The notes under the pieces were generated by a model. The model was not told where the DNA came from. It saw only the letters and a list, made by a program, of their open reading frames with translations, and searched no databases. A program made the position numbers and the translations under genes. DNA of 64,000 bases from Natrinema salaciae (GTDB lineage: Archaea > Halobacteriota > Halobacteria > Halobacteriales > Natrialbaceae): positions 1 through 64,000 of the forward strand of contig NZ_FOFD01000003.1 in assembly GCF_900110865.1 (NCBI RefSeq), given 5' to 3'. Shown here one piece after another: positions 1 to 64,000 of the stretch; the first letter of the stretch is position 1, and each line of letters begins with the position of its first letter.

Positions 1-530
1 GAGACGCCCCGATTATATAAGGGCGTCGTCCTGGACCGCCGAGGGTTCGGCGGGGGTACGACGGGTCCGAGCGCCCTCGAGCGAGGCGGCAGCGGCGTGA
101 GCCGCGGCGGCCCCGGGGAGGGTGGATACAGCGTGGGTCCTCCGTGCCGGGTTGCGGCCGGAGGGAGCGTGGCGGCGAGCGCCACGTCGTTCGCATTCCA
201 ATCGAACGCCGGGTTCACATATAAGGCCGTCGGACGAGACCGATATCGGAAACCGATACCATGGCACGATTTTCCACGAGAAGATAGGGTCGATGACACT
301 AATAAATGGACGTGCTGCTCGAGCGCGCCAGCTCGGCGGTTCGAGAATGTCACGCGGGCGGAGGTCGGCCGGTCATCCCACCCTCGAAGGTACGGTCGGG
401 CCGGATGATACCCGCGTGAATTGCACTCGAGCGCGTACGCGCAAGAAGGCTTCGTGTCTCGGGCAGACGACGGGAACGCTGGGAGACGCATCGATGCCGA
501 TAAACCACGTGCGTTGTAACAGTGAGACGA
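1..530. other. Non-coding leading stretch with scattered TATA-like elements
   Basis: I see no convincing gene here. The open frames lack haloarchaeal codon bias and conserved motifs. TATA-like elements occur near 11-19 and at 220-224. A further TATA-like element (near 498-505) lies about 28 nt before the first gene's ATG. The region may hold the promoter-proximal end of a gene lying outside the window, or a small RNA, but nothing in it identifies one. Confidence 0.5.
217..249 (+). promoter_or_regulatory. TATA-like element followed by a 10-bp palindrome
   Basis: A TATAA core at 220-224 is followed by the perfect palindrome CCGATATCGG at 240-249, near where a transcript would start. The geometry suits a promoter with an overlapping operator. 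No clear gene follows before 531, so the target is unknown. Low confidence. Confidence 0.25.
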
Positions 531-908
531 ATGGTCCGGGACCCGTTCGCTTCGGAGTCGACGCCGTCCGCGGAAGAGATCTGCTCTGCGCTGGACGATC
601 CCGACTGCCGTGAAATTATTCGGCATCTCGAGGAACCGATGACCGCGTCCGAGCTCACGAAGCAGTGTGAGATCCCGCAGTCGACGCTGTACCGGAAACT
701 CGAGTTGTTGACCGAGGCGACGCTACTCGAGGAGTCGACGGAGATTCGACAGGACGGCCATCACGCGAGCAAGTACTCGGTCGCGTTCGACGAAATCACG
801 CTCGGATTAGACGAAGAGCGATCGTTGACGGTCCAGATCGAACGCCCCGCCCGGACCGCGGACGAACGGCTCGCGGAGCTGTGGTCGGAGGTGCGAAAGG
901 AAACATGA
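531..908 (+). CDS. Winged-helix (ArsR-type) transcriptional regulator
   Basis: This is a 125-residue cytosolic DNA-binding protein. Residues about 15-75 form a winged helix-turn-helix with the recognition stretch SELTKQCEIPQSTLYRKL, followed by a wing and a short C-terminal dimerisation-like segment. The in-frame GTG at 522 was rejected as start because ATG 531 lies about 28 nt after a TATA-like element, consistent with a leaderless mRNA. The stop overlaps the next gene's start (ATGA at 905-908), so the two are translationally coupled. The ligand and targets are not evident; control of its own operon is an inference. Confidence 0.85.
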   Translation: MVRDPFASESTPSAEEICSALDDPDCREIIRHLEEPMTASELTKQCEIPQSTLYRKLELLTEATLLEESTEIRQDGHHASKYSVAFDEITLGLDEERSLTVQIERPARTADERLAELWSEVRKET

Positions 909-1201
909 ATCCATTTCCAGCTGGCTCGGCCGAGATGATGTTCGCGTTGGCTGTCGTCAAAACGCTCGTCCTCGTCGTCGGGGGCGTCATCACGTATTTC
1001 GCGTTCAAAGCGTACCGTCGGACGCGACAGCGAGCGTTGGGTTATCTCACGGCCGGATTCGGTCTCGTCACGCTCGGGCTGGTGCTCGCCGGTATGTTGT
1101 ACGAGCTACTCGGTGTCGAACTCGCGACGGGAATCCTGCTCGAGAGCCTGCTCGTGTTGGCCGGCTTTCTCGTGATCGCGTACTCGCTGTACGTCCAGTG
1201 A
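905..1201 (+). CDS. Small haloarchaeal membrane protein coupled to the regulator
   Basis: This 98-residue protein has three hydrophobic segments, roughly at residues 10-33, 45-65 and 73-96, with a basic cytoplasmic loop (AYRRTRQRA) between the first two. The start at 905 is set by the ATGA overlap with the upstream regulator gene. No catalytic motif is visible. Winged-helix regulator plus small three-helix membrane protein is a recurring haloarchaeal gene pair, so a linked role (membrane signal, regulator output) is plausible but unproven. Confidence 0.75.
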   Translation: MNPFPAGSAEMMFALAVVKTLVLVVGGVITYFAFKAYRRTRQRALGYLTAGFGLVTLGLVLAGMLYELLGVELATGILLESLLVLAGFLVIAYSLYVQ

Positions 1202-1313
1202 AACGGCGAAAACCGGCTATCGACCATCGGCGTGACGCGGTCGGCCGAAACGCGTTTCGGGCGTACGAGTACGCACCGGAGGAGAGTTCTGCGGACGCGA
1301 TTCCGTGCGATCG

Positions 1314-2828
1314 TCACCGGTTCAGCGTGTGAATCGCGTGACCGAGCGCGTTTTCGGCGGCTTCCATGACTGCTTCCGAGAGCGTCGGATGGGTGTGGAC
1401 CGTCGCGGCGACGTCCTCGAGCGTCGCGCCGAGTTCGATAGCGAGGCCGAGTTCGGCGATCAGTTCCGAGGCCTCGGGGCCGACGATCGAGGCACCGAGG
1501 ACGTAGCCGTCCGCGTCGTCGGCGACGATTTTGACGAAGCCGTCGGAGTCACCGGTCGTCAGCGCGCGGCCGCTGGCGCGGAACGGGAACTGACCGGTCA
1601 CAGTCTCGAAGCCGGCCTCTTCGGCCTCGGATTCCGTCATGCCGACGGTCCCGATTTCGGGATCGGTGAAGACTGCCGCGGGCATCGCCTGATAGTCGAT
1701 CGCCGCGGGTTCGCCGGCGATCACTTCGGCGGCGACTTGTCCCTCCGCGCTGCCCTTGTGCGCGAGCATCGGTTCGCCGGCGACGTCGCCGACGGCGAAG
1801 ATGTGATCGACGTTCGTGCGTGCGCGCGAGTCGGTTTCGATGAACCCGTGGTCGTCCGTCTCGATACCGGCGTCCGACAGGTCGAGCGTGTCCGAGACGG
1901 GGTGGCGGCCGACGGCCACGAGCACCTTCTCGGTGTCGAGCACGAGCCGTTCGTCCGCGGCCGTTTCTGCACCGCTCTCGGTTTCACCGCTCGCTTGTTC
2001 CGAGGCGCGTGGCGCCTCGTGCCCGCCGTCTGCGGCGGCCTGGTCCGCCGGCTCGGCGACGACGCGAATGCCCTCGCCGTCGCGGTCGTGCCACTCCGAG
2101 GCGGTGTACCCGAACTCGAAGTCGACGCCCAGGTCGTTCGCGCGTTTCTTTACCGGGCGTTTGAGGTCGTCGTCGTACCCCGGGAGGATCGAGTCGAGCA
2201 TCTCGACGACGGTCACGTCGGTCCCCAGTTTGGCGAAGACGCCGGCGAGCTCCATCCCGATGTAGCCGGCACCGACGACGACGAGCGAGTCGGGGACCGA
2301 CTCGAGCGCGAGCGCCTGCTTCGAGTCGAGGACGGGCTCGTCGGCGAACTCGAAGTTCGGAATCTCGATGGGGCGCGAACCGGTCGCGACGATCGCGTGT
2401 TCGAATTCGAGGCTCTCGGAGCCCTGGCCGTCGCCGCTGTGTGAGACGCGGACGGTATTCTCGTCGGCGAAGCGGGCGGTGCCCTCGAGCAGGTTGACCT
2501 GATTGGCCTTGCAGAGTTTCTCGACGCCGCTGGTGAGCTGGTCGACGACGCCGTCTTTCCAGTCCATCATCCCTGCGAGGTCGATCGCGGGGTCGGCGTG
2601 AATGCCCATCTCCTCGGCGGTGGCGGCCTCGTGGGCGACGTCGGTCGCGGTGATCAGCGCCTTCGATGGGATACAGCCGTAGTTGAGACAGGTGCCGCCG
2701 TAGGCGTCCTTCTCGACCAGCGTGACGTCCAGATCGAGCTGTCCCGCGCGAATCGCGGCGACGTAGCCGGCTGGGCCGGCGCCGATAACCAGTACGTCCG
2801 TTCCGGTGGTGACGTCTCCGACGACCAT
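1314..2828 (-). CDS. lpdA: Dihydrolipoyl dehydrogenase (E3)
   Basis: This FAD flavoprotein reoxidises the dihydrolipoyl arm of E2 with NAD+. The N-terminal dinucleotide fold GAGPAGY is at 17-23 and the redox disulfide CLNYGC has Cys47 and Cys52. A second NAD-binding fold (GAGYIG) and the C-terminal catalytic HTHPTLSE segment are present. At 504 residues it is longer than the usual ~470 because of a low-complexity Ala/Glu/Gly insertion at about 262-297, inside the NAD/central-domain boundary. It is the last gene of the E1alpha-E1beta-E2-E3 operon, 71 nt after E2. Confidence 0.95.
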   Translation of the reverse strand: MVVGDVTTGTDVLVIGAGPAGYVAAIRAGQLDLDVTLVEKDAYGGTCLNYGCIPSKALITATDVAHEAATAEEMGIHADPAIDLAGMMDWKDGVVDQLTSGVEKLCKANQVNLLEGTARFADENTVRVSHSGDGQGSESLEFEHAIVATGSRPIEIPNFEFADEPVLDSKQALALESVPDSLVVVGAGYIGMELAGVFAKLGTDVTVVEMLDSILPGYDDDLKRPVKKRANDLGVDFEFGYTASEWHDRDGEGIRVVAEPADQAAADGGHEAPRASEQASGETESGAETAADERLVLDTEKVLVAVGRHPVSDTLDLSDAGIETDDHGFIETDSRARTNVDHIFAVGDVAGEPMLAHKGSAEGQVAAEVIAGEPAAIDYQAMPAAVFTDPEIGTVGMTESEAEEAGFETVTGQFPFRASGRALTTGDSDGFVKIVADDADGYVLGASIVGPEASELIAELGLAIELGATLEDVAATVHTHPTLSEAVMEAAENALGHAIHTLNR

Positions 2829-2899
2829 CAGTTATCCGCCCCCGTCGTACGCATCGTCCGTGAACTGTGTGTGTTCATGTTCGGTAGAGTTTGGTTCGA

Positions 2900-4558
2900 T
2901 CACTCGAGCAATAGTAGGCTGGGGTTCTCGAGGTACTCCATGACGGTGTTCGTAAACTGCGCACCTACCGCGCCGTCGATCAGCCGGTGGTCGAACGACA
3001 GCGAGAGCGTCATCACCGAGCGCGGTTCGATCGACTCGGTGCCGTTCTCGTCGGTCACCACGCGCGGTTTGCGTTTGATCTCGCCGATCGCGAGGATCCC
3101 CGCCTCGGGGTAGTTGATGATCGGCGTCGCGTACTCGCCGCCGATGCCGCCGACGTTGGTGATCGTAAACGTCGAGCCGCGGAGTTCCCCGGGACTGATC
3201 GTTCGGTCGCGGGCCTTCTGGACGACCTCGTTCATCTCCGAGGAGAGCTGGAGCAGCCCTTTCCGATCGGCGTCCTCGACGACCGGGACCATCAGTCCGA
3301 CGTCGGTCGCGGTCGCGACCCCGATGTTGTAGTAGTCGCGGTAGACGATCTCGTCGTTTTCGTCGTCGATGACCGCGTTCATCTCGGGGTGTTCGTTCAG
3401 CGCCGCCACGACGGCCTTCATGATAAACGGCATGTAGGTCAGCCGGATTCCGCGCTCCTCGGCGCGGGGTTTGAGGTCCTCGCGCGCCGCGACGAGGGCC
3501 GTGACGTCGACCTCGTCGTGGTGGGTGACGTGGGGGGCGCTGTATTTCGACTCGACCATCGCCTCGGCGATCCGCTTGCGGACGCCCCGGAACGGCTCGC
3601 GGCGTTCGCGCTCCCCTTCGGCGAACTCGGCTCCCGTCGCTCCGACGGGCTCGCCCGCCTCGAGCGCTTCCCGGTCCGCCTCCTGGGCTCGCCGCTGGGC
3701 CTCGGCGTACTCCCGAACCGCGTCGGGCGTGACGAACGCCTCGCCGTCGCGCTCTTCGGTGGCGGGAACGGCGTCGATGTCGACGCCTTCCTCCTCGGCC
3801 ACCCGCCGGGTCGCCGGCGCGGCGAGCGTCCTGTCGCGGTCGGCCGACTCGACCTGTGTCGGCGTCTCGGATCGCTGGGTGCTCGAGCCAGGAGTCGTGC
3901 TCTCGACGACCGTTTCCTCGGTGGGACCGCCACCCGCGCCTGCCGCTTCGCTCTCGGCGCTCGAGCCGCCCGAATCGGCCGCCGCGCCGCCGGCCGTCGT
4001 CCCGTCCGGCTGTGACTCGGCCTGGTCCGTTGCCGCTGCGGTGCCGATTCCTGCCGCTGCCTGCACGTCGGCCGCAGTGATGCGACCGCCGGGGCCGCTG
4101 CCCTGAATCGTCGAGAGATCGATTCCTCGCTCGCGGGCCATGCGGCGCACGCGCGGCGGTGCGAAGATTCGATCTTCGGGCGGCGCGACGTCCTCGGTAT
4201 CGGCCCCGGTCGCGCCGGGACTGCCGGCGGGTTCACCGCCCTCGGCCGGCTGTTCGGCCGCCTCGCTCGCCGCGTCGCCGGTCGCGCTTTCCGAAGTGCG
4301 TGACACCTCGCTCTCCTCCCCCGCCACGTCGAACGAGATAATCACCGTCCCGACGGGGACGATTTCGCCCTCCTCGACGTGTAACTCGCGAACGGTACCG
4401 TCGACCGGCGCGGGGACCTCCACGAGCGCCTTGTCCGTCTCGACCTCCGCGACCGGCTGGTCCTCGGAGACCGTGTCGCCCGCGGCGACCAGCCACGAGA
4501 CCAGTTCGCCCTCCGCGACGCCCTCGCCGACGTCCGGTAATTCGAACTCTCGGACCAT
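2900..4558 (-). CDS. pdhC: 2-oxoacid dehydrogenase E2, dihydrolipoamide acyltransferase
   Basis: This is the core of the complex and transfers the acyl group from lipoyl-lysine to CoA. Order of domains: a lipoyl domain with ETDKALVEV (modified Lys43); an acidic Ala/Ser linker; a peripheral-subunit-binding domain beginning RIFAPPRVRRMARERGIDL; a second PSBD-like segment (LAAPATRRVAEEEGVDI, ending near YAEAQ); and a catalytic domain ending with DHRLIDGAVGAQF, which supplies the active-site His and Asp. At 552 residues it is long for the family, owing to the duplicated binding domain. It starts 1 nt after the E1beta stop. Substrate (pyruvate, branched-chain or another oxoacid) cannot be told from sequence. 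Confidence 0.93.
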   Translation of the reverse strand: MVREFELPDVGEGVAEGELVSWLVAAGDTVSEDQPVAEVETDKALVEVPAPVDGTVRELHVEEGEIVPVGTVIISFDVAGEESEVSRTSESATGDAASEAAEQPAEGGEPAGSPGATGADTEDVAPPEDRIFAPPRVRRMARERGIDLSTIQGSGPGGRITAADVQAAAGIGTAAATDQAESQPDGTTAGGAAADSGGSSAESEAAGAGGGPTEETVVESTTPGSSTQRSETPTQVESADRDRTLAAPATRRVAEEEGVDIDAVPATEERDGEAFVTPDAVREYAEAQRRAQEADREALEAGEPVGATGAEFAEGERERREPFRGVRKRIAEAMVESKYSAPHVTHHDEVDVTALVAAREDLKPRAEERGIRLTYMPFIMKAVVAALNEHPEMNAVIDDENDEIVYRDYYNIGVATATDVGLMVPVVEDADRKGLLQLSSEMNEVVQKARDRTISPGELRGSTFTITNVGGIGGEYATPIINYPEAGILAIGEIKRKPRVVTDENGTESIEPRSVMTLSLSFDHRLIDGAVGAQFTNTVMEYLENPSLLLLE

Positions 4559-4559
4559 G

Positions 4560-5555
4560 TTAGAACTCCACGGCGTCTCGAATGCCGTCCTCGATGCGCG
4601 CCGGTTCGGGCAGGTAGTAGTCCTCGAGCGCGTACAGCGGGAACGGCGTGTCGAACCCCGTGATGCGCTGTACCGGCGCTTCCTGATACAGCAGCGCTTC
4701 CTCCTGTAAGGTCGCGGTGATCTCGGCCCCGAGGCCGCCCGTTTTGGGTGCCTCGTGGACGACTGCGGCGCGGCCCGTCTTCTCGAAGGAGTCGACGATC
4801 GTCTCCTCGTCCAGCGGCGACACGGTTCGCAGATCGACGACCTCCGCGTCGATGCCCTCCTCGGCGAGGTTCTCGGCCGCCTCGAGGGTCGGCCGGGTCA
4901 TCGCACCCCACGTGAAGACCGAGATGTCGGTTCCCTCGCGACGAACGGCGGCCTCGCCGATCGGCACCTCGTACGATTCCCGAGGCACGTCCTCGCGGAA
5001 CGCCCGGTAGATGAGCTTCGGCTCGAGGAAGACCACCGGATCGGGGCTCCGGATCGCGCTGGTTAGCAGTCCCTTGGTGTCGTAGGGGGTCGACGGGATG
5101 ACGACCTTGAGCCCGGGCTGGTGGACGAACATCGCCTCCGTCGACTCGGAGTGGTGTTCCGGCGCGCGGATACCGCCGCCGTAGGGGGCCCGAATGACCA
5201 TGGGACACGTGAATCGCCCTCGCGAGCGCGTCCGCAAGCGCGCCGCGTGCGAAACAATCTGATCGAATGCAGGATAGATGAACCCCAGGAACTGGATCTC
5301 GGGCACTGGCCGCATCCCATAGGCAGCCATCCCGATCGCCGTCCCGACGATCCCCGACTCCGCGAGCGGGGTGTCGACGACGCGGTCCTCGCCGAACTCG
5401 TCGTAGAGTCCCTCGGTCGCGCGGAAGACGCCGCCGTTCTTGCCGACGTCTTCGCCCATGACGATCACGTCGTCGTCTCGCTCCATCTCGGTGTGTAATC
5501 CGTCCTGTACCGCCTGTACCAGCGTGAGATTGTCTGATTCTGATTCCGTAGCCAT
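4560..5555 (-). CDS. pdhB: 2-oxoacid dehydrogenase E1 component, beta subunit
   Basis: This 331-residue subunit forms the alpha2beta2 thiamin-diphosphate decarboxylase with the upstream gene product. It carries the pyrimidine-domain features MGEDVGKNGGVFRATEGL and TPLAESGIVG, plus a C-terminal transketolase domain (FTWGAMTRPTLEAAENL). Length is normal for the family. The start MATESESDN at 5555 lies 4 nt after the E1alpha stop, which excludes a longer frame running upstream. Co-translation in the operon fits 1:1 stoichiometry. Confidence 0.95.
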   Translation of the reverse strand: MATESESDNLTLVQAVQDGLHTEMERDDDVIVMGEDVGKNGGVFRATEGLYDEFGEDRVVDTPLAESGIVGTAIGMAAYGMRPVPEIQFLGFIYPAFDQIVSHAARLRTRSRGRFTCPMVIRAPYGGGIRAPEHHSESTEAMFVHQPGLKVVIPSTPYDTKGLLTSAIRSPDPVVFLEPKLIYRAFREDVPRESYEVPIGEAAVRREGTDISVFTWGAMTRPTLEAAENLAEEGIDAEVVDLRTVSPLDEETIVDSFEKTGRAAVVHEAPKTGGLGAEITATLQEEALLYQEAPVQRITGFDTPFPLYALEDYYLPEPARIEDGIRDAVEF

Positions 5556-5559
5556 GATA

Positions 5560-6666
5560 TCACTCCAGCAGCGCGTCGTCGCCGTGTTTGTCGCGAACCG
5601 ATTCGAAATATTCGAGCTGCCGTTGTAACCGACGGGGCATCCCCTCGTAAACGTGTGCGAAAATTTCCTCGGGATCGGGCCGTTCGAACGACTCGGCGGA
5701 CTCGATCGCGTCGGCGACGTCGTCCTCGATCCGCGCTTCGATGGCGTCGACCCGTTCGTCGTCGAGGATTCCGTTCGACCGGAGGTACGTCTCGAGGCGC
5801 GGAATCGGATCCTTCTGCTTCCAGCGTTCGACCTCGTCGTCGGTCCGGTAGACCGAGGGGTCGTCCGCGGTCGTGTGAGCACCGAACCGGTACTGGACGG
5901 CCTCGATGAGCGTCGGCCGCAGTTCGTCCTCGTCGGGGTCTTTGGCCTTCGCGATCGCATCGCGGGTGACCTTGTACACCGCGAGCGGATCCATGCCGTC
6001 GACCTGTACGCCCTCGAAACCGTAGGCGGTAGCCTTCTGGGCGAGGGTCGCGCTGGCCGTCTGGCGTTCGCGCGGGACGGAGATGGCCCACTGGTTGTTG
6101 TTACAGAAGAAGACGTTCGGCGTGTCGAACACGCCCGCGAAGTTCAGGCCTTCGTGGAAGTCGCCTTCGGAGGTCGCGCCGTCGCCGAAGTAACAGACGA
6201 ACGCCCGTTCTTCGTCGCGAAGCTTCGAGGCCCAGGCCGCGCCGGTCGCGTGCGGGATCTGGGTCGCGATGGGGACGGCGACCGAGAAGATGTTGACGTC
6301 CTCGGGGACGTAATTGCCCCGTTCGTGCCCCATCCAGTAGAGCAGCGTCCGCTCGAGCGAGAGCCCTCGAACGAGCCCGACGCCGTGTTCGCGGTAACTG
6401 GGGAAGACCCAGTCATCCTCGGCCAGCGCGTGGGCGCTGCCGACCTGTGCGCCCTCCTGTCCCGACAGCGGCGGATAGGTTCCCATCCGTCCCTGCCGCT
6501 GGAGGCTGACGGCTCGCTCGTCGAACCGGCGAACGAGCCGCATCTGCTCGTACATCTCGACGAGGCGGTCCTCGGAGAGGTCGGGGACCTCGGCACCCTC
6601 TCGGACCCGACCGGCTTCGTCAAGTATCTGTACTCGCTCCTGCGGATCGCGCTGTAACGTACTCAC
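5560..6666 (-). CDS. pdhA: 2-oxoacid dehydrogenase E1 component, alpha subunit
   Basis: This 368-residue subunit binds the TPP diphosphate: the motif begins [15 protein letters not shown] and ends with [10 protein letters not shown]. The N-terminal part contains the family signature [20 protein letters not shown] chose the GTG at 6666 (protein [12 protein letters not shown]), because sequence farther upstream has no family similarity. It is the first gene of the E1alpha-E1beta-E2-E3 operon. Haloarchaea oxidise pyruvate mainly with a ferredoxin oxidoreductase, so the substrate of this complex is uncertain; branched-chain oxoacids are a common suggestion for such operons. Confidence 0.92.
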
Positions 6667-6944
6667 GGGAAGACCCACCTGTACATACTCGGGGTAACTA
6701 TCGCTCAGGGTAAAGGAGTTTCCCAAATAGTTTACTATCAGTGAGATTCTTGCCAGACGCCCGAAAAACCACTGTACGACGGGGGACAGAGATGGACAGG
6801 GATGAGACAAAATGGTCATTTCTTTTGTTTCGTTCGATTCTGCCCTCGAGTGACGGGGTGGAGTGGACGAACTCACAGTTCGATCGGACCGGCGGCTCAG
6901 CGACCGAGAATGGGGCCGAGGAATCGGCTGTGCGTGTCGACTGC
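6667..6944 (-). promoter_or_regulatory. Upstream region of the E1alpha operon
   Basis: This 278-nt intergenic stretch separates lipoyl synthase from E1alpha, both on the minus strand. It is AT-richer near 6700-6760, where the promoter of the dehydrogenase operon most likely lies. I could not place one TATA element with confidence. No ORF with haloarchaeal character is seen. Confidence 0.4.
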
Positions 6945-7922
6945 TCAGGATTCGGTCTGTCGGGGCTGGGATCGGCGCGCGTCGGCCCTCGCCGCCGCGA
7001 CGCTCTTGCCCTCGCGGAGGACGGCGTCGACGAACAGTTCGCCCGCCTTGTACGACGAGCGTACCATCGGCCCGCTCGCACAGTACAGGAACCCGAGTTC
7101 CTCCTCGGCGACCCGTCGCCACGTCTCGTACTTGTCCGGCGGATCGTACCGCTGTACCTCGAGGTGGTCCCGCGAGGGCCGCAGGTACTGGCCCAGCGTG
7201 ACGATGTCGACGCCGCGCTCGCGCAGGTCGGCCAGCGTCTGGTAGACCTCGTGGTCGTACTCGCCGTGGCCGAGCATGATCGACGTCTTCGTGTAGATAT
7301 CCGATTCGCGCTCGACCTGCTCGAGGACCGAGAGGCTCTGCTCGTAGCCGGCCCGTCGGTCCCGGACGGGATACTGCAGGCGATCGACGGTCTCGACGTT
7401 GTGAGCGATCACGTCCGGTTCGGCGTCGATGATCTGCCGGACGAGCCGTTCCTCGCCCCGGAAGTCGGGGATCAGTACTTCGACGAGGATGCCCGGATGG
7501 CGGGCCTTGATCTCGCGGATCGTCTCGGCGAAGTGGCCCGCCCCCTGATCGGGGAGGTCGTCGCGGTCGACGCTGGTGAGGACGACGTAGTCGAGGCCGA
7601 TTTCGGCGATGGCGCTCGCGACGTTTTCGGGTTCGTCGGGATCGAGGGGTTCCATCCCGCCGGTTTGCACGTCGCAGAAGTTACAGGCTCGAGAGCAGCG
7701 GTCGCCCATCAGCATGAAGGTGGCCGTTCCCCCGCCGTCCCCCGACCCTGCGTTTCCGTCGGGGCCGGCTCGTCCCGACCAACACTCGCCCAGATTGGGA
7801 CAGTTGGCCTCCTCACAGACGGTGTGCAGGTCGTGCTCCCGCAGCGTCTCTCGGATGCCGGCGAACTCCTGTCCCGACGGCGGGCGGCTCTTCAGCCAAT
7901 CGGGCTTTCGCGCGCGGCTCAT
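6945..7922 (-). CDS. lipA: Lipoyl synthase
   Basis: This radical-SAM enzyme inserts two sulfurs into protein-bound octanoyl groups to make lipoate. The auxiliary-cluster motif [12 protein letters not shown] (C-x4-C-x5-C) lies in the N-terminal part, the SAM-cluster motif CSRACNFC (C-x3-C-x2-C) follows, and the C-terminal RSSY ligand motif is present. Between the two cluster motifs is a Gly/Asp-rich insert ([13 protein letters not shown]) of a halophile-adaptation type. At 325 residues it is normal length. Its position directly upstream of a lipoate-dependent complex, same strand, indicates functional linkage. No lipB or lplA is in the window. Confidence 0.95.
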
Positions 7923-7923
7923 A

Positions 7924-7936
7924 CCCCATCATGGGG
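7924..7936. promoter_or_regulatory. Perfect palindrome abutting the lipA start
   Basis: CCCCAT and ATGGGG are separated by one base, 1 nt upstream of the lipA start codon (7922, minus strand). It could be a repressor site or a small mRNA structure at the start codon. Evidence is only the symmetry. Confidence 0.25.
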
Positions 7937-8083
7937 CCGGACGGTGAAAAACCGTGGTGATCACTCGGTTCCAGGCCGCGGCGTTGGTATCGGGCATCGA
8001 ATCGCTCGAATAGACGGCTCGTCGGCGTTAACCGGTCCATTCCCCCGATAGCTTTACGGGCAGGTGTGGAATAGGCGCGGCCG

Positions 8084-8599
8084 ATGGCCTTCGGCTCGAC
8101 CCCCGACTGGTTTCACATCAGCGACGACGAGAGCATCGTCTGGGAGAGCCGCCCCCATCCGATCACGATGGGGTCCGGACTGCCAGTCGGGATCGGACTG
8201 GCGATCGTGGGCTTTCTCGTCGCCGGGTGGAGCGGAACCGACGGCGTCGGCATCCTGACGATACTGGGCGTCCTGCTGACGGTCGTCGGTGCGGCCGTTG
8301 CGCTCGTCCGCTACCTCGTCTGGACGAACACTCGCTACGTCATCACCTCCTCGGAGCTCTACAAGAAACGGGGGATCGTCTCGAGGGACGTCACCCAGTT
8401 TCGCCTCGACCGCGTCCAGAACATCAGCTTGCGCCAGTCCGGGGTCGGCCGCCTGCTCGGCTACGGCAATCTGACCGTCTACACCGCCGGCTCCGGCGAT
8501 CCGGAGCTGGTCTTCGAGCGCGTCCCCCAGCCCGACCGGGCCAGCAGCCGGCTCAGCGACCAGCTCGAGGACGTGGCGACCGACGAGGCGGCCGTCTGA
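8084..8599 (+). CDS. Membrane protein with a bacterial PH-like (bPH2/YdbT-type) domain
   Basis: This 171-residue protein has two membrane helices at about 27-46 and 52-76 (VGIGLAIVGFLVAG; ILGVLLTVVGAAVALV). They are followed by the PH-like segment with the family hallmarks NTRYVITSSELYKKRGIVS and FRLDRVQNISLRQS. The fold is a membrane-anchored PH-like barrel facing the cytoplasm; its ligand is unknown. ATG 8084 is about 30 nt after a TATA-like GCTTTACG, consistent with a leaderless mRNA. It stands alone, divergent from lipA. Confidence 0.85.
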   Translation: MAFGSTPDWFHISDDESIVWESRPHPITMGSGLPVGIGLAIVGFLVAGWSGTDGVGILTILGVLLTVVGAAVALVRYLVWTNTRYVITSSELYKKRGIVSRDVTQFRLDRVQNISLRQSGVGRLLGYGNLTVYTAGSGDPELVFERVPQPDRASSRLSDQLEDVATDEAAV

Positions 8600-8728
8600 G
8601 CGACCAGTGGCGGACTCGAGTTCTCAGCCCGTCGAACGAGCCACTCGACAGTGAATCGATTCTCGAACAGTCGGCGGAGACTCAAACCACAAGATCCATT
8701 ATATCAACGCACATCTAGGTTCTCCACA

Positions 8729-9328
8729 ATGTCTTCACAGTTGGCAAGGTCCGAAGAGAGTGCAGTACCGGGTGGCTCGAGAGTCGCGGCGGGTGCGGGG
8801 CTCGGCGTCTTCGCCGCCGTGATCGGTTATCTACTTACGTACCTCCTGATCAGCGGCGAGGTTCGCGAGACCATCAGTGAGAGCGTTGCCGAATGGAAGG
8901 CTGTAGCCTGGTACTTTTACAACGCCCACATGGTCGACATCCAGAGCAGCGGTAGTTTCGGACCGTTCGGCGGGACGGGCACCGTGAACTTCATCACCGA
9001 GTCGAGTAGTTCGACCGCGGGGGTACTGTACATCCTGCCGCCGCTTGCGTTGCTCGCAGTCGGCGCGTTCTTGGCCCTCCGGTGGAACGCGACCGACCTC
9101 GGCGAGGCCATCATCGCCGGGACACCGGTGACGATCGGGTACGGGCTAGTCATGGGCGTCGGTGCCATCGTCACCGAATCCAGCGCGGAATGGTCCACCT
9201 TCGGAATCGAAGGCAGCAGTTCGACCGCACCGGTACTCGTGCCCGCGGTTTTGCTCGGTGGGATCATCTACCCGCTGGTGTTCAGCAACGCCGGGGCTGT
9301 GATCGCCACCGCCATCAACGGACGGTAG
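8729..9328 (+). CDS. Haloarchaeal multi-pass membrane protein, function unknown
   Basis: This 199-residue protein has about five hydrophobic segments (near 22-44, 95-120, 130-150 and 165-195 plus a short one). A Ser/Gly-rich extracellular loop (VDIQSSGSFGPFGGTG, TESSSSTAG) lies between the first and second. The segment ESSSSTAG is echoed later as EGSSSTAP, hinting at an internal repeat. The ATG at 8729 follows a TATA-like ATTATATC by about 30 nt, so the longer upstream frame was rejected. I do not recognise a transport or catalytic motif. Confidence 0.75.
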   Translation: MSSQLARSEESAVPGGSRVAAGAGLGVFAAVIGYLLTYLLISGEVRETISESVAEWKAVAWYFYNAHMVDIQSSGSFGPFGGTGTVNFITESSSSTAGVLYILPPLALLAVGAFLALRWNATDLGEAIIAGTPVTIGYGLVMGVGAIVTESSAEWSTFGIEGSSSTAPVLVPAVLLGGIIYPLVFSNAGAVIATAINGR

Positions 9329-9381
9329 CTACTGCGACTCGAAGGAAACGCCTTTGACCCGCCACCCCCCGTTTCCGTGTG

Positions 9382-11754
9382 ATGGAGGTCGCCGAGGTTC
9401 TCCCCGAATTCGCCGACGCCTTCGCCTTCGAGGAGTTCAACCGGATGCAACGCGAGGCACTGCCCGCATTACTCGAGTCCGAGGACAACGTGGTCGCGAG
9501 CGCGCCGACCGCCTCGGGGAAGACGGCGCTCGCGGAGCTGGCGATCTGTAAGTCGCTCGCCGACGGGGGAACGGCGCTGTTTATCGCCCCGATGCGAGCG
9601 CTCACGAACGAGAAGGAAGACGACTGGGATCGGTTCGAGGAGCTGGAGTACTCGATCTACGTCGTCACCGGCGAGCGCGACCTGAACCCGCGGCGCGCGC
9701 GCCGGGCGGACATCCTCGTGATGACCCCCGAAAAGCTCGACTCGGCGACCCGCAAACACGATTCGCGACGGTACGACTTCGTCACCGACGTCGACGTCTG
9801 CGTCATCGACGAGGTTCACCTGCTGGATGCCGACCGGCGAGGATCGGTGCTCGAGGTAACGATCTCCCGCCTGCGTCGGCTCTGTGACCCACGCATCGTC
9901 GCGCTCTCGGCGACGATGCCGAACGTCGACGACGTGGCGGCGTGGCTGGACGCCCCGGCGGAAACGACCTTCGAGTTCGGCGAGGAGTACCGACCCGTCG
10001 AACTCAACGCCGGCGTCAAGACCTACACCCACGGCGACAACTCCTTCGCCGACAAGTACCGCCGCCTCTACCGGGCGCTGGACCTCGCAGAGCCGCATCT
10101 CCGGGAGGACGGCCAGTCGCTGGTGTTCGTCTCCTCTCGACAGGACACCGTCCAGGCCGCCAAGAAGGCCCGCGACGAGATCGCCGAGCGCGACATTCCG
10201 ATGGGCGCTCGCGGCGACTACGATTTCCACACCGACTCGACGGAACTCGAGGACTCGACGCTCCGCAAGTCGGTGCTCGACGGCGTCGCCTTCCACCACG
10301 CCGGGCTCTCGAAGAACGACCGCGACCTCGTCGAGAAGTGGTTCAAGGCCGGCCACATCGAGCTCCTCTTCTCGACCTCGACGCTGGCCTGGGGTGTCAA
10401 CCTGCCCGCCCGCTGCGTCGTGATCCGGGACACGAAGCACCACGATCCGCTCGAGGGCGAAGTCGACATGAGCCCCCTCGACGTGCTCCAGATGCTCGGC
10501 CGCGCCGGCCGCCCGGGGTACGACGACGTCGGCTACGGCTGGGTCGTCTGCGATTCGTCGGAGGCGGACAAGTACCGCGGGCTGCTCCGCGACGGGAAGG
10601 AGATCGAGTCTCGGCTGGCCGAGAGCCTCGAGACCCACCTCAACGCCGAGATCGCGATGGGGACGATCACCGATCTCGACGACGTGATGGACTGGCTCGA
10701 GACGACCTTCTACTACGTCCGCGGGCAGTCCAAGCCCGACGAGTACGACTTCCCGAACCTCACACAGCGGGTTCGGGACTGCCTCGAGGGACTGGTCGAC
10801 CGCGGGTTCGTCGAGACCGGCGACGATCTCTCGATCGAGGCGACGCCGCGGGGCGTGTTGACCTCGAAGTACTACCTTCGACTCGACACGGCGGCCCGCT
10901 TCGCAGCGCTTTGCGACCGCGTCGCCGGCGACGACGGAACCGGCGGGGGCGACGAGCCGACGACCGGCGATATCCTCAGGGCCGTCGCGACCGCCGAGGA
11001 GTTCGACTCCGTGTCGGCCCGGCAGGACGAACGCGACGCGATCGACGCGGTTCTGGTCGGCGAGGACACCGAGGCGCTCGAGGCGGGCCAGCGGAAGGTG
11101 CTCGCGATCCTTCGCAGTGCGGCCAGCGGGACGACCCCGTCTGAACTCCGCAGCGACGCGTGGGTCATTCGCCGGAACGCGACGCGGCTCGTCTCGGCGC
11201 TCGGGGCCTTCCTCGATCGGTTCGTCGGCCCCCACGCCGCGAACCTCGCGCGTCGGGTCGAGGCCCGTATCGAGAACGGCGTCGCCGAGGACGCGGTCGG
11301 GCTGACCGCCATCGACGGCGTCGCGTCGGGTCGAGCGAGCAAACTCGCGAAGGAGGGGCTGTCGACCCCCGGCGACGTCGTCGACGCGGGCGTCGACGGA
11401 CTCGTCGACGCCGGCCTCTCCGAGGGCGTCGCCGAGCGCATCCGTGAGGGAGCCGGGTCGCTCCCCGCGGTCGAAATCGAGTGGGGCCGGTTTCCCGAGA
11501 CCGTCGCGACGGGCGAGAACGAGGTCTGCGAGGTCACGGTCCGAAACGTCGGCGAACCCGCCCGCGCCGGCGTTCGGGTGACGGTCAACGGCGTGGAGAT
11601 GACGAGCACGAGCAGCTACCTCCGCGACGCGGAGACCGTCCCGGTCGGCGTCTTCGGCGCGGACGCCGAGGAACTCGAGTTCACCGTCAGCGTGGCCTTT
11701 CCCGAGGAGCCGCTGCTGCCGATCGAGGCGAGCCGGACGGTCGACGTGCGATAG
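9382..11754 (+). CDS. Ski2/Brr2-like SF2 helicase with C-terminal HhH and beta-sandwich domains
   Basis: This 790-residue ATP-dependent helicase has Walker A APTASGKT at 41-48, DEVH near 138, SAT near 176, and motif VI QMLGRAGRPGYD near 372. The linker motif FHHAGLS is also present. A winged-helix/ratchet region follows. A helix-hairpin-helix segment lies at about 640-690 (LTAIDGVASGRASKLAKEGL). The last ~90 residues look like an Ig/FN3-type sandwich (CEVTVRNVGEPARAGVRVTV). That tail recalls the Sec63 unit of Brr2-type helicases and is not usual for Hel308. A GTG (9379) directly precedes ATG 9382. DNA versus RNA as substrate is not decidable here. Confidence 0.9.
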   Translation: MEVAEVLPEFADAFAFEEFNRMQREALPALLESEDNVVASAPTASGKTALAELAICKSLADGGTALFIAPMRALTNEKEDDWDRFEELEYSIYVVTGERDLNPRRARRADILVMTPEKLDSATRKHDSRRYDFVTDVDVCVIDEVHLLDADRRGSVLEVTISRLRRLCDPRIVALSATMPNVDDVAAWLDAPAETTFEFGEEYRPVELNAGVKTYTHGDNSFADKYRRLYRALDLAEPHLREDGQSLVFVSSRQDTVQAAKKARDEIAERDIPMGARGDYDFHTDSTELEDSTLRKSVLDGVAFHHAGLSKNDRDLVEKWFKAGHIELLFSTSTLAWGVNLPARCVVIRDTKHHDPLEGEVDMSPLDVLQMLGRAGRPGYDDVGYGWVVCDSSEADKYRGLLRDGKEIESRLAESLETHLNAEIAMGTITDLDDVMDWLETTFYYVRGQSKPDEYDFPNLTQRVRDCLEGLVDRGFVETGDDLSIEATPRGVLTSKYYLRLDTAARFAALCDRVAGDDGTGGGDEPTTGDILRAVATAEEFDSVSARQDERDAIDAVLVGEDTEALEAGQRKVLAILRSAASGTTPSELRSDAWVIRRNATRLVSALGAFLDRFVGPHAANLARRVEARIENGVAEDAVGLTAIDGVASGRASKLAKEGLSTPGDVVDAGVDGLVDAGLSEGVAERIREGAGSLPAVEIEWGRFPETVATGENEVCEVTVRNVGEPARAGVRVTVNGVEMTSTSSYLRDAETVPVGVFGADAEELEFTVSVAFPEEPLLPIEASRTVDVR

Positions 11755-11884
11755 CGTCGACCCGCTCGAGCAGTTACGCGACGCCGTCGGCCGTTCGTCG
11801 AAGTGCGTTTCGCCGAGAGCCCGGGAGACGGGGCCGTCGGTCACGGCGTCCCCGCGGGCGGTCTTCTTCGGCAGCGCGATGCCG

Positions 11885-12541
11885 CTACGCTCGGTCCGTC
11901 AGTGCGAGCACCCGCTCCCGAAGCTCGGCCGGCGAATCGACCACCTCGTCCGCGGACGAGCGATCGATGTCGCCGTGGGCTGCGATCCGATACGCGACGA
12001 CGATCGTCCCCGCTCGAGCGGCCGCCTCGATCCCGTTTGCCGAGTCTTCGACGACCACACACTCCGCCGCCGGGACCCCGACTTCGTCGGCCGCGTACTC
12101 GAAGACGTCCGGCTCCGGCTTGCTCGCCGCGTCGATATCGTCGGCGCTGACGACGCGCTCGAACTCGCCCTCGAGGTCGAAGCGCTCGAGTACCATGCCG
12201 ATCCAGTCGTGGGGCGACGAGGAGACCAGCGCCGCGGGGACGCCGCGCTCGTCCAGTTCGGAGAGGAGGTCGCGGAGGCCGTCCAGTAGCTCGACGCGTT
12301 CGGTGTAGATCTCCTCGGCGGCCTCGTTGAACCGCTGCACGAATTCGTCGCGAGAGATGGCAGTTCCGTACGCCGCGTCGAGGTAGTCGTAGATCTCGCG
12401 GAAGTTCATTCCGCTCGTCTCGGCGAGATCGACGTCCGCGTCGGGGACCGTGGCGGGAAAGATCTCCTCGCGTTCGACGTCGACCCAGTAGTCTTCGCTG
12501 TCGACCAGCACGCCGTCCATATCGAACAACACAGCAGGCAT
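11885..12541 (-). CDS. HAD-superfamily phosphatase (beta-phosphoglucomutase/GPH-like)
   Basis: This 218-residue hydrolase starts with the catalytic DxD motif FDMDGVLVDSE (nucleophile in MPAVLFDMDG). It continues with a cap domain, motif II VSSSP, the lysine region SKPEPDVFEYAADEVGV and motif III VVEDSANGIEAA. These are the features of the GPH/beta-PGM subfamily, acting on small phosphorylated metabolites. I start at ATG 12541, because the Met is immediately before the DxD strand and an upstream extension has no similarity. The substrate is unknown. Confidence 0.88.
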   Translation of the reverse strand: MPAVLFDMDGVLVDSEDYWVDVEREEIFPATVPDADVDLAETSGMNFREIYDYLDAAYGTAISRDEFVQRFNEAAEEIYTERVELLDGLRDLLSELDERGVPAALVSSSPHDWIGMVLERFDLEGEFERVVSADDIDAASKPEPDVFEYAADEVGVPAAECVVVEDSANGIEAAARAGTIVVAYRIAAHGDIDRSSADEVVDSPAELRERVLALTDRA

Positions 12542-12593
12542 GTACGACGGGGTATTCGATCGCTCCCTATAGCCGTTTGGCACGCGCGGGAGA

Positions 12594-13187
12594 TCAGTCG
12601 ACGACCGCGCCGCGCCGTTCGTGTTCCATCTCCGTCTCGACCGCCGCGGCGACCGCCGCGCCGAACTCGCGCTCGAGGAACCACAGCGCCAGGTCGAGCC
12701 CCGCGGTGACGCCGCCGGCGGTGAGAACGTCGCCGTCGTCGACCACGCGCGCGTCGATTACGTCCGCCGCGTGGGCCTCGAGATCGTCGACGGCGACCTG
12801 GTGGGTGATCGCCGGTCGCCCCTCGAGCAGGCCGCCCGCCGCCAGCACCATCGCACCGGTACAGACGGAGGCGACGGTCGCGCCGGCCGCGGATCGCTCG
12901 CCGACGGCGTCGGGCAGCGTCCCCTCGTCGACGACCGCCCGGACGCCGCCCGCGGTCGTCCAGCCCCCGCCGGGAACGAGCAACAGGTCCGGCTCCCCGA
13001 GGGTCCCGTCCGGTTCGACGCGGAGTCCGTGACTCGCCGTCACGAGCGCCGTCTCCTCGAGCGTGACCAGCCGGGTTTCGAGGGACGCGCCGGCCTGCGC
13101 CCCGTTCTGAAAGACCTCGTAGGGGCCGATGGCGTCGAGTTCGTCGAAGCCGTCGAACAGCACGATTTCCGCGAGCAGATCGGCCAT
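12594..13187 (-). CDS. DJ-1/PfpI family protein (class I amidotransferase-like fold)
   Basis: This 197-residue cytosolic protein has the fold signature DLLLVPGGGW and the nucleophile elbow ASVCTGAMVLAAGGLLEG with Cys109. The conserved ITH follows downstream (residues near 130), as in the isonitrile-hydratase/AraC-associated branch of the superfamily. No fused HTH domain is present. It lies 52 nt upstream of the HAD gene on the same strand and may share its transcript. Substrate unknown; hydrolase, chaperone or deglycase roles are all known in the superfamily. Confidence 0.85.
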   Translation of the reverse strand: MADLLAEIVLFDGFDELDAIGPYEVFQNGAQAGASLETRLVTLEETALVTASHGLRVEPDGTLGEPDLLLVPGGGWTTAGGVRAVVDEGTLPDAVGERSAAGATVASVCTGAMVLAAGGLLEGRPAITHQVAVDDLEAHAADVIDARVVDDGDVLTAGGVTAGLDLALWFLEREFGAAVAAAVETEMEHERRGAVVD

Positions 13188-13449
13188 AGCCGAGAGTCAC
13201 CGGCGCTACGGAAATCCGTTGCGTCTCCGGCGACGCGAGACTCGAGTCGTCGCGTCGTCGACGCGCACCCTGCCGTTCGGTCGGCGTCGTCGTCGTGTCG
13301 CGGTCCGCCGGCAGACGGAGATCCGAGCCCGTTCGATCCGCGTTGAACGGGTCACAAACCGACGAAAACGCGGTTCAAACGGCCTCAAACACTCGAAAAC
13401 CGCGTTCACGAGAGTGCCCCTTCAAATGGCTCGACCGACCGAGAGTGGG

Positions 13450-13902
13450 ATGCGAGCTATGAAACGAACAACGCTCATCGCAGTCGCACTCGCAGTACTG
13501 ATCGCGGCGACCGGTTTCGCCGCCGCAGCACCCGGAAACGCACCCGTGTCCGTGGACACTGGCGCGGATAGTACCGACGAACAGCACACGAACGAACGCG
13601 GTGACGACGAGCGAAGCGAGAACGGAGCCGCTGTTGGCAGCGCCGCCGACGAACGCGACGGGCAGGGTCCGACCGTCGACCTCCCGGATCAGGCCCCAGA
13701 TCACGTCTCGGCGATCCACGAGCGGATTTCGTCGTTCCTGAGCGGGGACCTCGAGGGATCGCTCGGCAACGCGATCGGCGAGGTGACGCCGGGTGACGAC
13801 GAGGAACCCGACGAGGCTGACGACACCGAGGACGAGTCCCAGGAGACCGACGACGAGGGGGCCGACGACGATCACGACGAGTCGGACGACGGCGACGAAT
13901 AA
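13450..13902 (+). CDS. Secreted, extremely acidic protein
   Basis: This 150-residue protein has a Sec-type signal: MKRTT, a hydrophobic core ending ATGFAAAAPG, and likely cleavage after the AAA run. The mature part is Asp/Glu-rich. A short amphipathic central segment (DHVSAIHERISSFLSGDLEGSLGN is spanned at about 83-106) precedes a C-terminal tail of almost only D, E, S, T and H. ATG 13450 lies about 30 nt after an AT-rich element; 13459 is an alternative. It is probably cotranscribed with the next gene, 24 nt away. Function unknown; a salt-adapted surface or cation-binding role is a guess. Confidence 0.75.
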   Translation: MRAMKRTTLIAVALAVLIAATGFAAAAPGNAPVSVDTGADSTDEQHTNERGDDERSENGAAVGSAADERDGQGPTVDLPDQAPDHVSAIHERISSFLSGDLEGSLGNAIGEVTPGDDEEPDEADDTEDESQETDDEGADDDHDESDDGDE

Positions 13903-13926
13903 GCCGCTGCACGACTGCACCATCCC

Positions 13927-14301
13927 ATGCCGCCGCTCGCACCACCAGCGCCGCTCGGTCTCGAGGACCGACTGCTGGCGTTCGCCGTGAGCCTGCTGGT
14001 CGGCGGTGCCGCTCTCCACGCCGGCACCCACGTCGTCGCGGACGCCCGCGACTACGGCCACGCGGTGCTGACCGCGCTGCTCGGCGCACTGGTCTGGGCC
14101 GTCCTCGAGCCGATCCCGTTGTTCGGCGGGCTGCTGGCGATCGCGGCGTGGGTCGCGGTCGTCAAGCGGCGCTACCGGCTCGGCTGGCGACGGTCCGCCG
14201 GCGTCGGCGTCGCCGCCTGGGCCGCCACAGTGGTCGTCCTCGCGGCGCTCGAGCTAGTCGGTATCGGTTCGGTCTCGGCGCTCGGCGTGCCGGGTACCTG
14301 A
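13927..14301 (+). CDS. Small haloarchaeal membrane protein
   Basis: This 124-residue protein has four hydrophobic segments (about 15-32, 46-66, 66-80 and 95-118). A basic cytoplasmic patch (KRRYRLGWRR) lies between the third and fourth. No conserved catalytic residue stands out. It follows the acidic secreted protein by 24 nt on the same strand, suggesting a shared transcript. Function unknown. Confidence 0.7.
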   Translation: MPPLAPPAPLGLEDRLLAFAVSLLVGGAALHAGTHVVADARDYGHAVLTALLGALVWAVLEPIPLFGGLLAIAAWVAVVKRRYRLGWRRSAGVGVAAWAATVVVLAALELVGIGSVSALGVPGT

Positions 14302-14716
14302 GTTGTCCCCGTTGACACCCCCTGTCGGCCCTCCCTCCCGGTTCCTCCCTTGCCGACCCGAGCGACAGTGAGACGACTCCGTCGGCGGTCGCTCCTGCTG
14401 TTCGGTCGTCCCGTTCTACGGACCGGCTTTCTGCGTGAGGCTGGGTCGCGAAACCACCACGATACCGACGGATCGGACGGTGGCACGCGACCGACGCGTC
14501 CCGCTCGAGTCGTCCGCGGTGTTCTCCGGTCGCCGGGGACTGGGGACGGACGTTCGGGCGCACTTTTCCGAGGGTGGCGCGGGCCAAACAGTATCTAGTA
14601 GTGATTTCGTATTGATGCGATTTTCCCGACACCGGTCTCGTCGGTGCAGTAACGGCCGGTAGCACCGGAGATCCGACTTCCGCATGCTTTAACAGAGGTG
14701 AGAAGTACCGACTGGT
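14302..14716 (+). promoter_or_regulatory. Intergenic region with promoter of the next gene
   Basis: This 415-nt stretch has no credible gene. The end near 14586-14640 is AT-richer. A TATA-like GCTTTAACAG at about 14686-14695 lies 27 nt before ATG 14717, placing the start site at or next to the start codon. The rest shows nothing I can name. Confidence 0.5.
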
Positions 14717-15838
14717 ATGAACGGTCGCGTCGGCGTGACGATCCTCCTGGTCGCGCTCCTGCTCACCGGAACGGGACCGGTCGTCGCCGCTACAGCCGTG
14801 GACGGCGGGCAGCCGCAGTCGGAGCCGTTCGCGGTCCAGCAAGACCGGATCGACGCGGACGAGGTCCGAATGGACGTCGCTGTCCGACCGAACGGGACCG
14901 CAGCGTGGACCCTCGAGTTCTGGGTTCGGCTCGACGACAACGAGAGCGAGACGGCTTTCGAGTCGCTGCGGGACGACATCCGAGCGGACCCGGCGAATCA
15001 CACACAGTCCTTCGCCGATCGAATGACCGACACGGTCACCGCGGCGAGCGACGCGACGGGTCGGGAGATGGCCGCCGACGAGTTCAGCGTGACGACCGAG
15101 CGCCAGTCGTTCGGCCGCGAGTACGGCGTGGTCAGATACGCGTTCCGCTGGCACGGATTTGCCGCCGTCGACGGCGACGAACTCCGCGCAGGCGATGCGA
15201 TCGAAGGGATCTACCTCGACGACGGGACGCGATTACTGATCGAGTGGCCGGACGGATACGAACCGACCTCGATCGCACCCGACCCGGACGACGAACGCGA
15301 TCACGCGGTGATCTGGCGGGGTGACGAGACCGACTTCGTCTCCGGCGAGCCTCGGGTCGTCGTCACTGCCGCCGGAAGCGGGTTCAGTACGGCGATGATC
15401 GCGGGGATCGCGGTCGGCGTGGTCGGACTCGGCGTCGCCGGCGCGTGGTGGTACCGCAACCGAGAGCCGGCGAGTCGAGCGACCGGAGATAACGGGGCGG
15501 CCACGTCCGATTCCGGACCCGAGCCGGACCCTCGTTCGGACGCCGGGGCGGCGGGAACGTCCGACGAATCGGCGAACTCGAGCGCGACGGAGGGGCCGGA
15601 CCCCGAACTCCTCACCAACGAAGAGCAGGTCCTTCGCCTCGTCAGAGACCGCGGCGGCCGGATGAAACAGCAGGCGGTCGTCGAGGAACTCGGCTGGACC
15701 GACGCGAAGACCAGCAAGGTCGTCACCGGGCTCCGCGAGGAGGGCGCGCTCGAGTCGTTCCGGCTCGGTCGCGAGAACGTGCTCTCGCTTCCCGATGCGG
15801 AGGAGGAGGAAGGGAACGAGACCGAACGAGAGACCTGA
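14717..15838 (+). CDS. Membrane-anchored protein with extracellular domain and cytoplasmic winged helix
   Basis: This 373-residue protein has a signal peptide (1-25, VTILLVALLLTGTG), an extracellular beta-rich domain at about 45-220, and one membrane helix at about 228-248 (MIAGIAVGVVGLGVAGAWWY). An acidic linker leads to a C-terminal winged helix at about 295-360 (NEEQVLRLVRDRGGRMKQQAVVEELGWTDA is spanned; recognition region DAKTSKVVTGLREEG). It resembles one-component membrane transcription regulators common in haloarchaea. It may sense envelope or extracellular conditions and act on nearby DNA; targets are unknown. Leaderless start inferred from the TATA position. Confidence 0.85.
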   Translation: MNGRVGVTILLVALLLTGTGPVVAATAVDGGQPQSEPFAVQQDRIDADEVRMDVAVRPNGTAAWTLEFWVRLDDNESETAFESLRDDIRADPANHTQSFADRMTDTVTAASDATGREMAADEFSVTTERQSFGREYGVVRYAFRWHGFAAVDGDELRAGDAIEGIYLDDGTRLLIEWPDGYEPTSIAPDPDDERDHAVIWRGDETDFVSGEPRVVVTAAGSGFSTAMIAGIAVGVVGLGVAGAWWYRNREPASRATGDNGAATSDSGPEPDPRSDAGAAGTSDESANSSATEGPDPELLTNEEQVLRLVRDRGGRMKQQAVVEELGWTDAKTSKVVTGLREEGALESFRLGRENVLSLPDAEEEEGNETERET

Positions 15839-15964
15839 CTCGGAGAAACCAGCCGAAACCGACGGACGGCGACGGATCGAAAACCGCGTTGAATCGCGTT
15901 AACCGTCGGTGAACCCAAGTCATCGTCTCGAGCACCTATCACCGACCGACGCAATCTATCACCA

Positions 15965-16666
15965 ATGAATCGAACTACGTCGATGACGCTGGCAGCGGTA
16001 CTGGTCGTCGCGACGGTCGCGATGCCCCTCGCTGCGGCGAGCGTCGTCTCGAGCGGGAGCGGACAGGACGGCTCCGACGCCGAGACGGGACCCGAATCGA
16101 TCGCACCCGGCGAACGGTTCGTCGCCGCCGTCGGCGTCCAGAACGCCGAGATCGAGGGCGACGTCGCCGAGCGAGCCTTCGACGTCAGGCTCTCGAACGC
16201 CGACTCGAACGAGACGAAAGCGGCCGTCATCGCAACGCAACACGAGGAGAGCGAGGCGCGCCTCGCCGACCTCGAGGAGCGACTCGAGGCGGTGAACGAG
16301 TCCCGCGAGGCCGACGAGATCAGCGACGGTCGCTATCGCGCGGAGGTCGCGAAAACGGTCGCCGAGATGCGAAGCGTCGAACGACGGGCCGCGGCGGCCG
16401 AGACCGCCGCAGTCGGAATCCCCGCGGACGTGCTCGCCGACCGCGGCGTCGACCTCGAGTCGATTCGAACGCTTCGAGAGCGCGCTGGCGAACTCGGCGG
16501 TCCCGACACGGCGGCGGTCGCTCGCTCGATCGCCGGCGACGATGTCGGCCGATCGATGAGCGACGACCGCGCACCCGGCGGGTCTGACGGGAGTGCGAAC
16601 GCGTCCCGATCCACCGAGCGAACGGCCGACGGAAACGAGAGTCGAGAAGCGACGAACGAGAACTGA
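15965..16666 (+). CDS. Secreted coiled-coil protein
   Basis: This 233-residue exported protein begins with a signal peptide of about 25 residues (MTLAAVLVVATVAMPLAAAS). A central coiled coil at about 85-150 (ARLADLEERLEAVNESREAD, EVAKTVAEMRSVERRAAAAE) is followed by a Ser/Asn-rich C-terminal tail with several N-x-S/T sites. No membrane helix follows the signal. It sits 126 nt downstream of the membrane winged-helix protein on the same strand and may belong with it. Function unknown; an envelope or surface role is inferred. Confidence 0.75.
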   Translation: MNRTTSMTLAAVLVVATVAMPLAAASVVSSGSGQDGSDAETGPESIAPGERFVAAVGVQNAEIEGDVAERAFDVRLSNADSNETKAAVIATQHEESEARLADLEERLEAVNESREADEISDGRYRAEVAKTVAEMRSVERRAAAAETAAVGIPADVLADRGVDLESIRTLRERAGELGGPDTAAVARSIAGDDVGRSMSDDRAPGGSDGSANASRSTERTADGNESREATNEN

Positions 16667-16695
16667 GGAGCGACCGCGGTCCACTCCCGTTTTTT

Positions 16696-16718
16696 GCCCG
16701 TCGATACCGTAGACGGGC
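16696..16718. promoter_or_regulatory. Dyad operator candidate between TATA and start codon
   Basis: Perfect 7-bp arms GCCCGTC (16696-16702) and GACGGGC (16712-16718) are separated by 9 nt. They lie immediately after a T-run at 16690-16695 and end 3 nt before ATG 16722, so a bound protein would cover the start site. As RNA it is also a hairpin, but the T-run precedes it, which argues against a plus-strand intrinsic terminator. Confidence 0.45.
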
Positions 16719-16721
16719 AGG

Positions 16722-16952
16722 ATGGTCTACGCGTTTGCGATGCTCGACACCGCGGCCGGAACCGCCGAGGAAGTCTGTCAGACCCTGCGCGATGCGACGG
16801 GTGTCGTCGACGCACACGTCATCGCGGGCGACTTCGACGTCATGGTCGAACTGACCGGCGACGATCCCCGGGATATACTCGAGACGATTACCGAAACCGT
16901 TCGGCCGCTCGAAGGAGTCGGAACGACGCGAACCTACGTCTGTCTCGACTGA
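16722..16952 (+). CDS. Stand-alone Lrp/AsnC effector-binding (RAM) domain protein
   Basis: This 76-residue protein consists only of the alpha-beta RAM domain of Lrp/AsnC regulators. It runs from MVYAFAMLDTAAGTAEEVC through GVVDAHVIAGDFDVMVELTG to the last strand VGTTRTYVCLD. The DNA-binding helix-turn-helix is absent. Such SARD-type proteins bind amino acids and can associate with full-length Lrp proteins. ATG 16722 is about 29 nt after a T-rich TATA-like element. The ligand is unknown. Confidence 0.88.
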   Translation: MVYAFAMLDTAAGTAEEVCQTLRDATGVVDAHVIAGDFDVMVELTGDDPRDILETITETVRPLEGVGTTRTYVCLD

Positions 16953-17134
16953 ACGGATCGAAGAGGCGGACCGGTCGCACACGCCGCCGAGCGGGAGCGA
17001 CCCCCGAACGGCCGGTGGTGCCCGGTGTCACGAAAGCCGGCTCGACGGGTCGATCGCCGGCCTCCCGACCGAGGTCGCCGCGGCGGTCACGTCCGGTCCG
17101 CGGGTTTAAGTACGAAACCGCGGCCAGACGGCCC

Positions 17135-17911
17135 GTGATCGACGACGCGATTCGCGTCCTCGCGGGTGACTGCACCGTCATCGCCGAGGACGCCGACCGA
17201 GCGGAGTACCGCGGCCGAGTGACCACCATCGTCAAACCGGACAACACCGTCCTCGTCCACGACGTCGACGGCTACCAGCCCGTCGCGTGGCTCACCCGCG
17301 CCGACAGCGTCTCGAGCGACCGCAGGGACGGCTTCACGCTCGTCGCGAAGAAAGGCACCCAGACGCTGCGGATCGCCGCCCACGAGCGGGAGGGGTTCGC
17401 ACACTATCCGTCCTCCGCGGCCGGGACGCCGGTCGGCACCTGTCCCGACTGCGGGGGCGCGCTCGTGCGCTCGAGCGGGGTCCACTGCGTCGGCTGCGGC
17501 GACCGCTACGGCGTGCCGGCCGACGCGACGATCCGAGACGAGCAGTGCGATTGCGACTGCGGCCTCCCGAAGATGCGCGTCGAGCGCGGCCTCGCGTTCA
17601 ACCTCTGTCTCGACCGCGGCTGCGAGTCCCTCGACGCCGCGGTCAAACAGGCGTTCGACCGCGAGTGGGCGTGTCCGACCGCCGACTGCGACGGCGACCT
17701 CCGGATCCGCCGACGCGGCGGGCTCATCGCCGGCTGCGAACACTACCCGGACTGCGACACCGGCTTCGCCGTCCCCGCCGGTGTGGTCGACGGCGCGTGC
17801 GGCTGCGGGCTCCCGACCTTCGAAACGAGAAGCGGAATCCGGTGTCTCGACGCGACCTGCGACCGCGCACTCGAGGGGCCGCTCGAGGCGGACTCCGCCG
17901 CCGACGACTGA
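17135..17911 (+). CDS. NucS-N-domain-like protein with four C4 zinc-finger modules
   Basis: The first ~75 residues of this 258-residue protein match the N-terminal DNA-binding/dimerisation barrel of NucS/EndoMS (YRGRVTTIVKPDNTVLVHDV, GYQPVAWL). The NucS nuclease domain is absent. Instead there are four Cys4 modules of topoisomerase-type zinc-finger character: CPDCGGALVRSSGVHCVGC, CDCGLPKMRVERGLAFNLC, CDGDLRIRRRGGLIAGC and CGCGLPTFETRSGIRC. The GTG start at 17135 is about 28 nt after TTTAAG at 17105-17110, a good leaderless promoter. Single-stranded or damaged DNA binding is inferred. No catalytic residues are seen. Confidence 0.8.
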   Translation: MIDDAIRVLAGDCTVIAEDADRAEYRGRVTTIVKPDNTVLVHDVDGYQPVAWLTRADSVSSDRRDGFTLVAKKGTQTLRIAAHEREGFAHYPSSAAGTPVGTCPDCGGALVRSSGVHCVGCGDRYGVPADATIRDEQCDCDCGLPKMRVERGLAFNLCLDRGCESLDAAVKQAFDREWACPTADCDGDLRIRRRGGLIAGCEHYPDCDTGFAVPAGVVDGACGCGLPTFETRSGIRCLDATCDRALEGPLEADSAADD

Positions 17912-18129
17912 CCGACCCGTCGATCGAACCGCAGCGACCGCCACCCCGGGACAGCATCCCGACCAGCCGCAGCTGCGGCGGGTGGGATCGCCAGCGTGTT
18001 CGAAGGCGTGCCGTTGTCGACGTCGATCGTGCGTCCCGAACCGGCCACCGTCGAACCGGGTGTTCCACGACGGCGGTCGCCCGGGAATCGATCCGCAGCC
18101 ACTTAATGTCGCCCGGCGAAGCCACGGGT

Positions 18130-19206
18130 ATGGCACTCGAGGGACGGTTCGAGACGGACGACGGCGTCGTCTACGTCGGCGGCGACGCGCGCCAGCGCTA
18201 TCACGACTCGCGAGGCTACGGCTATCCGCTCGAAGGCAACGAGATCGCGCTCGCGCCCGTCGAGGCGGCCCACCTGCTCTACCGGGGAGACCTCGAGGCG
18301 ATCGTCGACGCCGCGAGCGGCGAGCGGCTGCGTTTCCGGGAGTTCGTCGCCAGGGAGCCCGGCGAGGGGTTCGGCGTGCGGTTTCTCGTCTACGCGGATC
18401 TGCGATCGCGCGGATTCTACCTCTCGCCGGCCGCGGAGCCGTGGGTTCCGGACCCGCCCGGCGGCGAGGTCGACTTCGCGGTCTTCCCGCGCGGGAAGGG
18501 GCCCGGCGACGGGAAGATCGCCTACGCCCTGCGGATCGTCGGCGAGCGAACCGACATCCCCGCCGCCGAGCTCCGGGAAGGCGTCTTGGCGGTCGTCGAC
18601 GAGGAAAGCGAGATTACCTATTTCGAGATCGGCCGCCGAAATCCGTCGGGGACCTCGGGGTCGGACGCCGCGCTGCCCGACGGCTGTGAGGCCGACCTGC
18701 TCGCCGATCGGGTCGTTGTCTGGGAGCCGCCGCTCGACCTCTACGAGCGGACGTTCTACGGCCAACCGCTCGAGGGCCGGGAGTACGACGAGCCGACGCT
18801 GCAGTGTTCCCTGCTCGAGGCGGCCTACCTCGCCGAACGGGGCGCGATCGACCTCGAGCCCGAGATGGTCCGCGAGCGGGGGCGGGAGGTCGAGGGCGAA
18901 CGCTTCGATCGGCGGCTGACCGTCTATACGGAGCTGCGAGAGCGGGGCGTCGTCCCCAAGACGGGGTACAAGTTCGGGGCGGACTTCCGGACGTACGCGG
19001 ACGTGGAGTCGGTCGAGAATCTCGGACACTCCGAACTGCTCGTTCGCGTGCATCCGGCCGACTACGTCTTCGAACCGCGCGATCTGGCGCTGGACGTGCG
19101 GCTGGCCCACGGCGTCCGGAAGACGATGGTGTTCGCGCTGGTGGGCGACGGAACGGATCGAAGCGACGCGATCGAATGGTGGTCGCTCGAGCGGCTCACG
19201 CCGTAG
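18130..19206 (+). CDS. endA: tRNA-splicing endonuclease
   Basis: This enzyme cuts introns from archaeal pre-tRNA at bulge-helix-bulge motifs. The 358-residue protein is the fused two-repeat (alpha2-dimer) euryarchaeal form. The N-terminal repeat (about 1-170) is degenerate. The C-terminal repeat holds the catalytic triad: Tyr289 in GADFRTY, His300 in NLGHSELLV and Lys331 in GVRKTMVFAL, with the family spacing of about 11 and 31. ATG 18130 was chosen because earlier in-frame sequence overlaps the previous gene out of register and has no similarity. Confidence 0.93.
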   Translation: MALEGRFETDDGVVYVGGDARQRYHDSRGYGYPLEGNEIALAPVEAAHLLYRGDLEAIVDAASGERLRFREFVAREPGEGFGVRFLVYADLRSRGFYLSPAAEPWVPDPPGGEVDFAVFPRGKGPGDGKIAYALRIVGERTDIPAAELREGVLAVVDEESEITYFEIGRRNPSGTSGSDAALPDGCEADLLADRVVVWEPPLDLYERTFYGQPLEGREYDEPTLQCSLLEAAYLAERGAIDLEPEMVRERGREVEGERFDRRLTVYTELRERGVVPKTGYKFGADFRTYADVESVENLGHSELLVRVHPADYVFEPRDLALDVRLAHGVRKTMVFALVGDGTDRSDAIEWWSLERLTP

Positions 19207-19221
19207 TACCCGGCCGCGTCC

Positions 19222-20151
19222 TCACGCGATCTGATCGAGCAAGACCCTCCCGAGGACGACCTCCGTCCCCGCCAATCCGACCGAACAGAACAGCGTGACG
19301 TCGTCCTCGCGTTGCCGTCCGCGTTCGGGGGCTCCGAGCACGTCGGCGAGTTCGACCAGCCGCTCGCGGTCGTCGCCCGACGCGATGTACGGCCGGTCGT
19401 AGGCGTCGACCTGCGGCAGCGAGTCGGTCGCGACGACGTCGGCGCGATCGACCACCGCGAGCGGGAGTTCGTGGGCGTCCCGAAATCGCGGGCCGATCGT
19501 GGTGACGTGGGTTCCGGGCTCGAGCCAGTCGGGATCGAAGACCGGCTCCTCGCTGTCGGTCGCACAGACGAGCGCGGCGGCGGCGCGGACGACCGGTTCG
19601 GGATCGTCGACCGCGCGGACGGCCGGCCCGACCTCGCCGTCGACCGTTTCGGCGAACGACTCGCGGCTCTCGGCGGTCGGACTGAAGACCAGTACCTCGT
19701 CGAAGTCGCGGGCCGCACACGCCGCACCGACCTGCGCCCGGGCCTGAAACCCCGCCCCCAGAATCCCCAGCGTCTCGCTGTCCTCGCGGGCGAGACAATC
19801 GATCGCGACGCCGCCGATGCCGCCCGTTCGGAGCCCGCCGACCGCGTACCCGACGAACAGCCCCTCGAACGCGCCGGTCGTCGCGTCGAAGACGGCCACC
19901 AGTTCCGCGTGGTCGTCGCCGGACTCGGGATGCGTCTCGTAGACCCGGAACCCGGCCGCGTTCGTGGGGCCGGTCGCGGCACCCGCGGTGAACACCAGGT
20001 CGCCCGCGCCGGCCGGGACCCGCCAGCGCGGCGGCGCTTCGAGCGTGCCAGCCGCCCGTTCCGCGAAGGCGTCGCGCACGGCGTCGACGACCGTCTCGTA
20101 GTCGAACCGGGAGTAGACGTCGCCGTCGGTGAGGACGGGAAACTCGGTCAT
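19222..20151 (-). CDS. Ornithine cyclodeaminase / mu-crystallin family protein (copy 1)
   Basis: This 309-residue NAD(P)-dependent enzyme has the N-terminal substrate domain (GLRTGGIGGVAIDCLAR) and Rossmann motif LGILGAGFQARAQVGA, then ATDSEEPVFDPDWLEPGTHV. The family covers ornithine cyclodeaminase, alanine dehydrogenase and ketimine reductase, and the sequence alone does not settle which. A second, distinct member lies at 45951-46943. It is convergent with endA and 33 nt downstream of ogt on the same strand. Confidence 0.88.
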   Translation of the reverse strand: MTEFPVLTDGDVYSRFDYETVVDAVRDAFAERAAGTLEAPPRWRVPAGAGDLVFTAGAATGPTNAAGFRVYETHPESGDDHAELVAVFDATTGAFEGLFVGYAVGGLRTGGIGGVAIDCLAREDSETLGILGAGFQARAQVGAACAARDFDEVLVFSPTAESRESFAETVDGEVGPAVRAVDDPEPVVRAAAALVCATDSEEPVFDPDWLEPGTHVTTIGPRFRDAHELPLAVVDRADVVATDSLPQVDAYDRPYIASGDDRERLVELADVLGAPERGRQREDDVTLFCSVGLAGTEVVLGRVLLDQIA

Positions 20152-20184
20152 GGCTGCCCGGTCGGGCGGACGGCGTATAACAGT

Positions 20185-20604
20185 TCAGTCGCGCGGCGAG
20201 TCGACGGCCTCCCGCTCGCCCGGAATCGCCGCGCCCTCGTGCTCGAGCAACTGCCGTTTCAGATCCAGTCCGCCGCCGTATCCGACCAGCGAGTCGACGC
20301 CGACGATACGGTGGCAGGGAACGATGACGGGAATCGGGTTCCGACCGCAGGCCTGCCCGACCGCGACCGGTGCGCTCTCGAGCGTCGCCGCGACGTCACC
20401 GTACGTTCTCGTTTCGCCGGCCGGAATAGCCGTCATCGCCTGCATAACGCGCCCGGTAAAGCTGTCGGGGTACGCGATCTCGAGGTCGAACGCCGTCCGT
20501 TCGCCCGCCTCGTACTCCCGTATCTGTTCGCGGATCGTCGCCGGCCGTGCGTCGATCCGCGACTCGTCGATCTCCCGCTCGCGTCCGAATAGCTGAACGT
20601 CCAT
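20185..20604 (-). CDS. ogt: Methylated-DNA--protein-cysteine methyltransferase
   Basis: This suicide DNA-repair protein transfers methyl from O6-methylguanine to its own cysteine. The 139-residue sequence has the DNA-binding segment YPDSFTGRVMQAMTAIPAG (helix and Arg finger region), GQACGRNP, and the active site PVIVPCHRIVG with Cys97. It is slightly short because the N-terminal domain is reduced, which is usual for archaeal Ogt. I start at ATG 20604 (MDVQLFGRE); a longer frame to 20637 lacks support. Confidence 0.93.
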   Translation of the reverse strand: MDVQLFGREREIDESRIDARPATIREQIREYEAGERTAFDLEIAYPDSFTGRVMQAMTAIPAGETRTYGDVAATLESAPVAVGQACGRNPIPVIVPCHRIVGVDSLVGYGGGLDLKRQLLEHEGAAIPGEREAVDSPRD

Positions 20605-20709
20605 GGTCGGTCGACGTTCGTCGCGCACCGACTTCACTCTCCGGCCGCGAAGATTCCACCGACGGCGAAGCCGAAGGTTTTTGCGCGCTGCCGCGCCAAA
20701 ACCGACACG

Positions 20710-22290
20710 ATGACCGGAGACGACCCACTCGAGGAGCCCGAGTCAGGGGAACCGTTACCAGACGGCGGAGCTGCAGGTGCGGACGACGTCGCGCTGGACC
20801 CCTGGGGTTCCTCGAGCGTCTCCGACTACCGGAAGCTGTTCGAGGAGTTCGGCATCGAGGAGTTCGACGAGTTGCTCGACCAGGTACCGAACCCGCACTA
20901 CCTGATGCGTCGGGGCGTCATCTTCGGCCACCGCGACTACCGGCCGGTCGCCGAGGCGCTGCAGAACGACGAGCCGGCGGCCGTCCTCTCGGGGTTCATG
21001 CCCACCGGCGACCCCCACATCGGCCACAAGCTGGTCTTCGACGAGATCATCTGGCACCAACAGCAGGGAGCCGACGCCTACGGCCTCATCGCCGACCTCG
21101 AGGCCAACTCGGCCCGCGGGATGAGCTGGGCGGAGATCGACGAGCACGCCCGGGACTACCTCCTCTCGTTGCTCGCACTCGGCTTCGACCCGGACGAGGG
21201 GACCCTCTACCGCCAGTCGACGAACCGCGAACTGCAGGACCTGTCCTTCGAACTCGGTGCCGAGGCGAACTTCTCCGAGTTCCAGGCGATCTACGGCTTC
21301 GACGGCGAGACCGACGTCTCGCACATGCAGTCGGTCGTCACCCAGATGGCCGACATCCTCTACCCGCAACTCGAGGAGCCGAAACCGACCGTGATCCCCG
21401 TCGGGCCGGACCAAGACCCCCACGTCCGGCTCGCGCGGGACCTCGCCGAGCGGATGCGCTTCTTCAAGGTGAGCGAGGCCTACGCCAGCTTCGAACTCGA
21501 GCCCGACGAGCGCGCCCTCGTCGCCGCGTTCTACGAGCGGCTCGACCCCGCCGACGTCGACGACGACGCGCTCCGCTGCGTGCACGTCGCCGAGGCGCTC
21601 GAGGAGACGCCACTGTCCGAACTCGACGCGGACGCCGACACGCTGAGCTCGGTCCTGACGAAACTCAACGAGGCCGGCATGGAACCGGTCCGGCCGCGAA
21701 CCCGGTTCTTCGATCGGCGAGCCACCGACGAGGCCTTCGACGCGCTGATCGACGCGATAGCGGGCGAGAAACGGGTCTACGAGAGCCACGTCGACGCCTT
21801 CGAGATCGACCGCGCCGAGGCCGAGGAGCTGGCCCGGGAGATCGAGGTCGAGAACGGCGGCCACGGATTTCAGCCGCCGTCCTCGATCTACCACCGGTTC
21901 ATGACCGGGCTCACGGGCGGGAAGATGTCCTCTTCGGTTCCGGCGAGTCACATCTCGCTGCTCGACGACCCCGAGGACGGCTACGACAAGGTGAAGGCCG
22001 CGACGACCGGCGGCCGAGAGACGGCCGAGGAACAGCGCGAGAAGGGAGGCCGCGCCGACGAATGCCCGGTCTACGAACTCTACGCCTACCTGTTGGCCGG
22101 CGACGACGACGAGTTCGCCAAGCGCGTCTACGACGAGTGCGTCGGTGGCGAGCGCCTCTGTGGCGACTGCAAGGAACAGGCCGCCCAGCTCATGCGGGAG
22201 TTCCTCGCGGAACACCAGGAGAAACGCGCGGAAGTCGAGGAGCTGCTCGAGGCCGCCGACATCGAACTCGAGTCGCCGCGGCGTCGCTGA
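20710..22290 (+). CDS. trpS: Tryptophan--tRNA ligase (full-length archaeal/eukaryal type)
   Basis: This class I synthetase has 526 residues. The HIGH signature is DPHIGHKL (about 101-108) and the KMSKS-equivalent is GGKMSSSVPASHISL (about 397-411). GPDQDPHVRLARD and IYHRFMTGL are conserved in the family. An acidic N-terminal extension of about 35 residues precedes the WHEP-less core. A C-terminal pair CGDC suggests metal binding. ATG 20710 is about 29 nt after TTTTTG, consistent with a leaderless mRNA. A shorter second TrpRS is at 51509-52726. Confidence 0.95.
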   Translation: MTGDDPLEEPESGEPLPDGGAAGADDVALDPWGSSSVSDYRKLFEEFGIEEFDELLDQVPNPHYLMRRGVIFGHRDYRPVAEALQNDEPAAVLSGFMPTGDPHIGHKLVFDEIIWHQQQGADAYGLIADLEANSARGMSWAEIDEHARDYLLSLLALGFDPDEGTLYRQSTNRELQDLSFELGAEANFSEFQAIYGFDGETDVSHMQSVVTQMADILYPQLEEPKPTVIPVGPDQDPHVRLARDLAERMRFFKVSEAYASFELEPDERALVAAFYERLDPADVDDDALRCVHVAEALEETPLSELDADADTLSSVLTKLNEAGMEPVRPRTRFFDRRATDEAFDALIDAIAGEKRVYESHVDAFEIDRAEAEELAREIEVENGGHGFQPPSSIYHRFMTGLTGGKMSSSVPASHISLLDDPEDGYDKVKAATTGGRETAEEQREKGGRADECPVYELYAYLLAGDDDEFAKRVYDECVGGERLCGDCKEQAAQLMREFLAEHQEKRAEVEELLEAADIELESPRRR

Positions 22291-22432
22291 GCCCGGAAGA
22301 GGGGGAGCGGCCGCACGGACGGCTCCCGACCGATCGGTGAGCGAGCGGCGACGTTTGTACGGGCGACGGGAGGGATACGTTTTGGCGTCTGACGAAGATA
22401 TATAGGTGCGTCCGTGGAATCCGGAGGTATCG

Positions 22433-23764
22433 ATGGTCCTGGCCACTCGTGACTCGAACGACGACCTGTTGGTCTCCGCCGACGTCCTCGGCTCGTTCGG
22501 CGTCACGCCGACGGACATCGGACGGGCGGCGTCCGGTGACGACACCCTCGAGGCGGCGCTGGCCGACGCCTTCGCGACGTCGGTCGACCGGACCGCGGTG
22601 CTCCGCCGAACGATCACGCGGAGCGACCGCGGACTCGCCTGCGCGGCCCGGTACTCGCGGGCGGCGCTCGAGCGCGAACTCGCGGCCGTCTTCGAGGCGA
22701 TCGGCTGGTCGCTCGCCGGTTCGGTCACGCGGACGGGGATCGAACTGACGGCGACGGATCCCCGCGGTCGCCGCCGCGAGGCGACGGTCGCGTACCCGGA
22801 CACGCCGCTCGCGACCGACAACCTCCCCGCCGTCCTGTGGGCGATCAACGACGAGATTCTCGCCAGGACCGACGCCCGGTTCGTCCTCCTCTCCAGCGGC
22901 GTCGACCGCTGGCGGGCCGCGCTGGTCGACGCGGGCGAACTCGAGCGACTCCGGGACCGCTACGGGCCGCGAATCGAAGCGTTCGACCGGCCGCTGCTAC
23001 CGACACACGGACTCGAGGCGTACGTGCCCGCGGCGGGCGACGACCCGACCGCCAGCGGCGATGACGACCCGTGGCCGCCGTGGGCGCTGGAGGGCAACGC
23101 CCGTCGGGCGGCGAACTCGCCCGCGACCGTCGACTCGCTCATCGACGAAGCCGAGCCGTCGACGGAACGGGAGCCGGAACCGAATTCGGAACCGGCGACC
23201 ACGTCGACCCCCTCGAGGGAGGTCGACGGATTCGAACTCCGCGGTCGCCCGTCGGTCGCACGACGCCGTGACGAAGACGATAGTGACGACGATGATGGGT
23301 GCCGGTCTCCGGAGCGCGACTGCGCGACGCCCGATGCCGACGATGCAGGCGGGGCCGCGGGCTCGAGTCGGCCCGAGCGAGCGACGAGCGACAACGGAGA
23401 CGGAGACGGAGATGGAGACGCGACGAAGGCGGACGAGTTCGGGACGCTCTCGGGAGGCTGCGAGACCGCGCGCGTCACGAACGACGCCTTCGGGGCGGAC
23501 CTCGAGTGCCGGTCCGACGACGATCGCTATCGCGCGCTCGGCGCGGCGCTCGACGCGGGCGGGGCCGTCTCCGTCCGGGGATTGCTCGAGGACGACGACT
23601 TCCTCCCCGAACTGCCGGCCGTCGGCTCCGAGGAGACCCGCATCGAGTTCGCCGACGGGTGTGCGCCCGTGGACATCCCCGACGCGACGGCGGCAGCAGA
23701 ACGGTCCGGATTCGAGTGGGTCGACGCCGGCTCGCTCGAGACGACGCGCGTGTCCGAGGGGTAG
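22433..23764 (+). CDS. Haloarchaeal protein of unknown function, three-part architecture
   Basis: I do not recognise this 443-residue soluble protein. Residues about 1-205 form a compact N-terminal domain (VSADVLGSFGVTPTDIGRAA, PATDP-like strand region, AINDEILARTDARFVLLSSG). Residues about 205-345 are a low-complexity Asp/Glu/Ser/Arg linker. Residues about 345-443 form a second domain (TARVTNDAFGADLECRSDD, SVRGLLEDDDFLPELPAVG). A textbook Shine-Dalgarno GGAGGT at 22423-22428 fixes ATG 22433. A TATA-like GATATATAGG lies about 30 nt upstream. It is followed by the phe leader region. Confidence 0.75.
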   Translation: MVLATRDSNDDLLVSADVLGSFGVTPTDIGRAASGDDTLEAALADAFATSVDRTAVLRRTITRSDRGLACAARYSRAALERELAAVFEAIGWSLAGSVTRTGIELTATDPRGRRREATVAYPDTPLATDNLPAVLWAINDEILARTDARFVLLSSGVDRWRAALVDAGELERLRDRYGPRIEAFDRPLLPTHGLEAYVPAAGDDPTASGDDDPWPPWALEGNARRAANSPATVDSLIDEAEPSTEREPEPNSEPATTSTPSREVDGFELRGRPSVARRRDEDDSDDDDGCRSPERDCATPDADDAGGAAGSSRPERATSDNGDGDGDGDATKADEFGTLSGGCETARVTNDAFGADLECRSDDDRYRALGAALDAGGAVSVRGLLEDDDFLPELPAVGSEETRIEFADGCAPVDIPDATAAAERSGFEWVDAGSLETTRVSEG

Positions 23765-23796
23765 CGTGCAGTGGTGTGGTGACTCGTATCACAACG

Positions 23797-23804
23797 TTTT
23801 TAGG
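23797..23804 (+). promoter_or_regulatory. TATA-like element of the pheST leader
   Basis: TTTTTAGG at 23797-23804 has its centre about 27 nt before ATG 23827. In haloarchaea this spacing puts the transcription start at the A of that ATG, so the small leader ORF would be translated from a leaderless mRNA. No better TATA element is seen closer to pheS. Confidence 0.6.
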
Positions 23805-23826
23805 CCGGTCGCGAGTGAGACCGCGT

Positions 23827-23910
23827 ATGGCATCCGAATCCCACGGAATCGGTGTCGGCAGCCAGCCACAGCGCCAGCGGTCGGGGTTCGGCTTCTTCTT
23901 CGCCCGGTGA
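23827..23910 (+). CDS. Candidate phenylalanine-rich leader peptide upstream of pheST
   Basis: The 27-codon ORF begins MASESHGIG and ends RSGFGFFFAR-stop, with four TTC Phe codons in the last seven sense codons. It begins where the TATA position predicts a leaderless start. Its last two sense codons are in the 5' arm of a perfect hairpin, and the stop codon is in the loop. The next gene encodes Phe-tRNA synthetase alpha. The layout matches bacterial phe leader peptides, in which ribosome stalling at Phe codons reports low Phe-tRNA. Translation and regulatory function are inferred. Confidence 0.6.
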   Translation: MASESHGIGVGSQPQRQRSGFGFFFAR

Positions 23911-24000
23911 AACCGGGCCGGTGGATCCGCGGGGGCTCACATCGAGTGCGCGCGGCGAAACCGACCGTTCGACACCGTCCGGGGAGTCGTTCTCGGACGG
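23902..24000 (+). promoter_or_regulatory. Three consecutive stem-loops in the pheST 5' leader
   Basis: Stem 1: GCCCGG (23902-23907) / CCGGGC (23913-23918) with loop TGAAA holding the leader stop codon. Stem 2: CCGCG (23927-23931) / CGCGG (23951-23955) with inner GCTC/GAGT. Stem 3: CCGTCC (23975-23980) / GGACGG (23995-24000) with inner GAG/CTC. None is followed by a clear U-tract, so plain intrinsic termination is not obvious. Control through RNA switching or translation of pheS is possible. Confidence 0.5.
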
Positions 24001-24047
24001 GTATCGGAACCGCTAACTGACCGACACGCAGGCATACGAACAAGCGA

Positions 24048-25574
24048 ATGCAACTTCCATCACAACAGGTCGCGGTCCTGAAGACCGCGAACGCGGACGA
24101 GGCAACGTCCGTCGACGCCCTCGCCACGGCGACCGACCTCCCTCCCGAAACCGTCACCGGGGCGGTCTTCGAACTCGAGGACGAGGGGCTGGTCGCCGTC
24201 AGCGAACGCGTCGACGAAACGGTCGCCCTGACCGACGAGGGGCGCGAGTACGTGGCCGAGGGGCTTCCCGAGGTCCGACTGTACGAGGCAGCGCTCGAGG
24301 CCGGTGCCGACGCCGACCCCGTCTCGATGGGGCAGGTCATCGGCGCGTCGGGTCTCGAGGGGAACGCGGTCGACATCGCGCTCTCGAACTACGCGCGCAA
24401 GGGCTACGGCGCGATCGACGGCGGCGAGATCACGGCCGATCCGGACGCAGCGCCGGACGCCGACACGGAGGCGAACGCGCTCGCGGCGCTCGCCGACGCC
24501 GACGACGCGCCGACCGACGGCGTCGACGTGGATTCGGAGGCGCTCGAATCGCTCGACCGACGCGGCCTGCTCGAGCGCCGCGAGTCGACGGTCCGCGAAG
24601 TGACCCTGACCGAGCGCGCCGTCACGGAGCTGATGGCGGGGCTCGAGACCGCCGAAACGGTCGGCCAGGTCACGCCGGAACTCCTGACGAGCGGCGAGTG
24701 GGCGGACGTCGAGTTCGCCGAGTACAACGTCGAGGCCGACGCCGAGCAGTTCCAGGGCGGCAACGTCCACATCCTGCGCCAGACCGCCGAGCGCGTGAAA
24801 GACGTCCTCGTCGGCATGGGCTTTCAGGAGATGGAGGGCCCGCACGTCGACGCGGACTTCTGGATCAACGACTGCCTGTTCATGCCCCAGGACCACCCCG
24901 CGCGGACGCACTGGGACCGGTTCGCCTTGGAACAGCCAACCCACATCGGCGAGCTTCCGGACGACCTCGTCGACCGCGTCGAGCGGGCGCACAAGGAGGG
25001 CGTCGGCCCGGACGGCGAGGGCTATCACTCGCCGTGGGACGAGGACTTCGCGCGGGCGCTCGCGCTGCGCGGACACACCACCTCGCTGTCGACCCGCTAC
25101 CTCTCGGGCGAGGAGATCGGCGAACTCGAGCCGCCACAGCGGTACTTCAGCGTCGAGAAGGTGTACCGCAACGACACGCTCGACCCGACCCACCTGCTCG
25201 AGTTCTTCCAGATCGAGGGCTGGGTGATGGCCGACGACCTCTCGGTGCGCGACCTGATGGGCACCTTCGAGGAGTTCTACGCCCAGTTCGGTATCGAGGA
25301 CATCCAGTTCAAGCCCCACTACAACCCCTACACCGAGCCGAGCTTCGAGCTGTTCGGCACTCACCCGACGACCGGCGAACTGGTCGAGATCGGCAACTCG
25401 GGCATCTTCCGCGAAGAGATGCTCGATCCCCTCGGCGTCGACTGCGACGTGATGGCGTGGGGACTGGCCCTCGAGCGACTGCTCATGCTGATGTACGGCT
25501 TCGAGGACATCCGGGACATCCACGGGACGCTGTGTGACCTGGAACTGCTGCGCGAAACGGAGGTGACCTACTGA
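24048..25574 (+). CDS. pheS: Phenylalanine--tRNA ligase alpha subunit
   Basis: This is the catalytic subunit of the heterotetrameric class II synthetase, 508 residues. The N-terminal ~200 residues are winged-helix-like tRNA-binding modules with an acidic Ala/Asp insertion (about 140-165). The catalytic core includes FQEMEGPHVDADFWINDCLF (motif 2-proximal), the motif region VEKVYRNDTLDPTHLLEFFQ, FKPHYNPYTEPSFELFGTHP and WGLALERLLMLMYG (motif 3 Arg). The TGATG overlap with pheT shows translational coupling. It lies 137 nt after the candidate leader ORF. Confidence 0.96.
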   Translation: MQLPSQQVAVLKTANADEATSVDALATATDLPPETVTGAVFELEDEGLVAVSERVDETVALTDEGREYVAEGLPEVRLYEAALEAGADADPVSMGQVIGASGLEGNAVDIALSNYARKGYGAIDGGEITADPDAAPDADTEANALAALADADDAPTDGVDVDSEALESLDRRGLLERRESTVREVTLTERAVTELMAGLETAETVGQVTPELLTSGEWADVEFAEYNVEADAEQFQGGNVHILRQTAERVKDVLVGMGFQEMEGPHVDADFWINDCLFMPQDHPARTHWDRFALEQPTHIGELPDDLVDRVERAHKEGVGPDGEGYHSPWDEDFARALALRGHTTSLSTRYLSGEEIGELEPPQRYFSVEKVYRNDTLDPTHLLEFFQIEGWVMADDLSVRDLMGTFEEFYAQFGIEDIQFKPHYNPYTEPSFELFGTHPTTGELVEIGNSGIFREEMLDPLGVDCDVMAWGLALERLLMLMYGFEDIRDIHGTLCDLELLRETEVTY

Positions 25575-27301
25575 TGCCCACGGTCGACATCGACCCCGAC
25601 GAACTGCGTACCCTGACCGGCCACGACGAGAAGAGCGACGACGACCTGATCGACGACCTGTTCGGGCTCGGCCTCGAGTTCGAGGGCCGAACCGAGGACG
25701 GCGAGTTCGAACTCGAGTTCGCGCCCGACCGTCTCGATCGGCTCTCCGTCGAGGGCGTCGCCCGCTCGATGCGCTACCAGTACGGCGACGCGCGAGGTGT
25801 ACACGTCCCCTCGCCGAACTCGCCGGACTGGACGATCGAAGTCGACGAGTCGGTCCCCGACGACCGCCCGTACGTCACGGGTGCGGTCGTCCGCGACGTC
25901 GACTTAGACGAGGAGTCCCTCGAGTCTCTGATTCAGCTCCAGGAGAAGCTCCACGCGACGATGGGGCGCAAACGCGCGAAGGGCGCGATCGGAATCCACG
26001 ATCTGACGATGCTGAAGGGGAGCGCCGCCACGGAAGGCAATCCGACGATCCAGTACGTTGGCGTCGAACCCGACGAAGATCGGTTCGTTCCCCTCGATTC
26101 CGATCGAGAGATGACGCCCGCCGACGTGCTCGAGGACCACCAGACGGGACAGACCTACGCCGACCTGGTCAGCGAGTACGAGCGCTACCCCGCGATCTAC
26201 GACAGCATCGGGCTGTTCTCGTTCCCGCCGGTCATCAACGGCCGGCGGACCGAGGTGTCGACGGACTCACGGGACCTGTTCGTCGAGATGACCGGCACCG
26301 ACCAGTGGACGATCGACAAGATGCTGACCATCGTCTGCTACGCGCTCTCGGCCCGGGGAGCCACGCTCGAGGAAGTGCGGGTGGAGTATCCGGATAGCGA
26401 GTCCGGCGGACGCGAACTCGTCCGCCCGGATCTCTCGATGAAGACGAAGACGGTCGCGCACGACCGCATCGAGACCATCCTCGGGATCGGGCTCGATCCC
26501 GACGACGTGATCGATCTCGCCGAGCGATCCGGGCTCGAGGCCGAAAAGGCGGAGAACGACGCTGGCGACCTCGTCTACGAGGTGACGATCCCACCCTACC
26601 GCGTCGACGTGCTCCACCCGCTGGACATCATCGACGACCTCGGGCGGGCCTACGGCTTCAACGACCTCGAGCCCCGCTACCCCGACATCGGGACCGTCGG
26701 CGGTCGTCACGAGCGCTCCCGGCTCGAGAACGCCGCCCGCACGCAGCTCGTCGGGCTCGGCTTCGAGGACATGCTGAACTTCCACATGATCAGCGAGGCC
26801 GAGAACTACGACCGGCTCGATGTGTCGCCCGGTGACGACGTCTACGGCACCGGCGAGCCGGCGACCATCAAAGAACCCTACAGCGAGGACTTCACCATGC
26901 TTCGAACCTGGGTCACGCCCTCACTCCTGATGGTCCTCGAGCGGAACACCCACCGGTCGTACCCGCAGAACCTCGCCGAGATCGGCTTCGCCGCCGAAGT
27001 CGACGAGCGCGAGAACACCGGCGTCAGCGAGGGTCGCCGCGTCGGGGCCGTCCTCGCACACCACGACGCCGGCTACGAGGACGCCAAGGCGCGGCTACAG
27101 GCGCTGGCCCGCAACTTCGACGTCGAACTGGAGACGCCGCCGACCGACCACCCGACCTTCATTTCGGGTCGAACCGCGGCGGTCGTCATCGACGGTGAGG
27201 AAGTCGGCGTGCTCGGCGAGGTCCACCCGAAGGTGCTCGTCGAACACGACCTCGAGGTACCGGTCTCGGCGTTCGAATTCGACCTCGAGGCGCTCCGATA
27301 G
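25574..27301 (+). CDS. pheT: Phenylalanine--tRNA ligase beta subunit
   Basis: This structural/editing subunit of PheRS has 575 residues, the archaeal/eukaryal size. It has the B3/B4 editing region (RPYVTGAVVRDVDLDEESLE, LHATMGRKRAKGAIGIHDL), B5 (PPYRVDVLHPLDIIDDLGRA) and a catalytic-like B6/B7 module (YSEDFTMLRTWVTPSLLMVL). The C-terminal anticodon-binding extension of bacterial PheT is absent, as expected for archaea. The start overlaps the pheS stop by one base. Confidence 0.96.
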   Translation: MPTVDIDPDELRTLTGHDEKSDDDLIDDLFGLGLEFEGRTEDGEFELEFAPDRLDRLSVEGVARSMRYQYGDARGVHVPSPNSPDWTIEVDESVPDDRPYVTGAVVRDVDLDEESLESLIQLQEKLHATMGRKRAKGAIGIHDLTMLKGSAATEGNPTIQYVGVEPDEDRFVPLDSDREMTPADVLEDHQTGQTYADLVSEYERYPAIYDSIGLFSFPPVINGRRTEVSTDSRDLFVEMTGTDQWTIDKMLTIVCYALSARGATLEEVRVEYPDSESGGRELVRPDLSMKTKTVAHDRIETILGIGLDPDDVIDLAERSGLEAEKAENDAGDLVYEVTIPPYRVDVLHPLDIIDDLGRAYGFNDLEPRYPDIGTVGGRHERSRLENAARTQLVGLGFEDMLNFHMISEAENYDRLDVSPGDDVYGTGEPATIKEPYSEDFTMLRTWVTPSLLMVLERNTHRSYPQNLAEIGFAAEVDERENTGVSEGRRVGAVLAHHDAGYEDAKARLQALARNFDVELETPPTDHPTFISGRTAAVVIDGEEVGVLGEVHPKVLVEHDLEVPVSAFEFDLEALR

Positions 27302-27314
27302 CCCCGAGTTCCGA

Positions 27315-30236
27315 CTACCGACGCTCGCCGACGGTCCGCACGAGGTCGCCGTCGACGTACCGTCGCTGCTCGAAGTCGAGTGCGTTACAGAGCAGCGTGT
27401 GGCCCATCTCCGAGAGCGCGTAGTCCGCGAGCCCGAAGGGGTGGAGTTCGGTCTGTCGAGCGGGCGGGAGCACCGATCCGAGGACGGTGATCTCGGCGTC
27501 GCCCGCCGGGAGGATTCCGGCACCGACGCCGTAGCCGGCCGGAACGGGCTCGCCGTCGTCGATCAGCCACCGCGGGAGGGTCCCCGCGACGGAGCCGCCG
27601 GCCGCCTCGAACGCGTCGCGCTCGACGGTCGTCGACGGCTGGTCGATCCCCGTCGTGTAGCCAAGCTGTGAGCCCTTCCAGATCTCCTGCTGTCGCGGCC
27701 TGATTCCCGCGAGCAGCGGGTGCTCGAGGTCCCTGTCCTCGAGGGTCGCAAACACCATGTCGGCGTCGGTGATGTCGTCTGGTGCGATCGAAGCGGCCGC
27801 CCCGACGTCGAGTTCGCCGAGCAGGTTCACGCCCGCGTCCGTGAGGACGAGATCGCCGCCGAGTTCGACGAAGCGCTCGATCGCGCGGAGGTACAACGGA
27901 TGGTCGAGCCCGACGTCGTGCGAGACGACGAGTTTGTCGTACCGACAGGCCGTCGCGTCGTCCCAGAGCAGTCGACCGATGGCGACGTCGAGGATACTCA
28001 TCCCCTCGATCTCGCCGTCCTCGAGGAACGGCTCGAGGTCGTCGAAGAACTGCAACGGCGTGACGCTGTACGCACGCTGTTCGTACCCGAGTACTTCTTC
28101 GGGGTCGGGAACGTCGCCGTCGGCGTCGATCACCGTCGTCCCGACGCGGATGTCGGCGTCGGCGTCGACGTCGATCTCCCACCGTCCCGCACGCGGCCGG
28201 CGGACGAACACCTCCTCGACGTCACGTCTTCGCGCCGTCAAATCGGTCGGGTCGGCCTTCGCAGCGAGATCGATCTCTCGAACCACGGTCCCGGTCGGGT
28301 CTTTCACCCGGATCGTTCCCGTCGTGGCGTTGCGGACGCCGTCGAAGTGGACGAAAAGGGAGTGAGACGAGTCGACCGCGTCCGCTGCGACGGTCGACTG
28401 AGCCGCGGAACCGGCTTCCACGCGACGGTGATTCCGTCGCACTTCGGTTGCGTGGTCGGTTCCGCGACCGCCGTCGGGGCCGGAGTCGGTATCGGCGGCG
28501 GTGTCGGGGTCGAAGTGGTCGTCGGTGTGTGGGAGGGCTGCTGACGTGCGCGTGAGTTCGTCGGTCGTGACGTACGCCACGTTCTGACCGCCGGTCGCGA
28601 CGGTCGCGCTCGTCTCGCGCGCGATCAGTTCCGCACACGTCCGCATCGAGATCCGGTACGCCGTGACGTAGTGGCGCGACGAGTACGGTTTCCACTCCTT
28701 CTGGGCTGCGACCTGGTGATTCGAGAGCACGACCTCCGGCGTCACCGCGACGGCCCCGAGTCCACCGAACGCTTCGGGCTGTCCCGCCCAGTCCGCGAAG
28801 CCGCCGGTCACCTGGTAGGAGATCGAATCGTACGTCGTCCCCCAGTCGAACAGGCCGTCGTAGCTGTCGCCGTCCGGAACGGCCTCGTCCCCGTCGTCCA
28901 CCCAGTCGTACATCTCCTCGATTGCCGTCGCGATGTCGTCTTCGATCGCCTCGATACCGCCCCAGTGAGACTGCATCGCCTCGCCAATGCGGACGTTGAG
29001 CTCGTCGAGTTCGTTCGTCTCCCCATGATCGAGCGACGCGTTCGTCTCGAGGTTGAAGACCGCGTGATCCGCGGTGTACATTCCGTGGTAGTCACAGAAG
29101 AGCGCCACGTCGTCGTAGTCCCGCAGGTGGTCGACGATCGCGAGCGCGTCCGGGACGAGGGCCTCGAATTCCTCGGGTGCACCGTCGGGTTCGGCCGGCC
29201 GGAACGCCGGATTCGTCCAGCCGATCGTCGGATACTGACGGTTCGTATCGATCGGCTGCCCGTCGAAGACGCTCGCGTTGCCGCGCTGGAAGTTGGTGTC
29301 GTGGGCCTCGACCCAGGGAATCGCGGTCTGCGGGGTGCGCGAAACCCAGCCGTCGGGGTTGGGAAACAGGAACACGAGAACGATGTCGTCGAGCAAGTGT
29401 TCGAAATCGTCCGCCCGGCCCGTCGCGAGATCCTCGAGCAGGCGGCATCCGCTCTCCGCGCCGGCCCGTTCGTCGCCGTGGATCGAGAGGGAGTAGACGA
29501 TCCGCTCTTTCTCGGCGACGGACTCCTCGTCCCGGACGTTCGCCGTCACTTCGGCGACGTAGACGGGGCGCGGATCCGACTCCTCGCCGGTGAATCGATT
29601 CGTCCAGCCCGGCGACTCGCCGATCCGCTGGACGCGGACGCGGTCGGGACGGGCGGATTCGAGGTGGTCGAGCCCCGCGGCGAGTTCCTCGTACGCGACG
29701 TAGTTACGCGCCGACTCCACCGGTGGGAAGACGCCGTCCTCGTAGGGTGAGTCGAGTTTCCACCACGGGTTCGCTCCGGGCGAGAAGTCCAGCCGCTCGA
29801 CGCCGTCTCGCTCGCAGACGTCGGCGACCTCGTCGGCCGTGAGGCGTGCGTGTGCGGCGGGCGCGGGCGAATTACGGGTTACCGCCTTCGGTGCCCGGGA
29901 CAGCTCCGGGTCGGGTTCCGTCACGTAGTCGTCCGCGAACGCCTCGAGCGCCCGTCGGTTGGCGAACTCGACGACGGTCGCCGCCTCGTACTCGTCGGGG
30001 GTGTGGTTGACGACGAACGCGAGTTCGTCGGTTATCGGTTCACCGCGGACGTCCGCGGTTGCGGACCCGGGAAGCGCGAGCGCGGCTCCCGTCGCTGCCG
30101 AGAGGGAGAGGTAGGTCCGTCGGTCGATGACGCTGTCAGCGAATTCGTCGCCCGAATCCTGCCCATCGGCGGTCCCGGTGGCAGCGACACGGTCGTCGGC
30201 GCGTGGCGATTTCGAACGGCCATTCCTGTTGGTCAT
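27315..30236 (-). CDS. Tat-exported M14-family zinc carboxypeptidase with C-terminal extra domains
   Basis: This large 973-residue protein begins with a Tat signal: Arg39-Arg40 in DRRTYLSLS, a hydrophobic stretch and ATADV cleavage area. The M14 domain supplies zinc ligands in SIHGDERAG, the substrate pair in DTNRQYP, and a third zinc ligand in FCDYHGMYTADH. After it come a jelly-roll-like segment (about 640-720) and an alpha/beta segment (about 760-940; YDKLVVSHDVGLDHP, LGGDLVLTDAGVNLL) resembling class I amidotransferase-like folds. It probably digests extracellular peptides. It converges on pheT with a 13-nt gap. Confidence 0.88.
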   Translation of the reverse strand: MTNRNGRSKSPRADDRVAATGTADGQDSGDEFADSVIDRRTYLSLSAATGAALALPGSATADVRGEPITDELAFVVNHTPDEYEAATVVEFANRRALEAFADDYVTEPDPELSRAPKAVTRNSPAPAAHARLTADEVADVCERDGVERLDFSPGANPWWKLDSPYEDGVFPPVESARNYVAYEELAAGLDHLESARPDRVRVQRIGESPGWTNRFTGEESDPRPVYVAEVTANVRDEESVAEKERIVYSLSIHGDERAGAESGCRLLEDLATGRADDFEHLLDDIVLVFLFPNPDGWVSRTPQTAIPWVEAHDTNFQRGNASVFDGQPIDTNRQYPTIGWTNPAFRPAEPDGAPEEFEALVPDALAIVDHLRDYDDVALFCDYHGMYTADHAVFNLETNASLDHGETNELDELNVRIGEAMQSHWGGIEAIEDDIATAIEEMYDWVDDGDEAVPDGDSYDGLFDWGTTYDSISYQVTGGFADWAGQPEAFGGLGAVAVTPEVVLSNHQVAAQKEWKPYSSRHYVTAYRISMRTCAELIARETSATVATGGQNVAYVTTDELTRTSAALPHTDDHFDPDTAADTDSGPDGGRGTDHATEVRRNHRRVEAGSAAQSTVAADAVDSSHSLFVHFDGVRNATTGTIRVKDPTGTVVREIDLAAKADPTDLTARRRDVEEVFVRRPRAGRWEIDVDADADIRVGTTVIDADGDVPDPEEVLGYEQRAYSVTPLQFFDDLEPFLEDGEIEGMSILDVAIGRLLWDDATACRYDKLVVSHDVGLDHPLYLRAIERFVELGGDLVLTDAGVNLLGELDVGAAASIAPDDITDADMVFATLEDRDLEHPLLAGIRPRQQEIWKGSQLGYTTGIDQPSTTVERDAFEAAGGSVAGTLPRWLIDDGEPVPAGYGVGAGILPAGDAEITVLGSVLPPARQTELHPFGLADYALSEMGHTLLCNALDFEQRRYVDGDLVRTVGERR

Positions 30237-30370
30237 TGAGCTTCGGCAGAAAGTATCCCCCGCTGACCAATAATTGTTTCCGACGAACGGTCGGGAATGA
30301 AATGCCCGTCGCTAGGCCAGTGGTGGAGCGGCGGAGACGAACCGACCGCCGAAAGAACCGTCGTCGAGCG

Positions 30371-30568
30371 CTAGAATTCGTGTTCCACGTCCTCTTCGTC
30401 GGCTTTCTGGATGATGATTTTGCCGTCCCGGACCCGGACGAAGACCTCGTCGCCGATATCCATGCCCGCGACCTCGAGTTCGTCCTCGTGGAGATTGAGG
30501 TGGACGTTGTGGTAGTTACCGTCTTCGTCTTTCGCACCGCTTGGACTCAGCTTCTTTTTCCGTACCAT
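30371..30568 (-). CDS. Small AbrB-like swapped-hairpin protein
   Basis: This 65-residue protein has a C-terminal half (LEVAGMDIGDEVFVRVRDGKI) reading as the GD-box beta-hairpin of AbrB/SpoVT/MazE proteins, preceded by a basic N-terminus (MVRKKKLSPSG). It may bind DNA as a dimer. It is transcribed divergently from the chromosomal protein MC1 with 238 nt between. TATA-like CTTAAGTATAT lies about 36 nt upstream. Targets are unknown. Confidence 0.75.
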   Translation of the reverse strand: MVRKKKLSPSGAKDEDGNYHNVHLNLHEDELEVAGMDIGDEVFVRVRDGKIIIQKADEEDVEHEF

Positions 30569-30806
30569 CGCGGGATTCTATTCCGAACTTCGCCGTAGGA
30601 TATACTTAAGTGTTTTCGACGCCTCAACGAATGACCTTTGTACACACGCGTCGCCGCGACAATTACGGCACGGCGACGAGAGGCGACTGGAGATATTGCG
30701 GGAAAGTGGCGTACGCGTCTCACTTAAAGATACCGGCGCTGTCGGTCGATTTACGGGGATATCTTTATGTCGGATCGTGTGCTGAATTGACACGGAGGCG
30801 AAAATC

Positions 30807-31115
30807 ATGGTACGCGAAGACGGGAAACGAAACTTTGCACTGCGTGAATCGGGCGGTGACGAGTCGAGCGTCTTCTCGGGCAACACGCCCCGACAGGCGG
30901 CGCTCAAGGCGGCCCGGCGACTCGAGCCGGGCTCGAGCGAGGAGGACGCGGAACGAGTCGAACTCAAACTCCGAGAGAAAGGAACGGACAAGGTTCACAT
31001 CTACGACGGCTGGGCGTGGGAGGAGACGGCCCCCGACGACAAGCCGGACTGGATGCCGAGCGAGATTACGGAGGCCAACGTTTCGAAGAAGGGCATCGAA
31101 CACCTCGAGGAGTGA
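30807..31115 (+). CDS. Non-histone chromosomal protein MC1
   Basis: This 102-residue DNA-bending chromatin protein, known from methanosarcinas and halophiles, has the family signature through its length: RNFALRESGGDESSVFSG, TPRQAALKAARRLEPG, LREKGTDKVHIYDGW and KPDWMPSEI. It is more acidic than methanogen MC1, as expected in a halophile. A Shine-Dalgarno GGAGG at 30794-30798 and TATA-like CTTTAT at 30763-30768 support the start. This mRNA has a short leader, unlike many neighbours. Confidence 0.93.
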   Translation: MVREDGKRNFALRESGGDESSVFSGNTPRQAALKAARRLEPGSSEEDAERVELKLREKGTDKVHIYDGWAWEETAPDDKPDWMPSEITEANVSKKGIEHLEE

Positions 31116-31455
31116 ATCGGCCGATCCGAAGATTTCTCAGGCGCAGGGCAGCCCGCGAGCGGGAGGTCTGTGCGCCGACGACGCCGCGTCGATCGATCAG
31201 CGACGCGTCCGCTGTCGGGGTACGCGGCTCGAGACGTCGCTGGCGGCTCGTGTACCGGTAGCGCGAGCGGTTCGTCGCCGGCGCAATGGAGGGATTCCGA
31301 GAGTTTAGATTATTGTAATAATTCTCGGATAGGGAACGTATGTAAGAAGAATATACGGCATAATACGATCCATCTGTATTCCAATAGTGCCGTACAGGTG
31401 GAAGGAAGCTAAGAAGTAGGTTTATACGGTAGTCGTCGGATCGTTCGGACGAGAT
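31116..31455. other. Intergenic region with an AT-rich block and dyad
   Basis: The first part (31116-31290) is GC-rich and featureless. The stretch 31290-31440 is markedly AT-rich for this genome. CCGAGA (31295-31300) and TCTCGG (31323-31328) form an inverted repeat around an ATTATT...AATAA core. TTTATA at 31421-31426 is the likely TATA box for the downstream small ORF and transporter. No convincing coding sequence lies here. Confidence 0.45.
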
Positions 31456-31605
31456 ATGCGCGAGATCGTCGAAGAGAGCGGGCAACAGAAGGCCCATTTC
31501 GACCACATATCGGGACGTATCGAAACGTTCGTTTCGAATACCCCGGTAAAACGGTTCGAACAGAAAGGTAGATCTATCGTCGCCGTCGGGAGGGAACAGC
31601 AATGA
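31456..31605 (+). CDS. Candidate 49-residue small protein coupled to the NarK-like transporter
   Basis: The ORF starts [19 protein letters not shown] and is rich in charged residues. Its TGA overlaps the transporter ATG (ATGA, 31602-31605). ATG 31456 is about 33 nt after TTTATA, so it would be the first start codon on the mRNA. Against it: third-position GC is clearly lower than in neighbouring genes, and I recognise no domain. It could be a real coupled small protein or just the transporter's 5' leader. Confidence 0.3.
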
Positions 31606-32915
31606 TCAGGATGACCAAGTGGCGGACGCTGGCGCTGGCGACGATCGGGTTCAACTTCTCGTTCCTGATCTGGTTCTCCTTCGCCCCGTTTACGGGGCCG
31701 ATGGCCGAGGAGTTCGGCCTCTCGTTGGCGGAGATCGGCATTCTGGCGAGCGCTGCGATCTGGCTCGCACCCTTTGGGCGGATTCTGACCGGCTGGCTCT
31801 CCGATCGCTGGGGCGCACCGACCGTGTTCGCCATCGTCCTGACGTACGTGGGCGTGTTCTCGATCGCGAGCGCGTTCGCCCAGTCGTACGCCGTCTTCTT
31901 CGTCGAGCGCCTGATCGTCGCGACGGCGGGGATCACGTTCGTCATCGGCATTCAACACGTCTCGGAGTGGTTCGACGAGGAACAGCTGGGGACGGCCGAA
32001 GGCATCTACGCCGGCGTCGGCAACGCCGGTGCCGCCGGCGGCGCGCTCGTCCTCCCGCGTGTGTTCACCAGCGACTGGAGCGGTCCGATCTTCGACACGA
32101 GTTGGCGAGCCGCCTTCTTCTACACCGGGATCGTCTCGATCCTGCTGGCGATCGTCTACTACACGATCGGCGAGGCCGCCAAATCGGCGGAACGACGGCA
32201 GGCGACCGCCGAGAGCGCCACCCTCGAGCAGTGGCTCCACACCGCCACGCGCTACGGCACGGTCGTGCTCGCGCTGGCGTACGTGATGAGCTTCGGCCTC
32301 GAACTCTCGATGAACGGCTGGCTGGCGACGTACTACCGCGAGGGATTCAACACCGACAACCTCGTCCTCGCGAGCACGTTCGCGGCGACGTTCTCGGTCG
32401 CGGCCGGGCTGTTGCGACCGATCGGCGGCTACGTCAGCGACCTGTTGGCTCGCAAAGAGGCGGACATCTTACCGGTCTTCACGGGCCGATACCGGGAGCA
32501 GTGGACGTTCGTGACGCTGTGTTTCATCGTGCTCGCGATGCTCGGGATGACGCTGGCGGGACTGACCGGCGAGGTGCTGCTGGCCGTCGCGGCCGGCTTC
32601 GTCGTCGGGATGGGGTGTGCGTTCGCCGAAGGGGCGATCTTCGCGCAGGTACCGGCGATGTTCCCCGACAACTCGGGGAGCGTCGCCGGCGTCGTCGGTG
32701 GCGTGGGCACGGTCGGTGGGATCGTCTATCCGCTGGTCTACGCCGCCCCGGTGATGCCGTCCCTCCACACCGGCTACACCGTGGTCGCGGTCGCGATGAT
32801 CCCCATCGTGTTGCTGTGCGCGTGGGTCTTCCAGCCCCACGTCGCCGCTCGCGCGACCGACGACGGATTCGTCGTCTCGAGCGAAGACGTCGCCGGAACG
32901 CCGGCCGACGACTGA
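31602..32915 (+). CDS. MFS transporter, NarK/NasA (nitrate/nitrite porter)-like
   Basis: This 437-residue membrane protein has 12 predicted helices. The N-terminus ([24 protein letters not shown] begins at residue 4) is typical of nitrate/nitrite porters, as are [18 protein letters not shown] (loop 2-3) and the Gly-rich motif [20 protein letters not shown] followed by [11 protein letters not shown] in the C-terminal half. No nitrate-assimilation gene is adjacent, so the substrate is not certain. An extended loop (about 285-305) separates helices in the second half. Confidence 0.85.
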
Positions 32916-32992
32916 TCCCCACCGACGACGACTCGAGCCGGGCGTCGGGAAACCCGACGGTCTTTTGACCCGTTCTCTCCTATCGGTGGGTA

Positions 32993-33805
32993 ATGGCTGC
33001 AGTTACGCTCGGACCCGAAGGGACCTACTCTCACAGAGCGGCAAGTGCGGTCGCCGACGACGACGCGATCGACTTCCGGCAGTCGGTCACGTCGATCGTC
33101 GACGCCGTCGCCGGCGGCGAGTACGATCGGGGCGTTATCCCGATCGAGAACAGTATCGAGGGCTCCGTGACGGAGAGCCTCGACGCCATCGCCGAGTACG
33201 ATGTCGCCGTCGTCCGCGAGATCGTGACCCCGATCAGACACGCCTTGCTCGCTCAGGGTCCGGAGTTCGACACTATCGCCAGTCACTCGCAGGCACTGGC
33301 ACAGTGTCGCTCGTATCTCGAGCGCGAGTATCCCGACGCGACCCTCGAGGCCGTCGCGAGCACGGCCCAGGGCGTCGAGTTCGCCCGTGACGACCCCTCG
33401 GTCGCGGGAATCGGCCATCCGGCGAACGCGGGCGACGGTATCGAGGTCCTGGCCGAAGACATTCAGGACCAGGACTCCAACGCGACGCGCTTCTTCGCGC
33501 TCGCACCCGCCGAGGAGCGCTCGAAGGGCGGCGGCAAGACCTCGCTGGTGGTCTACCCGAACGCGAACTACCCCGGGCTGTTGCTCGAACTACTCGAACC
33601 GTTCGCGGATCGCGACATCAACCTGACCCGCGTCGAATCGCGCCCGAGCGGCCAGCGACTGGGCGATTACGTCTTCCACGTCGACTTCGAGGCGGGGCTC
33701 TACGAGTCGCGGACGACGGAGGCGATCGACGATCTCGAGGAACTCGCCGAGAACGGCTGGGTTCGGCGGCTGGGGTCGTACGATACCGAGCACGTCGTCG
33801 AGTAG
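32993..33805 (+). CDS. pheA: Prephenate dehydratase
   Basis: This enzyme converts prephenate to phenylpyruvate in phenylalanine synthesis. The 270-residue protein has the catalytic domain with LGPEGTYSHRAAS, GVIPIENSIEGSVTESLD, and the catalytic TRF motif in SNATRFFAL. A C-terminal ACT domain (TSLVVYPNANYPGLLLELL, ESRPSGQRLGDYVFHVD) provides Phe feedback inhibition; the ESRP motif for Phe binding is intact. ATG 32993 is about 28 nt after TCTTTTGACC, consistent with a leaderless mRNA. No chorismate mutase domain is fused. Confidence 0.95.
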   Translation: MAAVTLGPEGTYSHRAASAVADDDAIDFRQSVTSIVDAVAGGEYDRGVIPIENSIEGSVTESLDAIAEYDVAVVREIVTPIRHALLAQGPEFDTIASHSQALAQCRSYLEREYPDATLEAVASTAQGVEFARDDPSVAGIGHPANAGDGIEVLAEDIQDQDSNATRFFALAPAEERSKGGGKTSLVVYPNANYPGLLLELLEPFADRDINLTRVESRPSGQRLGDYVFHVDFEAGLYESRTTEAIDDLEELAENGWVRRLGSYDTEHVVE

Positions 33806-33925
33806 TGCGATCGACGACGCGCGAGGCGGAGAAGGGGTCCGAACGGAATCGGTCGCGGGTTCGGCGACCGAACTGATCGGATGATCGGGATCGCGAGCAA
33901 ATGCGTGACGCGAGCGAAGAGCGGA

Positions 33926-34084
33926 TTACTCCGTCGTCGGCTCGCTCTCGGCGCGGAACCACCCCCGAATGCGATCCGCGTAGGCGACGACGCCGAGGCC
34001 CGCGATAAACGAGAGGACGGCCGGAACGACGATCCACAGGAGGTTGGGATGCGATGCACCAGTGTGAAGCACGACGTCTTGCAT
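33926..34084 (-). CDS. Small single-span membrane protein
   Basis: This 52-residue protein has a short polar N-terminus (MQDVVLHTGASHPN), one membrane helix (LLWIVVPAVLSFIAGLGVVAY) and a charged cytoplasmic tail (ADRIRGWFRAESEPTTE). I chose ATG 34084 because an extension upstream is not membrane-like and overlaps the promoter area. It is convergent with pheA. Function unknown. Confidence 0.65.
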   Translation of the reverse strand: MQDVVLHTGASHPNLLWIVVPAVLSFIAGLGVVAYADRIRGWFRAESEPTTE

Positions 34085-34282
34085 ACGGAAGTATATCCGA
34101 ATGCACCGGCATAATATGTCCGACGTTGGCAGAAATGACCGTAACTGGTGCCGGATCGGCACGCCGTGTCGACGAAACCGCCGTATTCGTTCAGTCCAGT
34201 GTGAGCGGAATGTAGGTGTGGCGGACGAAAGTCGAGCGTGACCCGCTGTGAGCGGCGTCGAAATCCGCGGGTGTCGTCGAAA

Positions 34283-34355
34283 GTCCGGGTGCGAGAATCG
34301 AACTCCGCGTCTCAGCCCGCACAGGCTGAAGGATAGCCACTACCCCAACCCGGAC
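34283..34355 (-). tRNA. tRNA-His(GTG)-like gene with structural defects
   Basis: The minus strand folds as a tRNA. The acceptor stem is GTCCGGGT/ACCCGGAC, including the extra 5' G opposite the 3' C diagnostic of tRNA-His. The D-arm GGGGTAGTGGCTATCC, anticodon stem CAGCC/GGCTG with GTG in its loop, and T-loop TTCGATT are present. Two oddities: the anticodon loop is 6 nt (TGTGCG) and not 7, and the T-stem 5' arm is GCGGAG against CTCGC, leaving one bulged G. Either this is a degenerate copy, a sequence error, or an unusual tRNA. No 3' CCA is encoded. Confidence 0.7.
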
Positions 34356-34534
34356 ACGAGGGCGCTGCGCTCACAGCTACGACGGCCGATCAATAAGGCG
34401 CTGGGAAACTCTTCGCGGACTGTGAATCACGAGAAGGTACTTGACGCGGCAGCGACCGACAGGCTGCCGTCGCCACTCAGGTCCCGGCTGGCCGTACCAC
34501 AAACGGTTTCTCCGCGTCCCGCGGTACCACGGAT

Positions 34535-34990
34535 ATGGCACTCGCTGCAGGCGACGACGCGCCGACCGTGACCGCACCGAACCAGAACGGCGAGGACGTC
34601 AGCCTCGCGTTCGAGGAGCCGACGGTCCTCTACTTCTATCCCAGGGACGAGACGCCCGGCTGTACGATCGAGGCCACCCAGTTCCAGCGCGAGCGCGAGA
34701 CCTACCGCGACGCTGGCGTCGACGTCTACGGCGTCTCGACCGACGACGTCGACTCCCACCGTTCGTTCTGCGAATCGGAGGGCCTCGAGTTCGACCTGCT
34801 CGCCGACCCCGACGGGGAGATCGCCGAGGTGTTCGACGTCGAACTGCGGGACGGCGCGACCGCGCGGACGACGTTCCTGCTGGCCGACGGGGAGGTCCAG
34901 AGCGTCTACGGGAGCGTCGATCCCGACGGCCACGCTCGTGAGGTCCTGCTCGACGCACTCGACGACGGACTCGTGAGCCTCCCCGAGTAG
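34535..34990 (+). CDS. bcp: Peroxiredoxin, Bcp/PrxQ type
   Basis: This 151-residue thiol peroxidase reduces peroxides and organic hydroperoxides. The peroxidatic motif is YPRDETPGCTIEATQF with Cys43. A second cysteine, Cys79 in SHRSFCESEG, is located differently from the usual CTxxAC resolving position (Cys43 + 5), which here is Ala. It is therefore an atypical 2-Cys or 1-Cys form. ATG 34535 follows an AT-richer promoter area. It is monocistronic, 62 nt from hsp20. Confidence 0.93.
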   Translation: MALAAGDDAPTVTAPNQNGEDVSLAFEEPTVLYFYPRDETPGCTIEATQFQRERETYRDAGVDVYGVSTDDVDSHRSFCESEGLEFDLLADPDGEIAEVFDVELRDGATARTTFLLADGEVQSVYGSVDPDGHAREVLLDALDDGLVSLPE

Positions 34991-35052
34991 TCGACGCTTC
35001 TGTCGTCGCATCGCGGGCAGAATTTATCCCCGTCGGGACCCTATCGGACCCT

Positions 35053-35472
35053 ATGCGACGCAATCCGTTCGACAATATCGAAGAAATGCTCGACCGCGTC
35101 AGTCGGCAGGTCGAGGAAGGGATGACCGCCGGCGGCCTGCAGGTTCCCGGCTCGGTGCCGGTCGACGTCGCCGACACCGACGGGGAGTACGTCGTCACGG
35201 CCGACCTGCCCGGCTACGAGACCGACGATATCGAGCTGACGCTCTCGAATGGGACGCTGCGCCTCGAGGCCGCTCAGACCGACGAGGAGGAGTACGCCGA
35301 GGGTCGATACCTCCGGCGCGAACGAACGAAGACGTCGGCGAGTCGGCGGATTCGGCTTCCGGAGCCGGTCGACGAGGACGGGGTCGCCGCGGGCTTCGAG
35401 AACGGCGTGCTGACGGTGCGACTCCCGAAGGAGTCGAGCGACGAGGACTCGAAGCGGATCGACATCGAGTAA
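35053..35472 (+). CDS. hsp20: Small heat-shock protein, Hsp20/alpha-crystallin family
   Basis: This ATP-independent holdase has 139 residues. An N-terminal amphipathic region (FDNIEEMLDRVSRQVEEGM) precedes the alpha-crystallin domain (VPVDVADTDGEYVVTADLPG through GFENGVLTVRLPKE, with the AxxxNGVL signature). An acidic C-terminal tail lacks a clear I-x-I motif, though KRIDIE ends it. TATA-like GAATTTATCC at about 35020-35029 is 27-30 nt before ATG 35053, supporting a leaderless start. Confidence 0.93.
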   Translation: MRRNPFDNIEEMLDRVSRQVEEGMTAGGLQVPGSVPVDVADTDGEYVVTADLPGYETDDIELTLSNGTLRLEAAQTDEEEYAEGRYLRRERTKTSASRRIRLPEPVDEDGVAAGFENGVLTVRLPKESSDEDSKRIDIE

Positions 35473-35664
35473 CCGGCACCGCCACTCCTCGAGCGCGTCC
35501 CGTGTTCGTTTCCGCCGATAGCCGTCGAACCGGACGGGACCGGGACCGCCGAGCGAAGCGGTGTCGCGAAAGCGCCGGCAGCGTCCACTCGGTTACCTGC
35601 CGGACCGTCACCGTGACAGGACGTTTCCGGGCAATTATTGTGTTCCAGTGACAACTACTCGGCC

Positions 35665-36465
35665 ATGGTCCAAGTGGTCGCACTCGTCTTCGCCGGGGCC
35701 TTTCTCCTGTTCGGCGGTATCGTTCTGTCTCGAGCAAGCGAACTCGGCGATCGGCGTGAGACGATCGGTGAACTCGCGTCGGCGGGCGACGAGCGGGTCG
35801 AACCGGGCGGCGAAGCGACGATCAGTGGACCGGCACACGTCCTCGAGCCGGCATCGCCGACGCGGACCGGTCCCGATCGGAACGGGGATGATTCGGCCGC
35901 CCTCTGGGCGTGGCGAGTCCGCCGGAAGGAGAACACAGGAAACGGCAGCCGGTGGCGGACGGCCGAGGCCGAACTCGCGGTCGGTGATTTCGCCGTCGAT
36001 CACAGTTGGGACCGCGTCCGCGTGGACGCGACGACGCTGGCGACCGACGCGGACGACGATCCCTTCGACTCGCCGGATCTGTTTCTCGGCGACCCGGAAA
36101 CCGAGTCCTATCTCGGCGACCTCGGCCCGGTCAATCGCTTCCTCGAGCGGACGGGACTGGCGAGCGAGGACGGGGTCGTCAGCGATCTGGAGTTCACGGT
36201 CAGCGTCGGCGGAGAGACCACCATGCCCGACAAGTATCAGGCCACCGTCGTTCGGGACGGCGACGAACTGGTCGTTCGGGGCGAACTGACCGAGACGGCC
36301 GACGGATACGTTCTGCGAGGGACCGAGGAGACGCCGCTCGTGATCGCGAACGGCTCCCTCGAGGACCAGCGGGAACGGGTCAGCTCGGAGGTCCGGCTCC
36401 GACGGGCGGCCGGCGGTGTACTCGTCGGTCTCGGCCTGTTGGTCGCGATACTCGGAGTCATCTGA
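35665..36465 (+). CDS. GIDE-like membrane protein
   Basis: This 266-residue protein is held by a helix at each end: 3-23 (VVALVFAGAFLLFGGIVL) and about 248-266 (AAGGVLVGLGLLVAILGVI). The region between resembles the GIDE/BAM domain of MUL1-type proteins (SGPAHVLEP, WAWRVRRKE, AELAVGDFAVD, WDRVRVDATTL). It lacks the RING finger of the eukaryotic ligase, so no ligase activity is claimed. ATG 35665 is about 30 nt after CAATTATTG. Archaeal role unknown; membrane stress sensing is a guess. Confidence 0.65.
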   Translation: MVQVVALVFAGAFLLFGGIVLSRASELGDRRETIGELASAGDERVEPGGEATISGPAHVLEPASPTRTGPDRNGDDSAALWAWRVRRKENTGNGSRWRTAEAELAVGDFAVDHSWDRVRVDATTLATDADDDPFDSPDLFLGDPETESYLGDLGPVNRFLERTGLASEDGVVSDLEFTVSVGGETTMPDKYQATVVRDGDELVVRGELTETADGYVLRGTEETPLVIANGSLEDQRERVSSEVRLRRAAGGVLVGLGLLVAILGVI

Positions 36466-36492
36466 ACTCGGGTTGTGTTGCAGCCGCCGGGG

Positions 36493-37263
36493 TTAGTACC
36501 AGGCTCCGCCGGACGAGACGTTGATATCCTGTCCGGTGACGTGACGCGAGTCGGCGCTCGCGAGGTGGACGGCCAACTCGGCGACCTCTTCGGGCGGGAC
36601 CAGCTCGTCGATCATGAGGCTCTCGAGGACCTCGCCTTCGACCGCCTCCACGGGGACGCCCGCCTCCTCGGCCTGTCGCTCGAAGACGCCCCGGATTCGA
36701 TCGCCCTCGACCGGGCCGGGACAGATCGCGTTGACCGGCACGTCGTCGTCGCCGAACTCGGCGGCCAGCGCGCGGGTCATCCCGATCAGCCCCATCTTCG
36801 ATGCGGCGTAGGGCGTCCGATTGGCGTACGGTCGCTTGCCGCCGATCGAGGAGATGTTGATCACGCTGCCCCGCTCGGAGCTGCGGAGGTGTGGAGCCGC
36901 TTCCCGCGTGACGCGAGCGACGCCGACGACGTTGACGTCGAGGGTCTCGAGCCACTCGTCGTCGGTCGTCTCCTCGATCGGGGCGGTGGGACCGGCGATA
37001 CCGGCGTTGTTCACGAGACAGTCCAGCCCGCCGAACGCGTCGACCGTCGCCGCTATCGCGTCGGCGACCGACTCGGAATCGGTCACGTCGGTCTCGACGG
37101 CCAGCGTTCGATCGGGGGCGTCGATCAGCTCCGCGGTCTCGTAGATACCGTCGCTCCGGGCCGCGAGGGCGACGTTCGCGCCCTCGTCGGCGAACGCGAC
37201 GGCGATTTCGCGGCCGAGCCCCTGGCTCGCACCCGTGACGAAAACAGTGGAATCCGCTACCAT
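36493..37263 (-). CDS. SDR-family oxidoreductase (FabG-like)
   Basis: This 256-residue short-chain dehydrogenase has the cofactor motif VTGASQGLGREIA at the N-terminus, NNAGIAG in strand 4, and the catalytic set Ser (ISSIGG), Tyr-x-x-x-Lys (YAASKMG). The C-terminal sequence SRHVTGQDINVSSGGAWY matches 3-oxoacyl-reductase-like members. Preference for NADP is not clear. Start at ATG 37263 (MVADSTVFVTG). It stands alone, divergent from leuS. Confidence 0.9.
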   Translation of the reverse strand: MVADSTVFVTGASQGLGREIAVAFADEGANVALAARSDGIYETAELIDAPDRTLAVETDVTDSESVADAIAATVDAFGGLDCLVNNAGIAGPTAPIEETTDDEWLETLDVNVVGVARVTREAAPHLRSSERGSVINISSIGGKRPYANRTPYAASKMGLIGMTRALAAEFGDDDVPVNAICPGPVEGDRIRGVFERQAEEAGVPVEAVEGEVLESLMIDELVPPEEVAELAVHLASADSRHVTGQDINVSSGGAWY

Positions 37264-37406
37264 ACACCGTGGTCGGGCGAAGCGAGGATAAAACTTCCCG
37301 CCACCGGACGGAGCCGCGCCCGTCCCCCGTCGTCGTCGGGAGCGGATCGGCGGAATCGGGCCGCGCGAGCGGCGAATGGGGTCCCCGATCATAGAGGTAT
37401 GGAAAG

Positions 37407-37432
37407 GTATAGGGCGGCGTCACCCGCTATAC
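37407..37432. promoter_or_regulatory. Inverted repeat in the leuS promoter region
   Basis: GTATAG (37407-37412) and CTATAC (37427-37432) flank GGCGGCGTCACCCG, itself partly self-complementary, so the dyad spans 26 bp. It ends next to TATATAA at 37434-37440, just before leuS ATG 37445. It could be an operator or an RNA hairpin in the leuS leader. No Leu-codon-rich leader peptide is present. Confidence 0.4.
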
Positions 37433-37444
37433 GTATATAAGCAA

Positions 37445-40093
37445 ATGAGCGACGCGGGATACGACCACGCGACGGTCGAACGACGCTGGCAAGAGGCGTG
37501 GGACGACGCGGACGTCTACCGGACGCCCGACGACGTCGACGATCCGACGTACGTCCTCGGAATGTACCCCTATCCGTCCGGAAAGCTCCACATGGGGCAC
37601 GTCCGCAATTACACGATTACGGACGCATACGCTCGCTACCGCCGGATGCGCGGCGACGAGGTACTCCACCCGATGGGGTGGGACGCGTTCGGACTCCCCG
37701 CCGAGAACGCGGCCAAAGAGCGCGACACGAATCCCCGCGACTGGACGTTCGACTGCATCGAGACGATGACGGACCAGATGGAGTCGATGGGCTTTGGCTA
37801 CGACTGGGATCGAGAGATCGCCACCTGCACGCCCGACTACTACCAGTGGAACCAGTGGCTCTTCGAACGGTTTCACGAGGAGGGACTGGTCGAGCGACGC
37901 GACGCCGAGGTCAACTGGTGCCCCCACTGCGAGACGGTGCTGGCCGACGAGCAGGTCGAAGGCGAAGCCGAACTCTGCTGGCGCTGCGACACGCCGGTCG
38001 AGCAACGCGAACTCGAGCAGTGGTTCCTGAAGATCACCGAGTACGCGGACGAGCTGCTCGAGGCCATCGACGACCTGGAGGGGTGGCCGAACTCGGTTCG
38101 GCAGATGCAGCGCAACTGGATCGGTCGCCAGTACGGGACCGAACTCGAGTTCGACGTGGAAGGGTACGGCGGCGTCGAGGCCTTCACCACTCGCGTCGAC
38201 ACGATTTACGGCGCGACCTTCTTCGCGCTCGCACCCGACCACCCGATCAGCGAGGATCTGGCCGCGGCGGACGACGACGTTCGTCAGTTCATCGAGCACG
38301 AAGCCGATCCCGAGGGTGACGAGCCCAACGGCGTCGAGACGAGCCTGACCGCGACGAATCCAGTAACCGGCGAGGAGATCCCCGTCTACGTCGCCGACTT
38401 CGTTCTCTCGGACGTCGGGACCGGTGCGCTGATGGCCGTGCCCGGCCACGACGAGCGCGACCACGCCTTCGCGGAGAAGAAGGGACTGGACATCGTCCCG
38501 GTCATCGCGCCCGAACCCGACGACGGCGAGGAACCGACGGCGCCGGACGTCGAGGCGGAGGCGTTTACCGACGACGGCGTGCTGATCAACTCGGGCGACC
38601 ACTCCGGGCTCGACAGCGAGACCGCTCGAGCGCGGCTGACCGACGAGATCGACAGCGCCGAGGAGGCGACACAGTACCAGCTACGCGACTGGGGGATCTC
38701 CCGGCAACGTTACTGGGGGACGCCGATTCCGATCATCCACTGTTCGGACTGCGGCCCCGTCACGGTCCCCGAGGAGGAGCTGCCGGTCGAACTCCCCGAG
38801 TTCATCAACACGACCGGGAACCCGCTGGACGCCGCCGAGGAGTGGAAACGAACGACGTGCCCCGACTGCGGCGGCGAGGCCACCCGCGAGACGGACACGA
38901 TGGACACGTTCGTCGACTCCTCGTGGTACTTCCTGCGCTACGTCTCTCCGGACCTCGAGGACGCCCCGTTCGATCGCGAGCGGGCCAACGACTGGATGCC
39001 CGTCGATCAGTACGTCGGCGGCATCGAACACGCCGTGATGCACCTGCTGTACTCGCGGTTCTTCACCAAGGTGCTGGCCGACCACGAGGGGCTCGAGCAC
39101 CGCGAGCCCTTCACGAACCTGCTCGCGCAGGGAATGGTCCAGCTCGAGGGTGAGAAGATGTCGAAATCGAAGGGGAACGTCGTCTCGCCTCAGCGGATCG
39201 TCGACGAGTACGGAGCCGATACCGCGCGGCTGTTCATGATGCAAGCCGCCCAGCCCGAGCGCGACTTCGACTGGAGCGAGGAGGGCGTTCGCTCTACCTA
39301 CGCCTTCCTCGACCGACTGAAGGGGATGGTCGAGACGTACGTCGACACCGAGCCCGCGGGCGACGACGACGCGATCGCTAGCTACGTCGACGCGGAGATC
39401 GACGCCACCATCGCCATCGCCACCGACGAGTACGACGCTCTGACGTTCAACAAGGCGCTGCGCGAGACCCAGGATCTGACCCGGACGCTGCGGCAGTACG
39501 CCGACTACACCGAACCGCACGCGGAGACCTACGAGCGCGGGCTGGCGGCCGTCGTCCGACTGCTCGCACCGGTCGCACCCCATCTCACTGAAGAGTTGTA
39601 CGAGACGCTGGGCAACGACGAGTTCGTCGCGGAGACCGAGTGGCCGACCGCCGAGGTCGACCGCGACTACGTCACCAAGCGCCGCCGACTGGTCGAGAAC
39701 ACCCGCGAGGACGTCCGCGACATCGTCGAGGTGGCCGGGATCGACGACCCGAAAGCGATCGACGTCGTCATCGCTCCCGAGTGGAAGTACGACGCCCTCG
39801 AGATCGCGATCGAGAGCGACGCCGACAACCTGATCGGCGAACTCATGGGAGAGCCACACATCCGCGAGCAGGGCGACGCCGCGGCCGACTACGGCCAGGA
39901 CCTGCAGGCCGAGCGAGAGGCCCTCTCGATGACGCTCGATCCGGACGACGAGTTCGCGGCCCTCGAATCGGCCGGCTGGCTGATCGAACGCGAGTTCGAG
40001 GCACCGGTGAGAGTCGTCCGCGCCGCCGAAGCCGACGACGACGCCCTCGCGAACGCCGAACCCGGTCGACCGGCGATCGAGATCGACGACTGA
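37445..40093 (+). CDS. leuS: Leucine--tRNA ligase, bacterial-type catalytic core
   Basis: This class I synthetase has 882 residues. The HIGH region PYPSGKLHMGHVRNYT and MGWDAFGLPAENA are bacterial-type. A connective-peptide editing domain lies at about 220-430 (TRVDTIYGATFFALAPDHP, MAVPGHDERDHAFAEKKG), and the KMSKS loop is GEKMSKSKGNVVSPQ. The C-terminal ~120 residues (APEWKYDALEIAIES, LMGEPHIREQGD) look archaeal, so the enzyme seems mosaic. Two Cys4 zinc sites (CPHC/CWRC and CSDC/CPDC) are present. I start at ATG 37445 because the in-frame upstream extension contains the promoter. Confidence 0.94.
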   Translation: MSDAGYDHATVERRWQEAWDDADVYRTPDDVDDPTYVLGMYPYPSGKLHMGHVRNYTITDAYARYRRMRGDEVLHPMGWDAFGLPAENAAKERDTNPRDWTFDCIETMTDQMESMGFGYDWDREIATCTPDYYQWNQWLFERFHEEGLVERRDAEVNWCPHCETVLADEQVEGEAELCWRCDTPVEQRELEQWFLKITEYADELLEAIDDLEGWPNSVRQMQRNWIGRQYGTELEFDVEGYGGVEAFTTRVDTIYGATFFALAPDHPISEDLAAADDDVRQFIEHEADPEGDEPNGVETSLTATNPVTGEEIPVYVADFVLSDVGTGALMAVPGHDERDHAFAEKKGLDIVPVIAPEPDDGEEPTAPDVEAEAFTDDGVLINSGDHSGLDSETARARLTDEIDSAEEATQYQLRDWGISRQRYWGTPIPIIHCSDCGPVTVPEEELPVELPEFINTTGNPLDAAEEWKRTTCPDCGGEATRETDTMDTFVDSSWYFLRYVSPDLEDAPFDRERANDWMPVDQYVGGIEHAVMHLLYSRFFTKVLADHEGLEHREPFTNLLAQGMVQLEGEKMSKSKGNVVSPQRIVDEYGADTARLFMMQAAQPERDFDWSEEGVRSTYAFLDRLKGMVETYVDTEPAGDDDAIASYVDAEIDATIAIATDEYDALTFNKALRETQDLTRTLRQYADYTEPHAETYERGLAAVVRLLAPVAPHLTEELYETLGNDEFVAETEWPTAEVDRDYVTKRRRLVENTREDVRDIVEVAGIDDPKAIDVVIAPEWKYDALEIAIESDADNLIGELMGEPHIREQGDAAADYGQDLQAEREALSMTLDPDDEFAALESAGWLIEREFEAPVRVVRAAEADDDALANAEPGRPAIEIDD

Positions 40094-40386
40094 ACGCCGC
40101 TTGCGCAGCCGCGCAACTCGGCGGTCGACCGCGACGGTGTTCGGTTCGGTCCTGTGGCGGGCCAATCCACCCGACGATACGCTGCAGAAAACTACCCCTA
40201 GCTATTTTACATATATGGGCAGTGCACACATTCCGATTCTTCCGTCTGCAGACGACAATCGAACATGATCGTGGCCGTCTCTCCAGCGAGATAATCAGTT
40301 CGACCGATACATTCAATGGGACCTAGTGAACAGTAGCAAAGAAGAAATCGGACAGCCTCGCGCCGTCCGACGACCCATGTGACAAT
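40094..40386 (+). promoter_or_regulatory. Long leader/promoter region of the transducer-opsin operon
   Basis: The stretch of 293 nt has one clear TATA candidate, GCTATTTTACATATATGG at about 40201-40218, which would start transcription near 40235. That leaves about 150 nt of untranslated leader before ATG 40387, which is unusual beside the leaderless neighbours. No TATA element is visible at the leaderless distance from 40387, nor a good Shine-Dalgarno. Confidence 0.45.
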
Positions 40387-42642
40387 ATGGCACTCGAGGA
40401 TTATCTACCTGATCGGCTCAGAGAAACGTATAGTGTAAAGATCGGACTCATCTTCCTGTTGGTCGTCGTCATGACGATCCTCGTCTCCACGCTCTTCCTG
40501 GGACACGTCTCCGGGACGGTCGGGGCGTCGGCTGAAGACCACTTCAGCGACCGGACCGACGACCGGACCGACGTCGCAGCGGCCTGGCTCGAGACGAACG
40601 TCGAAACGGCGAACGGCCTCGCCGCGGACGCGACCGTCCAGTCGGGGTCCGACGACGAGATCGATGATCGACTCACGGACGCGCAGTCCACTCGCGAGGA
40701 CCGGATCGCAGAGCTGCACTATCTCGACGACGACGGCGAAGTACTCGCGAGTAGCGCGACCGGAGCCGTCGGCCGGAACTTCTTCGAGACGGCCGGCGTC
40801 GAGGGGGCCACCAACGGACCCAGCGCTACTCACGAGGCGATGGCGAGCAACGAGACGGTCCTCTCGTTCGTCGTCGGCGTCGACGGGGAGTCCGACCGCT
40901 ACGTGGCTGTTTCGGCTCCCGCCAGCGCGTTCGGCGCGACGCTCGAGACCGGCGCGGACGACCGGCGAACGATCGTCACCGACGGCGACGGCGAGCCGAT
41001 CACGGCCGTCGGCGAGGAAGCGGCGGTCGGCGACGACGCCGTCCTCGCCGCGGTCTCGCCGAACGCGGACGGCGTCGCGACCGGGACCCCCGACGGCACC
41101 GACACGGAGTTCGCGGCGACGGCGTCGACGATCGACGTCGGCGGCGAAACGCTGACGGTCACGACCTACGATACCGCGACGGCCGTCTACGGACCACAGC
41201 AGACCGCCACGTCGGCGCTGGTCGCACTCGTGTTCGTGTTCGTTCTCCACCTCGGGCTCGTCGGGGTCGTCCTCGGCGGGAACGTCTCGCTGAACCTCCG
41301 GCGGCTCGCGACCAAGGCCGAGCGGATCGGCGGCGGCGATCTCGAGGTCGACCTCGAGACCGACCGGGTCGACGAGGTCGGGGCCCTCTACGGCTCGTTC
41401 GACTCGATGCGAGACTCGCTCCGGACGACGCTGTCCGACCTCGAAGACCAGCGCGAACGCGCCCGCGAGGCCCAACAGCGGACCGAGGAGCGCAACCGCG
41501 AACTCGAGGCCGAAGCCGAACGCTACAGTGACGTCATGGCGGCGTGTGCCGACGGCGACCTCGAGCAGCGCCTCGAGCCCGAGACGGACCACGAGGCGAT
41601 GATCTCGATCGCCGCGGCGTTCAACGAGATGATCGACGATCTCGAGGACGCGGTCGCCCAGGTCAAGACGATCTCGGCGGAGGTCGCGCGGACGAGTACC
41701 GAGGTACAGACCAGTTCCGACGAGATCCGCCGAGCGAGCCAGGAGGTCAGTACGTCGGTCCAGGAGATCTCGGACGGCTCCTCGAAACAGGCCGAGGACC
41801 TGTCGATGGCGACGACCGAGGTCAAGGAGATGTCCGCGACCGTCGAGGAGGTCGCCGCCGCGACGAGCAACATCGCGGAGCAGTCCAGCCAGGTCGACGA
41901 GCTGGCGATGGACGGCCAGCGGGCGGCCGAGGAGACGACCGCGGAGATGCACGCGGCCAGCGACCGGACGGCGGCCGTCGCGGAGACCGTCCGATCGCTC
42001 GACGACGAGGCCGAGCAGATTCAGGAGATCGTCGAGCTCATCGACGAGATCGCCGGCCAGACGAACATGCTCGCGCTGAACGCGGCCATCGAGTCGGCGC
42101 GATCCGAGAGCGCCTCGAGCGAGAGCGGCGGCTTCCAGGCCGTCGCCGACGAGGTCAAGGAACTGGCAGAGCAGACCCAGGCGGCAGTCGACGACGTCGA
42201 AACCATGATCGAATCGATACAGCAGCGGGCGGCAAAGAGCGCGACGCAGATCGAGGAAACCGAAGCGACGATCGGATCGGCGACCGATCGGGTCGACTCC
42301 CTCTCGGGCAAACTCGACCGGATCGCGACGGAGATCGAACAGGTGACCACGGGCGTCCAGGAGATCGACCAGGCGACCGACGAACAGGCCAGTTCCGCGG
42401 AGGAGCTGGCGACGATCGTTCAGGAGGTCGCGAGTGTCGCCAGCGAGACGACGTCGCAGGCCCAGCAGGCCGCGGCGGCAGCGGAGGAGACGACCGCGAC
42501 GATTACCGACGTCTCCGCCGAGGCGACCCGTCTCGACGAGCGGGCCGCGGAGTTGGCCGACGCCGTCGACGAGTTCACCGTTTCCGGGCCGTCGAGCGGT
42601 TCGACTGCGGCTCCCGCTGGACGAGGAGGTGAGTCCCGATGA
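40387..42642 (+). CDS. Halobacterial transducer (methyl-accepting signalling protein)
   Basis: This 751-residue membrane receptor has helix 1 at about 18-41, an extracellular domain at about 42-274 (Asp-rich, dCache-like length), and helix 2 at about 276-298. Two HAMP-like segments (about 300-352 and 381-425) precede a long methyl-accepting coiled coil (EIRRASQEVSTSVQEISDGS). The CheA/CheW hairpin tip IDEIAGQTNMLALNAAIESA is intact. Its stop overlaps the downstream opsin-like gene (ATGA, 42639-42642), as in sensory-rhodopsin/Htr operons, so the two are probably a receptor-transducer pair feeding the Che system. Confidence 0.92.
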   Translation: MALEDYLPDRLRETYSVKIGLIFLLVVVMTILVSTLFLGHVSGTVGASAEDHFSDRTDDRTDVAAAWLETNVETANGLAADATVQSGSDDEIDDRLTDAQSTREDRIAELHYLDDDGEVLASSATGAVGRNFFETAGVEGATNGPSATHEAMASNETVLSFVVGVDGESDRYVAVSAPASAFGATLETGADDRRTIVTDGDGEPITAVGEEAAVGDDAVLAAVSPNADGVATGTPDGTDTEFAATASTIDVGGETLTVTTYDTATAVYGPQQTATSALVALVFVFVLHLGLVGVVLGGNVSLNLRRLATKAERIGGGDLEVDLETDRVDEVGALYGSFDSMRDSLRTTLSDLEDQRERAREAQQRTEERNRELEAEAERYSDVMAACADGDLEQRLEPETDHEAMISIAAAFNEMIDDLEDAVAQVKTISAEVARTSTEVQTSSDEIRRASQEVSTSVQEISDGSSKQAEDLSMATTEVKEMSATVEEVAAATSNIAEQSSQVDELAMDGQRAAEETTAEMHAASDRTAAVAETVRSLDDEAEQIQEIVELIDEIAGQTNMLALNAAIESARSESASSESGGFQAVADEVKELAEQTQAAVDDVETMIESIQQRAAKSATQIEETEATIGSATDRVDSLSGKLDRIATEIEQVTTGVQEIDQATDEQASSAEELATIVQEVASVASETTSQAQQAAAAAEETTATITDVSAEATRLDERAAELADAVDEFTVSGPSSGSTAAPAGRGGESR

Positions 42643-43400
42643 TACCCGAGCTAACGCTCTATCGGCTCACCTTCTACGTGATGGCGGCGATGACCGGGTT
42701 CTTCCTGGTGTGGGTCGCCCAGTTTCCCGAAGGGAAGCGGCGATATTACCTTCCGATTCCGATCCTCTGTGGGATCCTGGCGCTGGCGTACTTCGGCATG
42801 TCGCTGGATCAGTTCCAGGTGATGACCCCGACCGGGCAGCCGGTGCAAACGAGCCGGTACGTCGACTACTACCTCTCGGGACCGCTGATGATTACCATCG
42901 CGGGAATCGTGGCTGGCGCGTCGCGCCGAGAGTTAGTCACGATCAACACCGTCATGGTCAGCTGGACCACTGCCACGGTCGCCGGCTACTTCCTCACGGA
43001 ACCGGCATCGTACGTGGCCAATATCGCCAACATCGTCCTGCTCGGCGTTCTCGCCTACCTGCTGATCTGGCCGATCACGCGACGGTCCGGCGAGCAGAGC
43101 GGGGAGCGCGTGCTCCTCTACGGGAAACTGCGGAACCTGCTGTTGATCCTCTTCGTGGCCTACCTCGTCGTCGGCCTGATATCGCGACAGGGCTTCGGAC
43201 TGCTCGACGCCTTCAGCGGAATCTTCGCCGGAAGCTATCTCGACATCCTGACGCGGGTCGGGTTCTGCGTGCTGGTACTCCGGGCGACCGACGCCACGGA
43301 GCAAGTCATCGACGACATCAGCTCGGACGGCACCGGTGACGACGGCTCGGACGGCGTCGCCCTCGAGAAAGAGGAATCCGCGGTCGAGCCGGCCGACTGA
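42639..43400 (+). CDS. Type-1 opsin homologue lacking the retinal-binding lysine
   Basis: This 253-residue seven-helix protein keeps the opsin frame: Arg73 and Asp76 in helix C (SRYVDYYLSGPL; bacteriorhodopsin R82, D85), Tyr175 in helix F and Asp202 in helix G (D212). The Schiff-base Lys216 position is Arg206 (LDILTRVGF; codon CGG at 43254-43256). Pocket residues also differ: W86 to Tyr77, W182 to Phe172, P186 to Leu176, W189 to Gly179. It should not bind retinal covalently. Coupled to a transducer gene, it may sense something other than light. Lysine-less opsins are a described class in Halobacteria; the ligand here is unknown. Confidence 0.88.
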   Translation: MIPELTLYRLTFYVMAAMTGFFLVWVAQFPEGKRRYYLPIPILCGILALAYFGMSLDQFQVMTPTGQPVQTSRYVDYYLSGPLMITIAGIVAGASRRELVTINTVMVSWTTATVAGYFLTEPASYVANIANIVLLGVLAYLLIWPITRRSGEQSGERVLLYGKLRNLLLILFVAYLVVGLISRQGFGLLDAFSGIFAGSYLDILTRVGFCVLVLRATDATEQVIDDISSDGTGDDGSDGVALEKEESAVEPAD

Positions 43401-43540
43401 CACACCCTCGCGTCGCGTTCTGCAGCGAGATCGCGTCCCCGGCGGTGGGGACCCGAAATACCACCGGATCTGACAGCAGTCTATCTAGTTTATACCCCGA
43501 CCCGTCGTACGGAGCGCTACACTACGTGTTGGTTCCGAGG

Positions 43541-44305
43541 ATGAACGCACAACGTACGGATCAGTTCCGATGGACGTCCGCAGATGGGTCGTCGCCGAAA
43601 GCACCACACGTCGCTTCGATGACCTGGCGCGATGGGCTGTTCGTCCACTGGCCGGTCGAACCAGACGAACTCCGTCCGCACGTTCCCGGCCAGTTACGGC
43701 TCGAGACGCGGGACGGTCGGGCCTGGCTGAGCGTGGTCCCGTTCGTACTCACGAACGTCGGCCTCCGCGGGACGCCGTCGATCGCCAGACTGGCCTTTGC
43801 CGAGCTCACCGTTCGGACGTACGTCCGGTATCGCGGCGATCCGGGCCTGTTTTTCTTCAGTATCGACGTCGGGAGCTCGCTGGTCGCGGCGGCCGTCGGC
43901 CGGACGACGCGGTTGCCCGTCCACCACGCCCGGATGCGGGTCGGGGCGACGGAGGAGAACCACGTGGCCTTCAAAAGCGAACGAGAGGAGGCCGAGACGG
44001 CGAGCGACACCCCCGCCCGATTCGCCGCAGCCTACCAGCCGAACGGGGAGCCCTTCACCGCCGACCCGAACACGCTCGCGTACTGGCTGACCGCACGCCG
44101 ACGGTTCTACGCGGCGACCGCGACTGGCATCCTGACCGGCGAGATCGCACACGATCCGTGGCCGCTCCAGCCGGCCACCGTGACCATCCACGAGAACACG
44201 ATGCTCGAGGCCGAGGGCCTGCCGACGCCGGTCGGCGAGCCGATCGTCCACTACGCCGACGAACTGTCGATGACCGGGTCGGTGCCGCGCCGCATCAGGA
44301 CCTGA
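43541..44305 (+). CDS. YqjF/DUF2071-family protein
   Basis: This 254-residue soluble protein has the DUF2071 signature MTWRDGLFVHWPVEPDELRP near the N-terminus, then VPFVLTNVGLRG, ELTVRTYVRYRGDPGLFFFS and a C-terminal repeat-like beta region (IAHDPWPLQPATVTIHENTM). The fold is acetoacetate-decarboxylase-like, but the catalytic lysine is not evident. ATG 43541 is preferred to an upstream in-frame start because of domain alignment. Function unknown. It is 140 nt after the opsin gene and separate from it. Confidence 0.85.
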   Translation: MNAQRTDQFRWTSADGSSPKAPHVASMTWRDGLFVHWPVEPDELRPHVPGQLRLETRDGRAWLSVVPFVLTNVGLRGTPSIARLAFAELTVRTYVRYRGDPGLFFFSIDVGSSLVAAAVGRTTRLPVHHARMRVGATEENHVAFKSEREEAETASDTPARFAAAYQPNGEPFTADPNTLAYWLTARRRFYAATATGILTGEIAHDPWPLQPATVTIHENTMLEAEGLPTPVGEPIVHYADELSMTGSVPRRIRT

Positions 44306-44422
44306 TCGGGTCTCGAGTCGGCTATCGGGGCGATCGTTCCGGGGGCGCACGCGACACTTCAGTCGAGACGGATCGTTAGATTTGTTAACTACAATCAAAA
44401 ATAATATCTCTGCCTAATAACG

Positions 44423-45862
44423 ATGTCAATGACACAATCGGGAGCGGCCGCCGACGGACGAAATTCGTTCATCTACGTCGTCGCGGCGTTAGCAGCGCTC
44501 AACGGGTTACTATTCGGGTTCGACACCGGCGTCATCTCCGGTGCGATGTTGTACATCCGAAAGACGTTCGAACTGACGACGGTGTTGGGCTACTCGATGA
44601 ACGCCTCGGTCGTCGAGGGAATCGTCGTCAGCGGCGCGATGGTCGGCGCGATCGTCGGCGCGGCCCTCGGCGGTCGGCTCGCCGATCGGCTCGGTAGGCG
44701 ACGGCTCATCCTCGTCGGTGCCGTCATCTTCTTCGTGGGGTCGCTCATCATGGCGATCGCACCGACCGTCGAGATACTGATCGTCGGCCGAATCGTGGAC
44801 GGGGTCGGCGTAGGCTTCGCGTCGGTCGTCGGGCCGCTGTACATCTCGGAGATATCGCCGCCCGAGATCCGCGGCTCGCTGGTGTCGTTGAACCAGCTGA
44901 CGATCACCAGCGGCATCCTCATCGCCTATCTGGTGAACTACGCGTTTTCGGCCGGCGGCGAGTGGCGCTGGATGCTCGGCCTCGGAATGGTTCCCGCGGC
45001 CGTTCTGTTCGTTGGAATGCTGTTCATGCCGGAGAGTCCGCGGTGGCTCTACGAACAGGGACGCGAGGCGGACGCTCGCGAGGTACTGGCACGTACCCGC
45101 GTCGAGAGTCACGTCCAGAGCGAACTGCGCGAAATCAAAGAGACGATACACACCGAGTCCGGGACGCTCCGGGATCTGTTCGAACCGTGGGTGCGGCCGA
45201 TGCTGATCGTCGGCGTCGGACTGGCGGCGTTCCAGCAGGTCACCGGCATCAACACGGTCATGTACTACGCGCCGACGATCCTCGAGTCGACCGGCTTCGC
45301 GGACACCGCCTCAATCCTCGCGACCGTCGGGATCGGTGCCGTCAACGTCGCAATGACCGTCGTCGCAGTGGTGTTGATGGACCGTTCCGGCCGCCGTCCG
45401 TTGTTGCTCACTGGACTGGCCGGGATGACCGTCATGCTCGCCGTCCTCGGCTTCGTGTTCTACCTGCCCGGCCTCTCGGGTGCGATCGGCTGGGTCGCGA
45501 CCGGGAGTCTGATGCTGTACGTCGCGTTCTTCGCGATCGGGCTCGGCCCGGTCTTCTGGCTGCTGATCGCCGAGATCTACCCCATGGAGGTCCGCGGGAC
45601 GGCGATGGGCGTCGTCACCGTCGTCAACTGGGCCGGCAACCTGGTCGTCTCGCTGACCTTCCTCCGGCTGGTCGAGGGGATCGGCCAGACGGGAACGTTC
45701 TGGCTCTACGGCGCACTCTCGCTGCTCGCGCTGGTCTTTTGTTATCAGCTCGTCCCCGAAACGAAGGGACGGTCGCTCGAGGAGATCGAAGCCGATCTCC
45801 GCGAAACGGCGTTCGGCAGCGACACCAGCGACCGGTCTTCCGTCGTCGAGACGGACGATTAA
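44423..45862 (+). CDS. MFS sugar porter
   Basis: This 479-residue sugar:H+ symporter-type carrier has 12 helices. Family motifs are complete: GRLADRLGRRRLI (loop 2-3), the PESPRWLYEQGRE motif after helix 6, QQVTGINTVMYYAP in helix 7, DRSGRRPLLL (loop 8-9) and PETKGRSLEEIE after helix 12. ATG 44423 or the in-frame ATG 44429 could be the start; an AT-rich promoter (TTAACTACAATCAAAAATAA) lies just upstream. The sugar is unknown. Confidence 0.92.
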   Translation: MSMTQSGAAADGRNSFIYVVAALAALNGLLFGFDTGVISGAMLYIRKTFELTTVLGYSMNASVVEGIVVSGAMVGAIVGAALGGRLADRLGRRRLILVGAVIFFVGSLIMAIAPTVEILIVGRIVDGVGVGFASVVGPLYISEISPPEIRGSLVSLNQLTITSGILIAYLVNYAFSAGGEWRWMLGLGMVPAAVLFVGMLFMPESPRWLYEQGREADAREVLARTRVESHVQSELREIKETIHTESGTLRDLFEPWVRPMLIVGVGLAAFQQVTGINTVMYYAPTILESTGFADTASILATVGIGAVNVAMTVVAVVLMDRSGRRPLLLTGLAGMTVMLAVLGFVFYLPGLSGAIGWVATGSLMLYVAFFAIGLGPVFWLLIAEIYPMEVRGTAMGVVTVVNWAGNLVVSLTFLRLVEGIGQTGTFWLYGALSLLALVFCYQLVPETKGRSLEEIEADLRETAFGSDTSDRSSVVETDD

Positions 45863-45950
45863 CGGTCGAGACGGACACACTACTCCGGTTTCACCAGCTC
45901 GAATGGGGGCCCGAGGGTCGGCACGGGTCGCCGGACGGCGGTCAGAATCG

Positions 45951-46943
45951 TTACTGGTCGGTATCGATCAACCCGAAGTCGTATCCTGAATCGGTCGCGC
46001 GGGCGTTCTCGTAGACCACGCGGGCGGCCGCGACGTCCTGAATCGCGAGTCCGGTCGAGTCGAAGACCGTGATACCGGTCTCGTCGGTTCGACCGTCCGC
46101 CGCACCGACGACGAGTTCGCCGATCTCGCCGTGGATGTCCGCATCGGTCAGGACCCCCTCACCGTAGGGGACGTTGATCTCACCCGAGTGGGTACACTGC
46201 TCGTGGTCGTCGATGACGATCCGCGCCGACTGCAGGAGTTCGTCGCTCAGTTCGTGTTTCCCCTCCGCGTCGGCACCGATGGCGTTGACGTGCGTGTGCT
46301 CGCCGACGTCCTCGAGTCCGACGATCGGGTCCTCGACGGGCGTCACGGTCGAGAGCACGTCGCAGTTCCCGGCCGCCGCGATGGAACCGCTCCGGACGTC
46401 GAAGCGGCCCTCGTAGGCCGCCACGAACTCCTGGACGCGTTCCTCGTCGGGGTCCGAGACGACGACCTCCTCGATCGGCCGCACCTCGCTGATCGCATCG
46501 AGTTGCGTGTACGACTGGACGCCGGCCCCGACGATGCCGAGGCTCGAGGCGTCGTCGACGGCGAGGTAGTCGGTAGCGACCGCGGCCGCCGCACCGGTTC
46601 GTTTCATCGTGAGCGTCGTCCCGTCCATGATCGCGAGCGGGAATGCGGTCTCGGGATCGGAGTAGATCATCGTCCCCAGTACCGTCGGCAGGTCGTGCTT
46701 GGCGGGGTTGTCGGGGTGGACGTTGACCCACTTCAGCCCGGCCGCGTCCCACTCGTCGGTCTCGAGGTAGGCGGGCATCGACCGGAAGTCCCCGTTGTAC
46801 TGAGGCAGGTCGATGTAGGATTTCGCCGGCATTTGAGTGTCCCCGCGCTCGAAGGCCGCGAAGGCCTGTTCGACGGCCTCGATGACGTCGGCCAATCGTG
46901 CGAACTCGTCGACGTCATCGCTGTCTAACAGAAGCGTGTTCAT
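45951..46943 (-). CDS. Ornithine cyclodeaminase / alanine dehydrogenase family protein (copy 2)
   Basis: This 330-residue NAD(P) enzyme of the mu-crystallin family has substrate-pocket residues in KSYIDLPQYNGDFRSMPAYL and GLKWVNVHPDNPAKHDLPTV, the nucleotide motif SLGIVGAGVQSYTQLDA, and the late catalytic ITVFDSTGLAIQD. It matches archaeal alanine dehydrogenase and related enzymes more fully than the copy at 19222-20151, which is shorter and lacks the KWVNVHP-type segment. The physiological substrate is not determined. Confidence 0.9.
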   Translation of the reverse strand: MNTLLLDSDDVDEFARLADVIEAVEQAFAAFERGDTQMPAKSYIDLPQYNGDFRSMPAYLETDEWDAAGLKWVNVHPDNPAKHDLPTVLGTMIYSDPETAFPLAIMDGTTLTMKRTGAAAAVATDYLAVDDASSLGIVGAGVQSYTQLDAISEVRPIEEVVVSDPDEERVQEFVAAYEGRFDVRSGSIAAAGNCDVLSTVTPVEDPIVGLEDVGEHTHVNAIGADAEGKHELSDELLQSARIVIDDHEQCTHSGEINVPYGEGVLTDADIHGEIGELVVGAADGRTDETGITVFDSTGLAIQDVAAARVVYENARATDSGYDFGLIDTDQ

Positions 46944-47011
46944 ATCCGCGAATATTGCGGGAACCTACTTAATTCGTCAACATCCGGTTCCGAGAGCGAG
47001 GCCGCCCGCCG

Positions 47012-47788
47012 TCAGGCGCTCGCCCGGAACAGGACGACGCCGGTCCGGTACGATGCCAGTCGTTCCCGGTCCGCGGACTCGAACCGGAACGCGAACGCGT
47101 CCTCGAGGGCGGCCGGCGCGTCCGACAGCACGGTTCTGATCTCCCGACGACGGTCGGTCGGAACGTCCATGCGGTCGAGCCAGGCGTCGACCTCGAGTCG
47201 CCGACTCGTCTCGTGGACCGCATCGACCGTCAGTCCGGTTTCCGCGAGCCACCCGCGCCACCGGTCTCGGGAGTAGGTCTCGACGTGTCCCGGATCGCGA
47301 AGCCGCTCGAGTCGATTGACGTACGCCGCGAGCTCGGGGTCGGCCGGGACACAGAGGTCCTCGAGCGCGAGGACGCCGCCCGGCGCGAGAACCCGCTCGA
47401 CCTCGGCGAGGAACGCCGCCGGATCCGGAAAGTGGTGCGCGGCGAATCGGCACGTAACTGCGTCGAACCGATCCGACGCGAACGGCAGTCGCTCAGCGTC
47501 GACCACGACACCCTCGAGGCCGTCGTACACGTCCGTCGCCGTCCGCACCATCGCCGGGGAGAGATCAGCCGCGACGACCCTCGAGACATCCGTTTCGGCG
47601 AGCGAACCGGCGACGTGCCCCCCGCCAGTCGCCACGTCGAGCGCTCGCGTCGCGTCGCTACACCAGTCGACGAGTCGCTCGAGGTCGGCACCCTCCTTGA
47701 GGACGGCACCGTCCCGGTAGCCGTCCGCGGCGTCGCCGAAGGCGGTCGCGACGTCCCGTTTTCTGTCGGTGTCGTTCGTCACGGCCAC
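47012..47788 (-). CDS. Class I SAM-dependent methyltransferase (UbiE-like)
   Basis: This 258-residue protein has the SAM-binding motif I ALDVATGGGHVAGSLAE, the acidic end of strand 2 (VVAADLSPAMV), motif II VVVDAERLPFASDRFDAVTC and motif III VLAPGGVLALED. These are as in Methyltransf_11/UbiE enzymes acting on small molecules. The start is GTG 47788; the GTG at 47782 is an alternative closer to the leaderless distance. Substrate unknown. Confidence 0.88.
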   Translation of the reverse strand: MAVTNDTDRKRDVATAFGDAADGYRDGAVLKEGADLERLVDWCSDATRALDVATGGGHVAGSLAETDVSRVVAADLSPAMVRTATDVYDGLEGVVVDAERLPFASDRFDAVTCRFAAHHFPDPAAFLAEVERVLAPGGVLALEDLCVPADPELAAYVNRLERLRDPGHVETYSRDRWRGWLAETGLTVDAVHETSRRLEVDAWLDRMDVPTDRRREIRTVLSDAPAALEDAFAFRFESADRERLASYRTGVVLFRASA

Positions 47789-48114
47789 CTCTTGTATCGA
47801 AAAATACGTGAACGTTGGGGGCAGTTACGTGCGATCGTCGACTCGAGGCGGTCCCGACGGGAGCGAGACCGGTACTGGTGATACCGCTCGAGGGTCGAAG
47901 TGCGAGAACGGGTCGGGAGCGCCGACGAAAGAGTGGAAATGGGCCGACTCGACGGGATCGAGACGGGCTATTCGAAACGGTGGTACGGCACGAACGACGC
48001 CCTCGAGTCGCCTCTCGGCGAGCGAGCGGTTCGGAGAACCCGAGCGACGCCGTTCACCGAGCGCACGGCGCTCGGGCCGACGAGCGACCCGCGGGAGCGA
48101 GGAGTGCTTTTATA
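47789..48114. other. Intergenic region, no gene seen
   Basis: This stretch separates the methyltransferase start from the thermosome terminator. Near 47794-47806, on the minus strand, GTATTTTTCGATAC is the probable methyltransferase promoter. The rest is GC-rich, and the open frames present show no conserved features. Confidence 0.45.
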
Positions 48115-48163
48115 CTAAATTTTGCCGAGGGCCGCCTTCGGCGGCCCGTAGAGCAAAATTTAG
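48115..48163 (-). terminator. Large bipartite hairpin after the thermosome gene
   Basis: Outer 11-bp arms CTAAATTTTGC (48115-48125) and GCAAAATTTAG (48153-48163) are perfect. An inner 8-bp stem GGGCCGCC/GGCGGCCC (48129-48136, 48140-48147) has a 3-nt loop. The outer arm starts 3 nt after the thermosome stop codon. On the minus strand the GC stem is followed by AAAATTTAG, a modest U-run. Transcript 3'-end formation or mRNA stabilisation is inferred. Confidence 0.75.
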
Positions 48164-48165
48164 GC

Positions 48166-49845
48166 TTACATCATGCCGCCCATACCGCCGCCCATGCCGC
48201 CCATGCCGCCGCCCATGCCACCGGGGCCGCCGGCAGGCATGTCCTCGTCGTCGTCATCGTGGGAGACCGCGAGGTCGCCCGCGGCGATGACGTCGTCGAT
48301 GCGCAGCAGCATGACGGCCGCCTCGGTGGCGGACTCGATGGCCTGGGTCTTGACGCGGAGCGGCTCGTAGACGCCCTCGGCGTCCATGTCGATGACGTCG
48401 CCGGTGTAGGCGTCCAGTCCGGCGGCCGTGTCGCCGCCGTCGTGGGCGCTGCGGAGTTCGACCAGCGAGTCGATGGGGTCTAGCCCGGCGTTCTCGGCCA
48501 GCGTGCGCGGGATGACCTCGAGCGCGTCGGCGAATGCCTCGACGGCGAGCTGTTCGCGGCCGCCGACGGAGTCGGCGTAGTCGCGCAGCGCGAGCGAGAG
48601 GTCGATCTCGGGTGCGCCGCCACCGGCGAGGACTTTCCCGTCCTCGAGGGTCGTCCGCACCACGCCGAGGGAGTCCTCGATGGCGCGGTCGATCTCGTCG
48701 ATGACGTGCTCGGTGCCGCCGCGGAGGATCAGGGTGACGGCCTGCGCGTCGTCGACGTCCTCGACGAAGATGCGCTGGTCGCCGGCGATCTCCTTCTGGG
48801 CGACGCTGCCGGCCGCGCCCAGATCGTCCTCGGTCAGGTCGTCGACCGTCGAAACGGGCGAGGCACCGGTCGCACGAGCGAGCTGCGCCTGGTCGCTGGA
48901 CTTGACGCGGCGGACGGCGATGATGCCCTCCTGTGCGAGGTAGTGCTGGGCCATGTCGTCGATGCCGCCGTCGACGAAGACGACGTCAGCGCCGACGTCG
49001 GCGATCTGCTCGGCCATCTCGCGGAGCTGCTGTTCCTCCTGTTCGAGGAACTGCTCGAGCTGATCGGGATCGGTGACGTTGACCTCGGCGTCGATCTCGG
49101 TCTCCTTGATCTCGAGGTCGCCGTTGATGATCGCGACTTCGGCGTCCTCGGCAAAGTACGGCATGTTCTCGGAGACGCGCTCCTTGTCGACGATGACGCC
49201 CTCGACGAGCTCGGAGTTCTCGACCGAGCCGCCGACGACCTTCTCGACTTTGATGTTGTCCGTGTCGACGCCGTCGTCGTCGGCGACCGCGCGAACGGCC
49301 TCGACGACGAGTCCGGAGAGCAGGTCCTTGGCGTTCTCCGCGCCCTTGCCGGTCATCGCCGTCGCGGCGATCTGCTCGAGGACCTCGGTGTCGTCCTCGC
49401 TGACGTCGATGGCGATCTCCTCGAGCGCCGCGGTCGCTTCCTCGGCGGCCTCTCGGTACCCCTGCGCGAGGGTGGTCGCGTGGATGTCCTGGTCCAGCAG
49501 GTCCTCTGCCTGGCTGAGGAGTTCGCCGGCGACGACGACGGCGCTCGTGGTGCCGTCACCGACTTCCTCTTCCTGCGTCTCGGCAACTTCGACGATCATG
49601 TCGGCCGCGGGATGGTCGATCTCCATCTCCGAGAGCAGGGTGACACCGTCGTTCGTGACGATGACGTTGCCCGACGAGTCGACGAGCATCTTGTCCATCC
49701 CCTTGGGGCCGAGCGTCGTCCGAACCGACTCGGCGACGGCCTTCCCGGCCTGTACGTTCATCGACTGCGCGTCCTCCCCGGAGGTGCGCTGGCTGTCCTC
49801 CGAGAGTACGATAAGGGGCTGGTTGCCCATCTGCTGTTGAGCCAT
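48166..49845 (-). CDS. thsA: Thermosome subunit (group II chaperonin)
   Basis: This 559-residue ATP-dependent folding chamber subunit has nucleotide-site motifs [21 protein letters not shown] and [16 protein letters not shown], an apical helical-protrusion region in the middle, and [16 protein letters not shown] in the C-terminal equatorial part. The C-terminal tail is a run of GGM repeats projecting into the cavity. ATG 49845 (MAQQQMGNQ) is used, not the preceding GTG. Which of the haloarchaeal paralogues it is cannot be settled from one copy. Confidence 0.95.
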
Positions 49846-49870
49846 AGTCACTCGAAGGATTGATTGTGAT

Positions 49871-49880
49871 TCTATATAAG
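49871..49880 (-). promoter_or_regulatory. Thermosome promoter TATA box
   Basis: CTTATATAGA (minus strand, 49880-49871) has its centre about 31 nt before ATG 49845, with purine-rich GGGAAATA directly upstream as a BRE-like element. This is a strong, well-placed haloarchaeal core promoter. The remaining upstream sequence to 50112 contains a second TATATATG near 49955 of unknown use. Confidence 0.65.
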
Positions 49881-50112
49881 TATTTCCCTATCTAACGGAG
49901 AGGTGCGCTCGAGGTGGCCCCTGTCTTGCGTTTTCGATCCGATGGTCGATCGGGTATATATGATTGCACTGCGTGAGAAACGCCGAATAGACGGCGCATC
50001 GCTGGAGATTCTGGCGAGACGCGGAGAGCGATAGAAAAGCGGTTCGGACGACTGCCTCCCGCGAAGGGTATCGGAGAGCGGCGGACCGTGGACTCGAGGC
50101 CGTCGGTCGCGG

Positions 50113-50670
50113 TCAGGACTGGCCGCCGGGGAACCGGTGGTACTCCATGCCCTGATGTTTCATCTCGTTGTGCTTCTCCTCGAGGAAGGAGTAGACCGCG
50201 CCGTGGGGGGCCCCGTCGAGGAGCATCTCGGCGGCGCTGCGAACCGCGTCGACCTCCTGTGGCGCGCCGATGATCCCGAGCGTCGAGCCGTAGATGACGA
50301 CGTCGGCACCGGTCAACTCCTCCATGAGTTCGCGCGTCCGGCCGCCCTCGCCGATGAGCCGGCCCTTCTTGCGTTTCATGTCGTTCGTGTTCCGCGCGGC
50401 GGCGTCGATGTCGACGACGTCGAACAACATCATGTCGTCCTCGAGCAGCCGCAGCGCGTCCTCGGGCGCGAAGCCGCGGCCGATCGCGCGCACGATCTCG
50501 GGGCCTTTGAGGCCGAGCACGGGGTCGCCGACGGTTTCGACGGCGACGGAACCGTTCTCCGAGTCGATGTCGAGTCGCACTTCGGCCTCCGCCTCGATCT
50601 CGCGCATCGTCTCGCCCCCTTCACCGATGAGAACGCCGATGCGGTCCTGCGGAATCTTCACGTGCTGCAT
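50113..50670 (-). CDS. KH-domain protein (Pno1/Dim2-like ribosome-assembly factor)
   Basis: This 185-residue RNA-binding protein has two KH motifs: IPQDRIGVLIGEGGETMREI near the N-terminus and RKKGRLIGEGGRTRELMEEL at about 98-118, both with intact GxxG loops. The archaeal homologue of Pno1/Dim2 acts with the 16S rRNA 3' end in small-subunit maturation. ATG 50670 is about 29 nt after CTTAAC (minus), consistent with a leaderless mRNA. It is near RIO1 on the same strand, its usual partner, but trpS2 and a phosphodiesterase gene lie between. Confidence 0.9.
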   Translation of the reverse strand: MQHVKIPQDRIGVLIGEGGETMREIEAEAEVRLDIDSENGSVAVETVGDPVLGLKGPEIVRAIGRGFAPEDALRLLEDDMMLFDVVDIDAAARNTNDMKRKKGRLIGEGGRTRELMEELTGADVVIYGSTLGIIGAPQEVDAVRSAAEMLLDGAPHGAVYSFLEEKHNEMKHQGMEYHRFPGGQS

Positions 50671-50740
50671 ACTGCCCGGTACTGGCTGGGCGAGGTTAAG
50701 CGCTTGGTCCGCGAGCACCGGGTGAGTCGTGGCACCGACG

Positions 50741-50764
50741 GACGCGGACGCGGACGCGGACGCG
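50741..50764. repeat. Short tandem repeat (GACGCG)4
   Basis: Four perfect copies of GACGCG occur in the intergenic space between the KH-protein and phosphodiesterase genes. It is a simple microsatellite with no spacer structure. No function is apparent, and copy number may vary between strains. Confidence 0.7.
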
Positions 50765-50931
50765 GCCGTCTACAGCGGCGGCGGTGACCGACCGAAGTCG
50801 CGGCGGGACGGCTCTCGTTATACGTCACGCTCGAGCGTACTGCGGAGTATGACACCCGAACCGGTGTACGACATGGTCATGTGAACGTCGCTCCCGGCGG
50901 GATCGACCCGCCCGAGCGAGCGTCGGGTCGG

Positions 50932-51435
50932 CTACTCGAGAACGGAGCGAAACCGTACCGACTCGGTGCGCGTGTCGAGGATCGCCACGGTCCGGTCCGC
51001 CTCGGACTTCGCCAGGAAGTGCGCACCGGGATTGAGCACCGTCGTCCGACCGTCCTCCGAGAGTTCCCGCTCGTGGTGGTGGCCGTAACAGACGAAATCG
51101 TACGTCTCGCCCGCAGCGATCGCCTCGACCTCGGCCCGACTCTCCCCGTGGAGGGCCGCGATCGAGAGGCCGTCGAACTCGAGGTCGGCGAACCGACCGT
51201 GGAGCCGACTCTCGCCGCCCAGCGAGTCGAACGCGGCCTGCAGGTTCGCCGCGTCGCCGTCGTTGTTCCCGAGGACCCCGTGGAGTTCGAACTCGTCGAA
51301 GGAGGGAACGATCAGCGGCGCGACGAAGTCCCCGCAGTGGACGACGATTTCGACACCCTCCTCCCGAAAGATCTCGGTCGCGCGCTCGGTCGCCTCGGCG
51401 TTGTCGTGCGTATCTGAAACGATGCCAATGTTCAT
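50932..51435 (-). CDS. YfcE/MJ0936-type metallophosphoesterase
   Basis: This 167-residue phosphodiesterase of the calcineurin-like fold has a complete set of metal ligands: SDTHDN (motif I), HCGDFVAP (II), GNND (III), LHGES (IV) and CYGHHHER (V). Length is the minimal family size. It may act on cyclic or nucleotide diesters; the physiological substrate is not known. It follows trpS2 by 73 nt on the same strand. Confidence 0.92.
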   Translation of the reverse strand: MNIGIVSDTHDNAEATERATEIFREEGVEIVVHCGDFVAPLIVPSFDEFELHGVLGNNDGDAANLQAAFDSLGGESRLHGRFADLEFDGLSIAALHGESRAEVEAIAAGETYDFVCYGHHHERELSEDGRTTVLNPGAHFLAKSEADRTVAILDTRTESVRFRSVLE

Positions 51436-51508
51436 ACACGTTCCCGCGAGGGCGATCCACTAAGGCGTTCGGGGAACGCCGATTCGGGAGGACTGGGCGA
51501 TCGAACGG

Positions 51509-52726
51509 CTACCGCTCGAGCGGCGATGGGACGCCCGCTCGCTCGAGCGCCCGTCGCCGCTCCCGCTCGGGCAACCGGAAGGGCTCGAGTTCGGCCTCGA
51601 GCGACCCCAGTTCCCCGCGCCGGTGCTGGTGTTCCGAGAGGAACTCGGTAATCCGATCGATGGCGATCTCCTTCAACTCGCCGCTGAGGAGCTCGCCCGA
51701 TCGATAGTCGGCCGCGATGCGCTCGAGGGCGGCGTCGTCGGGTTCGAAGAAGTATCGGAGGTACTGGAAGGGAACGTCGACGGTCGGATCACCGCCGTTC
51801 TCGCGGTGATCCGCGAGGGTCGCCCGGCCACCGGTGTACGCGTGCGTTCGGATCGTCTCGGCGACCGTTTCGGGGTCCGCGGTGAGTTCGATCGACGGCG
51901 CGTCGCCGGAGGAACTCATCTTCCCCGGACCCTCGAGACTCGGGAGGAACCGACCGAGCAGTGCGCCCGGTTTTTCCACTGGAAGCGCCTCCCTCGCGGC
52001 GACGTCGCGACAGACGCGGACGTGCGGGTCCTGATCGACGGCGATGGGGACCAGCGTCGGCTGGCGGCCCGCAACGAGTTGCGGGAGCAGGAGGTGGGTC
52101 GCCTGCACGGCTGGATAAAACTGCAGACCGACGGTATCCTGATCGCCGTAAACGGCGTCGACCGTGGCCGGCGTGAGGTGCTTCGCGAGGCGAACCGCGA
52201 TCGGGTAGATCACGTCCGCGTCGGCGGTGTCGACGACGATTTGCGTCCGGTCGGGATCGAAACCGACGGCGAGGATGTCCCGCAGGTTGTCCCGCGTGTG
52301 CTCGCCGATGGCGTCGAACGACTGGTCCTTCGCGAGGAACTTCTCGTCGTCGGAGAGTGGGAGATACACCGTCGCTCCCGTCACCCGCTGGAACCGCTTC
52401 GCGAGGTACAGCGGGAGGACGTGCCCCAGATGCATCGGTCCCGAGGGGCCGCGACCGGTGACGATCGCGTGCGGATCGCCGGCCGCAGCGGCCTCGAGAT
52501 ACCGGTCGACGTCACGTCCCGCGTAGAACGTTCGGCGACGGAGCAGCGGGTGGTCGGGGAAGCGAGCGATCTGCCCGTCGGTCAGCGGATCGGCCCCGAA
52601 CCGCTCGAGGAGTTTCTCGTAGTCGATCTCCCCCTCGACGGCGGCGGGAGTGACGGTAAACTGGCCGGCGGACGGATTCGATTCGGTACGAGCGGTGCTG
52701 TCTGTGGGTTCGTTTGGCTCTGTCAT
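51509..52726 (-). CDS. Second tryptophanyl-tRNA synthetase-like protein
   Basis: This is a shorter TrpRS paralogue, 405 residues. The HIGH-equivalent is GPSGPMHLGHVLP (about 93-105) and the KMSKS-equivalent is GPGKMSSSGDAPSIE (269-273 KMSSS). IAVDQDPHVRVCRD matches the active-site sequence of the 526-residue TrpRS at 20710-22290. The C-terminal anticodon region (LKEIAIDRITEFLSEHQHRR) is present but the overall protein lacks about 120 residues. Two TrpRS genes are common in haloarchaea. Whether this one charges tRNA-Trp or has a specialised role is open. Confidence 0.88.
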   Translation of the reverse strand: MTEPNEPTDSTARTESNPSAGQFTVTPAAVEGEIDYEKLLERFGADPLTDGQIARFPDHPLLRRRTFYAGRDVDRYLEAAAAGDPHAIVTGRGPSGPMHLGHVLPLYLAKRFQRVTGATVYLPLSDDEKFLAKDQSFDAIGEHTRDNLRDILAVGFDPDRTQIVVDTADADVIYPIAVRLAKHLTPATVDAVYGDQDTVGLQFYPAVQATHLLLPQLVAGRQPTLVPIAVDQDPHVRVCRDVAAREALPVEKPGALLGRFLPSLEGPGKMSSSGDAPSIELTADPETVAETIRTHAYTGGRATLADHRENGGDPTVDVPFQYLRYFFEPDDAALERIAADYRSGELLSGELKEIAIDRITEFLSEHQHRRGELGSLEAELEPFRLPERERRRALERAGVPSPLER

Positions 52727-52950
52727 TTGTGTTGGTCGGGTGCAGCGGCGAGGGGACGATTCGGACGAAAACGAGCGGAGGGAGCATCCGTCGCCGCAGT
52801 CGACGGGTTAGGCCGCGTCGCCCGCCGCGACGACACTGTCCGCTCTCGAGGGGGCTTTCCAGCGCCACTGCCAACCGAGAGCGGCCGTCACTATCGCGTT
52901 CTTTTCAACCGACGGTAAAGAAGATGTCGGCGGGCTGTCGCCGCGTCGAA

Positions 52951-53826
52951 TCACTCCCGGGACGGATCCGGCTCCGGGCTCGTGACGAACTCGAGGAGGT
53001 CGTCCTCGGTCACCTCGAGCCCCTGCCGGGAGAAGAAGCCGGCGACGTTCCGGCAGTCCCGCTCCAGGAAACTGCGGCTGTTGGGGTGGTGCACCGTGAC
53101 GGCCTGCCCGAGGTCGATGACCACCAGTTGTCCCTCGGTCTCGTCGAAGACGACGTTGTACTCGCTCAGATCGCCGTGGATCAGGCCCGCCGAGTAGAGC
53201 CGGCGCATGTACTCGCGCATGACCTCGTAGGCGGTCCGTGGGTTCTCGATCTGGACCTCGCCGAGTCGCTTCGCGCGGCCGTCCTCGGTGCCGATGTACT
53301 CCATGACCAGGACGTTGCGCTCGGTGGCGATCGGTTCGGGAACGCGGACGCCCGCCACCTTCGCCCGTCGGAGGTTCGCCAGTTCCTTCTTCGTCCACGC
53401 GAGGACGACGTCTTTCTTCTTCCCGCCCAGCCCCTCGAATCGAGGGTCGCCCTCGAGGTACTCGCGCATCTGCTGGAAGTTCGAGGCGTTGATCCGGTAG
53501 ATCTTGACCGCGACCTCGCGGTCGTCGCCCAGCGCGTGATAGACGTTGGCCTCCTTGCCCGTCGAGAGCGGTCCCCCGAAGGCCTCGACGTGACCGTCCT
53601 GGACGAGCTTGTACAGCGCCGCGAAGGTCGCGTCGTCGAACACCGACTGCTCGACCTTGAACTGGTCGGCGTCCTTGATTCGCTCCTCGAACTGCTCGAA
53701 CTCGCGGTCGCGCTTGCGGGCGATCCGGTCCGCTTCCGTATCCGAAACGTCGATCTCCTCCCACTCGTCACCCGGCGTCTCCGCTTCGTCGAGGTCGACC
53801 AGCCCGAACTCCGTTCCCTGTCCCAT
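52951..53826 (-). CDS. rio1: RIO1-type serine protein kinase
   Basis: This 291-residue atypical kinase of small-subunit ribosome maturation has a P-loop GPLSTGKEANVYHALG, catalytic Lys in EVAVKIYR, catalytic loop LIHGDLSEYNVVFD and metal-binding IDLGQAV. The RIO1 signature YRINASNFQQMREYLEGDPRF is also present. An acidic N-terminal extension of about 60 residues precedes the kinase. ATG 53826 is about 30 nt after GTATTTACC on the minus strand, consistent with a leaderless mRNA. The KH protein at 50113-50670 is its expected functional partner. Confidence 0.95.
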   Translation of the reverse strand: MGQGTEFGLVDLDEAETPGDEWEEIDVSDTEADRIARKRDREFEQFEERIKDADQFKVEQSVFDDATFAALYKLVQDGHVEAFGGPLSTGKEANVYHALGDDREVAVKIYRINASNFQQMREYLEGDPRFEGLGGKKKDVVLAWTKKELANLRRAKVAGVRVPEPIATERNVLVMEYIGTEDGRAKRLGEVQIENPRTAYEVMREYMRRLYSAGLIHGDLSEYNVVFDETEGQLVVIDLGQAVTVHHPNSRSFLERDCRNVAGFFSRQGLEVTEDDLLEFVTSPEPDPSRE

Positions 53827-54021
53827 CTGTACGCGTCTACGGGTCGGGAGCGGGTAAATACTGGGTATCGTTCTCCCCTCGATCCACATCGACTCGGCCG
53901 GCGTCGCCCATCGCACCCGCTCGAGGGCGGCCCGCGCCACGCTTTTCTCGCTGTCCGTCGTAGCCGTGGCCATGAGTGGCTCGAACGAGTACCGGCACCA
54001 GGCGACGGTGGCGATCGACCG

Positions 54022-54402
54022 ATGACCCGCTACGACGTGACCCTCGAGTGGACCGACGGCCCGACCCGCACGGTCGCCGTCGCCGAGGACGAGACGGTAC
54101 TCGAGGCGGCCCAGCGGGCGGGCGTTCGGTTGCCGTACGACTGCCGAGAGGGAACCTGCATCACCTGCGTGGGCCGGCTCCTCGCGCTCGGGGACGGGAA
54201 TGCCGAACCGGACGATAGTGGGACGGGGCAGCCGCCCGACGTCGCGGACGGATTTACGTACCGGCGACCGCCGCAGGCGCTGACGGACGAGGAGCGGGCG
54301 GACGGCTACGTCTTGCTGTGTATCGCCTCGCCGCGAGCCGACTGCCGTATCGAGGTCGGGCCGCGGGTACGCGCCGAGGTCGGCGACAGCCCGTGGGCGT
54401 AG
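54022..54402 (+). CDS. 2Fe-2S ferredoxin (plant-type), copy 1
   Basis: This 126-residue electron carrier has ligands Cys41, Cys46, Cys49 and Cys100 (DCREGTCITCVGRL and GYVLLCIAS), the plant-type C-x4-C-x2-C...C pattern. An acidic insertion (about 57-76) lies between third and fourth ligands, as in halophilic ferredoxins. It is 61 nt upstream of the selenium-binding protein gene. A close paralogue lies just beyond that gene at 55908-56312; both share the start pattern VTLEW-DG and the end LLCIASPR-DCR. Confidence 0.92.
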   Translation: MTRYDVTLEWTDGPTRTVAVAEDETVLEAAQRAGVRLPYDCREGTCITCVGRLLALGDGNAEPDDSGTGQPPDVADGFTYRRPPQALTDEERADGYVLLCIASPRADCRIEVGPRVRAEVGDSPWA

Positions 54403-54463
54403 CGTCCGTTCCTGCCACGGCACCCGGACCAGATTTATCTACGTGTTCGTCGTCGGGGTACCT

Positions 54464-55876
54464 ATGAGTGATGCTAGCACAGGCAGCGACGCGGAACCGG
54501 ACCACGACCACGAACACCACCACGAAGGACCCGGGTACGCGACGCCCCAGGCCGCCATCGAGGAGGGCGGACGAGAGAAACTGGCCTACGTGATGAGCCT
54601 CTACGTTGGCACGGACGTCGACGCGCCGGACTTCGTCGCGGTCGTCGACCTCGATCCGGAGTCGGACACCTACTGCGAAATCGTCGACCGCATCGAACTG
54701 CCGAATCGCGGGGACGAACTCCACCACTTCGGCTGGAACGCCTGCTCGTCGTCGTGTCACATGGAGGGACTCGAGCGCCGGCACTTGATCGTTCCCGGGC
54801 AGCGCTCCTCGCGAATCCACGTGATCGACGCGCAAGATCGGCGAAATCCCGAACTCGAGACGGTGATCGAACCCGAGGAGGTCTTCGAGTACGACCTCTC
54901 CGCCCCGCACACCGTCCACTGCATTCCGGACGGGGAGATCCTGATCAGCATGCTCGGCGACGCCGACGGCGAGCTGCCGGGCGGCTTCCTCGAGCTGAAC
55001 GAAAACTTCGAGATCGAGGGGCGCTGGGAACCGCCGGGCGAGATCGAGATGAACTACGACTACTGGTACCAGCCCCGCCAGAACGTGATGGTCTCCAGCG
55101 AGTGGGCCGCCCCCAAGACGTACTATCCAGGGTTCGACCTCGAGGACGTCGAGGCTGGCAACTACGGCCGGAAACTGCACTTCTGGGACTGGGAGGACGG
55201 CACCGTCGAGCAGACGATCGACCTCGGCGAGGAGGGACTGATTCCGCTGGAGGTGCGATTCCTCCACACGCCCGAATCGACCCACGGCTTCGTCGGGGCC
55301 GCGCTCTCGTCGAACATATTCCACTTCTGGCACGACGAGAACGCGAACGGTGGACAGGGGGCGTACCGCGCCGAGAAAGTGATCGACTTCGAGAGCCGGG
55401 AGCACCCCGACTGGGATATGCCCGTTCCGGGCCTGACGACCGACATCCTGATCTCGATGGACGATCGGTACCTGTTCGGTTCGAACTGGCTCCACGGCGA
55501 CCTCTGGATGTACGACATCTCGGACCCGGCGAACCCGCGACGGGCCGACTCGCTCTCGGTCGGCGGTACCTTCGGCGAGGTGCAGGAGGTCCAGGGCCGC
55601 GAACTGAACGCCGGGCCACAGATGATCCAGCTCTCCCTCGACGGCGAGCGCCTCTACTGGACCACCTCGCTGTTTTCCTCGTGGGACGAACAGTTCTACC
55701 CCGAGGAGGGCGAGCAGGGCTCGGTGATGCTGAAAGCCGACGTCGATCCTCGAGCGGGGACGCTCGAGCTCGACGAGGACTTCCTCGTCGACTGGGGGGA
55801 GTGCCCGGCGGGACCGGCCCGCGCCCACGAGATCCGATGGCCCGACGGCGACTGCACGAGCGACGTCTGGCAGTGA
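54464..55876 (+). CDS. Selenium-binding protein 56 family (methanethiol oxidase-like)
   Basis: This 470-residue seven-bladed beta-propeller family member, with homologues shown to be copper-dependent methanethiol oxidases, starts with a His-rich N-terminus (HDHEHHHEG). The signature HHFGWNACSSSCHMEG with Cys94 and Cys98 follows, then SAPHTVHCIPDGE and late HEIRWPDGDC. The conserved His and Cys residues would bind metal. ATG 54464 is about 29 nt after GATTTATC. It lies between two 2Fe-2S ferredoxin genes, suggesting a linked redox path. Confidence 0.92.
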   Translation: MSDASTGSDAEPDHDHEHHHEGPGYATPQAAIEEGGREKLAYVMSLYVGTDVDAPDFVAVVDLDPESDTYCEIVDRIELPNRGDELHHFGWNACSSSCHMEGLERRHLIVPGQRSSRIHVIDAQDRRNPELETVIEPEEVFEYDLSAPHTVHCIPDGEILISMLGDADGELPGGFLELNENFEIEGRWEPPGEIEMNYDYWYQPRQNVMVSSEWAAPKTYYPGFDLEDVEAGNYGRKLHFWDWEDGTVEQTIDLGEEGLIPLEVRFLHTPESTHGFVGAALSSNIFHFWHDENANGGQGAYRAEKVIDFESREHPDWDMPVPGLTTDILISMDDRYLFGSNWLHGDLWMYDISDPANPRRADSLSVGGTFGEVQEVQGRELNAGPQMIQLSLDGERLYWTTSLFSSWDEQFYPEEGEQGSVMLKADVDPRAGTLELDEDFLVDWGECPAGPARAHEIRWPDGDCTSDVWQ

Positions 55877-55907
55877 GCAGCAACCCAACCGGGGCCCGGT
55901 CGCGCAC

Positions 55908-56312
55908 ATGACGAGCCACGACGTGACCCTCGAGTGGCCCGACGGCCGGGCGCGAACGATCGCGGTTCGCGAGGACGAGACGGTCATCGAAGCGGCCGAA
56001 CGGACCGATACCGCCCTTCCGTATGGCTGTCTGACCGGTGCCTGCGGAACCTGTACCGGGCGGCTGCTCTCGGCCGACGCGACCGAGCCGATGGACGGCG
56101 AGGCCGACGGGGCAGGCTCGGACGGAAAGCGCGGTGCGGGGGCGATCGCGGTCGACGCCGCCTTCGCGTATCGTCGTCGACCGAGAGCCCTGAAGGACCG
56201 CCACCGGAAGGACGGCTACGTGCTGCTGTGTATCGCCTCGCCGCGGACCGACTGTCGGGTCGCCGTGGGCTCGAGCGTCCACACCGAACTGGTGGAGAAT
56301 CCGTGGAAGTGA
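55908..56312 (+). CDS. 2Fe-2S ferredoxin (plant-type), copy 2
   Basis: This 134-residue paralogue of the ferredoxin at 54022-54402 has ligands Cys41, Cys46, Cys49 (YGCLTGACGTCTGR) and Cys108 (GYVLLCIAS). The linker is longer and more basic (GSDGKRGAGA, RRRPRALKDRHRKDG) than in copy 1, unusual for a halophile and perhaps a partner-binding surface. It lies 31 nt after the selenium-binding protein stop, so it is almost certainly on the same mRNA. Confidence 0.92.
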   Translation: MTSHDVTLEWPDGRARTIAVREDETVIEAAERTDTALPYGCLTGACGTCTGRLLSADATEPMDGEADGAGSDGKRGAGAIAVDAAFAYRRRPRALKDRHRKDGYVLLCIASPRTDCRVAVGSSVHTELVENPWK

Positions 56313-58526
<2,214 letters not shown>

Positions 58527-58576
58527 GTATCGCCGTTCCGCCGACTCGAAAACCGAGCCGGAGCGGAGCCGGTCGA

Positions 58577-58726
58577 TTACTTGATTCGAACGAGCCGCTC
58601 GTTCCAGCACTCCTGACAGGTCGTGCTGTTGCTCTCGTACGTACAGCCGCAGTTCGAGCAGCGATAGATCCGCTGTTCCGATTTCGTTCGATACAACCGT
58701 CCCAGGTACTTCTCGAGGAGCTTCAC
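58577..58726 (-). CDS. Very small zinc-ribbon protein (two CxxC)
   Basis: The 49-residue ORF reads from GTG 58726 as MKLLEKYLGRLYRTKSEQRI, then YRCSNCGCTYESNSTTCQEC and ends ERLVRIK. Cys23, Cys26, Cys37 and Cys40 form a compact Cys4 zinc site. No in-frame ATG lies upstream. The minus-strand TATA-like GCTTATACC lies about 50 nt before the start, leaving a short leader. Its base composition is coding-like. It belongs with the many zinc-finger micro-proteins of haloarchaea; function unknown. Confidence 0.72.
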   Translation of the reverse strand: MKLLEKYLGRLYRTKSEQRIYRCSNCGCTYESNSTTCQECWNERLVRIK

Positions 58727-58923
58727 GTGGATCAGTAGCGTGCCAGCTACGGACTCGAGGAGTCAGCAATCAGGTATAAGCTTCGTGGCTAGTCTCGTTC
58801 AGATTACAGTACGGTCGGGGAGACGATCAGGATAATCGAACGGATAGTGACCGGAACCGACGCGACCTGACGGCCGACCGGGCGGTCGAACGAACGGGCG
58901 ACTCGAGACGGCGACGGTCGGAC

Positions 58924-59109
58924 TCACCCGCGACGAGCGAGAACTACGAAGATCGCGATCACGGCGACACCGACGCCGATAGCCGTCGGCACGAGCTGTC
59001 CCGACCCCCACTCCCAGCCGAAGACCTGCGTGCCAACGATCGCCACGAGGGCGACGGCCAGTCCGATCGCGGTGACGAGAGACGAATCTCGAGCGATGGA
59101 AAACGCCAT
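58924..59109 (-). CDS. Small two-span membrane protein
   Basis: This 61-residue protein has two membrane helices, about 11-30 (LVTAIGLAVALVAIVGTQVF) and 40-57 (VPTAIGVGVAVIAIFVVL), joined by a short Trp/Gly loop (GWEWGSGQ). Positive residues sit at the C-terminus (ARRG). It resembles conserved haloarchaeal small membrane proteins of unknown role. It is upstream of the zinc micro-protein on the same strand. Confidence 0.65.
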   Translation of the reverse strand: MAFSIARDSSLVTAIGLAVALVAIVGTQVFGWEWGSGQLVPTAIGVGVAVIAIFVVLARRG

Positions 59110-59236
59110 ACGGTACTGTCATATCCCCAACGTAATAACTGCTCGGGTGCGTTCCGGGTCGCGACTGACAGGCAGCCGTCGTTTCCTCCCGTCCCGCCAC
59201 TGGCCTCGCGCCATGCCATCGTCGCTTCAAACGCCG

Positions 59237-59830
59237 TTACCGGTTCGCCGCCCACTCCTCGCGCGTAATGCTGTACCGGACGGAATCCCGCGGTTGCCCG
59301 TCGATAATGATATCGTTGCGAAGCCGCCCCTCTTTCCGCCCACCGAACCGATCGACGTATCGCTCGATGGCCCGCCGGGAGTTCTCGTTCGCCGGGTCGT
59401 GGGTGACCGTGACGACCTCGAGCTCGAGCCGGTCGAACGCGAGTTCCAGCAGCCGGCCGGCCCGCTCGCCCGAATAGCCGCGCCCCCAGAACGGCTTCCG
59501 GAACCAGACGCCCAGGATCGCCTGTCGACGGTCCCAGTGAGGATCCAGGCCAGCGAACCCGGCCAGCTCTCCCGCTCGGTCGCCGTCTTTCGGCCGGACG
59601 GCGTAGGTCGCCTTCTCGTTCGCCTCGAATCCGTCGCCGAACCGGTCGACCACGTCGAACGCCTCCTTCGGATGCTCGTAGGGGTCCCAGGTGACGTACT
59701 CCGTGATCTCGTCGATACCGGGCGCACCGGCGCGGACGTGCTCGTACAGTTCGAACGGATCGAAGTCGTCGGGATGGACGCGCTCGTACCGGAGCCGTTC
59801 GCTCTCCATCTCGACGGGAAAGAGTGACAT
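59237..59830 (-). CDS. GNAT-family N-acetyltransferase (RimJ-like)
   Basis: This 197-residue acetyl-CoA transferase has a core with AGELAGFAGLDP, LGVWFRKPFWGRGYSGERAG (motif A, acetyl-CoA loop RGYSGE) and THDPANENSRRAIERYVDR (the NxxSRR segment of RimJ/RimL-type enzymes). Such proteins acetylate protein N-termini or small amines; the substrate is not known. Start at ATG 59830. Confidence 0.9.
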   Translation of the reverse strand: MSLFPVEMESERLRYERVHPDDFDPFELYEHVRAGAPGIDEITEYVTWDPYEHPKEAFDVVDRFGDGFEANEKATYAVRPKDGDRAGELAGFAGLDPHWDRRQAILGVWFRKPFWGRGYSGERAGRLLELAFDRLELEVVTVTHDPANENSRRAIERYVDRFGGRKEGRLRNDIIIDGQPRDSVRYSITREEWAANR

Positions 59831-59950
59831 ACCACGGCATTCGTGTAAGGGAAAATGTATGCATTGGTCGAAGCGCGACGACGGCAGCGACCGTCGGCGG
59901 CGAACGCGAGATCCGCGAGCGCGTCTCGAGTCGGTTCCGGCCCGCTCGGA

Positions 59951-60940
59951 TCAGCGGTCGGCGGGCAACCGGTCCGCGATCTCCCGCAACGCCGCCAGTC
60001 CCTGCACCTCACCGTCCCGCTCGGGGAGGGTCACGATCTCGCGGTCCGGAAACGTGTCGCGAATCTCCGCGACCCGCGTTACGTGGCGCTCGTGTCGTGA
60101 CAGACAGCGCGGGCAGTCGTCCTCGGGGTCCTCGAAGACCCGATTGACGACGAGGCGATCGACCCGCACGTCGGCCTCGCGGAGCCGGTCGACGAGGCGT
60201 TCGGACTCGGCGATCGCCATTCCCTCGGGGAGCAACACGACGCGAAACGCCGTGCGCTCGGGGTCGGTCAGCAGGTCGCGAGCGCGCTCGAGGCGCGCTC
60301 GAAACGCGGCGAGGCTCTCGTCCTCGTCGTCACCGCCGCGGGTCATCATCGACATCGGTCCGAACACCGCCGTCCGCGCAGCGTTCCCGATCCGTTTCGC
60401 CTGCCCGCGAAGCGACTGGGCCGTCTCGAGGGCCAGTCCCATCACCTCCGGCGTGTCGAACAGTCGCAGGGTATGGCCGGTCGGCGCGGTGTCGAAGACG
60501 ACGGTCTCCCACTCGCCCGAGTCGACGTACTCGACCAGCAGATCCAGCGCCGCGATCTCGTCGCTGCCGGCCGGCGCGCCCGTCGCGAAGAGCCGCTCGA
60601 CCTCCTCGTTCGAGAGGCTGATCCCGGCGCTCCGGAGGTCGGCGGCCAGCGCCCGCGCCAGTTTCTCGTAGCGCTCCCGCTGACTCTCGGGGTCGATCTC
60701 GACCGCCCACAGGCGTCCCGATTCGTCCGGGTCGCTCTCGAGCGCCGAGCGGATCTCGAGTTCGGTCGGTTCGGAGCCGAGATCCGTCTCGAACGAGTCG
60801 GCCAGGGAGTGGGCCGGGTCGGTCGAGACGACGAGCGTCTCCCGACCGGCGGCGGCCAGCGAGAGCCCCGTCGCGGCCGCGCAGGTCGTCTTGCCGACGC
60901 CGCCCTTGCCGCCGTAGAAGATGCAGTCGGTCACGGACAC
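59951..60940 (-). CDS. ArsA/Get3-family ATPase
   Basis: This 329-residue dimeric ATPase has the deviant Walker A GGKGGVGKTT at 10-19, switch I STDPAHSLADSF, switch II FDTAPTGHTLRL, and a late CPRC pair that would coordinate zinc between subunits, as in Get3. Archaeal members may target tail-anchored membrane proteins; arsenite export is less likely since no ars genes are nearby. The start is GTG 60940; the second in-frame GTG (60934) is nearer the leaderless distance from GTTTACTATC. Confidence 0.9.
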   Translation of the reverse strand: MSVTDCIFYGGKGGVGKTTCAAATGLSLAAAGRETLVVSTDPAHSLADSFETDLGSEPTELEIRSALESDPDESGRLWAVEIDPESQRERYEKLARALAADLRSAGISLSNEEVERLFATGAPAGSDEIAALDLLVEYVDSGEWETVVFDTAPTGHTLRLFDTPEVMGLALETAQSLRGQAKRIGNAARTAVFGPMSMMTRGGDDEDESLAAFRARLERARDLLTDPERTAFRVVLLPEGMAIAESERLVDRLREADVRVDRLVVNRVFEDPEDDCPRCLSRHERHVTRVAEIRDTFPDREIVTLPERDGEVQGLAALREIADRLPADR

Positions 60941-61026
60941 GTGTACGACAGCGACGATAGTAAACGGCTACCCGGCAAACCGAGTCGAGACGCGGTCGGC
61001 AGCGCGCGGAAGCGGACGGCGGCCGG

Positions 61027-61998
61027 TCAGATGTCGACGCGATCGAACCGATAGAGCGCGACGGCGATCGGGATGGCGATCCAGAACAGCAAGATCAGGA
61101 ACGAGAACCAGTCTTGCAGGTAGAACGGCAACTCACCGCCGAACATCTGTTCGTCGACCAGGGCCTGCTGCTCGAGCGCGTCGACGTTCGTGAGCAGGGT
61201 CAGGCCCCTGTTGTAGGCCTCGCCGGGATCGAGATTGAGGATGAAGTACGTCCAGTCCGCCGGCCGCGTCTGTGAGAACGACCGTCCCTGTATCTCTATC
61301 GTGTACGTGACGGTATCGAAGAAGAGGATGTCGCGCTGCCCGAGCAACATGAAGACGCGCTCGAGGCTGTTCCAGACGCCGTAGAACAGGACGAAGATGC
61401 CACCCATTGCGGCACCGGCCATGGTCGTCGAGCGCGTCAGCGACGAGAGCGCGACGGCGATGCTCGTGTAGGCGACGCCGTAGACGATCGACATCACGAG
61501 CAGTCCGACGTAGTCGGCGATACTGAAGCCGCCGAGCAACGCGGCGACGACGACGGCTGCGAGCGCGAACCCCACGGTCAGCGACAGCGACAGCACGGCA
61601 GACCGACCGAGCAGCTTTCCGAGCAACACGTCCGTTCGCGAGTGGGGCAGCGACAGGAGGATCTTGATGCTCCCGGACTCGCGTTCGCCCGCGATCGACT
61701 TCCAGCCCAGCACCAGCGCGATCAGCGGGACGACGAGTTTCGTAATTTGACTGACGAAGAGGACGAGCATGTCCGTCGTCGCCCCCTGTGCGGCGATATC
61801 CTCGCCGAAGTACGAGAGGGCGCCGGTCACGATGACGAGCAGCGCGAAGAAGAAGATGCTCAGCCCCCAGAACAGCCACGAGCGAACGGCGTCCTGAAAG
61901 TCCTTCTTCGCGACTGCGCGGACGCTCTCGGGGTTGATCGCGCTCGAGGGCGAGCCGCCGCCCGCCGAGTCGGTCGCGGTGCCCGTTTCGGTACTCAT
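61027..61998 (-). CDS. ABC-2 type transporter permease
   Basis: This 323-residue permease has about six membrane helices and a cytoplasmic N-terminus that includes the family sequence VAKKDFQDAVRSWLFWGL. The GERESGSIKILLSLPHSRTDV loop after helix 2 is typical of NosY/ABC-2 permeases. A long external loop lies at about 225-285 before the last helix. Start ATG 61998 overlaps the ATPase stop by 4 nt (61995-61998), so the two form one transporter. The substrate is unknown. Confidence 0.92.
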   Translation of the reverse strand: MSTETGTATDSAGGGSPSSAINPESVRAVAKKDFQDAVRSWLFWGLSIFFFALLVIVTGALSYFGEDIAAQGATTDMLVLFVSQITKLVVPLIALVLGWKSIAGERESGSIKILLSLPHSRTDVLLGKLLGRSAVLSLSLTVGFALAAVVVAALLGGFSIADYVGLLVMSIVYGVAYTSIAVALSSLTRSTTMAGAAMGGIFVLFYGVWNSLERVFMLLGQRDILFFDTVTYTIEIQGRSFSQTRPADWTYFILNLDPGEAYNRGLTLLTNVDALEQQALVDEQMFGGELPFYLQDWFSFLILLFWIAIPIAVALYRFDRVDI

Positions 61999-62921
61999 CG
62001 CGCGTGCACCTCCGCGTCCGTGGTGTACGACTGGAAGACGTCCTCGAGCGACGCCTCGGTCGTCTCGAAGTCGTTCACGTCGATGCCGCGGTCCTCGAGC
62101 GCGGAGAGGACGGCGGTCTTCGAGCCGTCGACCGCGACGACGACCGTCGGCGGGTTCTGGCCCTCGACGGTGACGTTGCCGACGTCGGGTAGCGACCGGA
62201 CCGCCTGCAGGGCGTCGTCGTCGATCCGATCGACGGTGACGCGAAGCGTCGTGCCGCCCTCGACGGAGTCGCGCAGTCCCGCGACGGAGTCGACGGCGAC
62301 CATCTGGCCGTCCCGAAGGATGCCGACGCGGTCGCAGACCGACTCGACTTGCTCCATGATGTGACTCGAGAAGAAGACGGTCGCGCCCCGCTCGTTCTCC
62401 TCGCGGACGATCTCGCGCATCTCGCGGGCACCGTTGGGATCGAGGCCGGTCGAGGGCTCGTCCAGAATGAGCAGGTCGGGCTCGCCGACCAGCGCCATCG
62501 CGAGCATGAGCCGCTGGGACATCCCCTTCGAGTAGCCGCCGGTCTTCTTGTCGATCGCGTCGGCCAGGCCGACGCGCTCGAGCAGGGCCTCGGGGTCCTC
62601 GTCGGCGTTTTTGGAGTCGATCGCGAACTCGAGGTGCTGGCGAGCGGTCAGGCGGTCGTAGGTCTCGACGCCCTCGGGCAGGACGCCGGTCCGTTTCCGG
62701 ATGTCCCGGCTGTGTTGCTGGGCGTCCATTCCGAGGACGCTGACCTCGCCCGACGTCGGGCGGGCGAAATCGAGGATGATGTTGATCGTCGTCGACTTGC
62801 CGGCACCGTTCGGACCGAGGAAGCCGAACACCTCGCCCTCTTCGACCCGAAACGAGAGGTCCTCGAGCGCGAGGGTCTGACCGAACGACTTGGTCAGATC
62901 GTCGACCGTAATAGCGGGCAT
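61995..62921 (-). CDS. ABC transporter ATP-binding protein
   Basis: This 308-residue ATPase has Walker A FLGPNGAGKSTTIN, a Q-loop near RKRTGVLPEGVETYDRL, signature YSKGMSQRLMLAMAL, Walker B LLILDEPSTGLDPNG and H-loop VFFSSHIMEQVE. A C-terminal extension of about 90 residues (LRVTVDRIDDDALQAVRSLP) is a DrrA-type regulatory segment. ATG 62921 is 28 nt after CTTATCGG (minus), consistent with a leaderless mRNA. It is cotranscribed with the permease. Confidence 0.94.
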   Translation of the reverse strand: MPAITVDDLTKSFGQTLALEDLSFRVEEGEVFGFLGPNGAGKSTTINIILDFARPTSGEVSVLGMDAQQHSRDIRKRTGVLPEGVETYDRLTARQHLEFAIDSKNADEDPEALLERVGLADAIDKKTGGYSKGMSQRLMLAMALVGEPDLLILDEPSTGLDPNGAREMREIVREENERGATVFFSSHIMEQVESVCDRVGILRDGQMVAVDSVAGLRDSVEGGTTLRVTVDRIDDDALQAVRSLPDVGNVTVEGQNPPTVVVAVDGSKTAVLSALEDRGIDVNDFETTEASLEDVFQSYTTDAEVHAR

Positions 62922-62968
62922 GTCCGTGTGCTCGCAGCGTTTCCCGATAAGGGTTGTGACATGCACAG

Positions 62969-62993
62969 TACAGCTGCACGGTACGGCTGTACC
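62969..62993. promoter_or_regulatory. Inverted repeat upstream of the ABC operon promoter
   Basis: GTACAGC (62969-62975) and GCTGTAC (62987-62993) are perfect 7-bp arms 11 nt apart. They lie about 20 nt upstream of the minus-strand TATA-like element near 62949, a position suited to an activator site. No adjacent regulator gene is obvious. Confidence 0.35.
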
Positions 62994-63064
62994 CATCGAT
63001 TGATGTACGCTGCATGCCGACGAACGCGTTATTTCGATCTACCGACGGTCGAAGAAATGGGTGC

Positions 63065-63334
63065 CTAGATCGGCTCGTCGGGCTCGTACCGCTCGGCAGT
63101 TCTATCGACCTCGTCGGCGTACCGCTCGCGGGTCTCCTCGTCCGGAACCGGCTCGAGTTCGTCTTCGGGGATCTCCGTCGCGGCCGTTACCTCGGGGCCG
63201 GTCCGCAGCGCGGTCGAGGATCGCTGGCGCTGCTGGTAGCGCGAGCCGTCCGGCGTCGCGTAGACGAGCGTGACGAAGTCCCGATCCCCGACCTCCCGTT
63301 CGACGAGCCAGCACCGTACCGTCGACTCACTCAT
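63065..63334 (-). CDS. Small haloarchaeal protein of unknown function
   Basis: This 89-residue protein has a compact beta-rich N-terminal half (TVRCWLVEREVGDRDFVTLV, YATPDGSRYQQRQRS) and an acidic C-terminal tail (EIPEDELEPVPDEETRERYA). No cysteine pair or catalytic motif is seen; one Cys is at position 8. Start at ATG 63334, where an upstream frame is rejected as non-homologous. It is divergent from the next gene. Confidence 0.7.
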   Translation of the reverse strand: MSESTVRCWLVEREVGDRDFVTLVYATPDGSRYQQRQRSSTALRTGPEVTAATEIPEDELEPVPDEETRERYADEVDRTAERYEPDEPI

Positions 63335-63463
63335 ACGCGGGCGTTCGGAACCGATCACCGAGAAAGTACCGAGTCGCATCGCTCCGGAAGGCACACCGTA
63401 CTCGATCGAACGAGCCCCGACGTATTTGAGGGCGAGCGTCGGACCAGTGAGGGACGAACACTC

Positions 63464-64000
63464 ATGGCCGACACCCGAAGCGAGCGCGTCGAGGAGTGGC
63501 GCGACCACGTCGACGAACTGTGCCACGACGGGGAGACCGTCGAACACCGTGCGGACCTCGAGGGCGCGACGGTCGTCGTCACGAACCAGCGCGTCATGGC
63601 GTTCACGCCCGACGCGGCGGGGCCGAATTTCCGCCACGTCGACCGGCCGAACGTCGGGACCGTTACCGTCGAGACGACCCACCGGCTGGGCCGTCTCTGT
63701 GCGGGATTTGTCGTCGCCTTCGTCGGCGTCGGACTCCTCGAGTTTGCGACGGACGTCAGCTTCGCGACGCTCGTGCCGGGCGTCGACCGCGACGGCAGCG
63801 GACCGATTCCGGAACCAAACGCCGCGACGCGCGTCGTCGAGACCGCGATCGAGGCCCTCGAAACGACGCTCCTGGTGCTGGAGTGGGGCGTCCTCGCGGC
63901 CGGCGTCGCCGCGCTCGCCGTCGCCGCTCTCCTCGCGATTTCCTACCTCCGGTCGCGCTCGCGGCGACTCGTGCTTCGGGTGACCGGCGGGGACGATCTC
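63464..64000 (+). CDS. Membrane protein with PH-like N-terminal segment, truncated by window end
   Basis: The first 179 codons of an ORF run off the window. An N-terminal region (MADTRSERVEEWRDHVDELC, DGETVEHRADLEGATVVVTN, QRVMAFTP) resembles bPH-like domains in which a NQRVM strand follows. Two membrane helices are visible at about 79-99 (LCAGFVVAFVGVGLLEF) and about 142-163 (LEWGVLAAGVAALAVAALLA). The C-terminus begins a basic cytoplasmic segment. It may be related in role to the PH-like protein at 8084-8599, but the rest is outside the window. Confidence 0.75.
   Translation, partial: MADTRSERVEEWRDHVDELCHDGETVEHRADLEGATVVVTNQRVMAFTPDAAGPNFRHVDRPNVGTVTVETTHRLGRLCAGFVVAFVGVGLLEFATDVSFATLVPGVDRDGSGPIPEPNAATRVVETAIEALETTLLVLEWGVLAAGVAALAVAALLAISYLRSRSRRLVLRVTGGDDL

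Follow-up and report, generated by a model that had tools for sequence, protein, structure and literature searches.

The pheST operon of the haloarchaeon Natrinema salaciae, encoding the alpha and beta subunits of phenylalanine--tRNA ligase, is preceded by a short open reading frame (ORF) ending in clustered Phe codons, and this arrangement raises the question of whether an archaeon can sense an amino acid through the translation of a leader peptide. Ribosome-mediated attenuation is a textbook bacterial mechanism; the enterobacterial pheST attenuator uses the pheM leader peptide, and pheA/pheL and trpL are further examples. We analysed positions 1 to 64,000 of contig NZ_FOFD01000003.1 (the whole stretch of 64 kb, hereafter the window) together with related loci, and we suggest, with a probability of about 0.8, that the ORF acts as a cis-acting amino-acid-sensing leader of an archaeon, in which the cognate codons of the leader peptide do the sensing.

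A phenylalanine-codon reading frame upstream of pheS

The operon and its upstream region are organised as follows.
23790-23802, plus strand: putative leader promoter, BRE-like CACAACG and TATA box TTTTTA (23797-23802), the latter beginning 30 nt before the leader ATG
23827-23910, plus strand: Phe leader peptide ORF, 27 codons, MASESHGIGVGSQPQRQRSGFGFFFAR, identified by frame test and codon variation
23887-23889 and 23893-23901, plus strand: Phe codons of the Phe leader
24005-24020, plus strand: pheS-proximal box CGGAACCGCTAACTGA, BRE/TATA-like, about 34 nt before pheS, probably a second, weaker promoter
24048-25574, plus strand: pheS, phenylalanine--tRNA ligase subunit alpha (NF003210, TIGR00468)
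25574-27301, plus strand: pheT, phenylalanine--tRNA ligase subunit beta, archaeal (TIGR00471)

As described in the first-pass annotation, the 27-codon ORF closes with S-G-F-G-F-F-F-A-R-stop and carries TTC at four of its seven final codons. It is alone among the 243 short ATG ORFs of the 64-kb window in having at least four Phe within the final nine residues, and the binomial probability of at least four Phe in seven residues is 6e-5. A scan for a TATA box followed by a short ATG ORF returned the Phe leader and one other match in the 64 kb, located at 40266-40207 on the minus strand, whose ORF contains two copies of a palindromic sequence of the CGTCTGCAGACG type.

Using a strict rule, we found the Phe leader upstream of pheS in 116 of the 133 haloarchaeal loci sampled across the order, and in 70 of the 79 loci taken from organism-named records, a set which partly overlaps the first one. 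Within the genus, it is present in every genome with a pheS upstream region examined; named carriers include Natrinema, Natrialba, Natronorubrum, Haloferax larsenii, Haloarcula, Halobacterium, Halorussus and Haladaptatus, and additional sampling added further haloarchaeal families. The Phe run, whose loss in related genomes would have spoken against the initial reading, is thus kept across the class Halobacteria. Among the loci that failed the strict rule, several are variant leaders (L059, L060, L061, L109 and L132) and roughly twelve genuinely lack the leader, which was lost or never present in L047, L056, L098, L099, L101, L103, L104, L108, L114, L122 and L131. Among the 79 named loci, Halohasta, Halonotius, a Natronomonas MAG and Halomicrobium katesii either lack it or have it in decayed form. 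Several deep haloarchaeal families, represented mostly by MAGs, showed no leader, and neither did the 18 loci sampled elsewhere in the phylum, in classes other than Halobacteria. Since lineages such as L047, L056, Halohasta, Halonotius and Natronomonas do without it, the leader is dispensable, and lineages of this kind provide natural controls for its function. Decaying or variant leaders were also observed (L132, L253 from H. katesii, and L234), in which the C-terminus is altered, the start codon is missing or the frame is shifted by one base.

The coding status of the ORF was assessed with no frame assumed: the TATA box plus ATG marked the start, and a nucleotide motif further downstream marked the end. 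The distance between the two is divisible by three in 140 of the 141 distinct Phe leaders, and no in-frame stop was encountered; the single exception, L234, comes from a MAG and is possibly an assembly error. Changes in the Phe run fall mainly at third positions (TTC/TTT), although a residue other than Phe, e.g. Val, is sometimes encoded at its second or third codon. The peptide is 24-54 residues long, with a middle part variable in both sequence and length. By these signatures, the Phe leader ORF is clearly coding, and its conservation in the class, combined with the frame test, places it far beyond chance.

The TTT run of the TATA box begins 29 or 30 nt 5' of the leader ATG in 170 of the 181 scored leaders, and the leader mRNA is therefore probably leaderless, starting at or next to the ATG. 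In Haloferax volcanii, 72% of the protein-coding transcripts are leaderless and haloarchaeal promoters show the motifs TTWT/CGAAA, according to a published dRNA-seq study (PMC4983044). The same source lists for the pheS gene HVO_2948 a 5'-UTR of 150-250 nt with a 26-aa uORF of pI 5.9 (Table 2, row 13), and gives no additional transcription start site (TSS) at this gene. The Haloferax relatives carry 26-aa Phe leaders of pI 5.94 that begin 212 nt before pheS; given this match in length, pI and position, the HVO_2948 uORF is very probably the same Phe leader. A start site downstream of the Phe ORF, which would have spoken against the initial reading, is thus not what PMC4983044 indicates for H. 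volcanii, where the 5'-UTR is long and no separate pheS TSS is reported. The view that leader and pheS share one transcript is supported by these data, which come from Haloferax, another haloarchaeon than the genome of the window.

The pheS-proximal box bears directly on this point. In 124 loci its TAAC sits 34 nt upstream of pheS, and genomes devoid of the Phe leader keep the box too; it probably serves pheS as a second, weaker promoter. This may make pheS partly leader-independent and counts against the model. One could go further and propose that the leader transcript is a separate unit, pheS being driven by this proximal GGAACCGCTAAC box and any effect of the leader being exerted through transcriptional interference or in the form of a small RNA. 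Retention of the box after leader loss and its fixed position favour such a separation, against which stand the long 5'-UTR (150-250 nt) and lack of a TSS at pheS reported for H. volcanii (PMC4983044), together with a spacer that contains no terminator-like U-tract; we regard it as improbable. The box was also considered as a generic genomic element, an idea rejected on finding one exact genomic copy and two with 2 mismatches.

Pairing within and behind the leader

Two covarying stems, P0 and P1, and a hairpin at the stop codon were located in the leader region.
23834-23842, plus strand: P0 5' strand CCGAATCCC, beginning 7 nt after the A of the ATG, with covariation
23883-23891, plus strand: P0 3' strand GGGGTTCGG, covering the Ser/Pro-Gly-Phe-Gly codons and ending 19 nt before the stop-codon end
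23903-23917, plus strand: stop-codon hairpin CCCGGT/ACCGGG, 6 bp (arms 23903-23908 and 23912-23917), lineage-specific
23916-23966, plus strand: hairpin P1, made of an outer helix, an internal loop and an inner helix, beginning just after the stop codon, with covariation

In P0, nucleotides +7 to +15 of the ORF pair with the x-Gly-Phe-Gly codons. Across 115 leaders, the outermost of the nine pairs forms in 86% and each of the other eight in 94-100%; slid pairing registers collapse. The covariation score, which counts double changes that preserve pairing, is 0.084 over 37 distinct rows versus 0.025 +/- 0.008 with shuffled partners (maximum of 500, 0.050); shuffle controls overstate significance because the sequences are related and not independent, and matched P0 changes nonetheless occur in several families. 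Indeed, the first base of codon 5 (Ser/Pro) tracks the synonymous third base of Gly (T-A 63, C-G 33, T-G 16, other 3), a Glu-to-Gly change in L007 is matched by Phe-to-Ser so that P0 is preserved, and other matched changes were found in L067, L111, L062 and L130. We therefore attribute the conservation of the N-terminal peptide largely to RNA pairing, and P0, which was absent from the first-pass annotation, is the strongest constraint on the ORF. In the fold of the window leader, enforcing P0 gives -96 kcal/mol versus -102 for the unconstrained minimum, i.e. 6 kcal/mol less stable, which counts against the model.

These pairings weigh on the idea that the ORF encodes a functional microprotein that merely lies next to pheS and whose active part is the C-terminal GFGFFFAR. 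The strongly conserved C-terminus and the clear coding signal would suit a microprotein of this type, which we nevertheless hold to be very improbable, the middle of the peptide being variable in sequence and length (24-54 aa), its N-terminal conservation being explained by P0, with residue changes that track the pairing (L007, L130, L067 and L062), and the leader adjoining pheS in all families.

The perfect 6-bp hairpin previously described at the stop codon is present and encloses most of that codon, but it is confined to near relatives; its 3' arm overlaps the P1 base. The two further stem-loops reported between this hairpin and pheS do exist in the window, the third hairpin being missing from compact leaders such as L039, L062 and L074 and hence not conserved. 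P1 is of a different kind. Over 48 sequences, 86.8% of its cells pair versus 67.5 +/- 1.2% when shuffled, and its covariation is 0.468 versus 0.157; a second count, with the loop motifs as anchors, gave 0.283 versus 0.066 for the inner helix and 0.095 versus 0.027 for the outer one. The internal loop YGRAY/CGAAA (core YGRA/GAAA) is nearly invariant while the helices vary. A covariance model (R1) matched at 23910-23967 with E = 1.3e-9 and gave one strong match per genome, at pheS only, so that P1 was rejected as an element shared elsewhere in the genome.

The invariant loop on variable helices, and the confinement of P1 to pheS, are what one would expect of a binding site for PheRS or another protein, in an autoregulation to which translation of the leader would be secondary. 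This proposal leaves the Phe run, the in-frame conservation and the fixed spacing of P0 unexplained, and P1 could still work jointly with stalling; we consider it an unlikely account of the whole region. Still less credible, indeed close to negligible, is a T-box-like, tRNA-binding riboswitch. The lead came from the string GGTGGAYCCGCG of P1, which resembles the bacterial T-box sequence. This reading was rejected: an Rfam 15 cmscan of 23600-24200 returned no match for the Phe leader up to E = 5, the full string is confined to near relatives, beyond which only YGGA and CGAAA persist, a stem I-like region is lacking and the Phe run is conserved as coding sequence.

Although P0 and P1 both covary, they share no strand. 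When searched by eye, the P0 3' strand could be matched to P1 or to the pheS box over only 5-6 bp, interrupted and devoid of covariation, and pairing between the two 3' strands, also examined by eye, is imperfect and ignores the changes in P0. No conserved alternative pairing linking a P0 strand to a P1 strand came to light, which counts against the model and leaves a classical terminator/antiterminator switch hypothetical.

A tryptophan-codon leader before a trpS paralog

A second leader was found in the window, on the minus strand.
52808-52891, minus strand: Trp leader peptide ORF with GTG start and three Trp codons, VTAALGWQWRWKAPSRADSVVAAGDAA (begins VTAALGWQWRWKAP)
52875-52884, minus strand: Trp leader stem, 5' strand CCGCTCTCGG
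52840-52849, minus strand: Trp leader stem, 3' strand TCGAGAGCGG, followed by the conserved ACAGTGTCG
51524-52726, minus strand: trpS paralog, tryptophan--tRNA ligase (NF008927), behind the Trp leader

The Trp leader, with one to four Trp codons, was found automatically in 69 of the 78 haloarchaeal trpS-paralog loci, several of the remaining nine carrying a variant, and all 63 distinct Trp leaders are in frame. Its stem covaries (0.133 versus 0.027 +/- 0.007 shuffled) and, in 53 of 68 leaders, begins 6 nt 3' of the start codon, close to the position of P0. In Haloferax mediterranei and H. larsenii, whose trpS paralogs are plasmid-borne, the leader has 23 aa and its Trp-Arg-Trp lies within a stem of 11-12 bp; the 23-aa uORF listed in H. 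volcanii for the tryptophan--tRNA ligase HVO_A0127 (PMC4983044, Table 2, row 12) is very probably the same locus. Rfam gave only chance-level matches for the Trp leader.

The two leaders have no common sequence and the same cognate-codon logic, a parallel which further argues against the microprotein. Apart from cognate-codon sensing, little would explain why the design reappears, with Trp codons, upstream of a trpS paralog, and we read both leaders as ribosome-stalling sensors of aminoacyl-tRNA supply because cognate codons occur at two synthetase genes, each with a covarying stem by a probable leaderless start.

Several further observations come from the same window. A conserved pyrimidine-rich tract of the GCTCACTCGCTTTCTC type lies between the Trp leader and trpS (e.g. 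52780-52750, minus strand) and could be a termination or pairing element. The main trpS (20710) has no leader in the window scan requiring an ATG and a TATA box. A prephenate dehydratase (pheA-like) gene is located at 33005-33508, about 6 kb 3' of pheT, so that genes for Phe synthesis and Phe-tRNA charging are neighbours; no leader was found upstream of it, and in the genus no Phe-type leader was found at pheA or hisS. ARAGORN predicts one tRNA of undetermined type at 34282-34355 on the minus strand, whose anticodon is read as four bases (gtgc); it may be an ordinary tRNA that was misread.

Proposed mechanism and its place among attenuators

The geometry of the Phe leader suggests how a ribosome could select between the two stems. 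Of 183 leaders, 146 have the 3' end of P0 exactly 19 nt from the stop-codon end and another 20 have it at 16 nt; most Phe codons are located between P0 and the stop. A ribosome covers about 15 nt upstream and 17 nt downstream of its P-site. With this footprint and spacing, a terminating ribosome would just clear the 3' strand of P0 and cover the base of P1, and a ribosome with its A site on any of the Phe-run codons would cover the P0 3' strand and leave P1 free.

We therefore propose the following sequence of events. Transcription would begin at or next to the leader ATG and give a leaderless mRNA extending into pheS, a step supported by the sequence and by the published Haloferax start sites; the ribosome would then translate the 27-codon ORF, as the coding signatures support. 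When Phe-tRNA is ample, the ribosome would reach the stop, P0 would close near the 5' end and the P1 base would be covered. When it is scarce, stalling a few codons earlier, on the Phe run, would keep P0 open and let P1 fold, both states being deduced from the spacing. Finally, the state with P0 open and P1 folded would raise pheST expression, which is the least certain step. The likeliest output, to which we give rather less than half of the total probability, would be read-through of the spacer by RNA polymerase, i.e. antitermination of a factor-dependent termination that uses no U-tract; an effect on mRNA stability, or repeated ribosome loading at the leaderless 5' end, would rank next. The earlier reading of the ORF as a Phe leader controlling pheST is thus supported by the comparative evidence, while the stalling, the direction of its effect and the output step are what we infer.

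The spacer constrains the output. It measures 75-231 nt from leader stop to pheS and, in line with the missing U-tract first reported for this locus, its longest T run is at most 3 in all 186 leaders; an SD-like sequence precedes pheS in merely 5 of 211 loci. Neither an intrinsic, bacterial-style terminator nor SD masking therefore fits, and the output step must differ from that of bacterial attenuators. In archaea, termination by aCPSF1/FttA and the presence of a coupled ribosome have been proposed to exclude each other (PMC8116511), which makes such termination a plausible, conjectural output step; aCPSF1 prefers U4 tracts (PMC8716108), whereas the pheS spacer contains none.

Like the bacterial pheST/pheM, pheA/pheL and trpL systems, the Phe leader is a short cognate-codon ORF located 5' of a synthetase or biosynthesis operon, upstream on the same transcript (transcript data being those of H. 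volcanii, PMC4983044), with RNA structures so positioned that ribosome location would decide which one forms. It differs from them by its archaeal host, by a leaderless ORF starting at or near the 5' end, by a P0 which pairs the mRNA 5' end with leader codons, by Phe codons lying mostly between P0 and the stop, and by P0 and P1 having no common strand. Neither the G+C-rich hairpin with U-tract of a bacterial terminator (186 leaders) nor the masked SD of a translational attenuator was found between leader and gene. Because the U-tract terminator is absent, we place the Phe leader outside the bacterial terminator-type family; on the sequence evidence it is best explained as working like an attenuator.

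The first-pass annotation knew of no established archaeal equivalent, and no archaeal leader-peptide attenuator was found in the literature searched, with subscription journals mostly outside it, though two of these uORFs are listed for H. volcanii by Babski et al. (2016, PMC4983044). There they appear as small proteins in long 5'-UTRs; the article's text does not contain the string 'attenuat', and the passages considered describe neither runs of cognate codons nor conserved stems nor conservation across the class.

We are inclined, with somewhat better than even confidence, to a broader proposal, namely that amino-acid attenuation exists in haloarchaea in a general, archaeal form, made of leaderless cognate-codon leaders, a stem 6-7 nt after the start codon opened by the stalled ribosome, and an output independent of U-tracts, present in parallel at pheST and at the trpS paralog and with more members to be expected. 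If this is true, expression of a gene in archaea would be coupled to translation of the leader in front of it, through an output step that needs no U-tract terminator. It would also explain two H. volcanii uORFs which are listed without interpretation, and since Haloferax has the leader, archaeal transcription-translation coupling would become directly testable in a tractable host.
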